Shown here: positions 1-51,972 of the stretch, piece by piece
How positions within the stretch are numbered: position 1 is the stretch's first letter
Layout: each line of letters starts with the position of its first letter
Assembly: GCA_016195565.1 (NCBI GenBank)
Contig: JACPZK010000030.1
Coordinates: 1-51,972 of the forward strand
From: Nitrospirota bacterium
Lineage (GTDB): Bacteria; Nitrospirota; Thermodesulfovibrionia; Thermodesulfovibrionales; UBA1546
Length of the DNA stretch: 51,972 bases
Direction of reading: 5' to 3'
The notes under the pieces: generated by a model
Database searches by the model: none
Seen by the model: only the letters and a program-made list of their open reading frames with translations
What the model was told of the DNA's origin: nothing
Program-made: the position numbers and the translations under genes

Positions 1-281
1 CCAAGCTTCTCCTTTTCCTCTGTCATTGCATATGCCGTAAGAGCTATTATCGGTATCTTTGCAGTGGACTGATTTGACTTGAGTATTTTTGCGGCCTCAA
101 GGCCGTTCATCTTCGGCATCTGTATATCCATAAGTATGATGTCAGGGATTTCCTTCTTAGCGGTCTCAACAGCTTCTTTGCCGTCCCTTGCAAGAATAGC
201 GGCATGTCCCCCGGATTCCACTATGACCTTAAAAAGCTTAAGGTTATCTTCATTGTCTTCAACAATAAGTATCTTGTTCAC
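1..281 (-). CDS. Response regulator receiver domain protein (partial)
   Basis: The visible 93 residues form a CheY-like receiver domain. It starts NKILIVEDNEDN with the acidic pocket, has the phospho-acceptor Asp in DIILMDIQMPKMNG near residue 52, the conserved Thr in ALTAYAM and the switch-region Lys in KIPIIA. The 3' end lies outside the window, so an output domain cannot be judged. The start is a GTG at 281 that lies inside a GTTCAC-type repeat (GTGAACAAG), so the repeat supplies the start codon. It follows a histidine kinase (721-2189) and is probably its partner, although a four-helix-bundle gene and repeats now separate them. The receiver fold is certain; the pairing is inferred. Confidence 0.85.
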   Translation of the reverse strand, partial: MNKILIVEDNEDNLKLFKVIVESGGHAAILARDGKEAVETAKKEIPDIILMDIQMPKMNGLEAAKILKSNQSTAKIPIIALTAYAMTEEKEKL

Positions 282-302
282 AGTTCACCGTTCACTGTTC
301 AC
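276..302. repeat. GTTCAC/GTGAAC short tandem repeat
   Basis: Imperfect tandem units of CAGTTCAC, CGTTCAC and TGTTCAC. The same family occurs at 659-720, inside the kinase gene at 962-1117 and inside the phosphohexomutase gene at 47661-47696. Here it overlaps the GTG start of the response regulator. Confidence 0.85.
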
Positions 303-648
303 GGATAGAATTTTTAAGAGCGTTTATCCTTTTAACAAGTGTATCACATCTTTCATATAAGGCATTGAATTCCTCAGACTTTATATAATTCTGCTTTTTT
401 GATATTTCAAGTAAAGGGATGCATTCATATCCGGAAGTTCTTGCCATATCAAGAAAATGCCTAAACTCTTTCTTTGTTCGCCCACTGCCCTCAGCAATAT
501 TCAGGGCTATAGACATAGCAGCCCGTCTTATTTGATTTGTTATTCCGAAGATTTCTTCTTTCGGGTATCGTTTAGTAACCTCATAAATTTCATTTGCAAA
601 ATCTAAGGCTTCTTTATACACCTCCAGTTTTTCAAAACTAAAACCCAT
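292..648 (-). CDS. Four-helix-bundle protein (23S rRNA intervening-sequence / S23 family)
   Basis: 118 residues, all helical by appearance. It has the hallmark family features: FEKLEVYKEALDFANEIY at the N-terminus, FGITNQIRRAAMSIALNIAEGS in the middle and a KKEFRHFLDMARTSGYE segment. Family members (TIGR02436-like) were first seen as ORFs in intervening sequences of 23S rRNA genes and are also scattered as stand-alone genes; their biochemical role is not established. Here the gene sits between a kinase and its response regulator and has GTTCAC repeats directly on both sides (276-302 and 659-720). This suggests that it arrived with, or was placed between, the repeats. Confidence 0.88.
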   Translation of the reverse strand: MGFSFEKLEVYKEALDFANEIYEVTKRYPKEEIFGITNQIRRAAMSIALNIAEGSGRTKKEFRHFLDMARTSGYECIPLLEISKKQNYIKSEEFNALYERCDTLVKRINALKNSIREQ

Positions 649-658
649 GTCATCCTCT

Positions 659-720
659 GTTCACAGTTGACAGTTCACTGTTCACAGCAAAAGACAGTTT
701 CTCAATCTGTGAACCGTGAA
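659..720. repeat. GTTCAC/GTGAAC short tandem repeat
   Basis: Several units of GTTCAC/GTTGAC/GTGAAC between the four-helix-bundle gene and the kinase stop codon. With the copy at 276-302 it brackets the four-helix-bundle gene. Confidence 0.85.
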
Positions 721-1533
721 CTATTTTCTTATCGGTATTATAAATATAAACCTGCTTCCCTTTCCTTCCTCGCTCTCAACCCAGATTCTTCCGCCGTGAA
801 GTTCAACAATCTTCTTGCTGATGCTGAGGCCCAGCCCTGTGCCTTCATATTTCTTTGTAAGCGTAGATTCAAGCTGCTGGAAGGGCTGAAAGAGTCTCTT
901 CTGGTCTTCAGAAGAAATGCCGATGCCGGTGTCAGTGACACTGATTTCTATGAAATCAGCGAGTTCACGGTTCACTGTTGACGGTTCACTGTTCACAGCG
1001 GAAGACTCTTTTTCAATCTGTGAACTGTGGACTGTGAACTGTGAACTGCTTTGTCCGTGAACTGTGAACTGTGAACTTTTCTCTTCGCCGTGAACTGTGG
1101 ACTGTGAACAGTGAACTAAGCGTGCTTGCACGGAGACCGAGCCTCCATCATCCATAAACTTGAAGGCATTTCCGAGGAGATTCAGGATAACCTGTTTTAT
1201 CTTTCTTTCATCTGCTGTTATAAGGCATGTATCATAAGGAATATCTGATCTTAATCCGATACTGTGCTTTATGGACTTTTCTTTGAATAGCAACAGACAT
1301 CCTTCAATAAGCTGTTTCAGGTCAAAGTCGCTCAATTCGAGTTCCATCTTGCCTGCCTCTATCTTTGAAAGGTCCATGATGTCATTAATAAGCCTTAAAA
1401 GGTGTCTGCCGCTCTTCCATATATTCAGGACATATTCTTTCTGCTCGTCTGTGATGCTGCCTGCCAGTCCTTCAGTCAAAACCTCTGAAAAGCCTATAAC
1501 TGAATTCAACGGCGTCCTCAGTTCATGCGACAT
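721..1533 (-). CDS. Histidine kinase, catalytic half (HisKA + HATPase_c)
   Basis: Begins MSHELRTPLNSVIGFSEV, so the phospho-acceptor His is residue 3. It continues with the N box (ILNLLGNAFKFM), G1 (VTDTGIGIS), F box (LFQPFQQLE) and G2 (GTGLGLSISKK), so the ATPase half is complete. The first helix of the dimerisation domain is cut short. The expected linker before MSHELR is missing, and the sensor half (1518-2189) ends in another frame 16 bases past this ATG. This is either a frameshift/deletion in one gene or a split, translationally coupled kinase. About 50 residues between the N box and G1 are an in-frame GTTCAC repeat (nt 962-1117) placed in a surface loop. Partner: the receiver protein at 1-281. 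Confidence 0.85.
   Translation of the reverse strand: MSHELRTPLNSVIGFSEVLTEGLAGSITDEQKEYVLNIWKSGRHLLRLINDIMDLSKIEAGKMELELSDFDLKQLIEGCLLLFKEKSIKHSIGLRSDIPYDTCLITADERKIKQVILNLLGNAFKFMDDGGSVSVQARLVHCSQSTVHGEEKSSQFTVHGQSSSQFTVHSSQIEKESSAVNSEPSTVNRELADFIEISVTDTGIGISSEDQKRLFQPFQQLESTLTKKYEGTGLGLSISKKIVELHGGRIWVESEEGKGSRFIFIIPIRK
962..1117. repeat. GTTCAC/GTGAAC repeat array inside the kinase gene
   Basis: About 155 bp made of GTGAACTGTGAACT-type units in both orientations. It is translated in frame as a run of SSQFTVHSSQ-like and NSEPSTVNRE-like peptides. It lies between the N box and the G1 box of the kinase, a loop that tolerates length variation. Confidence 0.9.
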
Positions 1534-2189
1534 ATTCTTTCAAGCTCCCCGGACTTTTCCTCTACTAATTTCAGCGCAGAGGAGCGGTCATGCAGCAATA
1601 TCTGAAATGTGCGAGCCCTCGCTCGTTGTTGTAATAATACAAGTCCAATGAGGTATAAAAACAACAGACCTGCTAATGTCATAAGCGCATGGTTCGCTTT
1701 GCTCCCGGCTGAAATATCCTCGTGGATGGGTATCTCCCCATCACCTAACCTGCTCATGGTGTTCAGAAGCCTTTCGCTGGCTATGCCCAGGTCATAAAGC
1801 GAGATAGCGTGATAATAATCAAACAGATACCGTTCTGTAATCACCCATTCTTCATACACCTTTGATAGCTGAACCACATTCCTGAATAAATCGGGGTTGT
1901 ATTGTGCAAGTTGCTTGTAACGAAAGAGGCGAGAATCTGCTGATTCAACTGCCTTTGAGAAATCACTGTAAGCGGATTTTATATTGCCGGTTTCAATCAG
2001 ACGGCTTTCAGCTTCTTTGATCTCAAGGAACGGCCGCCTCATGTCATCCAGCATCTGAATCGCCTTCTGCCCATTTTCACCCTGTTTGATTTTTGAGGGA
2101 ATATTAAGTATAAAAATTGTGCCAGTAAAGACAACGCATCCTGAAATTACTAAGAGCCAGAAATGATATTTTTTATCAAGGCTAATCAT
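1518..2189 (-). CDS. Sensor half of histidine kinase (2 TM, periplasmic helical domain)
   Basis: 223 residues. TM1 is at about 10-29 (FWLLVISGCVVFTGTIFIL) and TM2 at about 168-187 (LMTLAGLLFLYLIGLVLL). Between them lies a helical periplasmic domain of about 135 residues that resembles four-helix sensor domains. After TM2 comes a short coiled-coil stretch that runs out of frame as GELERICRMN and stops. The kinase half begins in another reading frame 16 bases upstream of this stop. In intact proteins of this kind a linker of roughly 10 residues joins the coiled coil to the MSHELRTP box. It appears to be deleted here, which points to a broken or split gene rather than two independent genes. Confidence 0.75.
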   Translation of the reverse strand: MISLDKKYHFWLLVISGCVVFTGTIFILNIPSKIKQGENGQKAIQMLDDMRRPFLEIKEAESRLIETGNIKSAYSDFSKAVESADSRLFRYKQLAQYNPDLFRNVVQLSKVYEEWVITERYLFDYYHAISLYDLGIASERLLNTMSRLGDGEIPIHEDISAGSKANHALMTLAGLLFLYLIGLVLLQQRARARTFQILLHDRSSALKLVEEKSGELERICRMN

Positions 2190-2261
2190 ACTGGTATAAG
2201 TATATCAGAAAAAGTTAGAGCAATATAGCAAAACCCTTTTCAAATTAATATGCAAGCAGTA

Positions 2262-4478
2262 TCAGTCTTTTAGCCTGTCAGACTTGAATACGACAACCGC
2301 CAGCGGCGGCAGTGTGATGCTTATGGAATGAGGCCTTCCATTCCATGAAATATCTTCCGATAAAATATCCTCCGCATTGCTGATTCCACTTCCCCAGTAT
2401 CCGGCAGAATCACTGCTTAAAATCTCTTTATATAAACCCGATTCAGGCACGCCTATCCTGTAATTATATCTCGGCAAAGGAGTAAAGTTGCACACAAACA
2501 CCAGAAAATCGTCAGCCCTTTTCCCCTTTCTTATAAATGATATTACGCTCTGTTCTGTATCGTGAAAATCTATCCACTCAAAACCTGAATAATTAAAATC
2601 AACCTCATGCAGCGGAGGCTCTGTCCTGTAAAGCCTGTTCAGGTCTCTTATATAATGCTGAAGTTTTTGATGAGGCTCGTACTGAAGCAGGTGCCAGTCC
2701 AGGCTGTGGTCAAAGTCCCACTCATCCCACTGCCCGAACTCGCCTCCCATAAAAAGCAGTTTTTTGCCCGGATGTCCGTACATGAAACCATACAGCAGTC
2801 TCAGGTTTGCAAACTTCTGCCACATATCTCCGGGCATCTTGCCGAGCATTGAACTCTTCCCGTGCACAACCTCATCATGAGAAAGCACGAGCATAAAATT
2901 TTCAGTAAAGGCATAAAGCAGGCTGAACGTAAGATTGCTGTGGTGATGTTTCCTGTAAATAGGGTCTTTTGAAAAATATTCAAGAATGTCATGCATCCAC
3001 CCCATATTCCATTTAAGACTGAAGCCAAGCCCGCCAAGATGCGTCGGCCTTGACACCCCTGTCCACGCAGTTGATTCCTCTGCGATTGTGAGGATGCCGG
3101 GATGCTGCCGGTGAACAATTTCATTGAATCTTTTCAGAAAATCTATCGCCTCCAGGTTTTCCCTTCCTCCGAAAACATTTGGAACCCATTCGCCTTCTTT
3201 TTTTGAATAATCAAGGTAAATCATTGAGGCCACGGCATCAACACGCAAACCGTCTATGTGATATTTTTCAAGCCAGAAGAGCGCGCTTGATATTAAGAAA
3301 TTCCTTACCTCATTTCTCCCGTAGTTGAATATCAGCGTGCCCCAGTCTTTGTGCTCGCTTTTCCTTGGGTCTGCATGTTCATAGAGCGCTGTGCCGTCAA
3401 AATTTCCAAGGCCATGCGCATCTTTTGGAAAATGCGCTGGAACCCAGTCAAGGATAACACCGATATTGTTCTGGTGGCATTTATCCACAAAGTACATAAA
3501 GTCTTCAGGCGCCCCGTGTCTGCTTGTCGGAGCAAAATACCCTAATGTCTGATAGCCCCATGAAGCGTCCAGCGGATGCTCTGTTACAGGCATAAGTTCA
3601 ATATGGGTATATTCCATATCCTTTACATAGCCGATCAGTTTATCAGCAAGCTCTCTGTAAGTGAGAAAACGGTTTTCTTCCTCCGGCACACGCATCCATG
3701 AGCCAAGGTGCGCCTCATAAACAGAGACAGGAGATTCAAACCAGTTTTTTTCTGAACGCATTCTAAACCATTCGCTGTCATTCCAGCGGTATTTGTTGAT
3801 GTCATATACTACAGATGCGCTTTTGGGCCTGGCCTCAAAATAAAATGCATATGGGTCTGCCTTCAGAAATATTTCGCCGGACTTTGACTTTATCTCAAAC
3901 TTATAAACCTCTCCTTCATCAAGCCCCGGCACAAATATCTCCCACACGCCTGATGAGCCCAGGACGCGCATCTGATGCCTTCTTCCGTCCCAGTTGTTGA
4001 AATCACCCGCAACGCTGACCCGTTTTGCATTCGGCGCCCATACTGCAAAATGAATGCCTTTAATCCCATTAACCTCAATAACGTGGGAGCCGAGTTTTTC
4101 GTATTTCTTGTAGTGGCTTCCCTCGCCTATAAGATGAAGGTCAAAATCCGAAAGCACAGGCAGGAATGAATAAGGGTCAAAAAATTCAGCAATGCGGTTA
4201 TCGGATGTTTTTACCTTGAGTTTATATTGGAAAAAATCATTTCTATTTTCAAAGTTTTTTTCAAAAAAGCCTGCTTTGTGGGTCTTTTCCATTTCATGGG
4301 ATTTGTTTTGGACGACATCAACAACCCATGCCCTATCAGTTTCAGGCATGAATGCGCGGACTGTTACTGCCTTTTTGCCGCCGGTTTTTACTTCATGCAT
4401 CCCAAGCGCTTGAAAAGGATCCCAGTGCTCCGCTTTAATAATCAGCTTGATATGTTCTTTAAGTGTCATTGATTTCAA
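2262..4478 (-). CDS. glgB: 1,4-alpha-glucan branching enzyme
   Basis: 738 residues, a full-length GH13 branching enzyme that makes alpha-1,6 branches in glycogen. The N-terminal beta modules (to about residue 220, including [20 protein letters not shown]) are followed by the catalytic barrel. Visible sites are the nucleophile Asp in [10 protein letters not shown] (about 411), the acid/base Glu in TIAEES (about 466) and the transition-state Asp in LSHDEVVHG (about 535). It also carries [16 protein letters not shown], typical of GlgB. Start: ATG at 4478; a second ATG three codons later is possible. No other glycogen gene is adjacent, so it is a lone glg gene here. Confidence 0.97.
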
Positions 4479-4552
4479 GTTAAAAATTGAAAGTTAAAAA
4501 TTAAAAGTTCATACAACTCCCAACTCTTAACTTTTAACTCTAAACTCTTTTT
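4479..4552. repeat. AT-rich TTAAAAATT/AACTTTTAACTC short repeat spacer
   Basis: Intergenic stretch of repeating GTTAAAAATT, GAAAGTT and CTCTTAACTTTTAACTC words. Similar text occurs at 6036-6084 and, shortened, just before hypF (AAGTTAAGAGTTAATG). It is one of several low-complexity repeat families in the window. Confidence 0.6.
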
Positions 4553-5143
4553 TTAGCCCCATCTCTTATAAATCTCATGTTCCACTCCGACAGCGTCAAG
4601 GATTTTGCCTGCAATGAAATCAACGATATCGTCAATCTTCTTGGGCTTGTGATAAAAGGCCAAAACAGGAGGCGCAATCTTCACCCCGATTCTTGAGAGC
4701 TTGAGCATGTTCTCAAGATGTATTACGCTGAACGGCATCTCCCTCGGCGAAAGAAGCAGTGCCCTTCCCTCTTTTATCGTCACATCAGCAGCCCGCTCTA
4801 TGAGGTTATTTGCATAACCATTTGCAATGCCCGAAAGCGTTTTCATGGAACACGGCACAACGAGCATCCCGTCTGTTTTAAATGAACCGCTTGAAACCGG
4901 AGCGGCAAGATCGTATTCGCTGTGGTAATGGATTTGTTTTGAGTTGAAATGCTTTCTGATTTTTCTCTCAGTCTCAGCGCTTGTCTTTCCGCTAAAATCA
5001 ATTCCGGTTTCATCCTTGATTATTGAGAAAGACTGCGAAGAAACGAGCAGATGTAACTCGGAATTTTTTATCAGTTCCTTAAGAACCCGTATCCCGATTA
5101 TGGAACCGCTTGCACCGCTTATGGCAAAAACGTATTTCTTCAT
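4553..5143 (-). CDS. ubiX: UbiX/Pad1-family flavin prenyltransferase
   Basis: 196 residues from the ATG at 5143; a GTG at 5152 is an alternative. These enzymes join dimethylallyl phosphate to FMN to make prenyl-FMN, the cofactor of UbiD-type decarboxylases. It shows the FMN-binding ISGASGSIIGIRVLKEL start, the VVPCSMKTLSGIANGYANNL segment and the REMPFSVIHLENMLKLS and APPVLAFYHKPKKIDD regions typical of the family. No ubiD lies nearby, so the partner decarboxylase cannot be named. The repeat at 5158-5300 ends just upstream and no good ribosome-binding site is visible. Confidence 0.92.
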   Translation of the reverse strand: MKKYVFAISGASGSIIGIRVLKELIKNSELHLLVSSQSFSIIKDETGIDFSGKTSAETERKIRKHFNSKQIHYHSEYDLAAPVSSGSFKTDGMLVVPCSMKTLSGIANGYANNLIERAADVTIKEGRALLLSPREMPFSVIHLENMLKLSRIGVKIAPPVLAFYHKPKKIDDIVDFIAGKILDAVGVEHEIYKRWG

Positions 5144-5157
5144 CTTAAACACCGATT

Positions 5158-5300
5158 GTCATTGCGAGCACCCAAAGGGTGCGTGGCAATCTTGTCTTTT
5201 GGGATTGCGGAGCCTGTTCCGAGCCTGTCTTGAGATTGCTTCGGCTCTCCTTGAGAGCCTCGCAATGACAGGCGAGGAATCTCACTCCTCGCAATGACAT
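5158..5300. repeat. Palindromic CATTGCGAGnnn...CTCGCAATGACA repeat
   Basis: Two adjoining copies of a repeat with inverted ends of the TGTCATTGCGAG / CTCGCAATGACA type, filling the gap between the uracil-DNA glycosylase and ubiX genes. A clean single copy sits inside hypE at 37495-37568. It resembles the widespread palindromic repeat that translates as ERSEAI/SLAMT peptides. Confidence 0.88.
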
Positions 5301-5313
5301 TTGTATTAGCATA

Positions 5314-6033
5314 TTATTTCTTCAGCCTCTCAAGAACCTTCTGGGCATCTTCCCAGACAAGCCATTTGTCTTTCGGGTTTCTCAGGAGATACGACGGATG
5401 AAATGTCGGCATCAGCGGAATATTTTCAAACTGATAGAATTTTCCTCTCAGCTTGCCTATCGGAAGCTTCATGCCGATAAGCGTTTGTGTAGATATGCGG
5501 CCCAGCGAAACTATAACCTTCGGAGAGATTATATCCGCCTGTTTTTTTATGAACGGAGAACAGGCGCTAATCTCGTCTTCTTCGGGGTCTCTGTTGAAAG
5601 GAGGCCTGCACTTCACGATATTGCCGATATAGACATCCTCTCTCTTAAATCCCATCTTCTCTATCAGTTTTGTAAGCAGCTGTCCTGCCTTGCCCACAAA
5701 AGGCCGCCCTTGAATGTCTTCGTCTTCGCCGGGCCCCTCGCCAATGAACATTATTTCCGCATCTATGCTGCCTTCACCAAAGACAATGTTCTTTCTCCCC
5801 TTTGAGAGCTTGCACCGATGGCAATCGCCGATTTCATCGCGAAGCGTTTGCAACACATCCTTCTTTTGCTGTGAATTGAGCGCAGATGCACGATGCACGA
5901 TGCACGATGCATGACTTTTTTTATCCTGAGTCTTGCATCCTGTATCCTGTATCGTGTTAAGAGGGATTCTCTCAATCCCCATCGCCTGATAGAATTCAAG
6001 CACGCTCTTTATGTCTTCAGCTATATTTTTCAT
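5314..6033 (-). CDS. Uracil-DNA glycosylase, family 4 (Fe-S)
   Basis: 239 residues. It removes uracil from DNA. Features: the CHRCKLSKGRKNIVFGEG segment with two of the Fe-S cysteines, motif A GEGPGEDEDIQGRPFVGKAG, the KCRPPFNRDPEEDEISACSPF segment with the other two cysteines, and the C-terminal TFHPSYLLRNPKDK motif with the catalytic-site His. This is the thermophile-type (family 4) enzyme, also common in mesophilic anaerobes. Between the N-terminal helix and the Fe-S region about 28 residues derive from an in-frame repeat (nt 5886-5957), outside the catalytic fold. The next genes downstream in the same direction are ubiX and glgB. Confidence 0.94.
   Translation of the reverse strand: MKNIAEDIKSVLEFYQAMGIERIPLNTIQDTGCKTQDKKSHASCIVHRASALNSQQKKDVLQTLRDEIGDCHRCKLSKGRKNIVFGEGSIDAEIMFIGEGPGEDEDIQGRPFVGKAGQLLTKLIEKMGFKREDVYIGNIVKCRPPFNRDPEEDEISACSPFIKKQADIISPKVIVSLGRISTQTLIGMKLPIGKLRGKFYQFENIPLMPTFHPSYLLRNPKDKWLVWEDAQKVLERLKK
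5886..5957. repeat. In-frame ATGCACG / TATCCTG tandem repeats within the glycosylase gene
   Basis: Tandem GATGCACGATGCAC units followed by CTTGCATCCTGTATCCTG units. Translated they give QDTGCKTQD and SHASCIVHRAS. The same two repeat types occur together inside hypF (34451-34516), which shows that they are mobile or expanding repeats and not glycosylase sequence. Confidence 0.88.
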
Positions 6034-6035
6034 TT

Positions 6036-6084
6036 TTAAATTTTCAACTCTTAACTTAAAACTTTGAATTTTGAATTTTGAATT
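6036..6084. repeat. AT-rich TTGAATTT / CTCTTAACTT repeat spacer
   Basis: Low-complexity spacer with three GAATTTT units and CAACTCTTAACTTAAAAC. It belongs with the spacer at 4479-4552 and with the in-frame AAAATTCAAGATTC repeat in hypF at 34146-34180. Confidence 0.55.
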
Positions 6085-6085
6085 T

Positions 6086-6937
6086 TTACCGTTCTCCCCA
6101 TTTAAGCTTTGTCCTCAATATCTGGAAGTAATCCCTCTCAAACGGGATGATAAGCCTTGTCTTGAATGGCGACCTCTTGATCTCCACAACGTCATCCTTC
6201 ATGAGAGAAAATCCAACCTGACCGTCAAGCGTAAGGAACACATCCTCACTTGCAGATTTAAGTATTATTTCTATAAGCGCGTCATCAGGAAGCACAATGG
6301 GCCTGTTTGTCAGCGTATGCGGGCATATAGGCGTAAGGATAATGCAGTCAAGCGTCGGATAAAGCACAGGGCCGCCTGCTGACAATGAGTATGCTGTTGA
6401 ACCTGTCGGAGTTGACACGATAAGCCCGTCCGCCTTAAAGATGGTTACATAGGCCTTGTTAATATATGTTTCAAGGTCAATAATCCTTGCAAGGGCGCCT
6501 TTATTTATAACCACATCATTCAGCACAGTATATTCAGTAATTTTTTCCCCATGCCTGTGTATGTGCGCGGTAAGCATCATCCTGTCTTCAATGGAATATT
6601 CGCCTGAGAGTGTCTTGTCCATTGCATTGCACACTTCCTCTTTCTGAACCTCTGTAATAAAACCAAGCCCTCCGAGATTTACTCCGAGAATAGGAATGCC
6701 TTTTTCGCAGACAAGGCGTGCAGCATTGAGCATTGTCCCGTCGCCGCCAAGAACGATTATCATATCAACAAGGGCAGGCATTTCAGAGCGCGGATAGCCC
6801 TTCATCTTAAGCAAAGCGGCTGTTTCCGAATCCAGAAAAACCTCAAGCCCTTTATTATTCAGCCACGGCAGAAAATCTTTTAAAATCTCTGCCGGTTCTG
6901 TCCTTCCTGCCTTAGATATGATTCCAATCTTTTTCAT
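6086..6937 (-). CDS. nadK: NAD kinase
   Basis: 283 residues, normal length for bacterial NAD kinase, which makes NADP from NAD. It has the GGDGTMLNAARL motif (about residue 64) with the catalytic Asp, GVNLGGLGFITEV, the NDVVINKGALARI segment, and PTGSTAYSLSAGGP for the adenine/ribose site. The start ATG at 6937 overlaps the end of tsaE by 26 bases, so the two genes are translationally coupled within one minus-strand operon (nnr, pgeF, tsaE, nadK). A family member with this fold and context is unlikely to be anything else. Confidence 0.97.
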   Translation of the reverse strand: MKKIGIISKAGRTEPAEILKDFLPWLNNKGLEVFLDSETAALLKMKGYPRSEMPALVDMIIVLGGDGTMLNAARLVCEKGIPILGVNLGGLGFITEVQKEEVCNAMDKTLSGEYSIEDRMMLTAHIHRHGEKITEYTVLNDVVINKGALARIIDLETYINKAYVTIFKADGLIVSTPTGSTAYSLSAGGPVLYPTLDCIILTPICPHTLTNRPIVLPDDALIEIILKSASEDVFLTLDGQVGFSLMKDDVVEIKRSPFKTRLIIPFERDYFQILRTKLKWGER

Positions 6938-7355
6938 CTATTCCCTCAATCGTAATGTCCCTTGCTTCTGTATCTATAATAGCAAATTTTACCCTTATAA
7001 AATCATCCTGAATTTCTCCGAGGCGTTCAGCCCATTCAATAACGGTAATGCCGTCGCTGTAAATATAATCCCATATTCCTGTTTCATCAATATCAGCGTC
7101 TTTTTCAAGCCTGTAAAGGTCTATATGATAGAGCGGGATTTCGCTGTTATATTCCGCAATTATAGTAAAACTTGCGCTTGTAATATCCCTGTCTGAAAAG
7201 CCCAGCGCCTGCGCAATGCCTTTAACAAATACTGTCTTGCCTGCGCCAAGTTCGCCATAGAGGCAGACAACACTATGAGGCTTCAGCAAATTCCCGAGCC
7301 TGAAGCCTATCATCTGCGTCTCTTCCGAATTTCTGCTTAAAAACTTTATAGCCAT
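6912..7355 (-). CDS. tsaE: tRNA t6A biosynthesis ATPase TsaE
   Basis: 147 residues. TsaE is the P-loop ATPase that works with TsaB and TsaD to make threonylcarbamoyl-adenosine on tRNAs reading ANN codons. The Walker A motif GELGAGKTVFVKGIAQALG is followed by the family's SASFTIIAEYN and LYHIDLYRLE segments, and later VIEWAERLGE. The length is typical. It lies between pgeF and nadK, overlapping nadK by 26 bases. Confidence 0.95.
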   Translation of the reverse strand: MAIKFLSRNSEETQMIGFRLGNLLKPHSVVCLYGELGAGKTVFVKGIAQALGFSDRDITSASFTIIAEYNSEIPLYHIDLYRLEKDADIDETGIWDYIYSDGITVIEWAERLGEIQDDFIRVKFAIIDTEARDITIEGIDEKDWNHI

Positions 7356-7372
7356 ATTATTTTTTTATTCAT

Positions 7373-8077
7373 TTAAAGAATCCCTATAAACCCGCCTTGC
7401 CTTCCTGTAGTCCCCTTTGCAAACCTGTATGAATAAAACTTGTCAGGATGACAATATGTGCATTCTTCAGATACCCATATATTTTCTTTGGGAACGCCGG
7501 CAGATACCGCCTGATACTTATTTGCCGATGCAAGGTCAAGACAATAAAATCCCCCCATCCCCCCTTTACTAAAGGGGGGCAAAGGGGGATTATGATATTC
7601 GCCATTGCCTGTTGCCTTTTCAACTGATTCAAGGACCTCATACCCTACATGGTAACAACACCATCTTATGCTCGGGCCTATGGCTATCTTAATATCAATA
7701 GGGAAAGAACTGAACCTCTCCTGCATTGCTTCTATTGTCTTCTTAAGTATTGAAGCTGCCGTGCCCCTCCACCCTGCATGAACAACGCCGATTACATTTT
7801 TCTTCGCATCATACAGAAGCACAGGAACGCAGTCCGCAACCTGAACACCAAGCAAAACACCCTTATTGTTAGTTATAACGGCATCTGCAATTGTGGGACT
7901 CAAATCTGAATCCAGCACAAGCACTTTGTCTGTATGTTTCTGTATCGGCAGATAAATCTTTTGCTTATCAATGGATGCAGCTCCGGATATTTTTTCAGGG
8001 TCAGCGCCCGGAGATTTGCCTGTAAAAAAGGCTTTCACATGACTGCCGAATATATCGGGGAATATAAGCGTTTCCAT
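7373..8077 (-). CDS. pgeF: Multicopper polyphenol oxidase / purine nucleoside phosphorylase (YfiH/LACC1 family)
   Basis: 234 residues. Family members act on purine nucleosides (phosphorylase/deaminase activity), and the E. coli protein also proofreads peptidoglycan. Metal-site residues are visible: the His in KHTDKVLVL, VQVADCVPVLLYD, GVVHAGWRGTAASIL and GPSIRWCCYHVGYEV. About 14 residues (PPLPPFSKGGMGG) come from an in-frame C/G-rich hairpin repeat (nt 7548-7591), placed just before the YCLDLASANKYQ segment. It is followed by tsaE and preceded by long-hairpin element A and nnr. Confidence 0.93.
   Translation of the reverse strand: METLIFPDIFGSHVKAFFTGKSPGADPEKISGAASIDKQKIYLPIQKHTDKVLVLDSDLSPTIADAVITNNKGVLLGVQVADCVPVLLYDAKKNVIGVVHAGWRGTAASILKKTIEAMQERFSSFPIDIKIAIGPSIRWCCYHVGYEVLESVEKATGNGEYHNPPLPPFSKGGMGGFYCLDLASANKYQAVSAGVPKENIWVSEECTYCHPDKFYSYRFAKGTTGRQGGFIGIL
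7548..7591. repeat. In-frame CCCCCTTTnnnAAAGGGGG hairpin repeat in pgeF
   Basis: Palindrome with arms AATCCCCCCATCCCCC and AAAGGGGGATT-type sequence around CTTTACTAAAG. It is translated as PPLPPFSKGGMGG. It sits in a variable region of the YfiH fold and keeps the reading frame. Confidence 0.9.
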
Positions 8078-8100
8078 TAGTTATATAGTACAGATATATT

Positions 8101-8275
8101 GATAAGCAGGGTTATTTTGAGTGACTTTCGGGATTTTTCGGTAACGGTTCTTAACGAAATGCAGCGGCCACATCCTCGACTGTCTGAGACCAAAGGTCGA
8201 GTTTCGAGGATGTAGTGGAATGAGTTTAGAACTGTCGAAAAATCTCGCAGGAAACGAAAGGCAGCCCTGCTTATC
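8101..8275 (-). repeat. Long-hairpin intergenic element, copy A
   Basis: 175 bp with 13-14-bp inverted ends (GATAAGCAGGGCTG in transcript sense). It folds almost end to end: the outer arm, a GATTTTTCG/CGAAAAATC stem, a perfect ACATCCTCGA/TCGAGGATGT stem and a GACC-TTT-GGTC tip. It lies 55 bases after the nnr stop and 24 bases before the pgeF start. It is nearly identical to copy B (I count about 7 differences over the full length) and related to C (37152-37335) and D (48286-48457). Orientation is given relative to the local transcript. An open frame runs through it but is a by-product of the repeat. Confidence 0.92.
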
Positions 8276-8330
8276 ATAAATGGAATAAGCGGAAATACTA
8301 TGTCTTGCCTGTTGAAGCATAGTTCATAAA

Positions 8331-9887
8331 TCATTTCTTCAGAAGAGAAAACGCCTCTGGAATCGCATCTATAATATCGGATGCAATCAGCGAATGCTCT
8401 CCCTTGCTTTTCGCAGCGATGTCTCCGGCAAGCCCATGCATATAAACTCCAAGAATTGACGCCTCAAGCGGGTTTAAACCCTGCCCTAAAAACCCTGAAA
8501 GCATTCCCGTCAGAACATCCCCTGTTCCTGCGCTCGCCATACCCGAATTGCCTGTTGGGTTGATGCATACCCTGCCTTCCGGCTCAGCAATAACCGTCGG
8601 CACACCTTTAAGAACAAGATACGTTCCGGTTTCTTTTGAAAATTTCATTGCAGTATTTATCCTGTTTCCTTCAATTTCAATAGTTTGTTTTTCTAACCCC
8701 TTATCCCTAACCTCTGACCTCTGAATTAGTCTCGCCATCTCTCCTGCATGAGGCGTAAGAATTATCGGTGCCTTCGCTTTTTTGAGAATCTGTTTATTAC
8801 CCTGAAGTGAATTTATAGCATCAGCATCGATAAGTGCAGGCGCTGTTGAATTCAATAAAAGTTCTCTGACAAGTTTTTTGGTGTCACCGGTAACAGAAAT
8901 CCCCGGTCCTATTGCAAGAACATCAGCCTTTTCAGAAAGAAATTCCAGAATCTTTTCCAATGCCTTTGACGAAAGCGTCCCGTCTCCTTTGTCAGGCAAA
9001 GGCAGGGTCATCTCTTCTGTAACCCTTGATTGGAAAACATCCAGCAGTGATTCCGGAACTCCTACTGTCACAAGCCCTGCGCCCACCCTTAGACATGCCT
9101 TTGCGCACATGAATGCAGCGCCTGTCTTGCCTCTTGAGCCTGCAATAACAAACACATGGCCATAATCGCCTTTATACGAATATCTCTGCCTCTCAGGAAT
9201 TAACAGGGACACATCTCTTTTTTCAAGAAGCTCTGCTTTAAGCTTTTCCGAGTGAATGAGTTCTTCAGGAAAACCGATATCTCCAATAAAAAGTCTTCCG
9301 GTATGATCAGCGCCCGGATAAAGCAGATGCCCTCTCTTTGGAAGGCCGAATGTTACAGTATAATCCGCCCTGACAGCCTCACCCATAATCTGACCGGTAT
9401 CAGACGATATGCCTGATGGGATGTCAACAGAAATTACAGGAGAATCCGAGGCATTGATAAACGATATAATCTCAGCCGTCTTTCCTGAGATATTTTTGCT
9501 TAAACCGGTGCCGAAAATTGCATCTACAACCAAAGCGCTGTGAAGGTCTTTTTCTGTGATATAATCCCGAAACTCAATCGGCACACCTGACTTCTTCGCT
9601 ATCTTGTATTGCGTCAGACAGTCCGGGCTAAGCTTGTTTTCCTTTGAAAGAAGAATGATTTTTACATTCCAGCCCCATTCATGAAGATTTCGCGCAGCAA
9701 CAATGCCGTCTCCGCCGTTATTGCCTCCCCCCGAAAGGACAATCACCTTTCTCCTTTCATACAATTCCCTTATTTCCTCCGCAACAACAAGCCCTGCCCT
9801 CTCCATAAGGACAGTTCCTGAGATGCCATAACCCTTTATGGTCATCCTGTCAATCTCTCTCATCTCTTCTGCTGTAACAACTTTCAT
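8331..9887 (-). CDS. nnr: Bifunctional NAD(P)H-hydrate epimerase / ADP-dependent dehydratase
   Basis: 518 residues, a fusion of a YjeF-N epimerase (1 to about 220; SGGGNNGGDGIVAARNL, DAIFGTGL, SVDIPSGISSDTG) and a ribokinase-like dehydratase (about 225-518; GKTGAAFMCAKACLRVGAGLVTV, GPGIS, LTPHAGEMARL, GNSGMASAGTGDVLTGML). It repairs hydrated NAD(P)H. A short in-frame repeat (nt 8690-8727; RSEVRDKGLEKQ) extends a loop after the HAGEMARLI segment. The stop of the DUF4384 gene upstream overlaps the ATG at 9887 by four bases, so it is in one operon with that gene. Confidence 0.96.
   Translation of the reverse strand: MKVVTAEEMREIDRMTIKGYGISGTVLMERAGLVVAEEIRELYERRKVIVLSGGGNNGGDGIVAARNLHEWGWNVKIILLSKENKLSPDCLTQYKIAKKSGVPIEFRDYITEKDLHSALVVDAIFGTGLSKNISGKTAEIISFINASDSPVISVDIPSGISSDTGQIMGEAVRADYTVTFGLPKRGHLLYPGADHTGRLFIGDIGFPEELIHSEKLKAELLEKRDVSLLIPERQRYSYKGDYGHVFVIAGSRGKTGAAFMCAKACLRVGAGLVTVGVPESLLDVFQSRVTEEMTLPLPDKGDGTLSSKALEKILEFLSEKADVLAIGPGISVTGDTKKLVRELLLNSTAPALIDADAINSLQGNKQILKKAKAPIILTPHAGEMARLIQRSEVRDKGLEKQTIEIEGNRINTAMKFSKETGTYLVLKGVPTVIAEPEGRVCINPTGNSGMASAGTGDVLTGMLSGFLGQGLNPLEASILGVYMHGLAGDIAAKSKGEHSLIASDIIDAIPEAFSLLKK
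8690..8727. repeat. In-frame ACCTCTGACCTCTGA-type repeat in nnr
   Basis: Short CTAACCCCTTATCCCTAACC / TCTGACCTCTGA words that translate as QRSEVRDKGLEKQ in the dehydratase half. It resembles the common RSEVRGQ-type tandem repeat. The copy is short, so confidence is lower than for the other insertions. Confidence 0.55.
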
Positions 9888-10816
9888 CTTCTTTCAATCC
9901 TGTAAACCGTTGTCGCCTCTGCCCAGTCTGCAGGCTCAAGCTGGTTAAGTCGTTTGACGAGGTCGCTTATCATGCCAGTTGATTTTGCATCGTAAACCTT
10001 GAATGCCCCTTCCTGAAAACCAAGCGGAATCAGTTCCTCTTTTTTATTCGTAACTATTATTTTAATCCTCTCCTCTGCAATTTTTCCTTTAAAGTCAGGA
10101 AGGAACATTGCCGTCAATCGTATACGGCTTCCGGGTGTAGGAAAAGTGTAGGCAATAGAGGCTTTAATAAAATTTTCCTGATTTACTGAATTTGGAAGCA
10201 GGAGCGTGACAGAGCCATCTGCTGCTACCGAAAAAATATACACGTAAGAATCCCTGTTTGTTTGAAAAAAAATCTTTACTTCATCTCCCTCTCTTAAAAC
10301 TGCCTTTGAAAGCGAGAGTTTTACAGATATGCCTTCGCCTTTTTCAGGATACACAGGCTCAACAAGCGCTTTGAGTTTAATTCTGTAAAGGTTTCTGTCT
10401 TTTTCATCCCATCCCTCTTTTATAATCTCTGTCTTTTTAATCTTTCCTCTTACTGCTGCATAAATCAAATCCTCTGCAAGCTGGCTGTTAGAAACAAGGG
10501 TATGAGACCTAAGAAATACTCCTACTGCCTTTTCCACTGCCTTATTTTGAGCATCAATCTTTGCCCGTTCTTTAACTTCTTTCTGGGTTTCTATCTCTCC
10601 CATAATTGCCATACCTTCCGATTCAACCCATACAGGTTTTTCAGAGGCAAAAGACAGTGTGCCGATCAACATCATCATGACGACTACAATAAGCAACACC
10701 AATTTCGTCATTCCTGCGGAAGCAGGAATCCAGTCTCTTTTCTTAAAGAATATATCTGGATTCCGCATCAAGTGCGGAATGACAGAGAGCAAAATAACCG
10801 CAAATAATCTTCTCAT
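9884..10816 (-). CDS. Exported DUF4384-domain protein
   Basis: 310 residues. Order of parts: N-terminal signal region, a helical domain like the flagellar FlgT/LPP20 type (about 55-150, RAKIDAQNKAVEKAVGVFLR), then a DUF4384-like beta domain (about 165-255, LREGDEVKIFFQTNRDSYVYIFS and GSVTLLLPN). DUF4384 proteins often occur with caspase-like proteins, as here (10817-12172). The first 11 residues are separated from the hydrophobic core of the signal peptide by an in-frame palindromic repeat (nt 10707-10783). The repeat ends in ATGAC, so translation could start there, at 10711, giving a compact signal peptide (MTKLVLLIVVVMMMLIGTLSFA). Function unknown; envelope location likely. Confidence 0.82.
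   Translation of the reverse strand: MRRLFAVILLSVIPHLMRNPDIFFKKRDWIPASAGMTKLVLLIVVVMMMLIGTLSFASEKPVWVESEGMAIMGEIETQKEVKERAKIDAQNKAVEKAVGVFLRSHTLVSNSQLAEDLIYAAVRGKIKKTEIIKEGWDEKDRNLYRIKLKALVEPVYPEKGEGISVKLSLSKAVLREGDEVKIFFQTNRDSYVYIFSVAADGSVTLLLPNSVNQENFIKASIAYTFPTPGSRIRLTAMFLPDFKGKIAEERIKIIVTNKKEELIPLGFQEGAFKVYDAKSTGMISDLVKRLNQLEPADWAEATTVYRIERR
10707..10783. repeat. Palindromic GTCATTCCnnn...GGAATGAC repeat in the DUF4384 gene
   Basis: 77 bp with ends GTCATTCC / GGAATGAC and inner arms GGAATCCAG / CTGGATTCC. It is translated as VIPHLMRNPDIF and RDWIPASAGMT, the familiar peptide of this widespread repeat. It splits the region that encodes the signal peptide. Confidence 0.93.
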
Positions 10817-12172
10817 TTAATTCCTTAAAAACACCTTCTTTTTCTCAGGCGCTATCAACTGCGGAGTCTGTTCATTGTTATACACCTTTATGGCTGTGCG
10901 TCCAACATGAGGTTTTAAATAATCAAACAGTTTTCCTATTTCTATTATGCCGTCTTTGATTCCCTTTAGCAGAAAATAGGTAAACAGTCCGTGCCCTTTC
11001 TCCTCATAAGTTGAACTTATCTGATCTCCTGATGAGGCGGACAGGACTATCATATTTTTTGAAAGCTTTATATCATGTTCAAGGTTCATTACCAATGGCC
11101 TTGCTCCTTTTGCAATAACAGATTTCCCCCCTGCTCCTGAAAAGCACGAATCCAGTGCAACGATTATCTCCTTTGCCTGAAGTTTGTTGAGTGATTCATA
11201 GAGTTTCTTCAAAGGATAACCTGTCTGTTCAATAAATGACGGGTCTCCGTCATAAGGCACAAGATAGGCATCTCCTGTTTTTGGGTTAGGCGCGCCGTGT
11301 CCTGAATAGTAGATAAAGACTGTGCCGTCTTTCTCTGCATTATTCGGCAGCCATTTTTCAAAGTATTTTTCAAAATCGCTCTTTGCAGCATGTTCATTTG
11401 TTAGTGTTACAACATTCTCTTCTGGATAGCCCATTACCTTTGTTAGATATTCTGTCATTGTCTTTGCATCAGCTACCGCATAATCTGCCTTCGGAAGCTT
11501 CTGGCGGTATTGCTCAATGCCGATGACTATAGCATAGGAGTTTTTGTTTTGTTTGGTTTTAATTGCAGGAAGTTCGTCAACATCGGATTTAATGGCAGGA
11601 AAAACTTCTTGAGAGGGTTTGGATGCTGCTATTGCAGGCTGACTTGCTATTTCCTGCTTTGGCTTGAATTTTTTAAGCGATGCAATGCCCTGCTTGCAAG
11701 AAGGAGCAAACTGAGGATACTGAACTGCATATGCTTCTAACCATGCAATGGCTTCATTTATATCACTGCCCTTATCTATTAAGAGCCTTGCATTCTTTGT
11801 TTTGCCAAACAATGCAGCATACATCAAAGCAGTCATGCCCCAGCTGTCTTTTGCATTAACATCAGCGCCTCTGTCTATAAGGGTCTTTACAATCTCTGTA
11901 TGACCTTCATATGCCGCCCCCATCAAAGCAGTCACGCCATAGCTGTCTTTTGCATTAACATCAGCGCCTTTTTCAAGCAAATCCCTTACCTTAACAATAT
12001 CCCCATTTTTCGCCGCATCATATAGCGGTTCGGCATCGGCATACCCTGTCATCGCCATACCTACAAGCAGGATAAAGATTACGCTGATTAATAAAACAAC
12101 ACCCCTCTTAAATTCTCCCCTTGGCAAGGGGAGACACAGAGGGGTAATCTCTTTTAAGCCTTTCATTTTCAT
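10817..12172 (-). CDS. Exported ankyrin-repeat caspase-like peptidase (C14)
   Basis: 451 residues. Order: signal peptide (LLISVIFILLVGMAMTGYADA), two or three ankyrin repeats (about 50-150, KGADVNAKDSYGVTALMGAA and a near repeat), a Pro/Lys-rich linker, then a caspase fold (about 205-450) with the catalytic His in YYSGHGAP (about 292) and Cys in ALDSCFSG (about 344). Both dyad residues are intact, so it should be a protease. An in-frame hairpin repeat (nt 12101-12147) lies before the signal peptide. The stop codon abuts the ATG of the DUF4384 gene, so the two are one unit. Bacterial caspase homologues are linked to cell death, defence or envelope processes; the export signal argues for an envelope role. 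Substrate unknown. Confidence 0.9.
   Translation of the reverse strand: MKMKGLKEITPLCLPLPRGEFKRGVVLLISVIFILLVGMAMTGYADAEPLYDAAKNGDIVKVRDLLEKGADVNAKDSYGVTALMGAAYEGHTEIVKTLIDRGADVNAKDSWGMTALMYAALFGKTKNARLLIDKGSDINEAIAWLEAYAVQYPQFAPSCKQGIASLKKFKPKQEIASQPAIAASKPSQEVFPAIKSDVDELPAIKTKQNKNSYAIVIGIEQYRQKLPKADYAVADAKTMTEYLTKVMGYPEENVVTLTNEHAAKSDFEKYFEKWLPNNAEKDGTVFIYYSGHGAPNPKTGDAYLVPYDGDPSFIEQTGYPLKKLYESLNKLQAKEIIVALDSCFSGAGGKSVIAKGARPLVMNLEHDIKLSKNMIVLSASSGDQISSTYEEKGHGLFTYFLLKGIKDGIIEIGKLFDYLKPHVGRTAIKVYNNEQTPQLIAPEKKKVFLRN
12101..12147. repeat. In-frame ACCCCTCT...AGAGGGGT hairpin repeat in the caspase gene
   Basis: Nested palindromes (ACCCCTCT/AGAGGGGT and TCTCCCCTTG/CAAGGGGAGA) translated as PLCLPLPRGEFKRGV. 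It sits between the first seven residues and the signal peptide. Confidence 0.9.
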
Positions 12173-12202
12173 AACCCTGCCTCCTGAAAAACTGACATAA
12201 AA

Positions 12203-12469
12203 TTATTTATATATGTTCCCTCTGAAATCTACTACATCAACAAAGATTGATTTGGATTCGATACGTGGCTTGAGGATAATTCTGATTTTACCTTTGCGGA
12301 TACGATAATAACCGGCCCACTCACCCTTCAACTTCTTAACATCTATATTGATATTTAAGCCTGTTATTTTAAGAATAAAGTTCTTAATTGATTCTCTAAC
12401 AACGTCTTTTATTCCATGTTCTTCAATGAAATCATCGGCCCTTTTCGAATATTCTATATTCCAGTTCAT
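12203..12469 (-). CDS. RelE/ParE-superfamily toxin
   Basis: 88 residues with the RelE-like layout: basic helices, then LKGEWAGYYRIRKGKIRIILKPR and a final strand FVDVVDFRGNIYK. YYRIRKGKIRII is the usual core with the basic residues that contact mRNA in ribosome-dependent RelE toxins. The start ATG overlaps the stop of the antitoxin gene upstream by four bases. No operator could be recognised. Confidence 0.85.
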   Translation of the reverse strand: MNWNIEYSKRADDFIEEHGIKDVVRESIKNFILKITGLNINIDVKKLKGEWAGYYRIRKGKIRIILKPRIESKSIFVDVVDFRGNIYK

Positions 12470-12657
12470 ACATTTATTGCTTCTGCATGCGCTGATTTCT
12501 TTTCTGGCTTTCCATAGTGGCTGATAATTTCGTGCATCTCCTTATCAGAAACCTCGGGGAAAAACATAAGCCGCAGTTTTGCTAATTCCTCTTCCAAGGC
12601 TTCTTTTACTGATTCTTTTATAATAGTTTTTAGCTCCTCATGTCTTACAGCTTGCAT
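12466..12657 (-). CDS. Antitoxin of RelE-type pair
   Basis: 63 residues: MQAVRHEELKTIIKESVKEALEEELAKLRLMFFPEVSDKEMHEI followed by a short tail. The N-terminal half is amphipathic and helical, and the second half should wrap the toxin. It precedes and overlaps the toxin gene by four bases, the standard antitoxin-first order. The family is inferred from position and size; the sequence itself is not distinctive. Confidence 0.75.
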   Translation of the reverse strand: MQAVRHEELKTIIKESVKEALEEELAKLRLMFFPEVSDKEMHEIISHYGKPEKKSAHAEAINV

Positions 12658-12750
12658 ATTGAAACCTCCTTTCCAATCCTATTTTATAAACCTACAATCT
12701 CATGCATTTTAAGTCAAGGTAATTTTCACATTTCCCAAGCCAAAGACTAT

Positions 12751-13395
12751 TCAATCTGATTTAAGGATAAGATTCATCCATGCCATATTAAATACATCTC
12801 CGTAATCTCTGAGAAAATCCTTCATCGTACCATTTGGATTTTCGTTCTTTGTGTATCTCCTGAACATCCTGTTCACATACTCAAGAACAGTCTTTTTATC
12901 TTCAGCCCTGAACGGATAAACGCTTCCGCTCATCACATGCCCCTTATCAAGAGACAGAAGCCGTGCAGCGAATATATCGCCTTTTTTCAGGCCTTTTGTT
13001 AATGCCTTTTCCTTCAGGGAAACCTCTACTCCCATAAGCAGGTCTTTAAGCAGAACTCTCTTATCCTTGGAAACTGAGACTGCTTCATAGAGGCTCAATA
13101 AGGAGCCTTTTATTTTATTCAGAAGCGTAAGTTCACCGTCTTTTAATCCCGCGGCATTCTTTCTGTATAGGTCAATAAATGTTTCTCCATTATTATTGGC
13201 TTTGTAATCAAATATAAGCCAGTCCTCAAAATTTACAAATCCTATGTAGAGGGCATTCCCGCTAAGGAATTCATCAGGATTTTTATCATCCCAGAAATAT
13301 GCATATGCCTTGTCTATTGCATCGGCATGATTTGCCCTTACATAATTTATGATTGATTGAATAAGTTCTGTTTTGAGCGCCTCTTCTTTGGACAT
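12751..13395 (-). CDS. Conserved protein of unknown function
   Basis: 214 residues, soluble, no signal peptide and no membrane segments. Visible segments include AYAYFWDDKNPDEFLSG, GFVNFEDWLIFDY, a central helical part and a C-terminal TMKDFLRDYGDVFNMAWMNLIL. The FEDWLIFDY-type segment is reminiscent of proteins that carry SEC-C motifs elsewhere, but no SEC-C cysteines are present. I cannot name the family. The gene is divergent from the sensor kinase at 13509, with 113 bases between them. Confidence 0.7.
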   Translation of the reverse strand: MSKEEALKTELIQSIINYVRANHADAIDKAYAYFWDDKNPDEFLSGNALYIGFVNFEDWLIFDYKANNNGETFIDLYRKNAAGLKDGELTLLNKIKGSLLSLYEAVSVSKDKRVLLKDLLMGVEVSLKEKALTKGLKKGDIFAARLLSLDKGHVMSGSVYPFRAEDKKTVLEYVNRMFRRYTKNENPNGTMKDFLRDYGDVFNMAWMNLILKSD

Positions 13396-13508
13396 GCATT
13401 TCTCCTTATAATCTCAAAAAATATATAGGAAATATATCATGTTGCAGAAGAAAGTAGCAAGCAAACCACTGCTTGATTTCCAATTTCCATACCTGATAAG
13501 CTAAATGC

Positions 13509-14954
13509 ATGCTAAAAGACTTTTTTCTCGGCCTTTCTCTGAATAAAAAGCTCATCCTGATGATGATATTCCTGAGCTTCATCCTTACGTCAATCCTTAT
13601 GGTTTTGTATTCGCAATCCGAGAAGGCGCTGCATAAGGCATTTGAGGCGCAGATTGTTGAGCTTTCAAAGGCAATTCAGATAGGCGTTAAAGAGATAACA
13701 AGCCAGGGTTCTACGGATGAGGCAAGACTCCAGCAATACCTTCAGAGCCTGAATGTAAAAGATGTAAAAGAAATCTCTATAATCAGCAATGCCGATGAGA
13801 TCATTGCAAGTTCAAACCCTACAAAGATTGGCAAACCTCTGAGTCAGAAAAGGAAGGAACTGATTATCAAGGCAGAACTCGGCGAATCCGTATCGCGCGA
13901 AGAGGGAAAGACATACAATGTAATAGTGCCTGTTATCGCGGGCGAAGAGCATTACGGATATATTCATCTGAGAATCAATACTGATGATTTTTCAAAAGCG
14001 CTGCGCATCAATATTATAAAAAGGATTATAAGCACTCTTATGGTCTTCGGGCTCGGCATCGGCTTAGCCATGCTCCTTTCATGGAGATACACAAAACCGA
14101 TACACAATGTAGTCTCTGCCGCAAACAGGATTGCGGCAGGAGACCTTGAACAAACCCTTGTAACTGACAGCAAAGATGAGATAGGAGAGCTTACGCAGAG
14201 TTTTAATTTTATGGTTCAGAAGCTGCGCGAGCAGAGGCAGATGGAGGAAAAACTGCGCGAGGCAGAACACCTTTCAGGCATCGGCCAGCTTTCCAGAAGC
14301 ATTGCCCACGAGATAAGGAACCCTCTGAATTTTATAAGCCTGAGCGTAGACTATATAAAAGAAAAGTTCTCTCCTGACGGCAACATTAACGCAGAAAAAT
14401 TCCACTCTCTTATAGCAAACATCAAACAGGAAATTCAGCGGCTGAACAAACTCGTAGAGGAGTTTCTTGATTACGGGAAACCGCTTAAACTCAACCTCCA
14501 AAAAGCAGACATCGGCAAACTCCTTGAAGAGACAATAGAAATAATCTGGGCCAAAGCAGAGGCAGAAAAGATAAAGATAATAAAAGACTGCGATTTCCTT
14601 CCAGCACTTAACATAGACTCTGACCTTATAAAAACATGCGTCTTTAACGTCGTATTGAATGCATTTCAGGCAATGCCTGACGGAGGCGTATTGACTATAA
14701 AAACAGAGCCCGCGGAAGGAATGCTTTCAATCACTATCAGCGATACAGGGAAAGGGATTCCTGAAGATGAATTAGCAAAGGTCTTTGAACCATTCTATAC
14801 TACAAAGAGGAACGGGCTTGGGCTCGGGCTTGCAATGACAAAAAGAGTTGTTGAGGAGCACGGAGGAAAAGTGAACATCCACAGCATTGCAGGAGACGGA
14901 AGCACAGTGGTTATAACCTTGCCAGTAATTAATAAAGCGAACAGAGGAGAATAA
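13509..14954 (+). CDS. Membrane sensor histidine kinase (NtrB-like partner)
   Basis: 481 residues. TM1 is at about 14-32 (LILMMIFLSFILTSILMVL), followed by a periplasmic domain to about 168. TM2 is at about 174-192, then a HAMP domain (SAANRIAAGDLEQTL), HisKA with the His in SRSIAHEIRNPLN (about 266), and HATPase (N box VFNVVLNAFQAM, G1 ISDTGKGIPEDEL, G2 NGLGLGLAMTKRVVEEHGG). The gene ends directly before the ATG of the NtrC-type regulator, so the pair is one operon. The ligand is unknown. Confidence 0.95.
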   Translation: MLKDFFLGLSLNKKLILMMIFLSFILTSILMVLYSQSEKALHKAFEAQIVELSKAIQIGVKEITSQGSTDEARLQQYLQSLNVKDVKEISIISNADEIIASSNPTKIGKPLSQKRKELIIKAELGESVSREEGKTYNVIVPVIAGEEHYGYIHLRINTDDFSKALRINIIKRIISTLMVFGLGIGLAMLLSWRYTKPIHNVVSAANRIAAGDLEQTLVTDSKDEIGELTQSFNFMVQKLREQRQMEEKLREAEHLSGIGQLSRSIAHEIRNPLNFISLSVDYIKEKFSPDGNINAEKFHSLIANIKQEIQRLNKLVEEFLDYGKPLKLNLQKADIGKLLEETIEIIWAKAEAEKIKIIKDCDFLPALNIDSDLIKTCVFNVVLNAFQAMPDGGVLTIKTEPAEGMLSITISDTGKGIPEDELAKVFEPFYTTKRNGLGLGLAMTKRVVEEHGGKVNIHSIAGDGSTVVITLPVINKANRGE

Positions 14955-16334
14955 ATGCCGGGCATACTTGTAGTTGATGATGAGCCTCTCCAGAGAGACA
15001 TCCTGAAAACAATACTTGAAGACTGCGGTTATGAAATTCGTACAGCGTCTTCCGGGGAAGATGCCGTAAAGATTTCAAGGGAATTCAACCCTGATTTAAT
15101 CCTCACTGACCTAAAGCTTGGCGGTATGGACGGGGTAGAGCTTCTTGGAGAAGTGCGAAAAGATGATATCTCGCCTGCCGTGATTATTATGACCGCCTAC
15201 GGGACCGTTTCATCAGCAGTTGAGGCTATGAAGAAAGGCGCTTTTGACTACCTGACCAAGCCGCTTGATAAAGACATAGTCCTGCTTACAGTTAAAAGGG
15301 CGCTTGAAAGGACTGAACTGCTTAAAGAAAATCAGCAGCTTCATAAGGCTTTATTTGACAAGTTCAAAATAGAAGGCATCATAGGCCATTCGAAAAAAAT
15401 GACAGAGGCAGTGGAGATTATGAAAAAAGTATCTTCAAGCACCGCCACTGTGCTTATACTCGGCGAGAGCGGAACAGGCAAGGAGCTTGCCGCAAAGGCA
15501 ATTCATTACAACAGCCCGCGGCGCACAAAACCATTCACTGCAATCAACTGCGCCGCAATCCCTGAAACCCTGCTTGAGAGCGAATTGTTCGGCTATGAAG
15601 CAGGAGCATTTACAGGCGCTGCATCAAGGCGGACAGGACTTTTTGAGGCAACAACAGGCGGCACACTTTTTCTTGATGAGGTCGGAGATCTGCCGCAGAT
15701 AACCCAGTCAAAAATACTGCGCGTTCTTCAGGAAAAAGAAGTAAGGCGTCTTGGCGGAAGGGATGCGATAAAAGTAGACGTCAGAATCATTACCGCAACA
15801 AATAAGGATATAGAAAAAGAAATGCAAAAAGGCGGCTTCAGGGAAGACCTCTACTACAGGCTTAAAGTAGTGACCATTGAGCTTCCGCCTTTGCGTGAAA
15901 GAAAGGAAGATATTCCTGCATTAACAGATTTTTTTATCAGGAAATACAATCAGGAATTCGGCAAGAGAATCAAAGGCTCGGAAAACAGCGCGATGAAAGC
16001 CCTTGCAGAATACCACTGGCCCGGCAATATAAGACAGCTTGAATCCGTAATAGAAAAGGCTGTTCTAATGTGCGACTCTAACGCGATAACGCTCAAGGAT
16101 ATAAAGAACGAACTAAAATTGTCCCATCCATACGGCATTCTAAGCATTGAGGTCCCGGATGAAGGGATAAACTTTGAGGAACTTGAAAATGAACTTCTGA
16201 AAAAAGCCATGGCTAAGGCCAATAATGTTGCCGCAAAGGCAGCAAGGCTGCTCGGTATGAGCTATAAAACCTTCTGGTACAGGTGGGAAAAGCTCGAGAG
16301 CAATACCTCCCCAAAAAAGGATAACATTTCTTAA
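14955..16334 (+). CDS. Sigma-54-dependent NtrC-family response regulator
   Basis: 459 residues: receiver domain with phospho-acceptor Asp in LILTDLKLGG (about 52), AAA+ domain with Walker A GESGTGKE (about 170), the sigma-54 contact motif GAFTGA (about 216) and Walker B GGTLFLDEVGDLP, then a Fis-type helix-turn-helix (KANNVAAKAARLLGMSYKTFWYRWEKL). All activator motifs are intact. A sigma-54 promoter lies 50 bases after the stop codon (16384-16399), in front of the Ala/Lys-rich exported protein gene. That gene is therefore a likely target. Start: ATG directly after the kinase stop. Confidence 0.97.
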   Translation: MPGILVVDDEPLQRDILKTILEDCGYEIRTASSGEDAVKISREFNPDLILTDLKLGGMDGVELLGEVRKDDISPAVIIMTAYGTVSSAVEAMKKGAFDYLTKPLDKDIVLLTVKRALERTELLKENQQLHKALFDKFKIEGIIGHSKKMTEAVEIMKKVSSSTATVLILGESGTGKELAAKAIHYNSPRRTKPFTAINCAAIPETLLESELFGYEAGAFTGAASRRTGLFEATTGGTLFLDEVGDLPQITQSKILRVLQEKEVRRLGGRDAIKVDVRIITATNKDIEKEMQKGGFREDLYYRLKVVTIELPPLRERKEDIPALTDFFIRKYNQEFGKRIKGSENSAMKALAEYHWPGNIRQLESVIEKAVLMCDSNAITLKDIKNELKLSHPYGILSIEVPDEGINFEELENELLKKAMAKANNVAAKAARLLGMSYKTFWYRWEKLESNTSPKKDNIS

Positions 16335-16383
16335 TAGAGGATATTCCCCCTTAAAAATCCTGCGGTTCTAAGGCGCTTTTGCT

Positions 16384-16399
16384 TGGCATAGTTATTGCT
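16384..16399 (+). promoter_or_regulatory. Sigma-54 (-24/-12) promoter
   Basis: TGGCATAGTTATTGCT has GG and GC dinucleotides exactly 12 bases apart and matches the consensus TGGCAC-N5-TTGCT at all but one of the conserved bases. It lies 44 bases before the ATG at 16443 and directly downstream of an NtrC-type activator gene. Confidence 0.85.
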
Positions 16400-16442
16400 T
16401 TTGATTATCTTCAGTATATCTCAATTGAAGGGAGGTGAATCC

Positions 16443-16868
16443 ATGAAGAAGATAATAGCTCTTATCGTTGCAGTACTCTTTGTATTTGCAGTTGCTTCAG
16501 TCTCTATCGCAGCAGAGGAGAAGAAGGCTGCTCCTGCTCCTGCTGAGAAGAAGGCTGAACCGGCAAAGAAGGAGGAGAAAAAGGCTGCAGTAAAGGTTAT
16601 GTCAGTAAGCGGCGAAGTTGCAGCAGTTGATGCAGCAGCAAAGACCATTACTGTAAAAGGTAAAAAGGGTGATGTTGTCATAACAGTTGACGCCAAGACA
16701 CTTGCAGATGTAAAGGCTGGCGACAAAGTCAAAGCAACATACACATCAGCAGACGGCAAGAACACTGCAAAGACAGTAAAGAAAGCCGCAGCAGCAAAGA
16801 AAAAGGCTGAAAAGAAGGCAGAGCCTATGAAAGCTGAACCAGCAAAACCGGCAGAAAGTAAGAAATAA
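16443..16868 (+). CDS. Small exported Ala/Lys/Glu-rich protein
   Basis: 141 residues. A clear signal peptide (MKKIIALIVAVLFVFAVASVSIA-A) is followed by a low-complexity segment of AEKKAEPAKKEEKKA type, and a small beta domain of about 60 residues (SGEVAAVDAAAKTITVKGKKGD ... DVKAGDKVKATYTSADGK). A second Lys/Ala/Pro-rich tail ends the protein. The central domain resembles small OB-like metal- or ligand-binding domains of periplasmic proteins, but I cannot assign it. A strong ribosome-binding site (GGGAGGTGA) precedes the ATG. The sigma-54 promoter upstream and terminator downstream make it a single-gene unit, probably induced under a stress sensed by the adjacent kinase. Confidence 0.88.
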   Translation: MKKIIALIVAVLFVFAVASVSIAAEEKKAAPAPAEKKAEPAKKEEKKAAVKVMSVSGEVAAVDAAAKTITVKGKKGDVVITVDAKTLADVKAGDKVKATYTSADGKNTAKTVKKAAAAKKKAEKKAEPMKAEPAKPAESKK

Positions 16869-16880
16869 TATTATTTCTTA

Positions 16881-16917
16881 AAAATAGGACACTGAAAATT
16901 CAGTGTCCTATTTTTTT
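16881..16917 (+). terminator. Strong intrinsic terminator (bidirectional)
   Basis: A perfect 16-bp stem, AAAATAGGACACTGAA / TTCAGTGTCCTATTTT, with a tiny loop. It is followed by a T run on the plus strand and by ATTTTTAAG on the minus strand. It serves the exported-protein gene (stop 16868) and the convergent TPR/cNMP gene, whose stop codon at 16908-16910 lies within the stem. Confidence 0.92.
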
Positions 16918-17747
16918 ATCCTCGTTCTTACCTTGCTGAGGGTATCTTCAAGATGGGATTGATAGAAGTCTTCTAATTTTTTCAGGATTTCAGGATATTT
17001 CTCAAATATCTCTTCGAGAATAAGCCTGTTAAATTCCATTACTCTAAGCTCATCATCAGCAATAACAGAAGCAGTTCTCGGCCTTCCTGTCAGAAACGCC
17101 ACCTCGCCAAACACATCACCAACAGACAAGGTTGCAAGCTCTATTTCATTGCCGAGTATATGAGCGACAACCTTTGCCTTGCCTGATATTATGACGAATA
17201 CGGAATCACCGAAGTCCCCTTCTTCAACAACCTTCTGCCCCGGTAAAAATGACTGTGTTTTAAGCCTCTCTGTTATCTGTTTTATTTCATCTTCAGGAAG
17301 GGATGACAAAAACGGAATATGCAAGGCAGGCTCTTCTACTTCTGCTTCAGGCTGAATATTAATATTTCCCTCAGCCTTCACTTCAATATCAGGCAGTGGC
17401 ATGGAAGGCTCTTCAGCAGGTTTTATTTTTGCGCCTTCAATCTCCATCATCAGCTCTTTGGCGCTCCTGATTGCCTCAGCATTATTCGGGTCAAGCCTGA
17501 GTATCACTTTAAAAACAGCAAGCGCTTTCTGCGTGTAGCCGTCTTTCATTAAAAACCAAGCGGACTGCTGATAGGCTGACACAGCGCGGCTGATATCTCC
17601 TTTTTTCTGAAAGACGTCTCCAATCTTCAGATGCACCTGCGGATTTTTTGGCTCAGCTTTCAGGATAGCGTTAAGCGAATCCACAGCCTTTTGCCAGTTC
17701 TTGTTCTTTACAGCATCAAAATATAATTCCCATTGCTTGCTTTCCAT
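16908..17747 (-). CDS. TPR and cyclic-nucleotide-binding domain protein
   Basis: 279 residues. The first about 100 form three TPR-like helical hairpins (KNWQKAVDSLNAILKAEPKNPQVHLKIGDVFQKKGD). A linker follows, then a cNMP-binding fold (about 140-265) with FGDSVFVIISGKAKVVAH, the phosphate-cassette region VGDVFGEVAFLTGRPRTASVIA (G-E-x-A-x-x-x-x-x-x-R-T/A) and the closing helix. There is no DNA-binding domain, so it is a sensor or scaffold, not a CRP-type regulator. Convergent with the gene at 16443 and divergent from dapL. Confidence 0.9.
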   Translation of the reverse strand: MESKQWELYFDAVKNKNWQKAVDSLNAILKAEPKNPQVHLKIGDVFQKKGDISRAVSAYQQSAWFLMKDGYTQKALAVFKVILRLDPNNAEAIRSAKELMMEIEGAKIKPAEEPSMPLPDIEVKAEGNINIQPEAEVEEPALHIPFLSSLPEDEIKQITERLKTQSFLPGQKVVEEGDFGDSVFVIISGKAKVVAHILGNEIELATLSVGDVFGEVAFLTGRPRTASVIADDELRVMEFNRLILEEIFEKYPEILKKLEDFYQSHLEDTLSKVRTRIKK

Positions 17748-17794
17748 ATATCCGCCTTTTCGTAATTTTAATTGTTTGCGCGTTTCATGTCAAT

Positions 17795-17823
17795 TTTACT
17801 TCATAACTTTTATTGTATATAAT
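17795..17823 (+). promoter_or_regulatory. Sigma-70-type promoter for dapL
   Basis: TTTACT, a 17-base spacer and TATAAT, 39 bases before the dapL start. The -10 is a perfect match; the -35 matches at four of six positions. Confidence 0.6.
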
Positions 17824-17861
17824 AAACAGGAAAAAATAATCGGGAAGGAGTTTTTGAATTC

Positions 17862-19028
17862 ATGATATCAGTTCAGTTGTCAGACAGAGTGAAACACCTC
17901 CCGCCGTATCTCTTTGCGGCAATAGATAAAATGAAGCAGGACGCCCTTGCAAAAGGCATGGACCTTATAGACCTGAGCATCGGCGACCCAGACATTCCGA
18001 CTCCAAAGCACATAGTTGATGCTATGAAAAAGGCGGTGGAGAATTCCGCTCATCACCGCTATCCTTCTTATGAAGGAATGCTTTCTTACAGGGAAGCGGT
18101 TGCAGGGTGGTATAAAAAAAGATTCAATGTCTCATTAGATCCAAAGACAGAGGTATTATCCCTTATCGGCTCAAAGGAAGGCATAGGACACATTCCTCTT
18201 GCGTTCATAAATCCCGGCGATGTTGTTCTGGTTCCGTCTCCGGGCTATCCTGTCTATCCTGTGGGAACATTGTTTGCAGCAGGTGAAAGTTACATCATGC
18301 CATTAAAAGAAGAAAACGGATTTCTCCCTGATTTCAAAATAATTCCCGAGGGCGTATTTAAAAAAGCAAAGCTCATGTTTCTGAACTATCCCAACAATCC
18401 AACGTCTGCAACAGCAGACGCGGGATTTTACAAAGAGGCAATAAGACTTGCGAAGAAATACAACATCATAATATGCCACGATGCGGCGTATTCAGAGGTT
18501 TATTACGACAATGAAAAACCGATAAGCTTTCTTGAGATAGAAGGCGCAAAGGATGTCGGCATAGAGTTTCATTCGCTCTCAAAGACATATAATATGACAG
18601 GCTGGAGAATCGGTTTTGCTGCCGGCAATAAAGATGTTATTGCAGGACTCGGAAAGATAAAGTCAAACCTTGACTCGGGTGTGTTTCAGGCAATTCAGGA
18701 GGCAGCAATTGCCGCATTTAATACTGATGATTCCATACTCTCAGGCATCAGAAAAACATATCAGGACAGAAGAGACGCTCTTTACAATGGGTTAAAGAGC
18801 CTTGGCTTCCATCTGATAAAACCAAAGGCGACATTCTATCTCTGGGCGAAAGTGCCTTCAGGATTTGATTCTTCAGGTTTTGTTGCTCATCTTCTTAATA
18901 AGGCAGGAGTGCTCATAACACCCGGAAATGGTTTTGGAGCGCCGGGAGAAGGATATGTCAGGTTTGCGCTCACAGTGCCCGTGGAGAAGATAAAAGAAAC
19001 AGTTGAGAGGATTAAGAAGGTGTTGTAG
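17862..19028 (+). CDS. dapL: LL-diaminopimelate aminotransferase-type class I/II aminotransferase
   Basis: 388 residues, a fold-type I PLP enzyme. The DapL route converts tetrahydrodipicolinate directly to LL-diaminopimelate for lysine and peptidoglycan. Visible: LIDLSIGDPDIPTPKHIVDAM, YPSYEGMLSYREAVA, NYPNNPTSATA, HDAAYSEVYYD and the PLP-lysine motif SLSKTYNMTGWRIGF. Close relatives are annotated either as LL-DAP aminotransferase or as generic aspartate/alanine-type aminotransferases; sequence alone does not fully separate these. Preceded by a good ribosome-binding site (GGAAGGAG) and a promoter at 17795-17823. Hairpin element B follows 39 bases after the stop. Confidence 0.85.
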   Translation: MISVQLSDRVKHLPPYLFAAIDKMKQDALAKGMDLIDLSIGDPDIPTPKHIVDAMKKAVENSAHHRYPSYEGMLSYREAVAGWYKKRFNVSLDPKTEVLSLIGSKEGIGHIPLAFINPGDVVLVPSPGYPVYPVGTLFAAGESYIMPLKEENGFLPDFKIIPEGVFKKAKLMFLNYPNNPTSATADAGFYKEAIRLAKKYNIIICHDAAYSEVYYDNEKPISFLEIEGAKDVGIEFHSLSKTYNMTGWRIGFAAGNKDVIAGLGKIKSNLDSGVFQAIQEAAIAAFNTDDSILSGIRKTYQDRRDALYNGLKSLGFHLIKPKATFYLWAKVPSGFDSSGFVAHLLNKAGVLITPGNGFGAPGEGYVRFALTVPVEKIKETVERIKKVL

Positions 19029-19067
19029 ATGGCAGAAGGGAATAATCTTCTCGCTCATTCCATTTAT

Positions 19068-19242
19068 GATAAGCAGGGCTGCCTTTCGTTTCCTGCGAGA
19101 TTTTTCGACAGTTCTAAACTCATTCCGCTACATCCTCGAAACTCGACCTTTGACCTCAGACAGTCGAGGATGTGGCCGCTGCATTTCGTTAAGAACCATT
19201 ACCTAAAAATCCCGAAAGTCACTCAAAACAGCCCTGCTTATC
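19068..19242 (+). repeat. Long-hairpin intergenic element, copy B
   Basis: 175 bp with perfect 14-bp inverted ends (GATAAGCAGGGCTG / CAGCCCTGCTTATC) and the same nested stems as copy A, including the perfect ACATCCTCGA/TCGAGGATGT stem. It lies between dapL and folK, 39 bases after the dapL stop. Similarity to copy A continues a few bases outside the ends (ATTCCATTTAT on one side, AATA on the other), so the element may be slightly longer than given. Orientation relative to the transcript equals the other three copies. Confidence 0.92.
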
Positions 19243-19326
19243 AATACTTCAGAGTGTTTTGAGGTGAATATGGAATATCGGCAAAAAAAAACGCTCGAAT
19301 GCCATATCCTTCTCTATTCTATCTAA

Positions 19327-19785
19327 ATGTATATCGTATACATCAGCATAGGTTCAAATCTCGGAGACAGGAAAGAGAACTGCCGACAAGCAATAAAGCT
19401 GATTGAGAAAAACGGGATTGCTGTTAGGAAACAATCGCGCATGTGTGAGACAGAACCGTGGGGAGTCAATGACCAGCCGAAGTTTATTAATATGGCAATT
19501 GAGGTTGAGACAGATAAAAAGCCTGAAGAGCTTCTCGTGATTCTGAAAGAGATAGAGAAAGAGATTGGCAGAACAGAGACAACCAAATGGGGACCCCGCG
19601 TAATTGATTTAGATATTCTTTTTTACGATGATTTAATCCTTAAAACTCCAGACCTTGAAATCCCCCACCCTCTCCTTCAGGAAAGAGATTTTGTCCTGAA
19701 ACCCCTTTCCGAAATTGCACCGGACAAAAGACATCCTGTGACAGGGAAGACCGTAAGAGCGATGCTTGCAAACCTTAAAGCATAA
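19327..19785 (+). CDS. folK: 6-hydroxymethyl-7,8-dihydropterin pyrophosphokinase
   Basis: 152 residues, normal length. FolK passes pyrophosphate from ATP to hydroxymethyl-dihydropterin in folate synthesis. It has the IGSNLGDRKENCRQAI start, ETEPWGVNDQPKFINMAIEVET, the catalytic GPRVIDLDILFYDD motif and PHPLLQERDFVLKPLSEIAP. No other folate gene is adjacent. Its last about 80 bases, together with about 60 bases of downstream DNA carrying a promoter, are repeated at 20390-20530 and 21148-21285. Confidence 0.96.
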   Translation: MYIVYISIGSNLGDRKENCRQAIKLIEKNGIAVRKQSRMCETEPWGVNDQPKFINMAIEVETDKKPEELLVILKEIEKEIGRTETTKWGPRVIDLDILFYDDLILKTPDLEIPHPLLQERDFVLKPLSEIAPDKRHPVTGKTVRAMLANLKA

Positions 19786-19845
19786 TTTTCTTGACTCAAC
19801 TCTCTGAATTCTCATAAAATTCTCTTAAAAGATGCATCTCGTATA
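19705..19845 (+). repeat. folK 3'-end repeat, copy 1 (in the intact gene)
   Basis: The last part of folK plus about 60 bases of downstream DNA (TTGACTCAACTCTCTGAATT and on to TAAAATTCTCTTAAAA). Two diverged copies follow at 20390-20530 and 21148-21285, each in front of an unrelated gene module. Confidence 0.88.
19791..19820 (+). promoter_or_regulatory. Sigma-70-type promoter of folK 3' repeat, copy 1
   Basis: TTGACT, 18-base spacer, TAAAAT, 33 bases before the DUF4258 gene start. The same hexamers and spacing recur in copies 2 and 3, although the spacers have diverged. Confidence 0.65.
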
Positions 19846-19852
19846 AAATATA

Positions 19853-20125
19853 ATGAAAACATTACAGAAAATTCGGCAAAAGGTTATAGAAAAGGACTAC
19901 TACCTTTCCGATCATGCAGAAGAAGAAATGCTGGATGACGAGCTGGAAAGAATAGATATTGAAAATGCTATACTTAAAGGAATAATAGGAAAGAAACTAA
20001 CCGAAGACATGCGTGGAACGAGATATAGAATTGAAGGCCCTGCAAGAGATGGTAGAATTATTCATGTGGTATGCAGGTTTAAAGAGCATGGCAATCTGAT
20101 TCTTATAACGGCCTACGCTTTATAG
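19853..20125 (+). CDS. DUF4258 protein, probable toxin of a two-gene module
   Basis: 90 residues: LSDHAEEEMLDDEL near the start, IENAILKGIIGKKLTEDMRGTRYRIEGPA, then IIHVVCRFKEHGNLILITAYAL. This is the DUF4258 fold, which is related to RelE/MqsR-type RNases and usually precedes a zinc-finger antitoxin of the YgiT/MqsA type, as here. Toxin activity is inferred from the family and neighbour. No Shine-Dalgarno is visible before the ATG. Confidence 0.82.
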   Translation: MKTLQKIRQKVIEKDYYLSDHAEEEMLDDELERIDIENAILKGIIGKKLTEDMRGTRYRIEGPARDGRIIHVVCRFKEHGNLILITAYAL

Positions 20126-20134
20126 GAGGAAATT

Positions 20135-20356
20135 ATGATTTGTGAATTTTGCGGAGGACAAACAGCAAAAAAGAAAGTTAAAAGGCAGCATTGGCTTCAT
20201 CGGCGGTTGTATATAATTGAAAATGTTGAGGCCGAAGTCTGCTCTGAATGCGGTGAAAGATATTTTCACGCAAAAGTACTTGAGGGAATAGACGGTATTC
20301 TTGAAGCCGCACATACTGTTAAGGAAAAGTTGGAAGTAGAAGTTGTTAGTTTATAA
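20135..20356 (+). CDS. YgiT/MqsA-type zinc-finger antitoxin-like protein
   Basis: 73 residues with two CxxC pairs (CEFCGG near residue 3 and CSECGERYF near residue 37) forming the zinc-binding domain of YgiT/MqsA-like proteins. A short helical C-terminal tail follows; the full helix-turn-helix domain of MqsA is absent, so it is a short version. It lies 9 bases after the DUF4258 gene with its own ribosome-binding site (AGGAGGA). Confidence 0.85.
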   Translation: MICEFCGGQTAKKKVKRQHWLHRRLYIIENVEAEVCSECGERYFHAKVLEGIDGILEAAHTVKEKLEVEVVSL

Positions 20357-20389
20357 GCAGGGGCTGAAAGGAAGAGTATGAAATCTCTT

Positions 20390-20530
20390 AAAACCGCTTT
20401 CAGAAATTGCTCCTGACAAAAAACATCCTGTGACTGGGAAGACAGTGAAGGAGATGATTGAAAACCTTAAAGCATTATTTTCTTGACTCATTCCTCCCAA
20501 TTCCCCTAAAATCCTCTTAAAAAGTGTATA
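20390..20530 (+). repeat. folK 3'-end repeat, copy 2
   Basis: Diverged copy of the folK 3' end: GAAATTGCTCCTGAC, AAACATCCTGTGACTGGGAA and AAAACCTTAAAGCATTATTT match the gene end, followed by the downstream TTGACT...TAAAAT stretch. It has no start codon of its own and is a gene fragment. A second, short TA module (20613-21133) follows. Confidence 0.88.
20483..20512 (+). promoter_or_regulatory. Sigma-70-type promoter of folK 3' repeat, copy 2
   Basis: TTGACT, 18-base spacer, TAAAAT, 101 bases before the antitoxin gene at 20613. Confidence 0.6.
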
Positions 20531-20612
20531 TAGATATAGAAAACCATGTTAGGTTTACAAAATTATCAATAATTGCAATAATAAAGTCATAAATCTTTGA
20601 GGAGGTTGTAAA

Positions 20613-20831
20613 ATGCCTACAGATACAAAGCAGATATTAAAAGAGGCATTGGAATTGCCGGTAATGGAAAGGGCAAGTCTTGCAGACCATCTTTTGTCCA
20701 GCTTAGATCAGCCTGATGAACACATAGACTCTCTCTGGCGCAAAGAAGCTGAAGATAGAGTTAATGCCTACCAGTCCGGTAAAATCAGGGCTCTCTCACT
20801 TAAAGAAGTTCTATCAAAATACGGGAAATAG
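20613..20831 (+). CDS. Addiction-module antitoxin (TIGR02574-type)
   Basis: 72 residues: KQILKEALELPVMERASLADHLLSSLDQPDE followed by LWRKEAEDRVNAYQSGKIRALSLKEV. This is the typical short antitoxin of the 'putative addiction module component' family, which pairs with ParE/RelE toxins. It has a good ribosome-binding site (GAGGAGG) and its TAG stop overlaps the GTG start of the toxin (TAGTG). Confidence 0.9.
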   Translation: MPTDTKQILKEALELPVMERASLADHLLSSLDQPDEHIDSLWRKEAEDRVNAYQSGKIRALSLKEVLSKYGK

Positions 20832-21133
20832 TGGAAATAAGATTTCTTGAGATAGCGCAAATAGAACTTGACGAAACTATTGAATATTACAATTCTGAAT
20901 CTCCCGGGCTGGGAGATTCTTTTTTGGTGGAAACGCTAAATACTATTGAGCGAATCAGGCTTTTTTCAAAGGCTTGGCATCCCTTCAGCAGCACTACCCG
21001 CAGATGTCAATTGCGTCGCTTCCCTTACGGAATTATCTATCAGATACTGAATACGGAAATTCTTATTGTTGCAGTTGCCAATTTGCATAGAAACCCGGAC
21101 TATTGGCAAGACAGGATAAAAGAATCAACCTAA
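20831..21133 (+). CDS. ParE/RelE-superfamily toxin
   Basis: 100 residues starting at a GTG that shares one base with the antitoxin stop. It has the ParE pattern: FLEIAQIELDETIEYYNSESPGLGDSF, the two-helix N-terminal part, then CQLRRFPYGIIYQI and ILIVAVANLHRNPDYW with the terminal arm. The stop codon is part of ACCTAAC (21128-21134), the exact reverse complement of GTTAGGT at 20548-20554. The pair is thus bracketed by 7-base inverted ends, as expected for an integron-type cassette. Confidence 0.9.
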   Translation: MEIRFLEIAQIELDETIEYYNSESPGLGDSFLVETLNTIERIRLFSKAWHPFSSTTRRCQLRRFPYGIIYQILNTEILIVAVANLHRNPDYWQDRIKEST

Positions 21134-21147
21134 CAAAACATTTGTGC

Positions 21148-21285
21148 GAGATTGCTCCTTATAAAAAACATCCTGTGACAGGAAAGACTGTGAAGGAGAT
21201 GCTTGAAAACATTAAAGCATAATTCTCTTGACTCAACTCCCCGAATTCCCCTAAAATCATTCAAAATGTGCATGTAGACATAAAA
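21148..21285 (+). repeat. folK 3'-end repeat, copy 3
   Basis: Third copy of the folK end (GAGATTGCTCC, AAAAACATCCTGTGACAGG, ATTAAAGCATAATTCTCTTG) plus the downstream promoter stretch. It precedes the small membrane-protein gene at 21320. Confidence 0.88.
21228..21257 (+). promoter_or_regulatory. Sigma-70-type promoter of folK 3' repeat, copy 3
   Basis: TTGACT, 18-base spacer, TAAAAT, about 60 bases before the start of the small membrane-protein gene. Confidence 0.6.
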
Positions 21286-21319
21286 ATAATGTTAGGCAGA
21301 TAATAAAGGAGAATTATAG

Positions 21320-21643
21320 ATGACATATCTCGTTTGGTTTTTTTTCATCGGTGCAGCAATCTTAGAGGTTGGCGGTGATGCGGTTATTCGTAAGGGACTA
21401 CGCGGAAGCAACCTAATTATCATAATGATAGGATGCGCCATGTTGGGTTGTTATGGAATAGCTGTCAACATGGTGAAATGGGATTTTTCAAAATTGCTCG
21501 GAGTCTATGTCGCAATCTTTGCGCTGATAAGCATATTGTTTGGGCGATTCCTGTTTAAAGAAAATATACCAAATACGACTTGGGTTGGATTGATAGTTAT
21601 AATTTGTGGAGCAATGATAATCCAGTTTGGAAATAAAATATAG
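21320..21643 (+). CDS. Small multidrug-resistance-like four-TM membrane protein
   Basis: 107 residues with four hydrophobic segments (about 3-20, 30-50, 58-77, 87-103), the size and layout of SMR/DMT transporters. The Glu in TM1 (ILEVGGDAVIRKG) sits where SMR proteins have their proton-coupled Glu, and GDAVIRKG resembles the YnfA/SMR TM1 loop. The substrate is unknown. SMR genes are common integron cargo. An attC-like site lies directly downstream (21684-21774) and GTTAGGC, the usual cassette-boundary core, lies at 21291-21297. Ribosome-binding site: AAAGGAG. Confidence 0.8.
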   Translation: MTYLVWFFFIGAAILEVGGDAVIRKGLRGSNLIIIMIGCAMLGCYGIAVNMVKWDFSKLLGVYVAIFALISILFGRFLFKENIPNTTWVGLIVIICGAMIIQFGNKI

Positions 21644-21683
21644 TCACATACCAGTAGAGGAAACTTTAAAATTGCTTAAGAAT

Positions 21684-21774
21684 GCATAACAAATTCATCC
21701 AGCCGACAGGGAATAACGCTTTTTTGTTATCCGTCCCAAGGTTTGTGGCCCGGTGGCTGATGACGGCGTTACGA
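21684..21774 (+). other. Integron attC-like recombination site
   Basis: About 91 bp that fold like attC: outer GCATAAC ... CGTTACG with the TAAC/GTTA core pair, an unpaired spacer (AAATT / ACGGC), then CATCCAGCC pairing with GGCTGATG with one extrahelical base. A variable region with its own hairpin (ATAAC/GTTAT) forms the tip. It follows the SMR-like gene. No integrase gene lies in the window. The core after GTT departs from the GTTRRRY consensus, so the site may be inactive or only attC-like. Confidence 0.6.
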
Positions 21775-21788
21775 AAGGAGAGACTACA

Positions 21789-22376
21789 ATGAAGATATTT
21801 CGCTTTGGTTTATTATTTCTGCTGCTTGCCTGTATCACCATTAGTGCTGAGGCTCAAACAAATTCATACCGCCATCCTGCAACCGGACTGATAGTCCCTG
21901 ACAGCGTGGAAGGGATTGTGAGAGGCGATGTGAAAGATTTTGAGGGGACAAATCCCGGACTGGGCGTAAGCGTGGCGTATGACAGGCCCGGCATTACAAC
22001 AACAGTATACATATACACCTTTGGTTTCAAATCCATTCCCAGTGACCTCTTATCCCCTACTCTCAAAAATCACTTTGCCCAAGTCATACAGGATATATAC
22101 GAAGTGGAAAAACGCGGATATTACAAGTTTGTAAAAAAGACTGCGGAGGGAATTACCTTTCTTAGAACAGACAAAACAGGCCCGCAGGCATTATCCGCAT
22201 CTTTCAGCTATGTCCAGAATGGAGTAGAACGCTTGTCAAAGGTCTATCTGCTGGGACACAAACAGCATTTTGTGAAGATACGATTCACATATGACAAATC
22301 AGTGCAGGCTCAGGTAGAAGAAAAACTGACTGCATTTCTTAATGCGATGGCTGATATGATTGAGGGGAACTTGTAG
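21789..22376 (+). CDS. Exported protein of unknown function
   Basis: 195 residues from the ATG at 21789 (ribosome-binding site GAAAGGAGAG). The signal peptide MKIFRFGLLFLLLACITISAEA could be cut by signal peptidase I after AEA or, less likely, lipidated at the LLAC cysteine. The mature part (YRHPATGLIVPDSVEGIVRGDVKDFEG, VAYDRPGITTTVYIYTFGF, FVKIRFTYDKSVQAQVEEKL) looks like a single alpha/beta domain. I do not recognise the family. It abuts the attC-like site and is convergent with hisH, with no bases between the stops. Confidence 0.75.
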   Translation: MKIFRFGLLFLLLACITISAEAQTNSYRHPATGLIVPDSVEGIVRGDVKDFEGTNPGLGVSVAYDRPGITTTVYIYTFGFKSIPSDLLSPTLKNHFAQVIQDIYEVEKRGYYKFVKKTAEGITFLRTDKTGPQALSASFSYVQNGVERLSKVYLLGHKQHFVKIRFTYDKSVQAQVEEKLTAFLNAMADMIEGNL

Positions 22377-22991
22377 CTACGCCTTTTTTACAAAATCTCC
22401 GTAACCCTTCAGTACCTTCAAGCCGAGTTCCTGACTTTTTTCAGGGTGAAACTGCATAGCAAAAACATTATCCTTCCAGACCATTGATGTAAAGTTTATT
22501 CCGTAGTCTGTCGTAGCTGCGATTATGCCTTCATCTTCCGGCGCAACATAGAAGGAGTGCACAAAATAAAAATATGACTCGCCCCCTATCCCGTTAAATA
22601 TCGGCGGCTTCTTTTTTATGTTCAGGGTATTCCATCCCATGTGCGGGACTTTTAAATCCATTTTGGGGAACCTCACGACCTTGCCTTTAAAAACATTCAG
22701 TCCTTTGCATACTCCAAATTCCTCTGACTCTGTAAACAAAACCTGAAGACCGAGGCAGATGCCGAGATACGGCTTGCCTTTCTGAATTGATTTTATAATA
22801 GCATCTGTCAGTTTCATGTCAGTGAGGTTTTTTATGCAGTCCATGAATGCTCCAACACCCGGAAGGACTACGGCATCGGCATTATCAATTGAAGCAGCAT
22901 CGGTGACAATGCGCGCATCCACGCCGACTTTGAGGAAGCCTTTCTCAACGCTCCTTAAATTACCCATTCCATAATCAACAATTGCAATCAT
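22377..22991 (-). CDS. hisH: Imidazole glycerol phosphate synthase glutaminase subunit
   Basis: 204 residues, full length. HisH supplies ammonia to HisF in histidine synthesis. The glutaminase triad is visible: nucleophile Cys in GICLGLQVLF (about 79), and His and Glu in AMQFHPEKSQ. The start is VDYGMGNLRSVEKGF. No hisF or other his gene is next to it in the window, so it is isolated from the usual hisA/hisF context here. Confidence 0.96.
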   Translation of the reverse strand: MIAIVDYGMGNLRSVEKGFLKVGVDARIVTDAASIDNADAVVLPGVGAFMDCIKNLTDMKLTDAIIKSIQKGKPYLGICLGLQVLFTESEEFGVCKGLNVFKGKVVRFPKMDLKVPHMGWNTLNIKKKPPIFNGIGGESYFYFVHSFYVAPEDEGIIAATTDYGINFTSMVWKDNVFAMQFHPEKSQELGLKVLKGYGDFVKKA

Positions 22992-23164
22992 GAATTAAAT
23001 TACTTTTAAATGATGGTGTTTGTCAAATAAGAAAACTAAAAGAGCGATAGACAGAATCAAAAAATTAATTCTTCCGGGCACCATGGGAGAAACACACAAG
23101 GTCATAATGCAGTATAAAGGCAGCGGGAACCCTGCATTAAGAGGATTTACAATAAAAAACCGGC

Positions 23165-23677
23165 TCATTTCCCTTCGATTGCCTTGAGTATTCCATTGAA
23201 CAAGGCTGCAGGTGTTGGAGGGCAGCCCGATATATAGGCATCAACCGGGATAACCTTATCAATGCCGCCGAGCGAAGCATAGGTCTCGCCGAAGATGCCG
23301 CCGTTACAGCCGCAGTCTCCGACAGCAACCACAAGTTTCGGCGTCGGAGTAGCATCGTAAGTTCTTCTGAGCGCAACCTCCATGTTTCTCGATACAGGCC
23401 CTGTGACAAGGAGCATGTCCGCAAATCTCGGAGATGCGGTGAAATGGATACCGTAACGCTCGCAGTTATATATGGAATTGTTCAGTGCATGTATCTCAAG
23501 TTCGCACCCGTTGCATGAGCCTGCGTCCACATGTCTTATAGCAAGGCTTCCACTAAAACGCCTTTTAACAACTTCTTCAAGCCTGTCACCAACTACTTTG
23601 ATGTGAGCTTCCTCTTGTCCCAAAACATCTTCGGTGACAATGCCCGTGCTGAATATCTGGCGAAGGATTCTTATCAT
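23165..23677 (-). CDS. Hydrogenase-4-type small subunit (NuoB-like)
   Basis: 170 residues of the NuoB/HyfI family. It carries the ligands of the proximal [4Fe-4S] cluster: CNGCELEIHAL (two Cys), VGDCGCNGGIF and ISGCPPTP. This subunit takes electrons from the ferredoxin side toward the large subunit. The start ATG overlaps the stop of the large-subunit gene (ATGA). It is the last gene of the six-gene operon 30354-23165. The separate HyfH/ferredoxin-like subunit is missing from the operon. Confidence 0.92.
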   Translation of the reverse strand: MIRILRQIFSTGIVTEDVLGQEEAHIKVVGDRLEEVVKRRFSGSLAIRHVDAGSCNGCELEIHALNNSIYNCERYGIHFTASPRFADMLLVTGPVSRNMEVALRRTYDATPTPKLVVAVGDCGCNGGIFGETYASLGGIDKVIPVDAYISGCPPTPAALFNGILKAIEGK

Positions 23678-25248
23678 AGGTCATGCCCCGAATATGACTG
23701 ATTAAAGCTTTTATTGCAGAGAGGAAAGTCAGGGACGATATTCCCCGGGATAGATTGTTCAAGCCCTAACCAGTTGACGCTGGAGGGGTCTCTGACCATA
23801 CAGCGGTTTATCTCTCCGGCCGGTCCCGATTGAAGCCAATAAATTATCTCGCCGCGCCAGCCTTCGACCGCTGCAAATCCCGCCTTTTCAGACGAAGGAG
23901 GCTCAATGGTTCCGTTGATATTTCCGTCAGGAAGGTTGTCAAGAAGCCAGCGTATAATTCTGATAGACTCACGCACCTCATGAATGCGAACCCATGTTCT
24001 GGCATGCACGTCTCCCGTAACAAGAACCGGCACATCCAGCTCGATGCGGTCATACTGATCATAGGGAGGAAAAGGGTTAAATATGCGGCAGTCAAGATTC
24101 ATGCCGCTCGCCCGCGCTACTATCCCCACGGCGCAGAGTTCTCTTGCCTTCTCAGGTAAAAGCACACCCGTATCCCTCACCCTGTCTTCAAGTGAAGGAT
24201 TTTCATCATAGATTGTGACAAGTTTTTCAAATTCCTTCTCAAAACATTTTAATTCGCTCAATATCTTTTCTTTGCCTTTTACATCAATGTCAACAGCAAC
24301 ACCGCCCGGGATAATTCTGTCCATTATAAACCTGTGGCCGAAAAGTTCGCTGTTAGTGCGGAGAATCCCCTCTTTTAACCGCATAAGCTGATAGAACATA
24401 AAGGCGAATGCAGCGTCATTGCAGATAGCGCCGATATCTCCCAGATGGTTTGCAATGCGCTCACGCTCGAGAAAAAGCGCCCTAAGCCAGCAAGCCCTTT
24501 CCGGGGGAACAAAGCCGGACATGGACTCTAACGCCATGCAATATGCAAGGCTGTGGGCAACAGTGGTGTCTCCTGACACTCTTCCCGCAAGCCTGAAGCC
24601 ATCCTCCCATCTCATTGACTCAAACTGTTTCTCAATGCCCTTATGCACATAACCAAGCCGTTCTTCGAGGTTGATAATCTGCTCGCCAACTGCCTGAAAA
24701 CGAAAATGCCCCGGCTCAATAATGCCTGCATGAACAGGCCCAACAGGTATTTCATAAACCCCTTCTCCTTCCGCCCGTGCCCATCTGTATTCGCCTTCTA
24801 CCCTCGGCATGGGTTTTGAAGCATCAAAGGACTTTCTCAAAGGGTATGCGTCTTGAGGCCAGTCCTCAAACTTTATCCAGGGTCTTAAATCAGGATGACC
24901 TTCAGGAATAACACCCATGAGGCTGTTCATCTGCCGCTCAAATCTATAGGCAGGCAGGTATTTTTTGGTAAGAGTTGGAAATGCCGGATCATCCATTGTT
25001 GTTACAGTCTTGACAATCAGATATTCTGAGCCCCATCTGTAACAGGCGAATATGCCGAACCACGGCGTCTCTTCCGTAGCCCATTCAGCGGCAAGCAGCG
25101 CATATGACTTTTTCATCGCCTTTGCAGCCTCGGCAAACTTCTCCTTCGGCACAGTACAAAATACCACAGACGCGGGATACTGGTAATTTTCCCTGAATCT
25201 TACATCCTCTCCAAGGGCTGAGATTATAGCGTCCTTTAATAAACTCAT
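23674..25248 (-). CDS. Hydrogenase-4-like large subunit, NiFe ligands largely lost (Ehr-type)
   Basis: 524 residues: an N-terminal NuoC-like part (1 to about 140) fused to a NuoD/NiFe-large-subunit part with VGPVHAGIIEPGHFRF. In true group-4 hydrogenases the first ligand motif reads RVCGICxxAHS. Here it reads RVSGDTTVAHS (about 223-233), with Ser and Thr at the two Cys positions. The C-terminal DPCxxC is replaced by PDFPLCNKSFNQSYSG (about 506-520). Such subunits are known from energy-converting-hydrogenase-related (Ehr) complexes, which are not expected to react with H2 at a NiFe centre. What they oxidise is unsettled. Confidence 0.9.
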   Translation of the reverse strand: MSLLKDAIISALGEDVRFRENYQYPASVVFCTVPKEKFAEAAKAMKKSYALLAAEWATEETPWFGIFACYRWGSEYLIVKTVTTMDDPAFPTLTKKYLPAYRFERQMNSLMGVIPEGHPDLRPWIKFEDWPQDAYPLRKSFDASKPMPRVEGEYRWARAEGEGVYEIPVGPVHAGIIEPGHFRFQAVGEQIINLEERLGYVHKGIEKQFESMRWEDGFRLAGRVSGDTTVAHSLAYCMALESMSGFVPPERACWLRALFLERERIANHLGDIGAICNDAAFAFMFYQLMRLKEGILRTNSELFGHRFIMDRIIPGGVAVDIDVKGKEKILSELKCFEKEFEKLVTIYDENPSLEDRVRDTGVLLPEKARELCAVGIVARASGMNLDCRIFNPFPPYDQYDRIELDVPVLVTGDVHARTWVRIHEVRESIRIIRWLLDNLPDGNINGTIEPPSSEKAGFAAVEGWRGEIIYWLQSGPAGEINRCMVRDPSSVNWLGLEQSIPGNIVPDFPLCNKSFNQSYSGHDL

Positions 25249-26693
25249 TTCAGTATCTGCACCGCCTTATGAAACCATTGATTAAGAAAACCGGGCATAT
25301 ACAGCCCTACTGCCAGAACAATTGCCATATGCAGAAGCATAGGCAGATGCGCTACTTTCATGGATTTCTGATATGGAGGAATCTCCCCCGCAACCATCGG
25401 CTGTACTTTTCTGAATACGGCGGCAAATGCAACAGCAAGCCCCAGAAGAAGAAACGGCGTCATAAGAGGCGCATCTTTTATAGTAGCGGTCAGGATAAGG
25501 AATTCGCTTGTGAATATCCCGAAAGGAGGCATACCGACAATAGCCATTGCCCCGAACATCATGCCCCAGCCGACAAGCGGTTTGCCCCTGATAAGCCCCT
25601 TTATTTTATCCATATCCTGAGTCCGGTGCATCTGAGATGCATGGCCGACTGTAAAGAATATGGAAGACTTTGCGAGGCTGTGAACAAGCATGTGCAAGAG
25701 CGCGCCGTAGGTTGCGATAGGGCCGCCCAATCCGAAAGCAAATGTGGCTATGCCCATATGTTCTATTGAGGAATAAGAAAACATCCGTTTGATGTCTTTT
25801 TGCCTGAGCAATGAGAAGGCTGCCACAAGTATGGAAATTATCCCGAAACCCATCATAATATTGCCTGCGTAATGCGTATGAGTTGAGCCGTCCACAATAG
25901 CCTTGCATCTTACAAGGGCATACAGGGCGATATTCAACAGTAAGCCTGAAAGCACTGCAGAAATTGGAGTCGGCCCTTCGCTATGCGCGTCAGGAAGCCA
26001 GTTGTGCAGCGGAACAAGCCCTACCTTTGTCCCGTATCCGACCATGAGAAACACAAAGGCAAGAGATAATATTGTAGGCTCCAGCTTGCCGCTTGACTGG
26101 ATAAGATTTGTCCAGAGGAGCGCCTCCCCTCCTTCTCCGAGCACCTTTTCAGCGGCGAAATATAAAAGAACAGTTCCAAAGAGAGCCTGCGCTATGCCCA
26201 CGCCGCAGAGGATAAAATATTTCCATGCAGCCTCAATAGCTGTCGGCGTCCGGTACAGCGATACCAGCAAGACAGTTGATAATGTGGCAAGTTCCATAGC
26301 TATCCACAATACACCTATATTATTGGTAAGAAGACAGAGAAACATTGCAAATATAAAGAGCTGAAACATGGCATGGTAAAAACGCATTCCCCAGTGTCCG
26401 ACCCTTCCGTGCTCACGTTCACGCCTCATGTAGCGCCTGCTGAATATGGCTGTCGTCATCGAGACAAAGGATGTAAGCACAGCAAGATAAACATTAAATG
26501 CGTCAACAAAGAAAAACTTATTTCCGGCAAGCATGGGGCCGTTGTTATAGACATCCAGCGCAAGGGCAATCCCGGCAAGGAAGGTCGCGGCAGAACCCGC
26601 TATGTTTATCTCAGGGGCATATTTCCTGTCTCCTACAAAAGCAAGAACAACAGCGGCAAAAAGCGGAACAACCAAAAGAATAAGCAGCGGCAT
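25245..26693 (-). CDS. Hydrogenase-4-like membrane subunit HyfF/NuoN type
   Basis: 482 residues with about 14 hydrophobic helices, of the antiporter-like NuoL/M/N family. Conserved elements include the Lys/Glu-bearing helices, VGYGTKVGLVPLHNWLPDAHSEGPTPISAVLSG (the family's signature region) and RMFSYSSIEHMGIATF. It should take part in proton or sodium pumping by the complex. The stop overlaps the large-subunit ATG by four bases. Confidence 0.92.
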   Translation of the reverse strand: MPLLILLVVPLFAAVVLAFVGDRKYAPEINIAGSAATFLAGIALALDVYNNGPMLAGNKFFFVDAFNVYLAVLTSFVSMTTAIFSRRYMRREREHGRVGHWGMRFYHAMFQLFIFAMFLCLLTNNIGVLWIAMELATLSTVLLVSLYRTPTAIEAAWKYFILCGVGIAQALFGTVLLYFAAEKVLGEGGEALLWTNLIQSSGKLEPTILSLAFVFLMVGYGTKVGLVPLHNWLPDAHSEGPTPISAVLSGLLLNIALYALVRCKAIVDGSTHTHYAGNIMMGFGIISILVAAFSLLRQKDIKRMFSYSSIEHMGIATFAFGLGGPIATYGALLHMLVHSLAKSSIFFTVGHASQMHRTQDMDKIKGLIRGKPLVGWGMMFGAMAIVGMPPFGIFTSEFLILTATIKDAPLMTPFLLLGLAVAFAAVFRKVQPMVAGEIPPYQKSMKVAHLPMLLHMAIVLAVGLYMPGFLNQWFHKAVQILK

Positions 26694-26694
26694 A

Positions 26695-27360
26695 TCACTC
26701 CCCTTCCTTCAGCCTTGCCATCTGTTCCACATCCAAGCTGTCAAAGGTAGTATTTATATGGAAGAAGAATATGCCGAATATAAACGCTGCAATCAATATG
26801 TCAATTGCCACGCCCAATTCAACCACGAGGGGCATGCCATAGGTTGCGCTCGTTGCGGCAAAGAACAGGCCGTTTTCCATAGCCAGGAAGCCGATAATCT
26901 GCGTGACTGCGTGCCTCCTTGTAATCATCATCAAAAGCCCGATCATAACTGTTGCAAGGGCAATAGCAAGTATGGAGCGCGTGACTAACGTTGACATCTC
27001 ACGCACCGGAGCAGTCAGGCTGTATGAGAATATTACAAGGGCAATACCGATGAGCATTGTGAGGGGCACATTTACCACGGTCTCTATCTCCTTGCGAATC
27101 TTCAGCTTATGTATCAGCGCATTCAGGATGTAGGGAAGCAGTATCACTTTCAGTGTGAGGGTTAATACGGATGATATGTAAAGGTGGGGCCTGCCCGCAG
27201 CATAGCCGACAATCGCTGTGCTGACCGAAAGGAAAAGCCCCTGCCACGCAAATAAATGAATGAGCCCGTAAATCCTTCTCTGAACAAGCATACCGAATGC
27301 CGTCAGAAGCACCATCGCCGCAAGAAAATTTATTATCTGCGCTACAGTCTGAATATCCAT
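26695..27360 (-). CDS. Hydrogenase-4-like membrane subunit HyfE (NuoK-like)
   Basis: 221 residues, about six or seven TM helices. The C-terminal part (RHAVTQIIGFLAMENGLFFAATSATYGMPLVVELGVAIDILIAAF) holds the NuoK-like helices with two buried acidic residues (MENG, VELGVAID). This is the HyfE pattern of an extended NuoK. It ends one base before the HyfF-like gene. Confidence 0.9.
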   Translation of the reverse strand: MDIQTVAQIINFLAAMVLLTAFGMLVQRRIYGLIHLFAWQGLFLSVSTAIVGYAAGRPHLYISSVLTLTLKVILLPYILNALIHKLKIRKEIETVVNVPLTMLIGIALVIFSYSLTAPVREMSTLVTRSILAIALATVMIGLLMMITRRHAVTQIIGFLAMENGLFFAATSATYGMPLVVELGVAIDILIAAFIFGIFFFHINTTFDSLDVEQMARLKEGE

Positions 27361-27361
27361 A

Positions 27362-28312
27362 TCACTCCAATATAAAATGAGATAACATTCCGAGCGTTGC
27401 CAGCAGGAACGCCGCCCCTAAAAATTCCGTCACACGGAAAAGCCTCATCTTTGCAAGCCCGGTCTCTATGAGCACGAGCACAACTCCTGCAAAAGCAAAT
27501 TTTATTATCAGATAAATCAATGCGACAGGTATTGCCGCCATATTCCCGGCTGCGGCAATTCCCCACGGGAAAAACGCCGCCGCACCCAATGACATAAAGA
27601 GGAAAAGTTTCATCATGCCAGCCCATTCAATAAGGGCCAGGTGCCTGCCTGAATATTCGAGTATCATTGCCTCATGAATCATTGTAAGTTCAAGATGAGT
27701 TGCCGGGTTGTCAACAGGAATCCTTCCTGTCTCTGCGATTGCGATCATAACAAAGGCAAGAAAGGCAAAAGCAAGAGACGGCCTCAGCGCCATATGAATA
27801 TCGCTTTGCAAAATGGCCTGTGCAATGTGAGAAAGGGATGTGGACTTGCTCGCCAGAGACATTGTAAATACAGCCATGAGCATTGCAGGCTCTGCAAGCG
27901 AGGCAATCATCATCTCACGGCTTGAGCCCATTCCGCCGAAAGCAGTGCCGACGTCCATTCCGGCCAGCGCTGTAAAAAAGCGGGCAATGGCAAAAAGAGC
28001 AACGAGCGCAATAACATCCGCCGTGGCGGAAAGGGGCAGGTCCACCGACAGTATCGGGATAATCCCTCCGGCAAGAAGGGTGGCCCCGAAAACGAGATAC
28101 GGTGTAAAACGGAATATCCACGAGGCATTTTCCGCCAGCGCCACGTCCTTTGAAAAAAGCTTTGCGATATCCCTGCAGGGTTGCAGCATGCTCGGAGAAG
28201 TCCTTCCCTGTGACCAGCACTTCACCATCTTTACCCAGCCGGCAAAAATAGGCGCCGCTGCAAGAAGCAGCAAAAGCTGCATTATCTCTATGAGTAACGG
28301 CGAAAAGTTCAT
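27362..28312 (-). CDS. Hydrogenase-4-like membrane subunit HyfC (NuoH-like)
   Basis: 316 residues, eight TM helices. NuoH-type loops are visible: GRTSPSMLQPCRDIAKLFSKD, ETGRIPVDNPATHLELTMIHEAMILEYSGRHLA and a C-terminal helix. This subunit anchors the soluble arm and forms part of the coupling site. It overlaps the HyfB-like gene by four bases. Confidence 0.93.
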   Translation of the reverse strand: MNFSPLLIEIMQLLLLLAAAPIFAGWVKMVKCWSQGRTSPSMLQPCRDIAKLFSKDVALAENASWIFRFTPYLVFGATLLAGGIIPILSVDLPLSATADVIALVALFAIARFFTALAGMDVGTAFGGMGSSREMMIASLAEPAMLMAVFTMSLASKSTSLSHIAQAILQSDIHMALRPSLAFAFLAFVMIAIAETGRIPVDNPATHLELTMIHEAMILEYSGRHLALIEWAGMMKLFLFMSLGAAAFFPWGIAAAGNMAAIPVALIYLIIKFAFAGVVLVLIETGLAKMRLFRVTEFLGAAFLLATLGMLSHFILE

Positions 28313-30354
28313 TTCACAAACACCAGAAGCACAATAATCGTTATAAACGAATAAATCAGATATGTCTGAATCCTGCCTTGCTGAAGCATCCCCACCTTAC
28401 GGGATAACCAGAAACTCACCCCGGCAATTGGTTTGTAAAGCCATCCCCAGAGACGGTCACGTATCTTGAGATAGTAATTGAGCCTCTTCGGGAATGCGCT
28501 GTGGGCGGACTGCGGACTCAAATCTACCTGTTCTTTTATATTGAAAAGATAGCCGAATATTCTCCTTATCGGCATGGAAAAAGATGTGGCATTATACTGC
28601 ATCCTCTCAGTTAACTTTTCAAACCCGCAGTCCCATGCAGGGCCCCTGCGGATAGCTCCGGGTTTCACATGGAGCATGATGTACGCCGCAGCTACAACTG
28701 CGAGAATTCCTAAAAACACAATAATTCCGGAATATGAGGCGCGCTCAGGAGCCACAGGCGTAAGCCAAAGCCAGCCATATGTACCAGCTGAGGCGCTTAT
28801 CGTAGATCCTACTAACTGCACCGGGATTGTGTCCATCCATCCGATAAACAGAGTCGGCAGGATTCCGAGGAGCAAGCAGGTGGCAGCAGCCAGCATCATC
28901 CCAATCCTCATAGGCCAGTTTACCTCTTGAATTTTGGGTTTATGTTGTCCGCGCCAGCGGCCTAAAAATGTTACTCCAAAAGCCTTTACAAAGCATGCCG
29001 CAGCAAGCGCGCCTGTAAGGGCAAGGATAGCAGCCCCCACCGGCATAAGCAGTTTTAATATAGGAGCGGGAAGAGACGGAGAGAGGAGAAATGCCTGAAA
29101 GGTAAGCCACTCGGATACAAACCCGTTAAACGGCGGCAAAGCTGATATGGATACGCATCCTATAAGAAAAAACACTGCGGTCCACGGCATTTTATGAATA
29201 AGTCCGCCCATCTCTTCCATATTTCTTTCATGAGTAGCATGAAGCACAGCCCCTGCGCCCATGAAGAGCAGGCCCTTGAACATCGCGTGATTTAATGTAT
29301 GGTATATTGCTGCGGTCATAGCCAGTGCGGCTATAAGCGGCATGTTGAAGGAAGTAAAGACCATGCTGAGTCCTATTCCTATGAGGATGATTCCGATGTT
29401 TTCCACTGAGCAATAAGCGAGGAGTCTTTTCAAATCATGCTGCATAAGCGCGTAGAGAACGCCCATCACTGCTGAAATAAGTCCGAATACCAGCACAACA
29501 GCGCCCCACCACCATGGGAATACCTTGATGAGGTCAAAGGTAACCCTGAGGATGCCGTAAATGGCGGTCTTGAGCATTACACCGCTCATCAGGGCAGAGA
29601 CATTGGACGGGGCTACAGGATGCGCTTCCGGCAGCCATACATGGAAAGGGATTACACCGGCCTTTGCCGAAAAGCCGAAGAATGCGAGAAAAAATGCGGC
29701 GGTTGCCAATTCAACAGGAAACTTTGACGCGCGCATAGCGTCAAAAGTGTATCCGCTGAAGTCCCTGAACCCTGTGGCAAGCCCTGCCATCACGCCGAAT
29801 GACAGCAGAATAGCCACAGCTCCGATATGAGCAATGACCAGATAAAGAAAAGCGGCCCGTTTGTTTTCTGCCTTTTCATCCTCATACATTACGAGAAAAT
29901 ATGATGCAGCAGCCATCAATTCCCATGCTATAAGAAAGAACAATGCATCATCGGCAAGCACCACCATAAACATGCCTGCTATAAAAAGAGAATAAAAAAT
30001 AATAAGCCGCACTACAGGCCTCTGTCCTATAAACCCTTTTACATAGCCTATAGAATAAACAGACACATAGAATGACAGCAGCCCTATGGTTGTGAGGAAA
30101 AAGCCTGAAAGCGGATCAAGCCTAAGGTGAAACGGCAGGTCTGGCAGGCCAAGAGCGAGAATTGCCCTGTCGGTTGTTCCGTCTCCCACGGCCCATATCC
30201 CTGCCGCAACCGCAAGCAGAGAAGCTGCTGCTGCAAGGGAAAAGCAGACATTGGCCATAACTCTCTCATTTTTTCTGAAAAAGGGAACAAGAAAAACCTG
30301 AAGCAAAAATAACAGAACAGATAAAGACGCAAGCTCAAGAGGGTTGAAAATCAC
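28309..30354 (-). CDS. Hydrogenase-4-like membrane subunit HyfB (NuoL-like)
   Basis: 681 residues from a GTG start with a GGAGGGAG site. About 16 TM helices with the antiporter signature (FSAKAGVIPFHVWLPEAHPVAPSNVSALMSGVMLK) and DLKRLLAYCSVENIGIILIGIGL. The C-terminal extension (AIRRGPAWDCGFEKLTERMQYNATSFSMPIRRIFGYLF) is typical of HyfB. It is the first gene of the operon; a promoter lies at 30519-30546. Confidence 0.93.
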   Translation of the reverse strand: MIFNPLELASLSVLLFLLQVFLVPFFRKNERVMANVCFSLAAAASLLAVAAGIWAVGDGTTDRAILALGLPDLPFHLRLDPLSGFFLTTIGLLSFYVSVYSIGYVKGFIGQRPVVRLIIFYSLFIAGMFMVVLADDALFFLIAWELMAAASYFLVMYEDEKAENKRAAFLYLVIAHIGAVAILLSFGVMAGLATGFRDFSGYTFDAMRASKFPVELATAAFFLAFFGFSAKAGVIPFHVWLPEAHPVAPSNVSALMSGVMLKTAIYGILRVTFDLIKVFPWWWGAVVLVFGLISAVMGVLYALMQHDLKRLLAYCSVENIGIILIGIGLSMVFTSFNMPLIAALAMTAAIYHTLNHAMFKGLLFMGAGAVLHATHERNMEEMGGLIHKMPWTAVFFLIGCVSISALPPFNGFVSEWLTFQAFLLSPSLPAPILKLLMPVGAAILALTGALAAACFVKAFGVTFLGRWRGQHKPKIQEVNWPMRIGMMLAAATCLLLGILPTLFIGWMDTIPVQLVGSTISASAGTYGWLWLTPVAPERASYSGIIVFLGILAVVAAAYIMLHVKPGAIRRGPAWDCGFEKLTERMQYNATSFSMPIRRIFGYLFNIKEQVDLSPQSAHSAFPKRLNYYLKIRDRLWGWLYKPIAGVSFWLSRKVGMLQQGRIQTYLIYSFITIIVLLVFVK

Positions 30355-30405
30355 TTTCTCCCTCCGAACATCTCAGTCTCTTTTCTGGAAATTAAAGAAT
30401 AGAAT

Positions 30406-30483
30406 TCAGCAGGCAAGGTAAACTGTCTTTTCTGATACATTAAAAAGCTCTGCCATATCTTTAACACTTAGGTTTATTTTTGT
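30406..30483 (-). pseudogene. Fragment of an excisionase/MerR-like helix-turn-helix gene
   Basis: A short reading frame gives KINLSVKDMAELFNVSEKTVY and stops at 30406-30408. This is the classic helix-turn-helix of small excisionase-like DNA-binding proteins. There is an in-frame stop directly upstream and no start codon, so only the motif remains. It lies in the leader between the promoter and the HyfB-like gene. Confidence 0.6.
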
Positions 30484-30518
30484 CTATCTTGTCCGAGATT
30501 AGATAAACGTGAGATTAT

Positions 30519-30546
30519 ATTAAAAACAAAGAACTTCCTTTGTCAA
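30519..30546 (-). promoter_or_regulatory. Sigma-70-type promoter of the hydrogenase-4-like operon
   Basis: TTGACA, 16-base spacer, TTTAAT, reading toward the HyfB-like gene. A TATAAT with 21-base spacing overlaps it. The leader before the GTG at 30354 is about 155 bases and includes the helix-turn-helix remnant. Confidence 0.6.
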
Positions 30547-30581
30547 GGAAACAGCAAAAAAAGAAACCATAGAGGATTCAA

Positions 30582-31688
30582 TCAGACAAGAACAGCTTTT
30601 CCTGTTAACTCTGCCATCAGATCCTTGACTGACAAAATCCTGTCAACCCTGCGAGCATTTGTGCCCACAGTATAAAGAGACTCTTCTTTATCCGGATTGT
30701 AGCCGGCAGAACTCAGCAGACCGTTGCATATGCAGAAATGATGCTCGTTGCTCTCTTTTGCAGGGCAGAGACTGAATTTGCCTTCTTTGTCCTTAAGCAG
30801 AACATAGCCTTTGTCGCATTTTGGCTTTCTCAGTTTCTGCAGGGTAGAGACATACATGGGCGATTGCTTTATGACCCTGAAAGGCATACCGCATGGAGAA
30901 CCCGGATCGTATGCAACAATAATATCGTTCTCCCCCGCATTAAGAACAGCCTGTTTATATTCTACAGTGGCGCTGCTCTCCTCAGTAGCAAGGAACCGGG
31001 TTCCCATTTGCACACCATCAGCGCCCATTTTCAGGAATCTGATAATGTCGTCATAAGTATAAATACCTCCTGCGACAATGACAGGAAAACCTCCGTATTT
31101 GTTAGCCATATCTTTTACAGGCGGCAGCAGGCTTTCAAGCCTGTTTTCATTGCTGTCAATCTCGTCCATCTTAAAGCCGAGATGCCCTCCTGCAAGTGGC
31201 CCCTCCAAAACAACGGCGTCAGGCCTGTACCCGTTCTTCTCCCATTTCTTGCAGATGATATCGAGTGCTCTTGCAGATGAAACGATTGGAATAAGCGCGG
31301 TATCCTTTGGCGGTTGAATTGTAGGCAGTGAAATAGGCAGCCCTGCTCCTGAAATGATTGCATCTGCGTTTGCATCAAGAGCGCCCTTCACAGAATTGTC
31401 ATAATCCCTGACAAGCGCACGCATAATGTTTATGCCTGCAAAACCGCCGTTTTCTTTAGCGCGGCAAACTTCTTCATATGCAGCTTCGTATGTATTGAGT
31501 TTTTTCCCTGTTCTCTTTGAGACAAGCCTGTCAAGAGCTGCGCTTGATACAATGCCCAACCCGCCTTCCCTCGCAACAGCGCTTGCAAGAGGATAAAGGG
31601 AAACACCTACGCCCATACCGCCCTGAATAATAGGAAGCGAAATGGCTTTGCCTTTTATAATCAATGGAGAAAGCATTTGAGAAATCAA
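30582..31688 (-). CDS. Nitronate monooxygenase / 2-nitropropane-dioxygenase-like flavoprotein
   Basis: 368 residues, an FMN-binding TIM barrel: PIIQGGMGVGVSLYPLASAVAREGGLGIVS, VVLEGPLAGGHLGFK, PVIVAGGIYTYDDIIRFLKMGADGVQMGTRFLATEE. Relatives include nitronate monooxygenases and FabK-type enoyl reductases; the sequence fits the first group better. The C-terminus has a Cys-bearing region (CDKGYVLLK, SLCPAKE, HHFCICNGLL), common in anaerobe members. The substrate is unknown. Confidence 0.85.
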   Translation of the reverse strand: MISQMLSPLIIKGKAISLPIIQGGMGVGVSLYPLASAVAREGGLGIVSSAALDRLVSKRTGKKLNTYEAAYEEVCRAKENGGFAGINIMRALVRDYDNSVKGALDANADAIISGAGLPISLPTIQPPKDTALIPIVSSARALDIICKKWEKNGYRPDAVVLEGPLAGGHLGFKMDEIDSNENRLESLLPPVKDMANKYGGFPVIVAGGIYTYDDIIRFLKMGADGVQMGTRFLATEESSATVEYKQAVLNAGENDIIVAYDPGSPCGMPFRVIKQSPMYVSTLQKLRKPKCDKGYVLLKDKEGKFSLCPAKESNEHHFCICNGLLSSAGYNPDKEESLYTVGTNARRVDRILSVKDLMAELTGKAVLV

Positions 31689-31799
31689 TTTCCTTATCCC
31701 GTTTATTCTACACTATTCACAGGCATATAAGATATTATAGTATCTATTGCTTTGTCAATTACAACTATTAAAATTAGACGCAGGAAAAAAAATTTACCA

Positions 31800-31827
31800 T
31801 TGACCTTATTTATACTTGTGATATAAT
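31800..31827 (+). promoter_or_regulatory. Sigma-70-type promoter of the DUF948-YtxH-hyp operon
   Basis: TTGACC, 16-base spacer, TATAAT, 18 bases before the DUF948 ATG. The ribosome-binding site GAGGAGG lies at 31834-31840, so the leader is short. It is the only clear promoter seen before hypA. Confidence 0.7.
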
Positions 31828-31844
31828 TGATTTGAGGAGGGACG

Positions 31845-32237
31845 ATGAACGAGATATGGTTTGCGCTTATGACAATTGCTTTTTTAATAGTTGTATGCTT
31901 TCTCGTATATGTGCTGCTTGAACTGAGGAAATCAGCAAGGGCGCTCACAGATTTTCTCAGGACAATAGAAGATTCCCTGAAACCTGCGCTGGAAGAACTC
32001 CAACAGACACTGAAAAGCATGAGAAAGGTCACTGATGATGTGAATTCTGTCACAGAGGACATAAGGCTGGTATCAGGCAGCGCAAGGGATATCGGACATA
32101 ACTTAAAAAAAATAAGCGTGCTTTTAAATGAAGTCAGTTCGGACGCCGTAATAAAGGTTTCGGGATTAAGGATTGGGATAAGAACAGCGCTTGAAGTCTT
32201 AATAAAAAATTTTCTGACAAAAGGAGGCACCAAATGA
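31845..32237 (+). CDS. DUF948-family membrane-anchored protein
   Basis: 130 residues: one N-terminal TM helix (WFALMTIAFLIVVCFLVYVLL) followed by a long amphipathic coiled-coil with many Ser/Asp/Val heptads (LKSMRKVTDDVNSVTEDIRL). DUF948 proteins resemble general-stress membrane proteins and often precede YtxH proteins, as here. The stop overlaps the YtxH ATG by four bases. The link to the hyp genes is by operon only. Confidence 0.85.
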   Translation: MNEIWFALMTIAFLIVVCFLVYVLLELRKSARALTDFLRTIEDSLKPALEELQQTLKSMRKVTDDVNSVTEDIRLVSGSARDIGHNLKKISVLLNEVSSDAVIKVSGLRIGIRTALEVLIKNFLTKGGTK

Positions 32238-32545
32238 GAGACAATGACGGACACAGCGCAGGCACGGTATTTCTTTCCTTTCTTTTTGGAGGGATTGTAG
32301 GAGCGGGGCTTGCTATGCTTTTGGCGCCGCAGTCCGGAAGCGAGACCAGAAAAAGGATAAAGGAATTCGCAGATGATATGCGGGAAAAGGCAGAAGACTA
32401 CGTTGAGGATATCAAAAAGGGCGTGACATCAACAGTGGAGGAAGGAAAAGACTTTTACGAGGAAAAGAAATCCGCCATTACTACAGCAGTTGAAGCAGGC
32501 AAAAAGGCATACGAAAAAGAAAAAGAGAGGCTCTCCAAGGGTTAG
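32234..32545 (+). CDS. YtxH-like stress protein
   Basis: 103 residues with the YtxH signature: a Gly-rich TM helix (FLSFLFGGIVGAGLAMLLAPQSG), then SETRKRIKEFADDMREKAEDYVEDIKKG and a long charged coiled-coil. Members are small membrane-attached proteins linked to general stress. It overlaps the DUF948 gene by four bases and is 8 bases before hypA. Confidence 0.9.
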   Translation: MRDNDGHSAGTVFLSFLFGGIVGAGLAMLLAPQSGSETRKRIKEFADDMREKAEDYVEDIKKGVTSTVEEGKDFYEEKKSAITTAVEAGKKAYEKEKERLSKG

Positions 32546-32553
32546 ACCTGATA

Positions 32554-32898
32554 ATGCATGAGGCTTCTATTGCGTTGAGCGTGCTTGAGATTGCCGTTGA
32601 CAACTGCAGAAAAGCAGGTTATAACAGGATAGAATCAATACGGTTAAAGATTGGGAGGGCGTCGGGCATAATGCTCGACGCCCTCCTTTTTGCATTCAAT
32701 GCCGTCAAAGCAGACACAATTGCGGCGGAAGCAAGCGTTATAATAGACGAGATACCTGTAAGCGGCTTGTGCAGCAGCTGCGGAAAAGATTTTGTTACAG
32801 AAGAAAAATACATCCTGTGCTGCCCTGAATGCAGCAGCGCCTCATTTAATATAAAAACAGGGCGTGAACTTGAAATCATTGATATGGAAGTATTTTGA
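32554..32898 (+). CDS. hypA: Hydrogenase maturation nickel chaperone HypA
   Basis: 114 residues, normal length. Starts MHEASIALSVLEIA, so the nickel-binding MHE N-terminus is intact. Zinc site: CSSCGKDF and CPECSSAS, two CxxC pairs. HypA hands Ni to the hydrogenase large subunit together with HypB. It is the first hyp gene in the order hypA, hypB, hypF, hypD, hypE. No intact NiFe large subunit is encoded in the window. Confidence 0.96.
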   Translation: MHEASIALSVLEIAVDNCRKAGYNRIESIRLKIGRASGIMLDALLFAFNAVKADTIAAEASVIIDEIPVSGLCSSCGKDFVTEEKYILCCPECSSASFNIKTGRELEIIDMEVF

Positions 32899-32943
32899 AG
32901 AACAAACTAACGGCATGCAAAAAACTATCAGGGGGCAAATAAA

Positions 32944-33591
32944 GTGAAAGTTAAAGTCGTGACAAGAATACTTGAGGCAAATGAGAGAATCGCAGCGGAA
33001 AACCGCAGGCTTTTTGACGAGGCAAAGGTCTATGTCATTAATCTGATGAGCGCACCCGGCGCAGGCAAGACATCCCTGTTGGAAAAGACCATAAAAGAGC
33101 TGAACGGAAAAATAAAGCCCGCTGTTATAGAAGGAGACATTGCAGGCACAGCTGACGCCGAAAGGATCAGCAGTCTCGGAGTGCCTGTTATACAGATAAA
33201 TACAGGCGGCGCATGTCATCTTGACGCTAACATGATTAACGAGGTTTTGGAATCTCTTCCTCTGAAGGAGACTGACCTGCTTTTTGTTGAAAACGTAGGA
33301 AATCTTGTATGCCCCGCGGAATTCAATATAGGCGAAGATATGAAGGCAATGGTTTTGAGCATAACAGAAGGTGATGACAAGCCGTTAAAATATCCCCTGA
33401 TGTTTCAGGAATCATCAGCCTTGATATTGAATAAGATTGACCTTCTGCCGTATACAAATGCAAGCATGGAGAAAATCAGGAAAGACGCAAGGTCCTTAAA
33501 TCCTTCGCTGAAAATATTTGAGGTTTCATGCAAAACAGGCAAGGGAATCGCGGAATGGGCGGACTGGCTGACAGAGAAAATTAGAAGTTAA
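32944..33591 (+). CDS. hypB: Hydrogenase maturation GTPase HypB
   Basis: 215 residues from a GTG start with a GGGGG site. P-loop SAPGAGKTSLLEKT, switch region EGDIAGTADAERI, the metal-site GGACHLDANMI (Cys and His at the dimer face) and NKIDLLPY. The N-terminal Cys/His-rich nickel-storage extension found in some HypB proteins is absent, so it has only the G-domain metal site. It is seven bases from hypF. Confidence 0.96.
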   Translation: MKVKVVTRILEANERIAAENRRLFDEAKVYVINLMSAPGAGKTSLLEKTIKELNGKIKPAVIEGDIAGTADAERISSLGVPVIQINTGGACHLDANMINEVLESLPLKETDLLFVENVGNLVCPAEFNIGEDMKAMVLSITEGDDKPLKYPLMFQESSALILNKIDLLPYTNASMEKIRKDARSLNPSLKIFEVSCKTGKGIAEWADWLTEKIRS

Positions 33592-33597
33592 GAGTTA

Positions 33598-36096
33598 ATG
33601 GACCGTGTCCTCATCAATATCAAAGGCGTTGTGCAGGGAGTCGGCTTCAGGCCCTTTGTCTATAACCTTGCCAAATCCCTTAACCTGAAAGGCACAGTGA
33701 CCAATACCTCTGACGGCGTGGCAATTGACATAGAAGGCGAAGACATCACGTCATTTATAGGCAGGCTTCCAAAAGAAGCGCCTCCATTATCAGAGATAAA
33801 CAAGATTGATATTTCGCCTATGCCTTTTTACGGGCACAAAGATTTTGAGATAGTAAAAAGCAGAGACAGCGGAAGTTTTACGCTTATATCTTCTGACGTT
33901 TCAATATGCGATGACTGCCTTAAAGAGATGCTTGACAAAAACAATAGGCGTTATCTCTATCCCTTTATAAACTGCATTAACTGCGGGCCGCGTTATACCA
34001 TCACAAATGCTGTGCCTTATGACAGACATAACACCACCATGTCTGTTTTTAAAATGTGCGATGAATGCGAAAGTGAATACAACAACACTTCCGACAGGAG
34101 ATTTCATGCCCAGCCTAATGCATGTTCTAAATGCGGGCCGCATTTAGAATTCAAAATTCAAGATTCAAAGTTCAAAATTTATGAAAAAGAAAATCCTGTC
34201 GAATCAAGTATAAATCTTTTAAAGCAAGGCGGTATCGTTGCAATAAAGGGGCTTGGCGGTTTTCATATTGCATGCGATGCCGCAAACAAAGATGCGGTTG
34301 AAAGATTAAGAGAAAGGAAAAGAAAGAACAACAAGCCTTTTGCGCTTATGGCTCCTGACATAGAAACAATTAAAAAATACTGCGAGGTATCGGAGAAAGA
34401 GCAAGAACTCCTGACCTCCAATAAGAGGCCGATTGTGCTCCTGAAAAAAAAGGATACAGGATTCAGGATACAGGCTGAAGAAAATCATGCATCATGCATC
34501 ATGCATCATGCATCAGTACTTCCTGATTCGATCAGCCCTAATAATCTGTACATCGGCTTCATGCTCCCCTATACGCCATTACATTATCTCTTGTTTTTTT
34601 ATCCAGCGGTTTATAGCTCAATCACCCTCCCCACACCCCTCCCGTCAAGGGAGGGGATATGTCCCTCTCCCCTTGCGGGAGAGGGTAAGGGTGAGGGGAG
34701 AACAAACTTCGATGCCCTTATCATGACCAGCGGCAACATCTCAGAAGAGCCGATCGTTGTCAGCAATGACGAGGCAGCAGCAAAATTCTCCGATATGGTT
34801 GATGCCCTCCTTATCCATAACCGGGACATCTTCATGCGTGTAGATGATTCTGTTGTAAGAAATCATTTTTTAGCTCACAGAGCAAAACCTATCTTCATCC
34901 GCCGTTCAAGGGGCTATGCGCCTGAACCCATATCTCTGGACAATGATGGTCCCGAAGTGCTCGGCTGCGGCGCTGATATAAAAAACACATTTACCCTCAC
35001 AAAAGGAAGCTATGCTATTCCAAGCCATCACATAGGAGATATGGAAAATTACGAGACTGTAAAATTTTTTGAAGAGAGCCTCCGTAATCTAAAAAAAGTT
35101 TACAGGGTGAACCCTGTTGCAATTGGATATGACCTTCATCCTAATTATCTTTCAACAAAGTGGGCGCTGGCTCAACAGTCAGAATTAAACACAAACTCTC
35201 CACTCTCGTTTTACGGCATCCAGCATCACTATGCGCATATTGCATCTGTCATGGCGGAAAAGGGGATAAAGAGAAAGGTCATAGGCGTGGCATTTGACGG
35301 CACCGGTTACGGAACTGACGGTAATCTGTGGGGAAGTGAATTCCTGATTGCCGATACAGACGGCTTTAAGAGGGCGGGACACTTTAAATACATCCCCCTT
35401 CCGGGAGGAGAGACGGCAATCAGAGAGCCGTGGAGAGTTTCGGTCAGCTACATAAGATATATCACAGGAGATGAGGTGATGGATTATCTGGAGTCCATAG
35501 GCTTCATTGAAAAATACGGCAGTGACAGGATAAACGCTATCTTAGGAATCATTGACAACAGAGATTTCTCGCCTCTTTCATCAAGCGCAGGAAGGCTCTT
35601 TGATGCAGTCTCGGCAATACTCGGGATTTGCGACACAAATACCTTTGAAGGCGAGGCAGCAATGGCACTTGAATCTTATACAATAGACGGCATAGACGAA
35701 GACTACCCTGCTGATATCGGATTGAAAGACAGAATTGAAATAGACTTTTGCCTGACTCTGTTCAGGCTGATACAGGATGTGACAAAAGGCATCGGAAAAG
35801 ATATTATCGCCACTAAGTTTCACAACACCATAGTCACCATTATCGCCGGAGTCGTCCAGCGGCTCGGCATGGTTCATAAGCTGCATGATGTAGTTTTAAG
35901 CGGCGGAGTTTTTCAGAACATGTATCTTCTAAAAAATACTATAGACAGGCTGAAATCAATAGGGATGAATGTTTATACTAATGAAAAGGTGCCTGCAAAT
36001 GATGCAGGCATATCGCTGGGGCAGGCATACATAGTGAGGGAAAGGATGAAAAAGTCATCCCGGACTAAAGGAGTTATCATTGAGCTTGGCAGTTGA
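33598..36096 (+). CDS. hypF: Carbamoyltransferase HypF with three in-frame repeat insertions
   Basis: 832 residues, longer than the usual about 750. Domains: acylphosphatase-like (1 to about 90, GVVQGVGFRPFVYNLA), two zinc-finger-like CxxC clusters (about 105-185), YrdC-like (about 205 on, IKGLGGFHIACDA) and Kae1-like carbamoyltransferase (about 540-820, GIQHHYAHIASVMAEKG, GGVFQNMYLL). HypF makes the carbamoyl group that becomes the CN ligands of NiFe. Three repeats are inserted in frame, at nt 34146-34180, 34451-34516 and 34623-34700, all in loops between conserved blocks. The TGA stop lies within the start of hypD (17-base overlap). Confidence 0.95.
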   Translation: MDRVLINIKGVVQGVGFRPFVYNLAKSLNLKGTVTNTSDGVAIDIEGEDITSFIGRLPKEAPPLSEINKIDISPMPFYGHKDFEIVKSRDSGSFTLISSDVSICDDCLKEMLDKNNRRYLYPFINCINCGPRYTITNAVPYDRHNTTMSVFKMCDECESEYNNTSDRRFHAQPNACSKCGPHLEFKIQDSKFKIYEKENPVESSINLLKQGGIVAIKGLGGFHIACDAANKDAVERLRERKRKNNKPFALMAPDIETIKKYCEVSEKEQELLTSNKRPIVLLKKKDTGFRIQAEENHASCIMHHASVLPDSISPNNLYIGFMLPYTPLHYLLFFYPAVYSSITLPTPLPSREGICPSPLAGEGKGEGRTNFDALIMTSGNISEEPIVVSNDEAAAKFSDMVDALLIHNRDIFMRVDDSVVRNHFLAHRAKPIFIRRSRGYAPEPISLDNDGPEVLGCGADIKNTFTLTKGSYAIPSHHIGDMENYETVKFFEESLRNLKKVYRVNPVAIGYDLHPNYLSTKWALAQQSELNTNSPLSFYGIQHHYAHIASVMAEKGIKRKVIGVAFDGTGYGTDGNLWGSEFLIADTDGFKRAGHFKYIPLPGGETAIREPWRVSVSYIRYITGDEVMDYLESIGFIEKYGSDRINAILGIIDNRDFSPLSSSAGRLFDAVSAILGICDTNTFEGEAAMALESYTIDGIDEDYPADIGLKDRIEIDFCLTLFRLIQDVTKGIGKDIIATKFHNTIVTIIAGVVQRLGMVHKLHDVVLSGGVFQNMYLLKNTIDRLKSIGMNVYTNEKVPANDAGISLGQAYIVRERMKKSSRTKGVIIELGS
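34146..34180. repeat. In-frame TTCAAAATTCAAGATTC repeat in hypF
   Basis: Tandem TTCAAAATTCAAGATTCAAAG units, translated as FKIQDSKFKI, between the zinc-finger region and the YrdC domain. Confidence 0.85.
34451..34516. repeat. In-frame GGATACAGGATTC and ATGCATC tandem repeats in hypF
   Basis: GGATACAGG / ATTCAGGATACAGG units followed by four ATGCATC units, translated as GFRIQAEE and NHASCIMHHAS. These are the same two repeat types found side by side in the uracil-DNA glycosylase gene (5886-5957). Confidence 0.9.
34623..34700. repeat. In-frame CCCTCxCCC hairpin repeat in hypF
   Basis: About 78 bp with ends CACCCTCCCC / GGGGTGAGGGGAG-type and inner CCCTCTCCCC...GGGAGAGGG stems, translated as PLPSREGICPSPLAGEGKGEG. 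This peptide is well known from a widespread palindromic repeat. It sits in the YrdC domain. Confidence 0.92.
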
Positions 36097-37150
36097 GACG
36101 TTAAAAAATCTTTTAAAGCAAATCGGAAAACCGGTAAGGCTGATGGAAGTCTGCGGCACCCATACAGTTGCTATATTCAGGCAGGGCGTCAGGGAACTGC
36201 TGCCTGAGGGGTTAAGCCTTATAAGCGGTCCCGGCTGCCCTGTGTGCGTCACAGCAGTTGAGGATATTGAGAAGGCAATGGAAATCTCAGGAAAAAAAAA
36301 TGTTATATTCACGACTTTCGGCGACATGATGCGCGTGCCCGGCATCAAGAAAAATCTCTCTGAAATTAAGGCGGAAGGCGCTGACATAAGGGTTCTATAT
36401 TCTCCGATAGACGCTCTCAAGATTGCAGCTGAAAATAAAGACAAAAAAGTCGTATTTTTTGCAACAGGTTTTGAGACAACATCTCCCTCTGTAGCTGCCA
36501 CGCTCTTTGAGGCGGAAAAAAGAGGAATCAGCAACTTCTACATATATTCTGTTCACAAGCTTGTCCCCCCTGCTCTGGACGCACTGCTGAGTTCAGGCGA
36601 AATAAAAATTGACGGGTTTATTATGCCCGGGCATGTCAGCACTATCATTGGAACCGGACCGTATGAGTTTATATCTGAAAAATACAGAAAGCCGTCAGTG
36701 ATAACAGGCTTTGAGGCAGGAGACATACTTCAGGGAATAAACATGCTTCTTGAACAGATTGCATCCAACAGGGCAGATGTTGAAATACAATATAAAAAGG
36801 TTGTGAGGGAAGAAGGGAATCCCAAGGCAGTTGCGCTCATTAATGAGTATTTTGAACCGTGCGATGCATACTGGAGAGGTATAGGGACAATACCATTGAG
36901 CGGTCTTAAACTCAGAGAAAAATACAGGCACAGAGACATAAACTCAGTGATTAAGATTGAAACCTTATTTATCTCAGGCCCTCAGGAACCGAAGGGATGC
37001 TCATGCGGAGAGATACTTAAAGGCCTGCAAACACCTGACGAATGTCCGCTGTTTGCAGGCGTATGCACACCTGAAAACCCTGTCGGAGCGTGCATGGTAA
37101 GCACAGAAGGAAGCTGCGCCGCATATTACAAATACAGAGGTCATAAATGA
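36080..37150 (+). CDS. hypD: Hydrogenase maturation protein HypD
   Basis: 356 residues. HypD holds a [4Fe-4S] cluster and, with HypC and HypE, assembles the Fe(CN)2CO group. Motifs: EVCGTHTVAIFRQGV, GPGCPVCVTAVED, TTFGDMMRVPG, FFATGFETTSPS and the C-terminal cluster cysteines (CSCGEI, CPLFAGVCTPENPVGACMVS). The start is taken as the TTG at 36080: AAAGGAG lies seven bases before it and the overlap with hypF is 17 bases. hypC, which usually sits between hypF and hypD, is absent. Confidence 0.95.
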   Translation: MSLAVETLKNLLKQIGKPVRLMEVCGTHTVAIFRQGVRELLPEGLSLISGPGCPVCVTAVEDIEKAMEISGKKNVIFTTFGDMMRVPGIKKNLSEIKAEGADIRVLYSPIDALKIAAENKDKKVVFFATGFETTSPSVAATLFEAEKRGISNFYIYSVHKLVPPALDALLSSGEIKIDGFIMPGHVSTIIGTGPYEFISEKYRKPSVITGFEAGDILQGINMLLEQIASNRADVEIQYKKVVREEGNPKAVALINEYFEPCDAYWRGIGTIPLSGLKLREKYRHRDINSVIKIETLFISGPQEPKGCSCGEILKGLQTPDECPLFAGVCTPENPVGACMVSTEGSCAAYYKYRGHK

Positions 37151-37151
37151 T

Positions 37152-37335
37152 AGTAAGCAGGACTGCCTTTCGCTTGCTGCGATATTTTTCGACAGCTCTA
37201 AGCTCACTCCGCTACATCCTCGAAACTCGTTCCGAAGGCATTCGGAACTCAGACAGTCGAGGCTGTGGCCGCTTCATTTCACTAAGAACTGTTACCGAAA
37301 AATCTCTGATGCCGCTCAAACCAATCCTGCTCACT
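37152..37335 (+). repeat. Long-hairpin intergenic element, copy C
   Basis: 184 bp, directly after the hypD stop and 23 bases before the hypE GTG. The ends AGTAAGCAGGACTG / CAATCCTGCTCACT are inverted with a few mismatches. The middle stem ACATCCTCGA/TCGAGGCTGT is kept. The tip has changed to GTTCCGAA-GGCA-TTCGGAAC, a longer hairpin that still pairs. Same orientation relative to transcription as copies A, B and D. Confidence 0.92.
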
Positions 37336-37357
37336 TTAGATTTTGTGGGAGGATTCA

Positions 37358-38446
37358 GTGGATAAAATCCTTCTTGCGCATGGAAGCGGCGGAACTGCAA
37401 TGCATAAGCTGATAAGGGAGTATTTTGTCCCAGAATTTGAGATGAAAAGCCTCGGAGACGCTGCGATTGTAGATTTGTCCCAAATTGCAGAAGATGTCAT
37501 TGCGAGGAGCGAAGCGACGTGGCAATCTAATACTCATGGGATTGCTTCGCCTTCGGCTCGCAATGACAAAAGAAACAGACTCAAGCTTGCCTTTACAACC
37601 GACTCTTATGTTGTCTCTCCTGTTTTTTTCCCGGGAGGAAATATCGGAGAACTTGCGGTTTACGGCACGGTTAATGACCTCTCGATGGTCGGCGCAAAAC
37701 CTCTTTGCATGAGCGCAGGATTAATACTTGAAGAGGGATTTTTAATGAAGGACCTGAAAAAGATTTTAGCGTCAATGGCGGACGCGGCTAAAAGATCAGG
37801 GGTAAAGATTATTGCAGGCGACACAAAGGTTGTCAACAGAGGAAAGGGAGACGGAATATTCATAAATACATCCGGCATCGGAATTCTTGACGACGGAGTA
37901 AATATCTCACCCTCAAATATAAAATCAGGGGATAAAATCATCGTAAGCGGAACAATCGGCAATCACGGAGTTGCTGTCATGGCTGAAAGAAACGGGCTGA
38001 GCTTCAATCCTCCTGTCTTGAGCGACACAGCGCCGCTGAATAAGATGGTGGAGGAGATTATCGGATACGGCGGCGTACATGCAATGAGAGACCCTACGAG
38101 GGGAGGACTGGCTACGACACTCAAGGAAATGGCTCTGGAATCAGGACTATGTTTTAATATAAGAGAAGCGTCAATCCCTGTTCCGGACGGAGTGAGAGGC
38201 GCATCTGAACTTTTAGGCATTGACCCTCTTTACATTGCAAACGAAGGTATTTTAATAGCTGTTGTCAAAAGAGATGCCGCTGAAAGCCTGCTTGCGATAC
38301 TGAGGAAAAACCCTTTGGGAAAAGATGCTAATATTATCGGCGAAGTCTCTGAATCGCCCGAAGGCAAGGTCCTGCTGAAAACAAGAATCGGCGGAACACG
38401 CGTAATAGATATGCTTTCAGGCGAACAGCTTCCGAGGATATGCTGA
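37358..38446 (+). CDS. hypE: Hydrogenase maturation protein HypE
   Basis: 362 residues from the GTG at 37358, which has GGGAGG five bases upstream. It belongs to the PurM/AIR-synthase fold. HypE dehydrates the carbamoyl group on its C-terminal Cys to a thiocyanate; the required terminal PRIC is present. Other motifs: HGSGGTAMHKL, FTTDSYVVSPVFFPGGNIGELAVYGTVNDLSMVGA, IIAGDTKVV, MRDPTRGGLATTLKEM. About 26 residues near position 46 (IARSEATWQSN ... SARNDK) are an in-frame palindromic repeat inserted before the FTTDSYV block. A patatin gene begins two bases after the stop. Confidence 0.95.
   Translation: MDKILLAHGSGGTAMHKLIREYFVPEFEMKSLGDAAIVDLSQIAEDVIARSEATWQSNTHGIASPSARNDKRNRLKLAFTTDSYVVSPVFFPGGNIGELAVYGTVNDLSMVGAKPLCMSAGLILEEGFLMKDLKKILASMADAAKRSGVKIIAGDTKVVNRGKGDGIFINTSGIGILDDGVNISPSNIKSGDKIIVSGTIGNHGVAVMAERNGLSFNPPVLSDTAPLNKMVEEIIGYGGVHAMRDPTRGGLATTLKEMALESGLCFNIREASIPVPDGVRGASELLGIDPLYIANEGILIAVVKRDAAESLLAILRKNPLGKDANIIGEVSESPEGKVLLKTRIGGTRVIDMLSGEQLPRIC
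37495..37568. repeat. In-frame TGTCATTGCGAG...CTCGCAATGACA palindrome in hypE
   Basis: 74 bp with ends TGTCATTGCGAG / CTCGCAATGACA and inner GGAGCGAAGCGA / TCGCCTTCGGCT arms. Same family as the double copy at 5158-5300. Here it is read through in frame. Confidence 0.93.
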
Positions 38447-38447
38447 G

Positions 38448-39329
38448 ATGATTAATGCATCAAGATTTTTAATCTGTCTTTTTGTCATTGTCTTTATATT
38501 CTCATGCGCTCCAAAAGAAGAAGTTAAACCTCCTCTGCCTCCCGCAAAAATTGCGGTGGTCCTTGGCGCAGGAGCATCAAGGGGATTTGCGCATATCGGA
38601 GTTCTCAAGGTGCTTGAATCAAACAAGATTCCCGTACACATGATAATCGGCACAAGCGCGGGGAGTTTCGTCGGTTCGCTTTATGCCTATGGATATAATG
38701 CATTTGAACTCCAGAAACTCTCATTCTCCATAGAAAAAGGCGATGTCGCTGACCTGATGATACCTGACAACGGATTTATAAAAGGAGAAAAACTTGAGGC
38801 GTACATAAACCGCATTTTAAAAAACACACCGCTGGAAAAGCTGAAAATCCCTTTTTATGCTGTTGCAACTGATATTCAAAGCGGAAAAGAGGTCGTGTTC
38901 GGAACAGGCAATACAGGCACTGCTGTAAGGGCCAGCTGTTCAATCCCCGGCATATTCAGGCCCGTAAATATTTCAGGAAAAGTATATGTTGACGGCGGCG
39001 TTGTCAGTCCGGTTGCAGTTGACGCAGCAAAGAGGCTCGGCGCTGACATAGTTATTGCAGTGGATATAGCAGGCGATATTGATTCATCACGGCCTGAAGG
39101 GACTATTGAAACCATCCTGCAGTCAATAACAATAATGTACTCCAAACTCGCAGCCATACAGCTTTCAAAGGCGGATGTTGTGATAAAGCCAAAGGTCGGC
39201 TATATCGGAAGCGCTGACTTTTCAAAAAGGCACGAAGCTGTCCTTGAAGGAGAAAAAGCCGCAATTGAGGCTTTGCCGAAGATACAGGAAATAGTAAATA
39301 AGTTAAGATTGGAAGGAAGGCTGAATTAG
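38448..39329 (+). CDS. Patatin-like phospholipase lipoprotein
   Basis: 293 residues. Lipoprotein signal with lipobox near VFIFSCAP. Patatin fold: oxyanion-hole GAGASRGFAHIG, nucleophile Ser in GTSAG (about 69), and the catalytic Asp in VDGGVVSPV (about 183). It should hydrolyse lipid acyl esters at the outer membrane or periplasmic face. It starts two bases after hypE, so it is co-transcribed, but no functional link to hydrogenase maturation is known. Confidence 0.94.
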   Translation: MINASRFLICLFVIVFIFSCAPKEEVKPPLPPAKIAVVLGAGASRGFAHIGVLKVLESNKIPVHMIIGTSAGSFVGSLYAYGYNAFELQKLSFSIEKGDVADLMIPDNGFIKGEKLEAYINRILKNTPLEKLKIPFYAVATDIQSGKEVVFGTGNTGTAVRASCSIPGIFRPVNISGKVYVDGGVVSPVAVDAAKRLGADIVIAVDIAGDIDSSRPEGTIETILQSITIMYSKLAAIQLSKADVVIKPKVGYIGSADFSKRHEAVLEGEKAAIEALPKIQEIVNKLRLEGRLN

Positions 39330-39339
39330 TCGTTATCCC

Positions 39340-39529
39340 AACCACTCTTGCAACTCCTGAAGGGATACCAAAATCGTTGGCAGCAAATAGTGGATATTTA
39401 CTAACTTCTTCCTTTGGTTTTTGAATTAAGAACGGCTCAGGGAAAGCGGGTTTTTTGAAAAATAAAAAAAGCTCCAATGCCGACGGCAAGGATTACAGTC
39501 ACAATGATTGGAATGATTAGTTTGTTCAT
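39340..39529 (-). pseudogene. Truncated and frameshifted secreted-protein remnant
   Basis: Starts MNKLIIPIIVTVILAVGIGAFF, a signal peptide like those of the next two genes (MNKFIIQILVIAIAGFFILQTPAFSEP). After a run of six A (CAAAAAACC) the frame shifts: with one A fewer it reads FFIFQKPAFPEPFLIQKPKEE, parallel to the neighbour's FFILQTPAFSEP. It then runs without a stop into the patatin gene's 3' end. A decayed third member of the secreted-protein block. Confidence 0.65.
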
Positions 39530-39584
39530 ATTATTTTAATCTTCTCTTTTTTTAATATTTTTAGTTTCAAAACCAACTGTTATT

Positions 39585-40895
39585 TTATTTTTTATCAAAA
39601 ATATAAATCTCTGATTTCTTATCACCCTCTTTCTCATTGGCGGCGTAAATCCTGCCAGAAGTTACTTCAAGAGACGGTCTCAAAGAACCGCGAGTTATAG
39701 TTCTGTATTTTTCAGTTAAAACCACTTTCCAACTCTTATCATAAATTTTAATAACGGAAGAAAATTCTTTGCCAAAAATTACCTGATTATAGGTTATATA
39801 AAAGTATTTGTCGTCCACTTTTAATCCTGTAACGTATCCCTCAGTATAGCCGGATTCCGAAGCAATAAGCTTTGATTCTTTAACATTCCAGTTTTTATCC
39901 AGCTTAACCATCAAAATATCCGCCGGGGCTGACAACGGCGCAGATTCATTTATAGCTGAACCGGTGCTTGTCGGCAATACGATGTAATAATATCCATTAT
40001 CATAAATAATGCTTGATTGCCGGGCTCCGCCGTCAGCGTAAGCCGACAAGTCCAAACCAAATTCAGTTATTTTATTAAGGTTATTGTCAAATTTATATAG
40101 TCTGTATTTTGTTTCTCCGCTTTGGGAATAACTTGATTTATATCTTGTCATCACATAAATATTGCTTCCTTCAATCATTGGAGCCGGGTCGTCCAGTTTT
40201 TCATCGCCATTTTGGGCGAGCCTGAACATTACACTCTGAACAATCGGTCCCTGAGAAACAACCTTTTCAAAATTATCATCCAATTTATATTTCTCGCCAA
40301 AAAGATAACTTTTGTCGCTGGTGGCCATTTCATAAAAGGCATAAAGATATGTTCCGTCAGACACAATCCGAATATCCGTAGGATTGCCGTAAGCAGATGT
40401 TTTGGAAACTAAAGTTTTGGAAACAATTTCTTTAGTTAAATCGTTATCATAAATTTTCACTTTAAATGAATTGCCATTCATTGATGACTCAAGATAAACG
40501 ACAAAAACCCTGTTATCGGTTGCAACAATCTCCGGCCTTGCGATGCCTGAAATTTCAATTTTTTTGACAAGTGATATGGAAGAAATTTCTTTCGCCTGCG
40601 TTGTAGTTGGAGTTGGCGATTCTGTTGCTGTGGTAGTTGGCGTTTTAGTTGGCTGTTCAGATATTGCGGCTTTCACTTTCTTGATGTCTTTTATGTTGCT
40701 TCTGTCAATCTCTATCTCTCCGCCTTCCCTATAGAACTTTATCTTGCCATTTGACTCTTTATAGTTATCCACAACAAACTCCCTGCCGTTTTTGAGGATG
40801 ATTTTATAATCAGCGAAGGCAGAAGTAGAAAACAGGATAGATACAGAAAACAGAAGTAGAATCGACAGGGTTTTATTAATGCTTAGTTTGTTCAT
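39585..40895 (-). CDS. Secreted protein with possible beta-propeller
   Basis: 436 residues. Signal peptide (MNKLSINKTLSILLLFSVSILFSTSAFA), a small domain (DYKIILKNGREFVVDNYKESNGKIKFYREGG) of the type seen in envelope proteins of deltaproteobacteria, a Thr/Pro linker, then about 330 residues of repeated strands (FVVYLESSMNG, LYAFYEMATSDK, IYVMTRYKSS, YYIVLPTSTGS, YFITYNQVIFG) that look like propeller blades. No catalytic motif recognised. It and the gene at 40898 share the N-terminal style and linker and are less GC-rich than their neighbours, suggesting a transferred block. Confidence 0.75.
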   Translation of the reverse strand: MNKLSINKTLSILLLFSVSILFSTSAFADYKIILKNGREFVVDNYKESNGKIKFYREGGEIEIDRSNIKDIKKVKAAISEQPTKTPTTTATESPTPTTTQAKEISSISLVKKIEISGIARPEIVATDNRVFVVYLESSMNGNSFKVKIYDNDLTKEIVSKTLVSKTSAYGNPTDIRIVSDGTYLYAFYEMATSDKSYLFGEKYKLDDNFEKVVSQGPIVQSVMFRLAQNGDEKLDDPAPMIEGSNIYVMTRYKSSYSQSGETKYRLYKFDNNLNKITEFGLDLSAYADGGARQSSIIYDNGYYYIVLPTSTGSAINESAPLSAPADILMVKLDKNWNVKESKLIASESGYTEGYVTGLKVDDKYFYITYNQVIFGKEFSSVIKIYDKSWKVVLTEKYRTITRGSLRPSLEVTSGRIYAANEKEGDKKSEIYIFDKK

Positions 40896-40897
40896 AA

Positions 40898-42391
40898 TTA
40901 TTTCCCCTCCACATACACCGGTTTATCTTTTAAGGTTATTGTTATTTTACCATCAGCAACAGATTCTGTCTCTGTGTTGAAAGCGGCGCTGTAGTCCGAT
41001 ACATCTTTCCCAGAATCGTATTTAGGCACGGCTTCGGTGATTTTCGCAGAACCGGAAGTTATGCTGGAAATCGTGATTTGCTTTTCTCCGCTATTGTCGT
41101 TCCAAGCGACATAGATTGGCTTGCCGTTCTTTGTGAATTTGTAGATATAGACGCCATCAGATTCCTGAATCGTCTGGATATTATTCCAATCAGACCCTTC
41201 CAATATCTCCACCATCTTTTTGTAGGTATAGTAAGCGAGTTTTTTGTGGGAGAGGCCGTCGGAATTATTCTGATTATGTATTAAACCATAATGGTTAAAT
41301 GGATTTTGGGGGAAATTCCCCATTCCTGTTTTTCCTGATAGGTAGTCATTTCTTTCATAAAGTAAGTTCCAGAAAAATTTATCAATTCCAAATGAAACCC
41401 CGTATACATAATCTTTAATTAAACCAGAAGCTTGCTCCGCCTCTGTTTGTATTGGCAAGCCTTTTATTAAAGCTTTTGCAACGGGGCTGTTTGGATCGCC
41501 GTCATACATCGACCCTTCAACAAAAACAGGGATTTTTTTAATATCAATTCCATACTTGGATAAAACTCCTCCGATTAAATCGAATTTTTCCTTAAGCAAA
41601 AGATACTGGCTTGCGCTTATATGATGCTGCTTAAATTCCAAGCCATCAAAATATTGGACGCCTCCTGCTTTTAAAACCTCCTCCAAGAAAATACCGCTTT
41701 TATTGTCCAGATTCCTATTTATTCCGGATAATCCTCCGAAAATTACCTTGCAATCGGGACATTCAGATTTAATTGTTTTATAGCTTATTTTCAGAAGCTT
41801 TGCATATCCTGCAGGATTGCTGTTATACCCTCCTACCCCGTCAGGCTCTGTGCTAATCTCCCAATATTTTGTTCTGTTCTTATTTTTCTTGACGATTCCA
41901 GTCACTTCGGTTTTGTATTTTTCAACTATACTTTCATCATCTATTTTTTTAGGACTCATCCCTCCTTCCCGTCCGATTCTTGAATAAGAACCCATCTCTT
42001 GCGGAATTTGCTGGAAATACGATGTAAACGCTCCTTCTTGAACCCATTTTACGCCAAGGTCTTTTAAATATTTCGAAATTTCAGCTGCAGTTGTAAAATT
42101 AACCTTATCTCCTTCTAAGATTTCTGAATAAGGCGAATATATTCCAAAAGGAGAATCTTGGTATGACGATGGAGTTGTTGTTGGTGATGACGTTGGAGTG
42201 GGTGTAGGTGTTGTCTGCTGGCAATCCTTTGGGCATAATTTCGGATTTGCTTTTTCTTTATCATCGCAAATCTCGTCCCCGCATTTACCGGATTTTGCAA
42301 TTGGCATCTTTGGTTCAGAAAAGGCGGGGGTTTGAAGGATAAAAAAGCCGGCAATGGCTATCACAAGAATTTGAATAATAAATTTGTTCAT
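40898..42391 (-). CDS. Secreted glycoside-hydrolase-like TIM-barrel protein
   Basis: 497 residues. Signal peptide, then a small Cys-rich domain (GKCGDEICDDKEKANPKLCPKDC, with D/E residues as in dockerin- or EF-hand-like secreted domains), a Thr/Pro/Ser linker, and a barrel of about 300 residues. Likely catalytic residues are the Glu in YWEISTEPDG (acid/base, as in the NEP motif of clan GH-A) and the Glu in KIPVFVEGSMYDG (nucleophile strand). A C-terminal beta domain follows. The Cys-rich module with a TPTPT linker is common in secreted proteins of archaea and candidate-phyla bacteria. Substrate unknown; family assignment by motif reading only. Confidence 0.72.
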   Translation of the reverse strand: MNKFIIQILVIAIAGFFILQTPAFSEPKMPIAKSGKCGDEICDDKEKANPKLCPKDCQQTTPTPTPTSSPTTTPSSYQDSPFGIYSPYSEILEGDKVNFTTAAEISKYLKDLGVKWVQEGAFTSYFQQIPQEMGSYSRIGREGGMSPKKIDDESIVEKYKTEVTGIVKKNKNRTKYWEISTEPDGVGGYNSNPAGYAKLLKISYKTIKSECPDCKVIFGGLSGINRNLDNKSGIFLEEVLKAGGVQYFDGLEFKQHHISASQYLLLKEKFDLIGGVLSKYGIDIKKIPVFVEGSMYDGDPNSPVAKALIKGLPIQTEAEQASGLIKDYVYGVSFGIDKFFWNLLYERNDYLSGKTGMGNFPQNPFNHYGLIHNQNNSDGLSHKKLAYYTYKKMVEILEGSDWNNIQTIQESDGVYIYKFTKNGKPIYVAWNDNSGEKQITISSITSGSAKITEAVPKYDSGKDVSDYSAAFNTETESVADGKITITLKDKPVYVEGK

Positions 42392-42455
42392 ATTATTTCA
42401 TTAAATCATCAACGCCCATGTTTAACGCCTTGACTATTTTTGCTAAAGTTTAAAT

Positions 42456-42532
42456 TGGTCGGGGCGAAAGGATTTGAACCTTCGGCCCCACGGTCCCGAA
42501 CCGTGTGCGCTACCAGACTGCGCTACGCCCCG
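42456..42532 (-). tRNA. tRNA-Pro (anticodon CGG)
   Basis: 77 nt including an encoded CCA. Acceptor stem CGGGGCG/CGCCCCG with discriminator A, D arm GCGC...GCGC, anticodon stem CACGG/CCGTG with loop TTCGGGA (anticodon CGG), T arm GAAGG-TTCAAAT-CCTTT. It is the right border of the 39.3-42.4 kb block of secreted proteins. Confidence 0.96.
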
Positions 42533-42539
42533 ATAGAGA

Positions 42540-42568
42540 ATAATAAAAACCTTTCCTCATAAAGTCAA
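42540..42568 (-). promoter_or_regulatory. Sigma-70-type promoter of tRNA-Pro
   Basis: TTGACT, 17-base spacer, TATTAT on the minus strand, seven bases before the mature 5' end of the tRNA. Confidence 0.65.
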
Positions 42569-42634
42569 GCTGATTGACCGCAGTTCTATGATTCAGTTAT
42601 ATTAAATGAGTTTGTTTTTCAGGAGGATTGTGAA

Positions 42635-42943
42635 ATGCCGATATATGAATACGAGTGCCTTGACTGCGGTGAGATGCATGAGGCGCTCCGGAAGTTCAGC
42701 GATAAGCCGCTGAGTAAATGCCCGAAATGCAAGGGGACATTGAAAAAGCTTATCTCAAATACATCATTCATTCTCAAAGGCACAGGCTGGTATAAGACAG
42801 ATTATGCGTCAAAGCCCGCCGATTCAGGGAAAAAACCTCATGCAAAGAAAGACTCAGACGCTGAATCAAAAACAGAAACCAAGACAGAAACTAAAGCAGA
42901 GAGCAAAACAGAATCTAAGGCAGAGGCAGCAGTTAAAGCATAG
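42635..42943 (+). CDS. FmdB-family zinc-ribbon protein with charged tail
   Basis: 102 residues. N-terminal FmdB-type zinc ribbon: MPIYEYECLDCGEMHEALRKFSDKPLSKCPKCKG with two CxxC pairs, then LKKLISNTSFILKGTGWYKTDY. The tail is a Lys/Glu/Ser/Thr repeat (TETKTETKAESKTESKAE). Often called a putative regulatory protein; role unknown. It shares one base with the next gene (TAGTG). Confidence 0.93.
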   Translation: MPIYEYECLDCGEMHEALRKFSDKPLSKCPKCKGTLKKLISNTSFILKGTGWYKTDYASKPADSGKKPHAKKDSDAESKTETKTETKAESKTESKAEAAVKA

Positions 42944-43698
42944 TGATTAACCCGCAGATTCATATCCCCTATCACAAAATAGAAGAACATCTTTCGTTCA
43001 TCAGGCGGGAAAAACTCAACCTCGAACTCTACATTGAATCAAATGCCCTTGACTCAATAAGCAGGGAAGATATATTACACCTTAAAGATCAACTTGATTA
43101 TAACCCTTCCCTGTCAATCCATGCTCCGTTTATGGATTTATCGCCGGGCGCAGTTGATTCAAAGGTCAGGGCTGTGACAATGGAAAGGTTTTTCCATGTT
43201 ATGAACATTGCCGAGGATTTGAAGGTAAAGGCTGTTGTATTTCATTCCGGATATGAGAAATGGAAATACGCCTTAAACATAGGCCTCTGGCTTGAGCAAA
43301 GCCTCCTTACATGGAGACCTTTGGTTAAAAAAGCAGAGGAGATCGGAGCCAAAATTGCTATTGAAAATATCTTTGAAGACGAGCCTGAAAACCTCAGGCT
43401 GTTGATGGAAAAGATGGGGAATAACAGCTTTGGAATTTGCTTTGATTCTGGGCACTTTAAACTTTTTTCTAAAGTATCACTTGAAGACTGGTTGGGGCAT
43501 CTGAAGCCTTATATTATTGAGCTTCATCTGCACGACAACAACAAGACCTCTGACCAGCATCTTCCGATTGGCGAAGGGACATTTGATTTCAGCAAATTAT
43601 TCTCGGCAATGAAAGGCAAAGACCTCATTTACACGCTTGAAGCCCACAACCCTGAGGACGCAAAAAAGAGCATGGAGAGATTGAAGCAATACTTCTAA
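42943..43698 (+). CDS. Xylose-isomerase-like TIM-barrel (sugar phosphate isomerase/epimerase family)
   Basis: 251 residues from a GTG start. AP-endonuclease-2-type barrel with metal-site patterns: SIHAPFMDLSPG, VFHSGYEKWK, IAIENIFED (Glu), CFDSGHFKLFSK (Asp, His), IELHLHDNNKTSDQHLPIGEGTFD and LEAHNPE. All expected metal ligands appear intact. Specific substrate unknown. The last about 65 bases are repeated in diverged form at 44402-44470. Confidence 0.9.
   Translation: MINPQIHIPYHKIEEHLSFIRREKLNLELYIESNALDSISREDILHLKDQLDYNPSLSIHAPFMDLSPGAVDSKVRAVTMERFFHVMNIAEDLKVKAVVFHSGYEKWKYALNIGLWLEQSLLTWRPLVKKAEEIGAKIAIENIFEDEPENLRLLMEKMGNNSFGICFDSGHFKLFSKVSLEDWLGHLKPYIIELHLHDNNKTSDQHLPIGEGTFDFSKLFSAMKGKDLIYTLEAHNPEDAKKSMERLKQYF
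43632..43698 (+). repeat. 3'-end repeat of the epimerase-like gene, copy 1
   Basis: CTTGAAGCCCACAACCCTGAG and the rest of the gene end, which recurs at 44402-44470 on the far side of the small exported-protein gene. Confidence 0.82.
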
Positions 43699-43916
43699 GC
43701 TTTTCCCATAAAATACCAAGTGACGCTGTTTATTCATATTAACTTTAATGATTTTTCCTCTTTCTCTTTACAGCCAGATGTGCTATATTCGTCTCATAAA
43801 CTCAGTAAATACCACCTTGGTATATAATGTTATACGTAAAATGATAAAAATAAAAGATGAAAAATGGGACGACCGACTGCCCCCTTTTAACTTTTTACAT
43901 TGAGGAGGATAAAATA

Positions 43917-44321
43917 ATGAAAAGCAGGTTTATATCTATGATGTGCGTGACAGTAACTATCTTCGCTTCATCTGCTGTCTTGGCAGAGACTATCATAGTA
44001 GAATGCCCAAAGGTCTACACAATAAATCCTTTTACATTGCTGCGGGTTGAAAATGGCGAGGGATGGGAAAAATCCGAATCGTCCGGTTATAACCTCTTCA
44101 ACCGTTGCGGAGTTGATCCGCAGGGATACATGAAATGCTATTACGGGGCGGCGGCGCATGGGGCATCTGATATATATATGCTTAAAAAAATGCCTCCGGC
44201 AAATACAGTTTGTAAAGAGTCGAGTACTCCGAGTATTCCGTGCAAATTTGAGTGTACGCCTAAACAGTCATCTCAGCAGCCGATCAAAATGCAGCCTGTA
44301 CAGCCTGTAAAAAAGCGCTGA
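43917..44321 (+). CDS. Small exported Cys-containing protein of unknown function
   Basis: 134 residues from the ATG at 43917 (site GAGGAGG). Signal peptide MKSRFISMMCVTVTIFASSAVLA-E. The mature part has six Cys (VECPKVY, NRCGVD, KCYYG, VCKES, PCKFECTP) and a Pro/Gln-rich tail (PIKMQPVQPVKK); disulfides are likely. I do not recognise the family. It lies between the two copies of the epimerase-like gene's 3' end, so it was probably inserted there. Confidence 0.75.
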   Translation: MKSRFISMMCVTVTIFASSAVLAETIIVECPKVYTINPFTLLRVENGEGWEKSESSGYNLFNRCGVDPQGYMKCYYGAAAHGASDIYMLKKMPPANTVCKESSTPSIPCKFECTPKQSSQQPIKMQPVQPVKKR

Positions 44322-44370
44322 GTCATGGAAGCAGGAAATTAATTAGGGGCACATTACATAAAAACCAGAA

Positions 44371-44394
44371 ATGGGGACAGCCTGCCGTCCCCAT
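44371..44394. repeat. Palindrome ATGGGGAC-N8-GTCCCCAT
   Basis: Perfect 8-bp inverted repeat around AGCCTGCC. No T run follows, so it is not a standard terminator. It resembles palindromes associated with REP/RAYT-type elements in other genomes. Confidence 0.7.
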
Positions 44395-44401
44395 TAACCC
44401 A

Positions 44402-44470
44402 CTCGCTTGAAGCCTACAATCCTGAGAATGCAAAAAGCATGGGGCAATTAAATAAGTTCCTTGGTGTTTA
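44402..44470 (+). repeat. 3'-end repeat of the epimerase-like gene, copy 2
   Basis: Reads LEAYNPENAKSMGQLNKF against LEAHNPEDAKKSMERLKQYF at the true gene end. No start codon and no upstream part of the gene. Its TAA overlaps the convergent stop of apt. Confidence 0.82.
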
Positions 44471-45004
44471 ATCCCCCTCAAACTCCGTCAGCGCAAAGAC
44501 CTTGTATCCCTTTGCCTCAACTTTTTTTCTGCCGCCGACGTCAGGAAGGTCAACGATGAAACACATCTCTGAAACAGTGCCTCCGAGCTTTTCTATCAGG
44601 GCAGCAGCAGCAAGCGCTGTGCCTCCTGTCGCAAGCAGGTCATCAACAATAAGAACACGGTCGCCTTTTTTTATCGCATCCTTGTGGATTTCTATTGTGT
44701 CAGTGCCGTATTCAAGTTCGTATTCGTGTTTTATCGTCTCAGCAGGAAGTTTACCTTTTTTCCTTATCGGCACAAAGCCCCTGCCGAGGGTATAAGAAAG
44801 CGCTCCGCCTATTATAAATCCCCTTGATTCTATCCCGACTATAACATCAAACTTTATATCTCCCGTGATATATCTCTGTGTCAGGCTGTCAATGACAAGC
44901 CTGAATCCGACCGGGTCTTTAATGAGCGTTGTTATATCCCTGAACATTATGCCCTTCTTGGGATAATCAGGAACCGTCCGTATCTTTGATTTTATCGGCA
45001 TCAT
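44468..45004 (-). CDS. apt: Adenine phosphoribosyltransferase
   Basis: 178 residues. Makes AMP from adenine and PRPP. FRDITTLIKDPVGFR near the start, VGIESRGFIIGGALSYTLG, and the PRPP-binding VLIVDDLLATGGTALAAA are all present. It follows mtnP by seven bases; the two form a salvage unit in which mtnP releases adenine from methylthioadenosine and apt recycles it. Confidence 0.97.
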   Translation of the reverse strand: MMPIKSKIRTVPDYPKKGIMFRDITTLIKDPVGFRLVIDSLTQRYITGDIKFDVIVGIESRGFIIGGALSYTLGRGFVPIRKKGKLPAETIKHEYELEYGTDTIEIHKDAIKKGDRVLIVDDLLATGGTALAAAALIEKLGGTVSEMCFIVDLPDVGGRKKVEAKGYKVFALTEFEGD

Positions 45005-45011
45005 CTTCCTC

Positions 45012-45782
45012 CTATGATTTGCAAGAGTCGCATCCGTTATATTTAATCTTTGCTATTGTTTTTAAAAGAAGCTTCTTAACATTCTCTGAGTTCTTGTTCA
45101 TTATAGACAGTATCATTTCCCATGTTACAGGCTCTTCGCCCTCTTTCCAGCAGTCATAATCTGTTGACATGGCAATTGACTGATAACAGATGCCGAGTTC
45201 TCTTGCAAGGATTACCTCAGGCACAGTTGACATATTAATCACATCCGCGCCAAAGCTCCTGAACATGTGAGACTCTGCCTTTGTGGAAAATCTTGGGCCT
45301 TCAATTGTGATCACAGTGCCCTTCGTGTGATGCCTAAGATTAAGTTCCTTTGCAGTCTTCACTAAAAGGCTCCTGAGTTCTTTGCAAAAAGGCTCTGCCA
45401 TGGGAGTATGTATAACCTTCTCATCATGGAATGTAAGGGCTCTGTGTTTTGTATGGTCTATGAACTGGTCCGTAAATACGAGGTCGCCGGGCTTTATTTT
45501 CTCTCTGAGGGAGCCCACCGCAGTTGTTGCAAGGATATGCGTGCATCCTTCTTTTTTAAGCGCATAGATATTCGCCCTGAAATTAACGCCTGTGGGGTAA
45601 ATGGAATGGCCTTTGCCATGACGCGCAAGGATAAGCGTATCAACACCTTCTATTTTTCCGGCAGTCAGAGCGGATGAGGGATTACCGTAAGGCGTCTTTA
45701 CCTTTTTTTCTTTCTTATTCTTCATAAGGCGCGGGTCATCCATACCCGAGCCGCCGATGATGCCGACTTTTATCTTAGCCAT
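45012..45782 (-). CDS. mtnP: S-methyl-5'-thioadenosine phosphorylase
   Basis: 256 residues of the PNP/MTAP family: GIIGGSGMDDPRLM, ILARHGKGHSIYPTGVNFRANIYALKKEGCTHI, ATTAVGSLREKIKPGDLV, TVITIEGPRFSTKAESHMFRSFGADVINMSTVPEV. The STDYDCWKEGEEPVT segment fits true MTA phosphorylase rather than inosine-specific relatives. It cleaves methylthioadenosine to adenine and methylthioribose-1-phosphate. Upstream of apt in the same direction. Confidence 0.95.
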   Translation of the reverse strand: MAKIKVGIIGGSGMDDPRLMKNKKEKKVKTPYGNPSSALTAGKIEGVDTLILARHGKGHSIYPTGVNFRANIYALKKEGCTHILATTAVGSLREKIKPGDLVFTDQFIDHTKHRALTFHDEKVIHTPMAEPFCKELRSLLVKTAKELNLRHHTKGTVITIEGPRFSTKAESHMFRSFGADVINMSTVPEVILARELGICYQSIAMSTDYDCWKEGEEPVTWEMILSIMNKNSENVKKLLLKTIAKIKYNGCDSCKS

Positions 45783-45866
45783 TATCGCTCCTTTGTGATG
45801 ACATGAATTTGCTTAAACAAGATAAAAGAATGCGGCAGTTAAAGTCAAGGGGTTATAACAGGTATT

Positions 45867-46637
45867 TTATCTGAGATACTCTTCTATGCCGGTCTGCGCT
45901 CTTAATTGCTGATAAATAACTTCAGCTATGCCGAATAAATTTACGGTATCCTCCCTGTTATAAAGCTTTAACAGGTCAAGAGCCTCAGAGCTTCCGTTTT
46001 GAGCAGCTCCCCATAATTTCACTGCATCATACCCGTCCATGCCCTTGACAGCCTCGTCTCTTTCAACTCCCATGCTGGTTTCAAGTTTTTTAAGTCCGCC
46101 CTGAAATCCGAGCTTTCTTGAACCGAAACATATATCAAAATGAGGGATGTCAAACTTCAGCCCGGGCATGGAACGAAAAAGAAAAGGAATGTCAAATACA
46201 GCTCCGTAAAATGTTATAAGATATTTGTATCCTGAAAGCGCCTTATTAAGATTCTCAGGTGAAAGGCCGTTGCCTCTGACAAAGCACTTGTAATCACAGC
46301 CGTCATACATGCCGACCACAGTTACATATCCGCCCTTGTCGGGCATCAGGCCGCTTGTCTCTATATCCAGGCATACTGCCTCGCCTTTGAATTTATCAAA
46401 CAGCCTCCAGTGCTCTTTCCTCTTTACTGTGCCGGCAAAATATCTCGCATTTGAATTTTTAAGCTCCTGCAAGGCGGAACAAAGACTGTTGTCAAAAACA
46501 GCTTTTTTGTCTGAACTTATAGAATTCATCCTCGGGGTATTCAAGAAATCTTTCCATGTGAGAATTCCGTTTTCCCAAAGCCTTCTTTCCAGTTTCACGC
46601 CAATTCCATTTAATATGCTGAAAGTGTTTTGTATCAT
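45867..46637 (-). CDS. YprB-type ribonuclease H-like exonuclease domain protein
   Basis: 256 residues. DnaQ-like fold with the first acidic pair in VCLDIETSGL (about 95), ITFYGAVFDIPFL in the middle and YNREDTVNLFGIAEV (Asp) near the end. These match the YprB_RNaseH-like family of predicted 3'-5' exonucleases. The N-terminal 80 residues have a helix-hairpin-helix-like start (LNGIGVKLERRLWENGILTWKDFL). Its ATG overlaps the phosphohexomutase stop by four bases. Confidence 0.87.
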   Translation of the reverse strand: MIQNTFSILNGIGVKLERRLWENGILTWKDFLNTPRMNSISSDKKAVFDNSLCSALQELKNSNARYFAGTVKRKEHWRLFDKFKGEAVCLDIETSGLMPDKGGYVTVVGMYDGCDYKCFVRGNGLSPENLNKALSGYKYLITFYGAVFDIPFLFRSMPGLKFDIPHFDICFGSRKLGFQGGLKKLETSMGVERDEAVKGMDGYDAVKLWGAAQNGSSEALDLLKLYNREDTVNLFGIAEVIYQQLRAQTGIEEYLR

Positions 46638-48268
46638 ATTAGCCCAAGCGCCTCTTTCGTTATTTTTTCTGCTGCTTCAAACACTGCCTTCTTTTCTTTT
46701 TCTATTCTTGCCTCAATGTAAAACCTTACCTTCGGCTCCGTACCCGAAGGCCTTATCATTAACCATGAACCATCGTCAAACACAAGTTTTGTTCCGTCAA
46801 CTATAATAACATCACTGACGGTTCTTTTGTTTTCACCGATATTAAGCGCGGCTCCAACCTTGTAATGCTCTCCTATAACTGAAAGCTTTTTAATCAACGG
46901 CTCTCCGGCAAGAGAGCGGTCAACTGAAATGCCGGAGCGGTCAGGATAATAATGCCCGAACTCATCCATTATGTCTTTCAGGTAGCCGCTCAGGTTTTTG
47001 CCTGTTACTGCCATCATCTCTATTGCAAGAAGAAACCCGAAGATCGCATCCTTTTCAAGCGTATGATTATATCCTGTCATACCGTCTGATTCTTCAAAAG
47101 CAACCACTGCCCTTTCTTTTGATGACCGGAGCATATACGGCCTGAAATTCTTAAACCCTACTTTTGTCTCTTTTACGACTGTGCCGAGTTTCTTTGCTAT
47201 GGCATTAACAAGATTGCTCGTACCAACAGATTTAACGCCTATCCCCTTAATCCCTTTATACACGCTCAGGAAATGAAATGCCATTGCTCCGAAATAATTC
47301 ATCGGTATCTGCATATTTTCGTCAGCGTGTCTTATGCGGTCGCCGTCAGGGTCTATGATAACACCCATTCTGAACCTTGCATTGCTATCATGCAAAACCC
47401 TTTCAACGCCTTGCATGTTTTTCTCTGAAGGCTCAGGAGCCACACCTCCGAAAAGAAAATCGTCTTGTGTCCTTAGGTATTTAATCTTGGCGCTTTCACC
47501 AAGAATCCTCTGTATGCGTCCCCTTGTCGCTCCGTGAACATTGTCAATGCAGACAATACAATCCTCCTTACTTATAAAATTCTTTATTCTTTCTATATCC
47601 AGAGTCTTTCTCTCGTTTATGTATCTGATATAGAGTTCAGTTAAATCTATCTTTTCAACAGCTAACTGTGAACTATGAACTGTGAACTGTGAACTTTTTT
47701 TCATCATCCTGTTTGCTATCTCTTCTATTTTTGTTGTAACCACGTCTCCCGCAGGCCCTCCGTCCGAGGGATTAAATTTGAGCCCGGCATAATTTGCAGG
47801 ATTGTGTGAAGGAGTTAAGTTAATCGAGCACGCTGCGCCCAACATCTCTATCCCTGCTGAAAACTCAGGCGTGGCCGCTTCGCCTGCATACCATGTTTTA
47901 ATCCCTTCTCTCTGAAGAAGCCCTATGACTTCCATCGCAAATTCAGGGCCGAGGAATCTGTTGTCATGTCCTACAATAACGCCGCAGCTTTTCACACCTT
48001 CAAAACCTGAAACGCCGATTGCCTGCATTACTGACTCGTCTTTGCTTTTAAGCATTTCTATAATTGACGAGGTCACAATCCGCAGATTATTGAATGTAAA
48101 GTCCGTTCCTATCTCACCGCGCCAGCCTGAAGTGCCGAACACTATTTTTGCCGGTGCGGTATTTTCTCTCGCAAACCTTTCTATAACAGAAAGCAAATCC
48201 CTGTTTTTTGAAACATCTGACAGTATTTCTTTCCAGCAGGATGAGGCATCTTTAAAGCCCATTGTCAT
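46634..48268 (-). CDS. Phosphoglucomutase/phosphomannomutase family protein
   Basis: 544 residues from the ATG at 48268 (site GGGAGA); the longer open frame to 48310 runs into hairpin element D and is not used. Alpha-D-phosphohexomutase: catalytic Ser in LTPSHNPANYAGLKFNPSDGG, metal loop DPDGDRIRHAD, sugar loop FEESDGMTGY and phosphate loop RPSGTEPKVRFY. It interconverts hexose 1- and 6-phosphates. A GTTCAC repeat (47661-47696) adds SSQFTVHSSQLAV between domains. It may serve glycogen synthesis together with glgB. Family certain, exact sugar not. Confidence 0.93.
   Translation of the reverse strand: MTMGFKDASSCWKEILSDVSKNRDLLSVIERFARENTAPAKIVFGTSGWRGEIGTDFTFNNLRIVTSSIIEMLKSKDESVMQAIGVSGFEGVKSCGVIVGHDNRFLGPEFAMEVIGLLQREGIKTWYAGEAATPEFSAGIEMLGAACSINLTPSHNPANYAGLKFNPSDGGPAGDVVTTKIEEIANRMMKKSSQFTVHSSQLAVEKIDLTELYIRYINERKTLDIERIKNFISKEDCIVCIDNVHGATRGRIQRILGESAKIKYLRTQDDFLFGGVAPEPSEKNMQGVERVLHDSNARFRMGVIIDPDGDRIRHADENMQIPMNYFGAMAFHFLSVYKGIKGIGVKSVGTSNLVNAIAKKLGTVVKETKVGFKNFRPYMLRSSKERAVVAFEESDGMTGYNHTLEKDAIFGFLLAIEMMAVTGKNLSGYLKDIMDEFGHYYPDRSGISVDRSLAGEPLIKKLSVIGEHYKVGAALNIGENKRTVSDVIIVDGTKLVFDDGSWLMIRPSGTEPKVRFYIEARIEKEKKAVFEAAEKITKEALGLI
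47661..47696. repeat. In-frame GTTCAC/GTGAAC repeat in the phosphohexomutase gene
   Basis: Four GTGAACT / ATGAACT units, translated as SSQFTVHSSQLAV. Same family as 276-302, 659-720 and 962-1117. Confidence 0.9.
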
Positions 48269-48285
48269 TAGTTCTCCCAAATTCA

Positions 48286-48457
48286 GTAGCCGAATAACTT
48301 TGAGCGGCATCAGAGAATTTTTGGTAACAAATCTCGGCGAAGTGGAAGATAAGCAATTTCAACTGTCTGAGCCCAAAGGGCGAGTTTTGAAATTGCCTGT
48401 AACGAGCCTTAGATTTGTCAAAAATTCTCTGCAAAAAGCGAAAAAGGATTCGGCTAC
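48286..48457 (-). repeat. Long-hairpin intergenic element, copy D (diverged)
   Basis: 172 bp between tkt and the phosphohexomutase gene. The ends are GTAGCCGAAT / ATTCGGCTAC, unlike the other copies but still inverted. GAGAATTTTTG/CAAAAATTCTC, ACAAATCT/AGATTTGT, GCAATTTCA/TGAAATTGC and the tip GCCC-TTT-GGGC all pair, although most bases differ from copies A-C. Shared unpaired text includes AAACTCG, CTCAGACAGT and TCTGATGCCGCTCAAA (with C). Same orientation to transcription. Confidence 0.9.
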
Positions 48458-48473
48458 AGCGCATTACTTCATG

Positions 48474-50525
48474 CTAAATCTTTTTTTCTAATAATTCCAT
48501 TGCCTTCGTAACTATATTCTCTGCCGTAATCCCGAATTTTTCAAGCACTATCTCTCCGGGCGCTGACGCGCCGAACCTGTCAACCCCTATTATCACTCCA
48601 TCCAATCCCACATACTTATGCCAGCCGTGAGTTGCGCCTGCTTCTATAACCACCCTTTTCCTGACGTGCGGCGGAAGCACTGTGTCTTTGTATTCTTTTG
48701 ACTGCCTTTCAAACAACTCCCACGAAGGCATGCTCACAACACGCACATCAATATACTCTGCATTGAGTTTTTCATATGCGGCAAGCGCAATATGAACCTC
48801 TGAACCTGTTGCTATTAAGATAATCTCAGGCATGCATGAAGAACAATCCGCAATAACATATGCGCCCATAGCCAGTTCCGAAGCTGATTTGCATTTTTGC
48901 CTGTCAATCACAGGCACTTTCTGCCTTGTCATTATAAGCGCAACCGGGCCAGCCCTATGTTCAATTGCAATCTTCCATGCCTCTACAGCCTCATTTGCAT
49001 CACACGGCCTTATAATCGTGAGATTTGGCATAGCGCGCAGGCTTGCAAGCTGTTCAACAGGCTGGTGAGTCGGCCCGTCCTCTCCAAGGGCTATGGAGTC
49101 ATGCGTAAAGACATAGATGACATGGAGTTTCATTAATGCAGCAAGCCTGATGGCAGGCCTCATATAATCTGAAAATATTAAAAAAGTGCCTGCAAAAGGA
49201 ATCAGTCCACCGTGAAGCGCCATTCCGTTTGATATTGCTCCCATTGCATGTTCGCGCACGCCATAAGCGATGTTCGCACCCCCGTATCCCCATTCACCTG
49301 ATGCTGCGCCCTGAACATTTTTATTCTCTGAATCGGGAAACTGGAAATTGCCTTTTCCTTTAAGCTCGGTATTAGTTGAAGGATTTAAGTCAGCAGAGCC
49401 GCCTATCAGGGAAGGGATATGTTTTGCTATCGCGTTCATTGCCTGCCCTGAAGCGGCACGCGTCGCAATACCTTTCGGGTCAGGAGGGAAAATGGAAATG
49501 TTCTTATCCCAAGTATCAGGGAATTTAAAATTAATCATATTATCCCATTCAGATGCAAGCTCAGGATATGTTTTCCAATACGAATTAAATTTCTCCTTCC
49601 ATTCTGATTCAAGCCGAGAGCCTTTATCTATTGCTTTTCTGAATTGTGCAAGAGCTTCTTCAGGAATATAAAATTTTGGTTCCAAGGGCCAGCCGAGGTT
49701 CTTCTTTGTGGCTGTGACCTCATCATGTCCGAGCGGAGAGCCGTGCACTTCAAAGGTATCCTGTTTATGAGGGCTCCCATAACCTATATGAGTTCTCACA
49801 GAGATCAATGAAGGCCTGTTAGTTTCTAACTGAGCATTTGCAATAGCTCTGGAGATATCTCTGATGTCATTTCCGTCTTCAACAAACTGCACATGCCATC
49901 CGTATGCCTCAAACCTCTTGCATACGTCCTCGGTGAACGTAAGTTTTGTCTCTCCTGACAGTGAGATGTGGTTATTGTCATAAAGATAGATAAGCCTGCC
50001 AAGTTTCAGATGTCCTGCCAATGAAGCTGCCTCAGACGAAATCCCCTCCATCAGATCTCCATCGCTCACTATCGCATATGTGCAGTGATTCACTATCTCA
50101 TGCCCATGTTGATTAAACTTTGCCGCAAAAAATCTTTCGGCAATCGCCATTCCCACGCCCATTCCGAACCCCTGCCCCAGAGGGCCTGTTGTGCATTCAA
50201 CTCCGGGCGTATCTCCATACTCAATATGCCCGGGCGTCTTGCTTCCCAATTGCCTGAATTTCTTAATTTCTTCAAGGGACAGATTATATCCGGTTAAATG
50301 CAGAAGCGCATAAAGAAGAGCGGAGCCGTGCCCCGCAGAAAGTACAAACCTATCCCTATTATGCCATTTTGGATTTTCAGGATTATGTTTAAGAAACCTG
50401 GTCCAGAGAACATATGCCATAGGAGCCGCGCCCATCGGCATTCCGGGATGGCCTGAATTGGCTTCTTCCACCATATCAACAGAAAGCGTCCTGACAGTGT
50501 TTATGCAGAGTTCATCTACATTCAT
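48474..50525 (-). CDS. tkt: Transketolase
   Basis: 683 residues, full length. Thiamine-diphosphate enzyme of the pentose phosphate pathway that moves two-carbon units between sugar phosphates. Conserved: [54 protein letters not shown], the ThDP motif [19 protein letters not shown] ... [31 protein letters not shown] and the C-terminal [17 protein letters not shown]. Likely co-transcribed with the genes downstream, with hairpin element D in between. Confidence 0.97.
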
Positions 50526-50548
50526 AAAAAGTCCTTTGATTAATTTTA

Positions 50549-50980
50549 TTAAGGGGTCAGGGTCAAAAGACCTTCAGCCTCAGCAATTTTGCATAGCCTC
50601 TGGTCAGACGAAACAAATGTAACATCATCCTGCTGTAAATTCAGGGCTAATGCCAGCTGAATACTATCAATCGGCTTCATATATCGCTTCAAGATAAGGC
50701 TTTCGGCGTTTATGATATCATCGGCAGTCACATCCAGAATTGCAATTCCGAGAGCTGGAATATCCTGATAAAAGAATGCGCGCTGCTGCAAAAACTGTTC
50801 TTCTGTAGTAATCTTATCTATCTCAAAAAGCCTTCTCAGGTTGGAAACGATTTCAATAATGCTTATAGAGGAGATATATACCGGCTGATTGGACTCTTCA
50901 AGTATCTTACAGACAAGGTCTGTTCCGCTCTCAGGCTGGTATCTCTTGAAGAGTGCGCTCGTGTCTATGAAGAAGGGCAT
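50549..50980 (-). CDS. PIN-domain toxin (VapC-like)
   Basis: 143 residues. PIN fold with acidic residues in [16 protein letters not shown] (Asp near 6), [11 protein letters not shown] (Glu), [13 protein letters not shown] (Asp) and [16 protein letters not shown] (Asp). Such toxins are metal-dependent RNases. The antitoxin-like small gene at 50984-51157 is directly upstream, three bases away. Confidence 0.9.
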
Positions 50981-50983
50981 CAG

Positions 50984-51157
50984 CTATCGCTTTTCCCTTT
51001 CTTCAACAACCCTATTGGAAAGAGAAACACCGATGCCTGCCAAGCCTTTCTGAATGTCCTTTAGTGAAACATTTACATGTTCCTGTTTTTTCAGGTGACG
51101 GTGCATCTTTGAGCTTACATGAGCGTGACCTGCAACTTTTTCAAGGGCTTTTGCCAT
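50984..51157 (-). CDS. Small antitoxin-like protein of the PIN module
   Basis: 57 residues: MAKALEKVAGHAHVSSKMHRHLKKQEHVNVSLKDIQKGLAGIGVSLSNRVVEEREKR in outline (basic, helical). Site GGAGG four bases before the ATG. Position, size and charge fit an antitoxin for the PIN toxin. No known DNA-binding motif is obvious, so the assignment rests on context. Confidence 0.75.
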   Translation of the reverse strand: MAKALEKVAGHAHVSSKMHRHLKKQEHVNVSLKDIQKGLAGIGVSLSNRVVEEREKR

Positions 51158-51451
51158 TTTACCTCCTTGTTATGACTTAAGTTTATCAAGTGAGAAATAT
51201 AAAGGTCAAGCTCACCTGTTTTGATGTGACCTGCCACCTTTTAATAAATTCAGATATGCTGAGAGAAAACAGCGTTATGGCTGTATATCATCCCTTGATA
51301 TTTATCCGGGCGTTTTATTGATACTGCAATTTTATTGTGAAAAATCTTATTTTCTTCTTGACTTTTATATTCTGTAAATGCAAAAATTTTCTTGCTGTTC
51401 AGGTAGGAGCTTTCTGTTGTTGACACTTTTGTTAACACTTGGGGGATAGCA

Positions 51452-51688
51452 ATGAAGCGGCTTAGATCGGTCATAACAGTTTTATTCGTATTAATAACAA
51501 TAGTTTTCTTCCTTTCATTTACAACATCTTCTCATGCAATAACCATAAGCGGCACTGAAACAATAACAACAAACAGCAGTGCAACATATACGGCAACAGA
51601 TTGTAGCGGCACTGTATCATGGAGCGTTACAAGCACAGGCGCAAGCATCAGTTCAAACGGCGTTTTGACTACAGGTCTTTACTCTTGA
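51452..51688 (+). pseudogene. Truncated secreted Ig-like (bacterial Ig) protein
   Basis: 78 residues: signal peptide (MKRLRSVITVLFVLITIVFFLSFTTSSHA), then one partial bacterial Ig-like fold (ITISGTETITTNSSATYTATDC, WSVTSTGASISSNGVLTTG) that breaks off into LYS and a stop. The pattern fits the start of a large surface protein that has lost its rest. YD-repeat sequence follows about 70 bases downstream. Confidence 0.65.
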
Positions 51689-51750
51689 CATTACTTCAAC
51701 CAGAAAAGGTAACGGTTCTGATTAAATGAAAAATCTGTCAATACAGAGTA

Positions 51751-51833
51751 AATATCAAATCAAAGGCTGCATATGCGGATGGGAGTTATACATCATATAC
51801 TTATGATTCAATGGACCGGCTTATCACCATCAC
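51751..51833 (+). pseudogene. RHS/YD-repeat protein fragment cut by an insertion sequence
   Basis: One frame reads AAYADGSYTSYTYDSMDRLITI, a typical YD-repeat unit, and ends exactly where insertion-sequence DNA begins (51834). There is no start codon. It may be the far part of the gene that begins at 51452. Confidence 0.7.
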
Positions 51834-51972
51834 TGTCCTGCTCGACTTTTTCGGAACAACTATTTCGAGTTTAAAGTTAGTCCCACCAGATTTTCAAGTT
51901 TATAATAATTAGCCGGGATATCATATCCCAGCGCCTCATGCGGCCTATAGGTATTGTATTTTATCCTGTAGG
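51834..51972 (-). mobile_element. Insertion sequence end with transposase C-terminus
   Basis: The left border begins TGTCCTGCTCGACTTTTTCG. On the minus strand 51860-51972 encodes the transposase end: YNTYRPHEALGYDIPANYY, the hallmark C-terminal segment of DDE integrases (IS3/IS481-like), ending in a TAG at 51860-51862. The element continues past the window. It interrupts the YD-repeat gene. Confidence 0.82.

Follow-up and report, generated by a model that had tools for sequence, protein, structure and literature searches.

Introduction

An integron is understood as a single platform (intI, attI and the cassette promoter, Pc) that feeds a single array, of which the first cassettes alone are expressed. 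The locus described here raises the question of how gene cassettes are held behind folK, at a place where no integrase gene adjoins them. The window that we analysed has 51,972 nucleotides and is the whole of contig JACPZK010000030.1 in a 2.30 Mb draft genome of a Nitrospirota bacterium (G000), the nearest relatives of which are metagenome-assembled Nitrospirota of the Thermodesulfovibrionales. Comparison of sequences indicates that the cluster very probably consists of cassettes at three attI sites in succession, every one of which has its own Pc, and that intI is absent alongside. All of the parts are of integron kind, and their arrangement appears to be new. The features are listed below in their order along the contig.

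19327-19785, + strand: folK (HPPK), intact, 152 aa (Pfam PF01288, E 2.7e-42); its 3' end is repeated twice downstream
19785-19856, + strand: Pc-attI copy 1 (R1); attI model 56.9-58.1 bits, promoter match 10/12
19852-20361, + strand: mobile module behind copy 1 (Pfam)
19853-20125, + strand: DUF4258 toxin-like gene (Pfam, over the cut-off)
20135-20356, + strand: MqsA-antitoxin-like gene (Pfam, below its cut-off)
20386-20475, + strand: displaced folK 3' end in R2; codons 123-152, 80% amino acid identity
20478-20552, + strand: Pc-attI copy 2 (R2); crossover 20548|20549, attI model 69.5 bits
20549-21137, + strand: parDE cassette body, TTAGGT...ACCTAACAAA; R'' box at 21128-21134, attC cut after ACCTAACAAA
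20613-20831, + strand: ParD-like antitoxin gene
20831-21133, + strand: ParE toxin gene (Pfam PF09720 and PF05016 matches cover the ParD-ParE pair)
21138-21219, + strand: displaced folK 3' end in R3, from about codon 121
21222-21295, + strand: Pc-attI copy 3 (R3); crossover 21291|21292, attI model 71.8 bits
21292-21768, + strand: cassette with an SMR/YnfA-like gene at 21320-21643 (Pfam UPF0060/YnfA, 27.3 bits, cut-off 24.9)
21684-21774, + strand: attC of the YnfA cassette; R'' GCATAAC, crossover 21768|21769, followed by TTACGAAAGGAG of the ancestral site
21789-22376, + strand: native gene, which lies directly behind attI where the site is empty (G006)

Results

A first-pass annotation of the locus had taken GTTAGGT at 20548-20554 and ACCTAAC at 21128-21134 as the two ends of a gene cassette around the parDE pair, and both motifs are indeed found there. 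Exact pairs of this type, 200-900 bases apart, occur once per strand in the window, and 1.75 are expected in random windows of the same dinucleotide composition. Because the inverted 7-mer pair is at the level of chance, it was rejected as evidence, and the case had to rest on comparison. In other genomes of the order, the homology with parDE starts at G|TTAGGT (20548; range of starting positions, 20547-20553) and ends just after ACCTAAC (21134; end of the best match, 21140), which supports the two motifs as cassette ends. Bordered by G|TTRRRY and RYYYAAC, parDE occurs in differing contexts in G005 (contig C1), G001 (C17) and G002 (C2); it sits behind the attC of another cassette in G001 and G002, and it carries a proper attC (ACCTAACAAATCACTATAGCGGATTCGCC TGC GGCGAACCGCTGATTTAAG...) in G005. 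The R''/L'' and L'/R' stem of the true attC in G005 is missing from the window copy, which is cut just after R''. In place of its own attC, downstream of the ORF, ACCTAACAAA is joined to a segment composed of the folK 3' end, Pc and attI, an organization of the delta-attI type.

The motif GTTAGGC, reported at 21291-21297 ahead of an SMR-like gene, is also present, and G|TTAGGC (21291) forms the left border of the last cassette. According to Pfam, the gene encodes a small membrane protein of the YnfA/UPF0060 family, and homologues of the gene occur elsewhere. The proposal that 21684-21774 has the layout of an attC proved to be sound. Homologues of this site are found in many genomes, and the attC family (16 sequences from relatives, collected by DNA similarity) has a stem of 15 pairs, 9 of which have changed on both sides, with 89% of the cells paired. 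The covariation score of the stem is 0.404, compared with 0.136 for shuffled sequences (0 of 500 reach 0.404) and a maximum of 0.143 when the partners are slid. Moreover, two conserved unpaired bases occupy the extrahelical positions, C and A on the strand shown (G and T on its complement). With a covariance model of the family, the site, which is among the training sequences, scores 87.8 bits, and the stem covaries independently of this model. A failure of attC models to match would have spoken against the first-pass annotation. DNA-energy folding of the single attC yielded a z-score of -0.8, which is not significant; therefore, the claim rests on covariation and homology, and these show a true attC at the end of the last cassette.

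The cassette reading stands, but the first-pass annotation overlooked three 144-nt direct repeats (19694-19837, 20386-20529 and 21131-21274, spaced 692 and 745 bp apart). Each of these diverged copies contains the 3' end of folK and the promoter TTGACT-18-TAAAAT and terminates in (A)ATG, and the first of them is folK's own end. Also overlooked was the separate copy of attI and the cassette promoter ahead of each cassette. The description "small cassette group away from its integron" is correct for the cassettes and incomplete for the locus, which has three attI-plus-promoter copies with folK 3' duplications. Because the cassettes stand behind these copies, they do not form an attC cluster that lacks a dock. 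The three copies score 57-72 bits with the attI model. In R1, which has the promoter TTGACT-18-TAAAAT, the core end AATG is followed by A and the G|TT is lost; the folK repeat of R2 may start near codon 115. An Rfam search of the region matched no relevant family.

The complete intI of the congener G001 (C17) is preceded, divergently, by TTTTTCTTGACAGAACCTACAATATTCCCTAAAATCTATCAAAAAGACGCATGCGGCATAAAAAATAATG|TTAGC, and this intI-side attI aligns with the folK-downstream site with a score of 79, whereas the best of 300 shuffles reached 35. The homology covers approximately 77 bp, through the leader GACGCATGCGGCATAAAAAATAATG up to the crossover. Two attI-model matches outside the training set (G008 C222 and G015 C54) lie divergent from decayed remnants of the cognate intI. 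The alignment shows that the segment behind folK is a homologue of the attI/Pc beside intI in G001. An upstream direct repeat that is present beside intI is missing from the folK copies. Other attI sites of the order (e.g., that of G004 C220) were tried and are not homologous, as would be expected from the different types of intI.

In G006, the site behind folK is empty, and attI runs straight into the next gene (AATG|TTATGAAAGGAG, GTAATG|TTATGAAAGGAGAGACTACAATG). The same gene in G000 is preceded by ...GCG|TTACGAAAGGAGAGACTACAATG, which is the right end of the YnfA cassette after its attC. At the same place, G001 has another cassette, with a lipoprotein gene, that begins with G|TTAGGC, and G005 has another that begins with G|TTAGCC. 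The occurrence of differing cassettes at G|TT in several species indicates that cassettes have been exchanged at this exact base, and the comparison of the empty site in G006 with the filled sites in G000 and G001 shows that they were inserted at the G|TT of the folK-downstream site. Cassette-type movement at these borders, the lack of which in related genomes would have spoken against the first-pass annotation, is therefore seen both here and in the attC contexts of parDE in G005, G001 and G002. By homology and position, the sites behind folK are solo attI sites without intI that hold integron cassettes.

A sequence-only profile of Pc-attI gave 64 matches in 14 of the 16 family genomes searched; in G000, it found 17 sites at E <= 0.1, 13 of which are among the 64 tabulated matches. 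These 16 genomes were also scanned with the attC covariance model, and the attC within 2.5 kb of each attI match were counted. An attC lies downstream on the same strand of 17 of the 64 matches, and the three control positions (the opposite strand downstream, and either strand upstream) have 0, 0 and 0, with 0.30 expected. The 17 sites take in the three window copies (with one attC) and the integron of G001, so 13 come from other places; the model places an attC behind just one-quarter or so of the matches. The complete family member G009 has two marginal matches only (E 0.068), which argues against a housekeeping promoter. Alignments and attC positions together show that the attI-Pc unit is dispersed in G000 and its relatives, with cassettes on the correct side. 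A home-made search for R''/R' downstream of the dispersed sites left most of them unplaced, and the covariance model was used instead.

The intI-attI spacer is kept at some sites (C32, C5 and C10 of G000; C17:53807 of G001), and others begin approximately 9 nt ahead of the -35 box and are preceded by unrelated sequence. We also considered the units as promoter cassettes with a left G|TT and rejected this idea, since the upstream conservation stops at that distance from the -35 box and there is no common left border. In a distant genus of the order (family f13, genus g18), the genomes G167-G172 have 2 to 6 dispersed Pc-attI-like sites each, which suggests that dispersal occurred more than once. 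Solo Pc-attI sites also lie directly behind an mqnA-like gene in G138 (C150, L168/L194), where a choloylglycine-hydrolase-like cassette gene follows G|TTAGGC, and directly behind a cobalamin adenosyltransferase gene in G136 (C173, L169/L193).

As the first-pass annotation stated, no integrase is seen on the contig: intI was not found in the window. No intI lies next to attI in the window or, for the G001 type, in G000, where the search for the cognate intI returned just two C-terminal ends of intI genes of a different type, both at the start of a contig. These near-identical ends (C5:1-154 and C26:1-154; L039 and L040) are followed by prmC and by a plsC-like gene, and at least two integrases of this type may be missing from the assembly. 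G001 has a complete cognate intI; in G004 the gene is broken by stops, and G006 keeps only a scrap of it. The attI sites may therefore outlive their integrase. Among the loci examined, intI stands beside Pc-attI only in G001 C17 and G128 C34, and an intact cognate intI adjoins one of the 64 matches.

The DUF4258-MqsA module behind copy 1 is a sharp-bordered block of 0.5 kb that recurs at 89-92% in G015, G011, G010 and G014. It lies between genuine attC sites in G010. In G015 (C123, L173, after 58085) and G011 (C38, L174), a bare attI core that lacks Pc (TATATCGCATGCGACATAAAAGATAATG|TTA) lies directly behind it, and in these two genomes it is a natural cassette of the delta-attI type.

Discussion

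The three copies are 80-83% identical among themselves (R2-R3, 83%), and the comparison with other genomes shows that R2 and R3 are each closest to the folK-attI of a different species: R2 to that of G003 (91%, 954 of 1000 bootstraps) and R3 to that of G004 (89%, 774 of 1000). Because R2 and R3 are nearer to different species than to each other, they were probably stacked by horizontal exchange and not by copying in place, and a recent in-place duplication was dropped for the same reason. In G003, the same parDE|folK junction is found: attC breaks off after ACCTAACAAA, and folK takes over near codon 121, with AAA in common. The left end is nearer codon 115 in R2 and at about codon 121 in R3; the join in folK is thus not site-specific, and site-specific integration into folK was also rejected.

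We propose that an integron integrase, acting in trans now or formerly, inserted cassettes into the solo attI sites, and that the stack would have arisen when relatives whose folK is followed by different cassettes exchanged DNA. Such an exchange may have combined folK-side homology with an illegitimate join at the 3-nt AAA between the attC of parDE and folK. A stack built in this manner would let each cassette keep first-in-line access to a Pc. In the genomes searched, copies of the folK 3' end occur only at folK loci or at one contig start in G014. This genome belongs to another genus, and two separate contigs of it (C145:3-83, L049; C311, L050) carry the folK 3' end with the same RHH antitoxin behind it; stacking behind folK may be recurrent. 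In G003 (C41, L044 3700-5320), the displaced folK 3' repeat is interrupted by an insertion that carries a transposase, and an RHH antitoxin gene lies behind the insertion.

Alternatively, IntI itself could have built the stack by inserting circular cassettes of the delta-attI type, with folK3'-Pc-attI in the place of attC, and this is a real possibility against which we incline. The order attI-parDE-(folK3')-attI matches attI-ORF-delta-attI, which is excised and inserted by IntI1 (PMC12901181), and the bare delta-attI core behind DUF4258-MqsA in G015 and G011 points the same way. However, no parDE-folK3'-attI unit was found away from a folK locus in the genomes searched, and R2 and R3 begin at different codons of folK (about 115 and 121), so there is no fixed crossover in folK. 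A series of simple tandem duplications at a single locus, the copies of which then acquired different cassettes, would account for direct repeats 692 and 745 bp apart, but it is hard to reconcile with mutual identities of 80-83% when R2 and R3 reach 91% and 89% with G003 and G004, or with a parDE|folK3' junction that G003 shares, and we consider it improbable. Least probable by a little is that the folK-downstream element is an ordinary conserved promoter, with cassettes there by chance or by non-classical attG insertion: cassette insertion by IntI at attG sites is known, as reported in papers citing the original work (PMC11023631, PMC12444791, PMC12901181), and the element contains a good predicted sigma-70 promoter, but the homology with the intI-adjacent attI through GACGCATGCGGCATAAAAAATAATG to the crossover, the recurrent insertion at the same base in several species, the 17 versus 0 attC and the marginal matches in G009 all speak against this explanation.

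Beyond the stack that we attribute to exchange, the dispersed sites may constitute a distributed integron, a proposal that we judge to be evenly balanced. Minimal Pc-attI docks would have spread to many chromosomal places (approximately 13 in G000), one integrase, often later lost, would have served all of them in trans, and many cassettes would have a promoter immediately in front of them instead of lining up in a single array. If true, many cassettes could be first in line simultaneously and could survive the loss of the integrase, and cassettes far from any integron would be accounted for. Integron finders, which look for intI and attC, would miss such solo attI docks. In the literature searched, the scope of which left out most subscription journals, we found no report of attI sites without intI in tandem or dispersed over a chromosome.

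Among known systems, a CALIN is a cluster of attC sites without an integron integrase, for which IntegronFinder 2.0 has a default threshold of two attC (PMC9024848). The locus resembles a CALIN in having cassettes with attC and no neighbouring intI; however, the attC model finds one attC in the window, and not at least two within a few kb, and attI and Pc, which the CALIN definition disregards in the case of attI, occur three times. The attG sites of Loot et al. (2024), as described in citing papers (PMC11023631, PMC12444791, PMC12901181), are neither attI nor attC. They share with our case the insertion of cassettes away from the integron platform, whereas the folK-downstream site is a homologue of attI with a Pc.

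Delta-attI-type cassettes are known from class 1 and class 2 integrons, e.g., attI1-ORF-attI1, and the origin of attI-bearing cassettes has been called largely unknown (PMC12901181). As in those cassettes, attI flanks the ORF on both sides in the window, and attI sequence replaces attC right after the gene. In contrast, the present case is chromosomal, far from intI, in Thermodesulfovibrionales and built on an unrelated attI sequence, and the replacing segment includes Pc and the folK 3' end. Stacking of the delta-attI type bears on the source of attI-bearing cassettes. The sedentary chromosomal integron, with its intI-attI-Pc platform (e.g., G001 C17), has a homologous attI and Pc, the G|TT crossover and attC cassettes in common with the locus. 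It differs in that the site in the window has no intI and in that there are several docks per genome instead of one platform.
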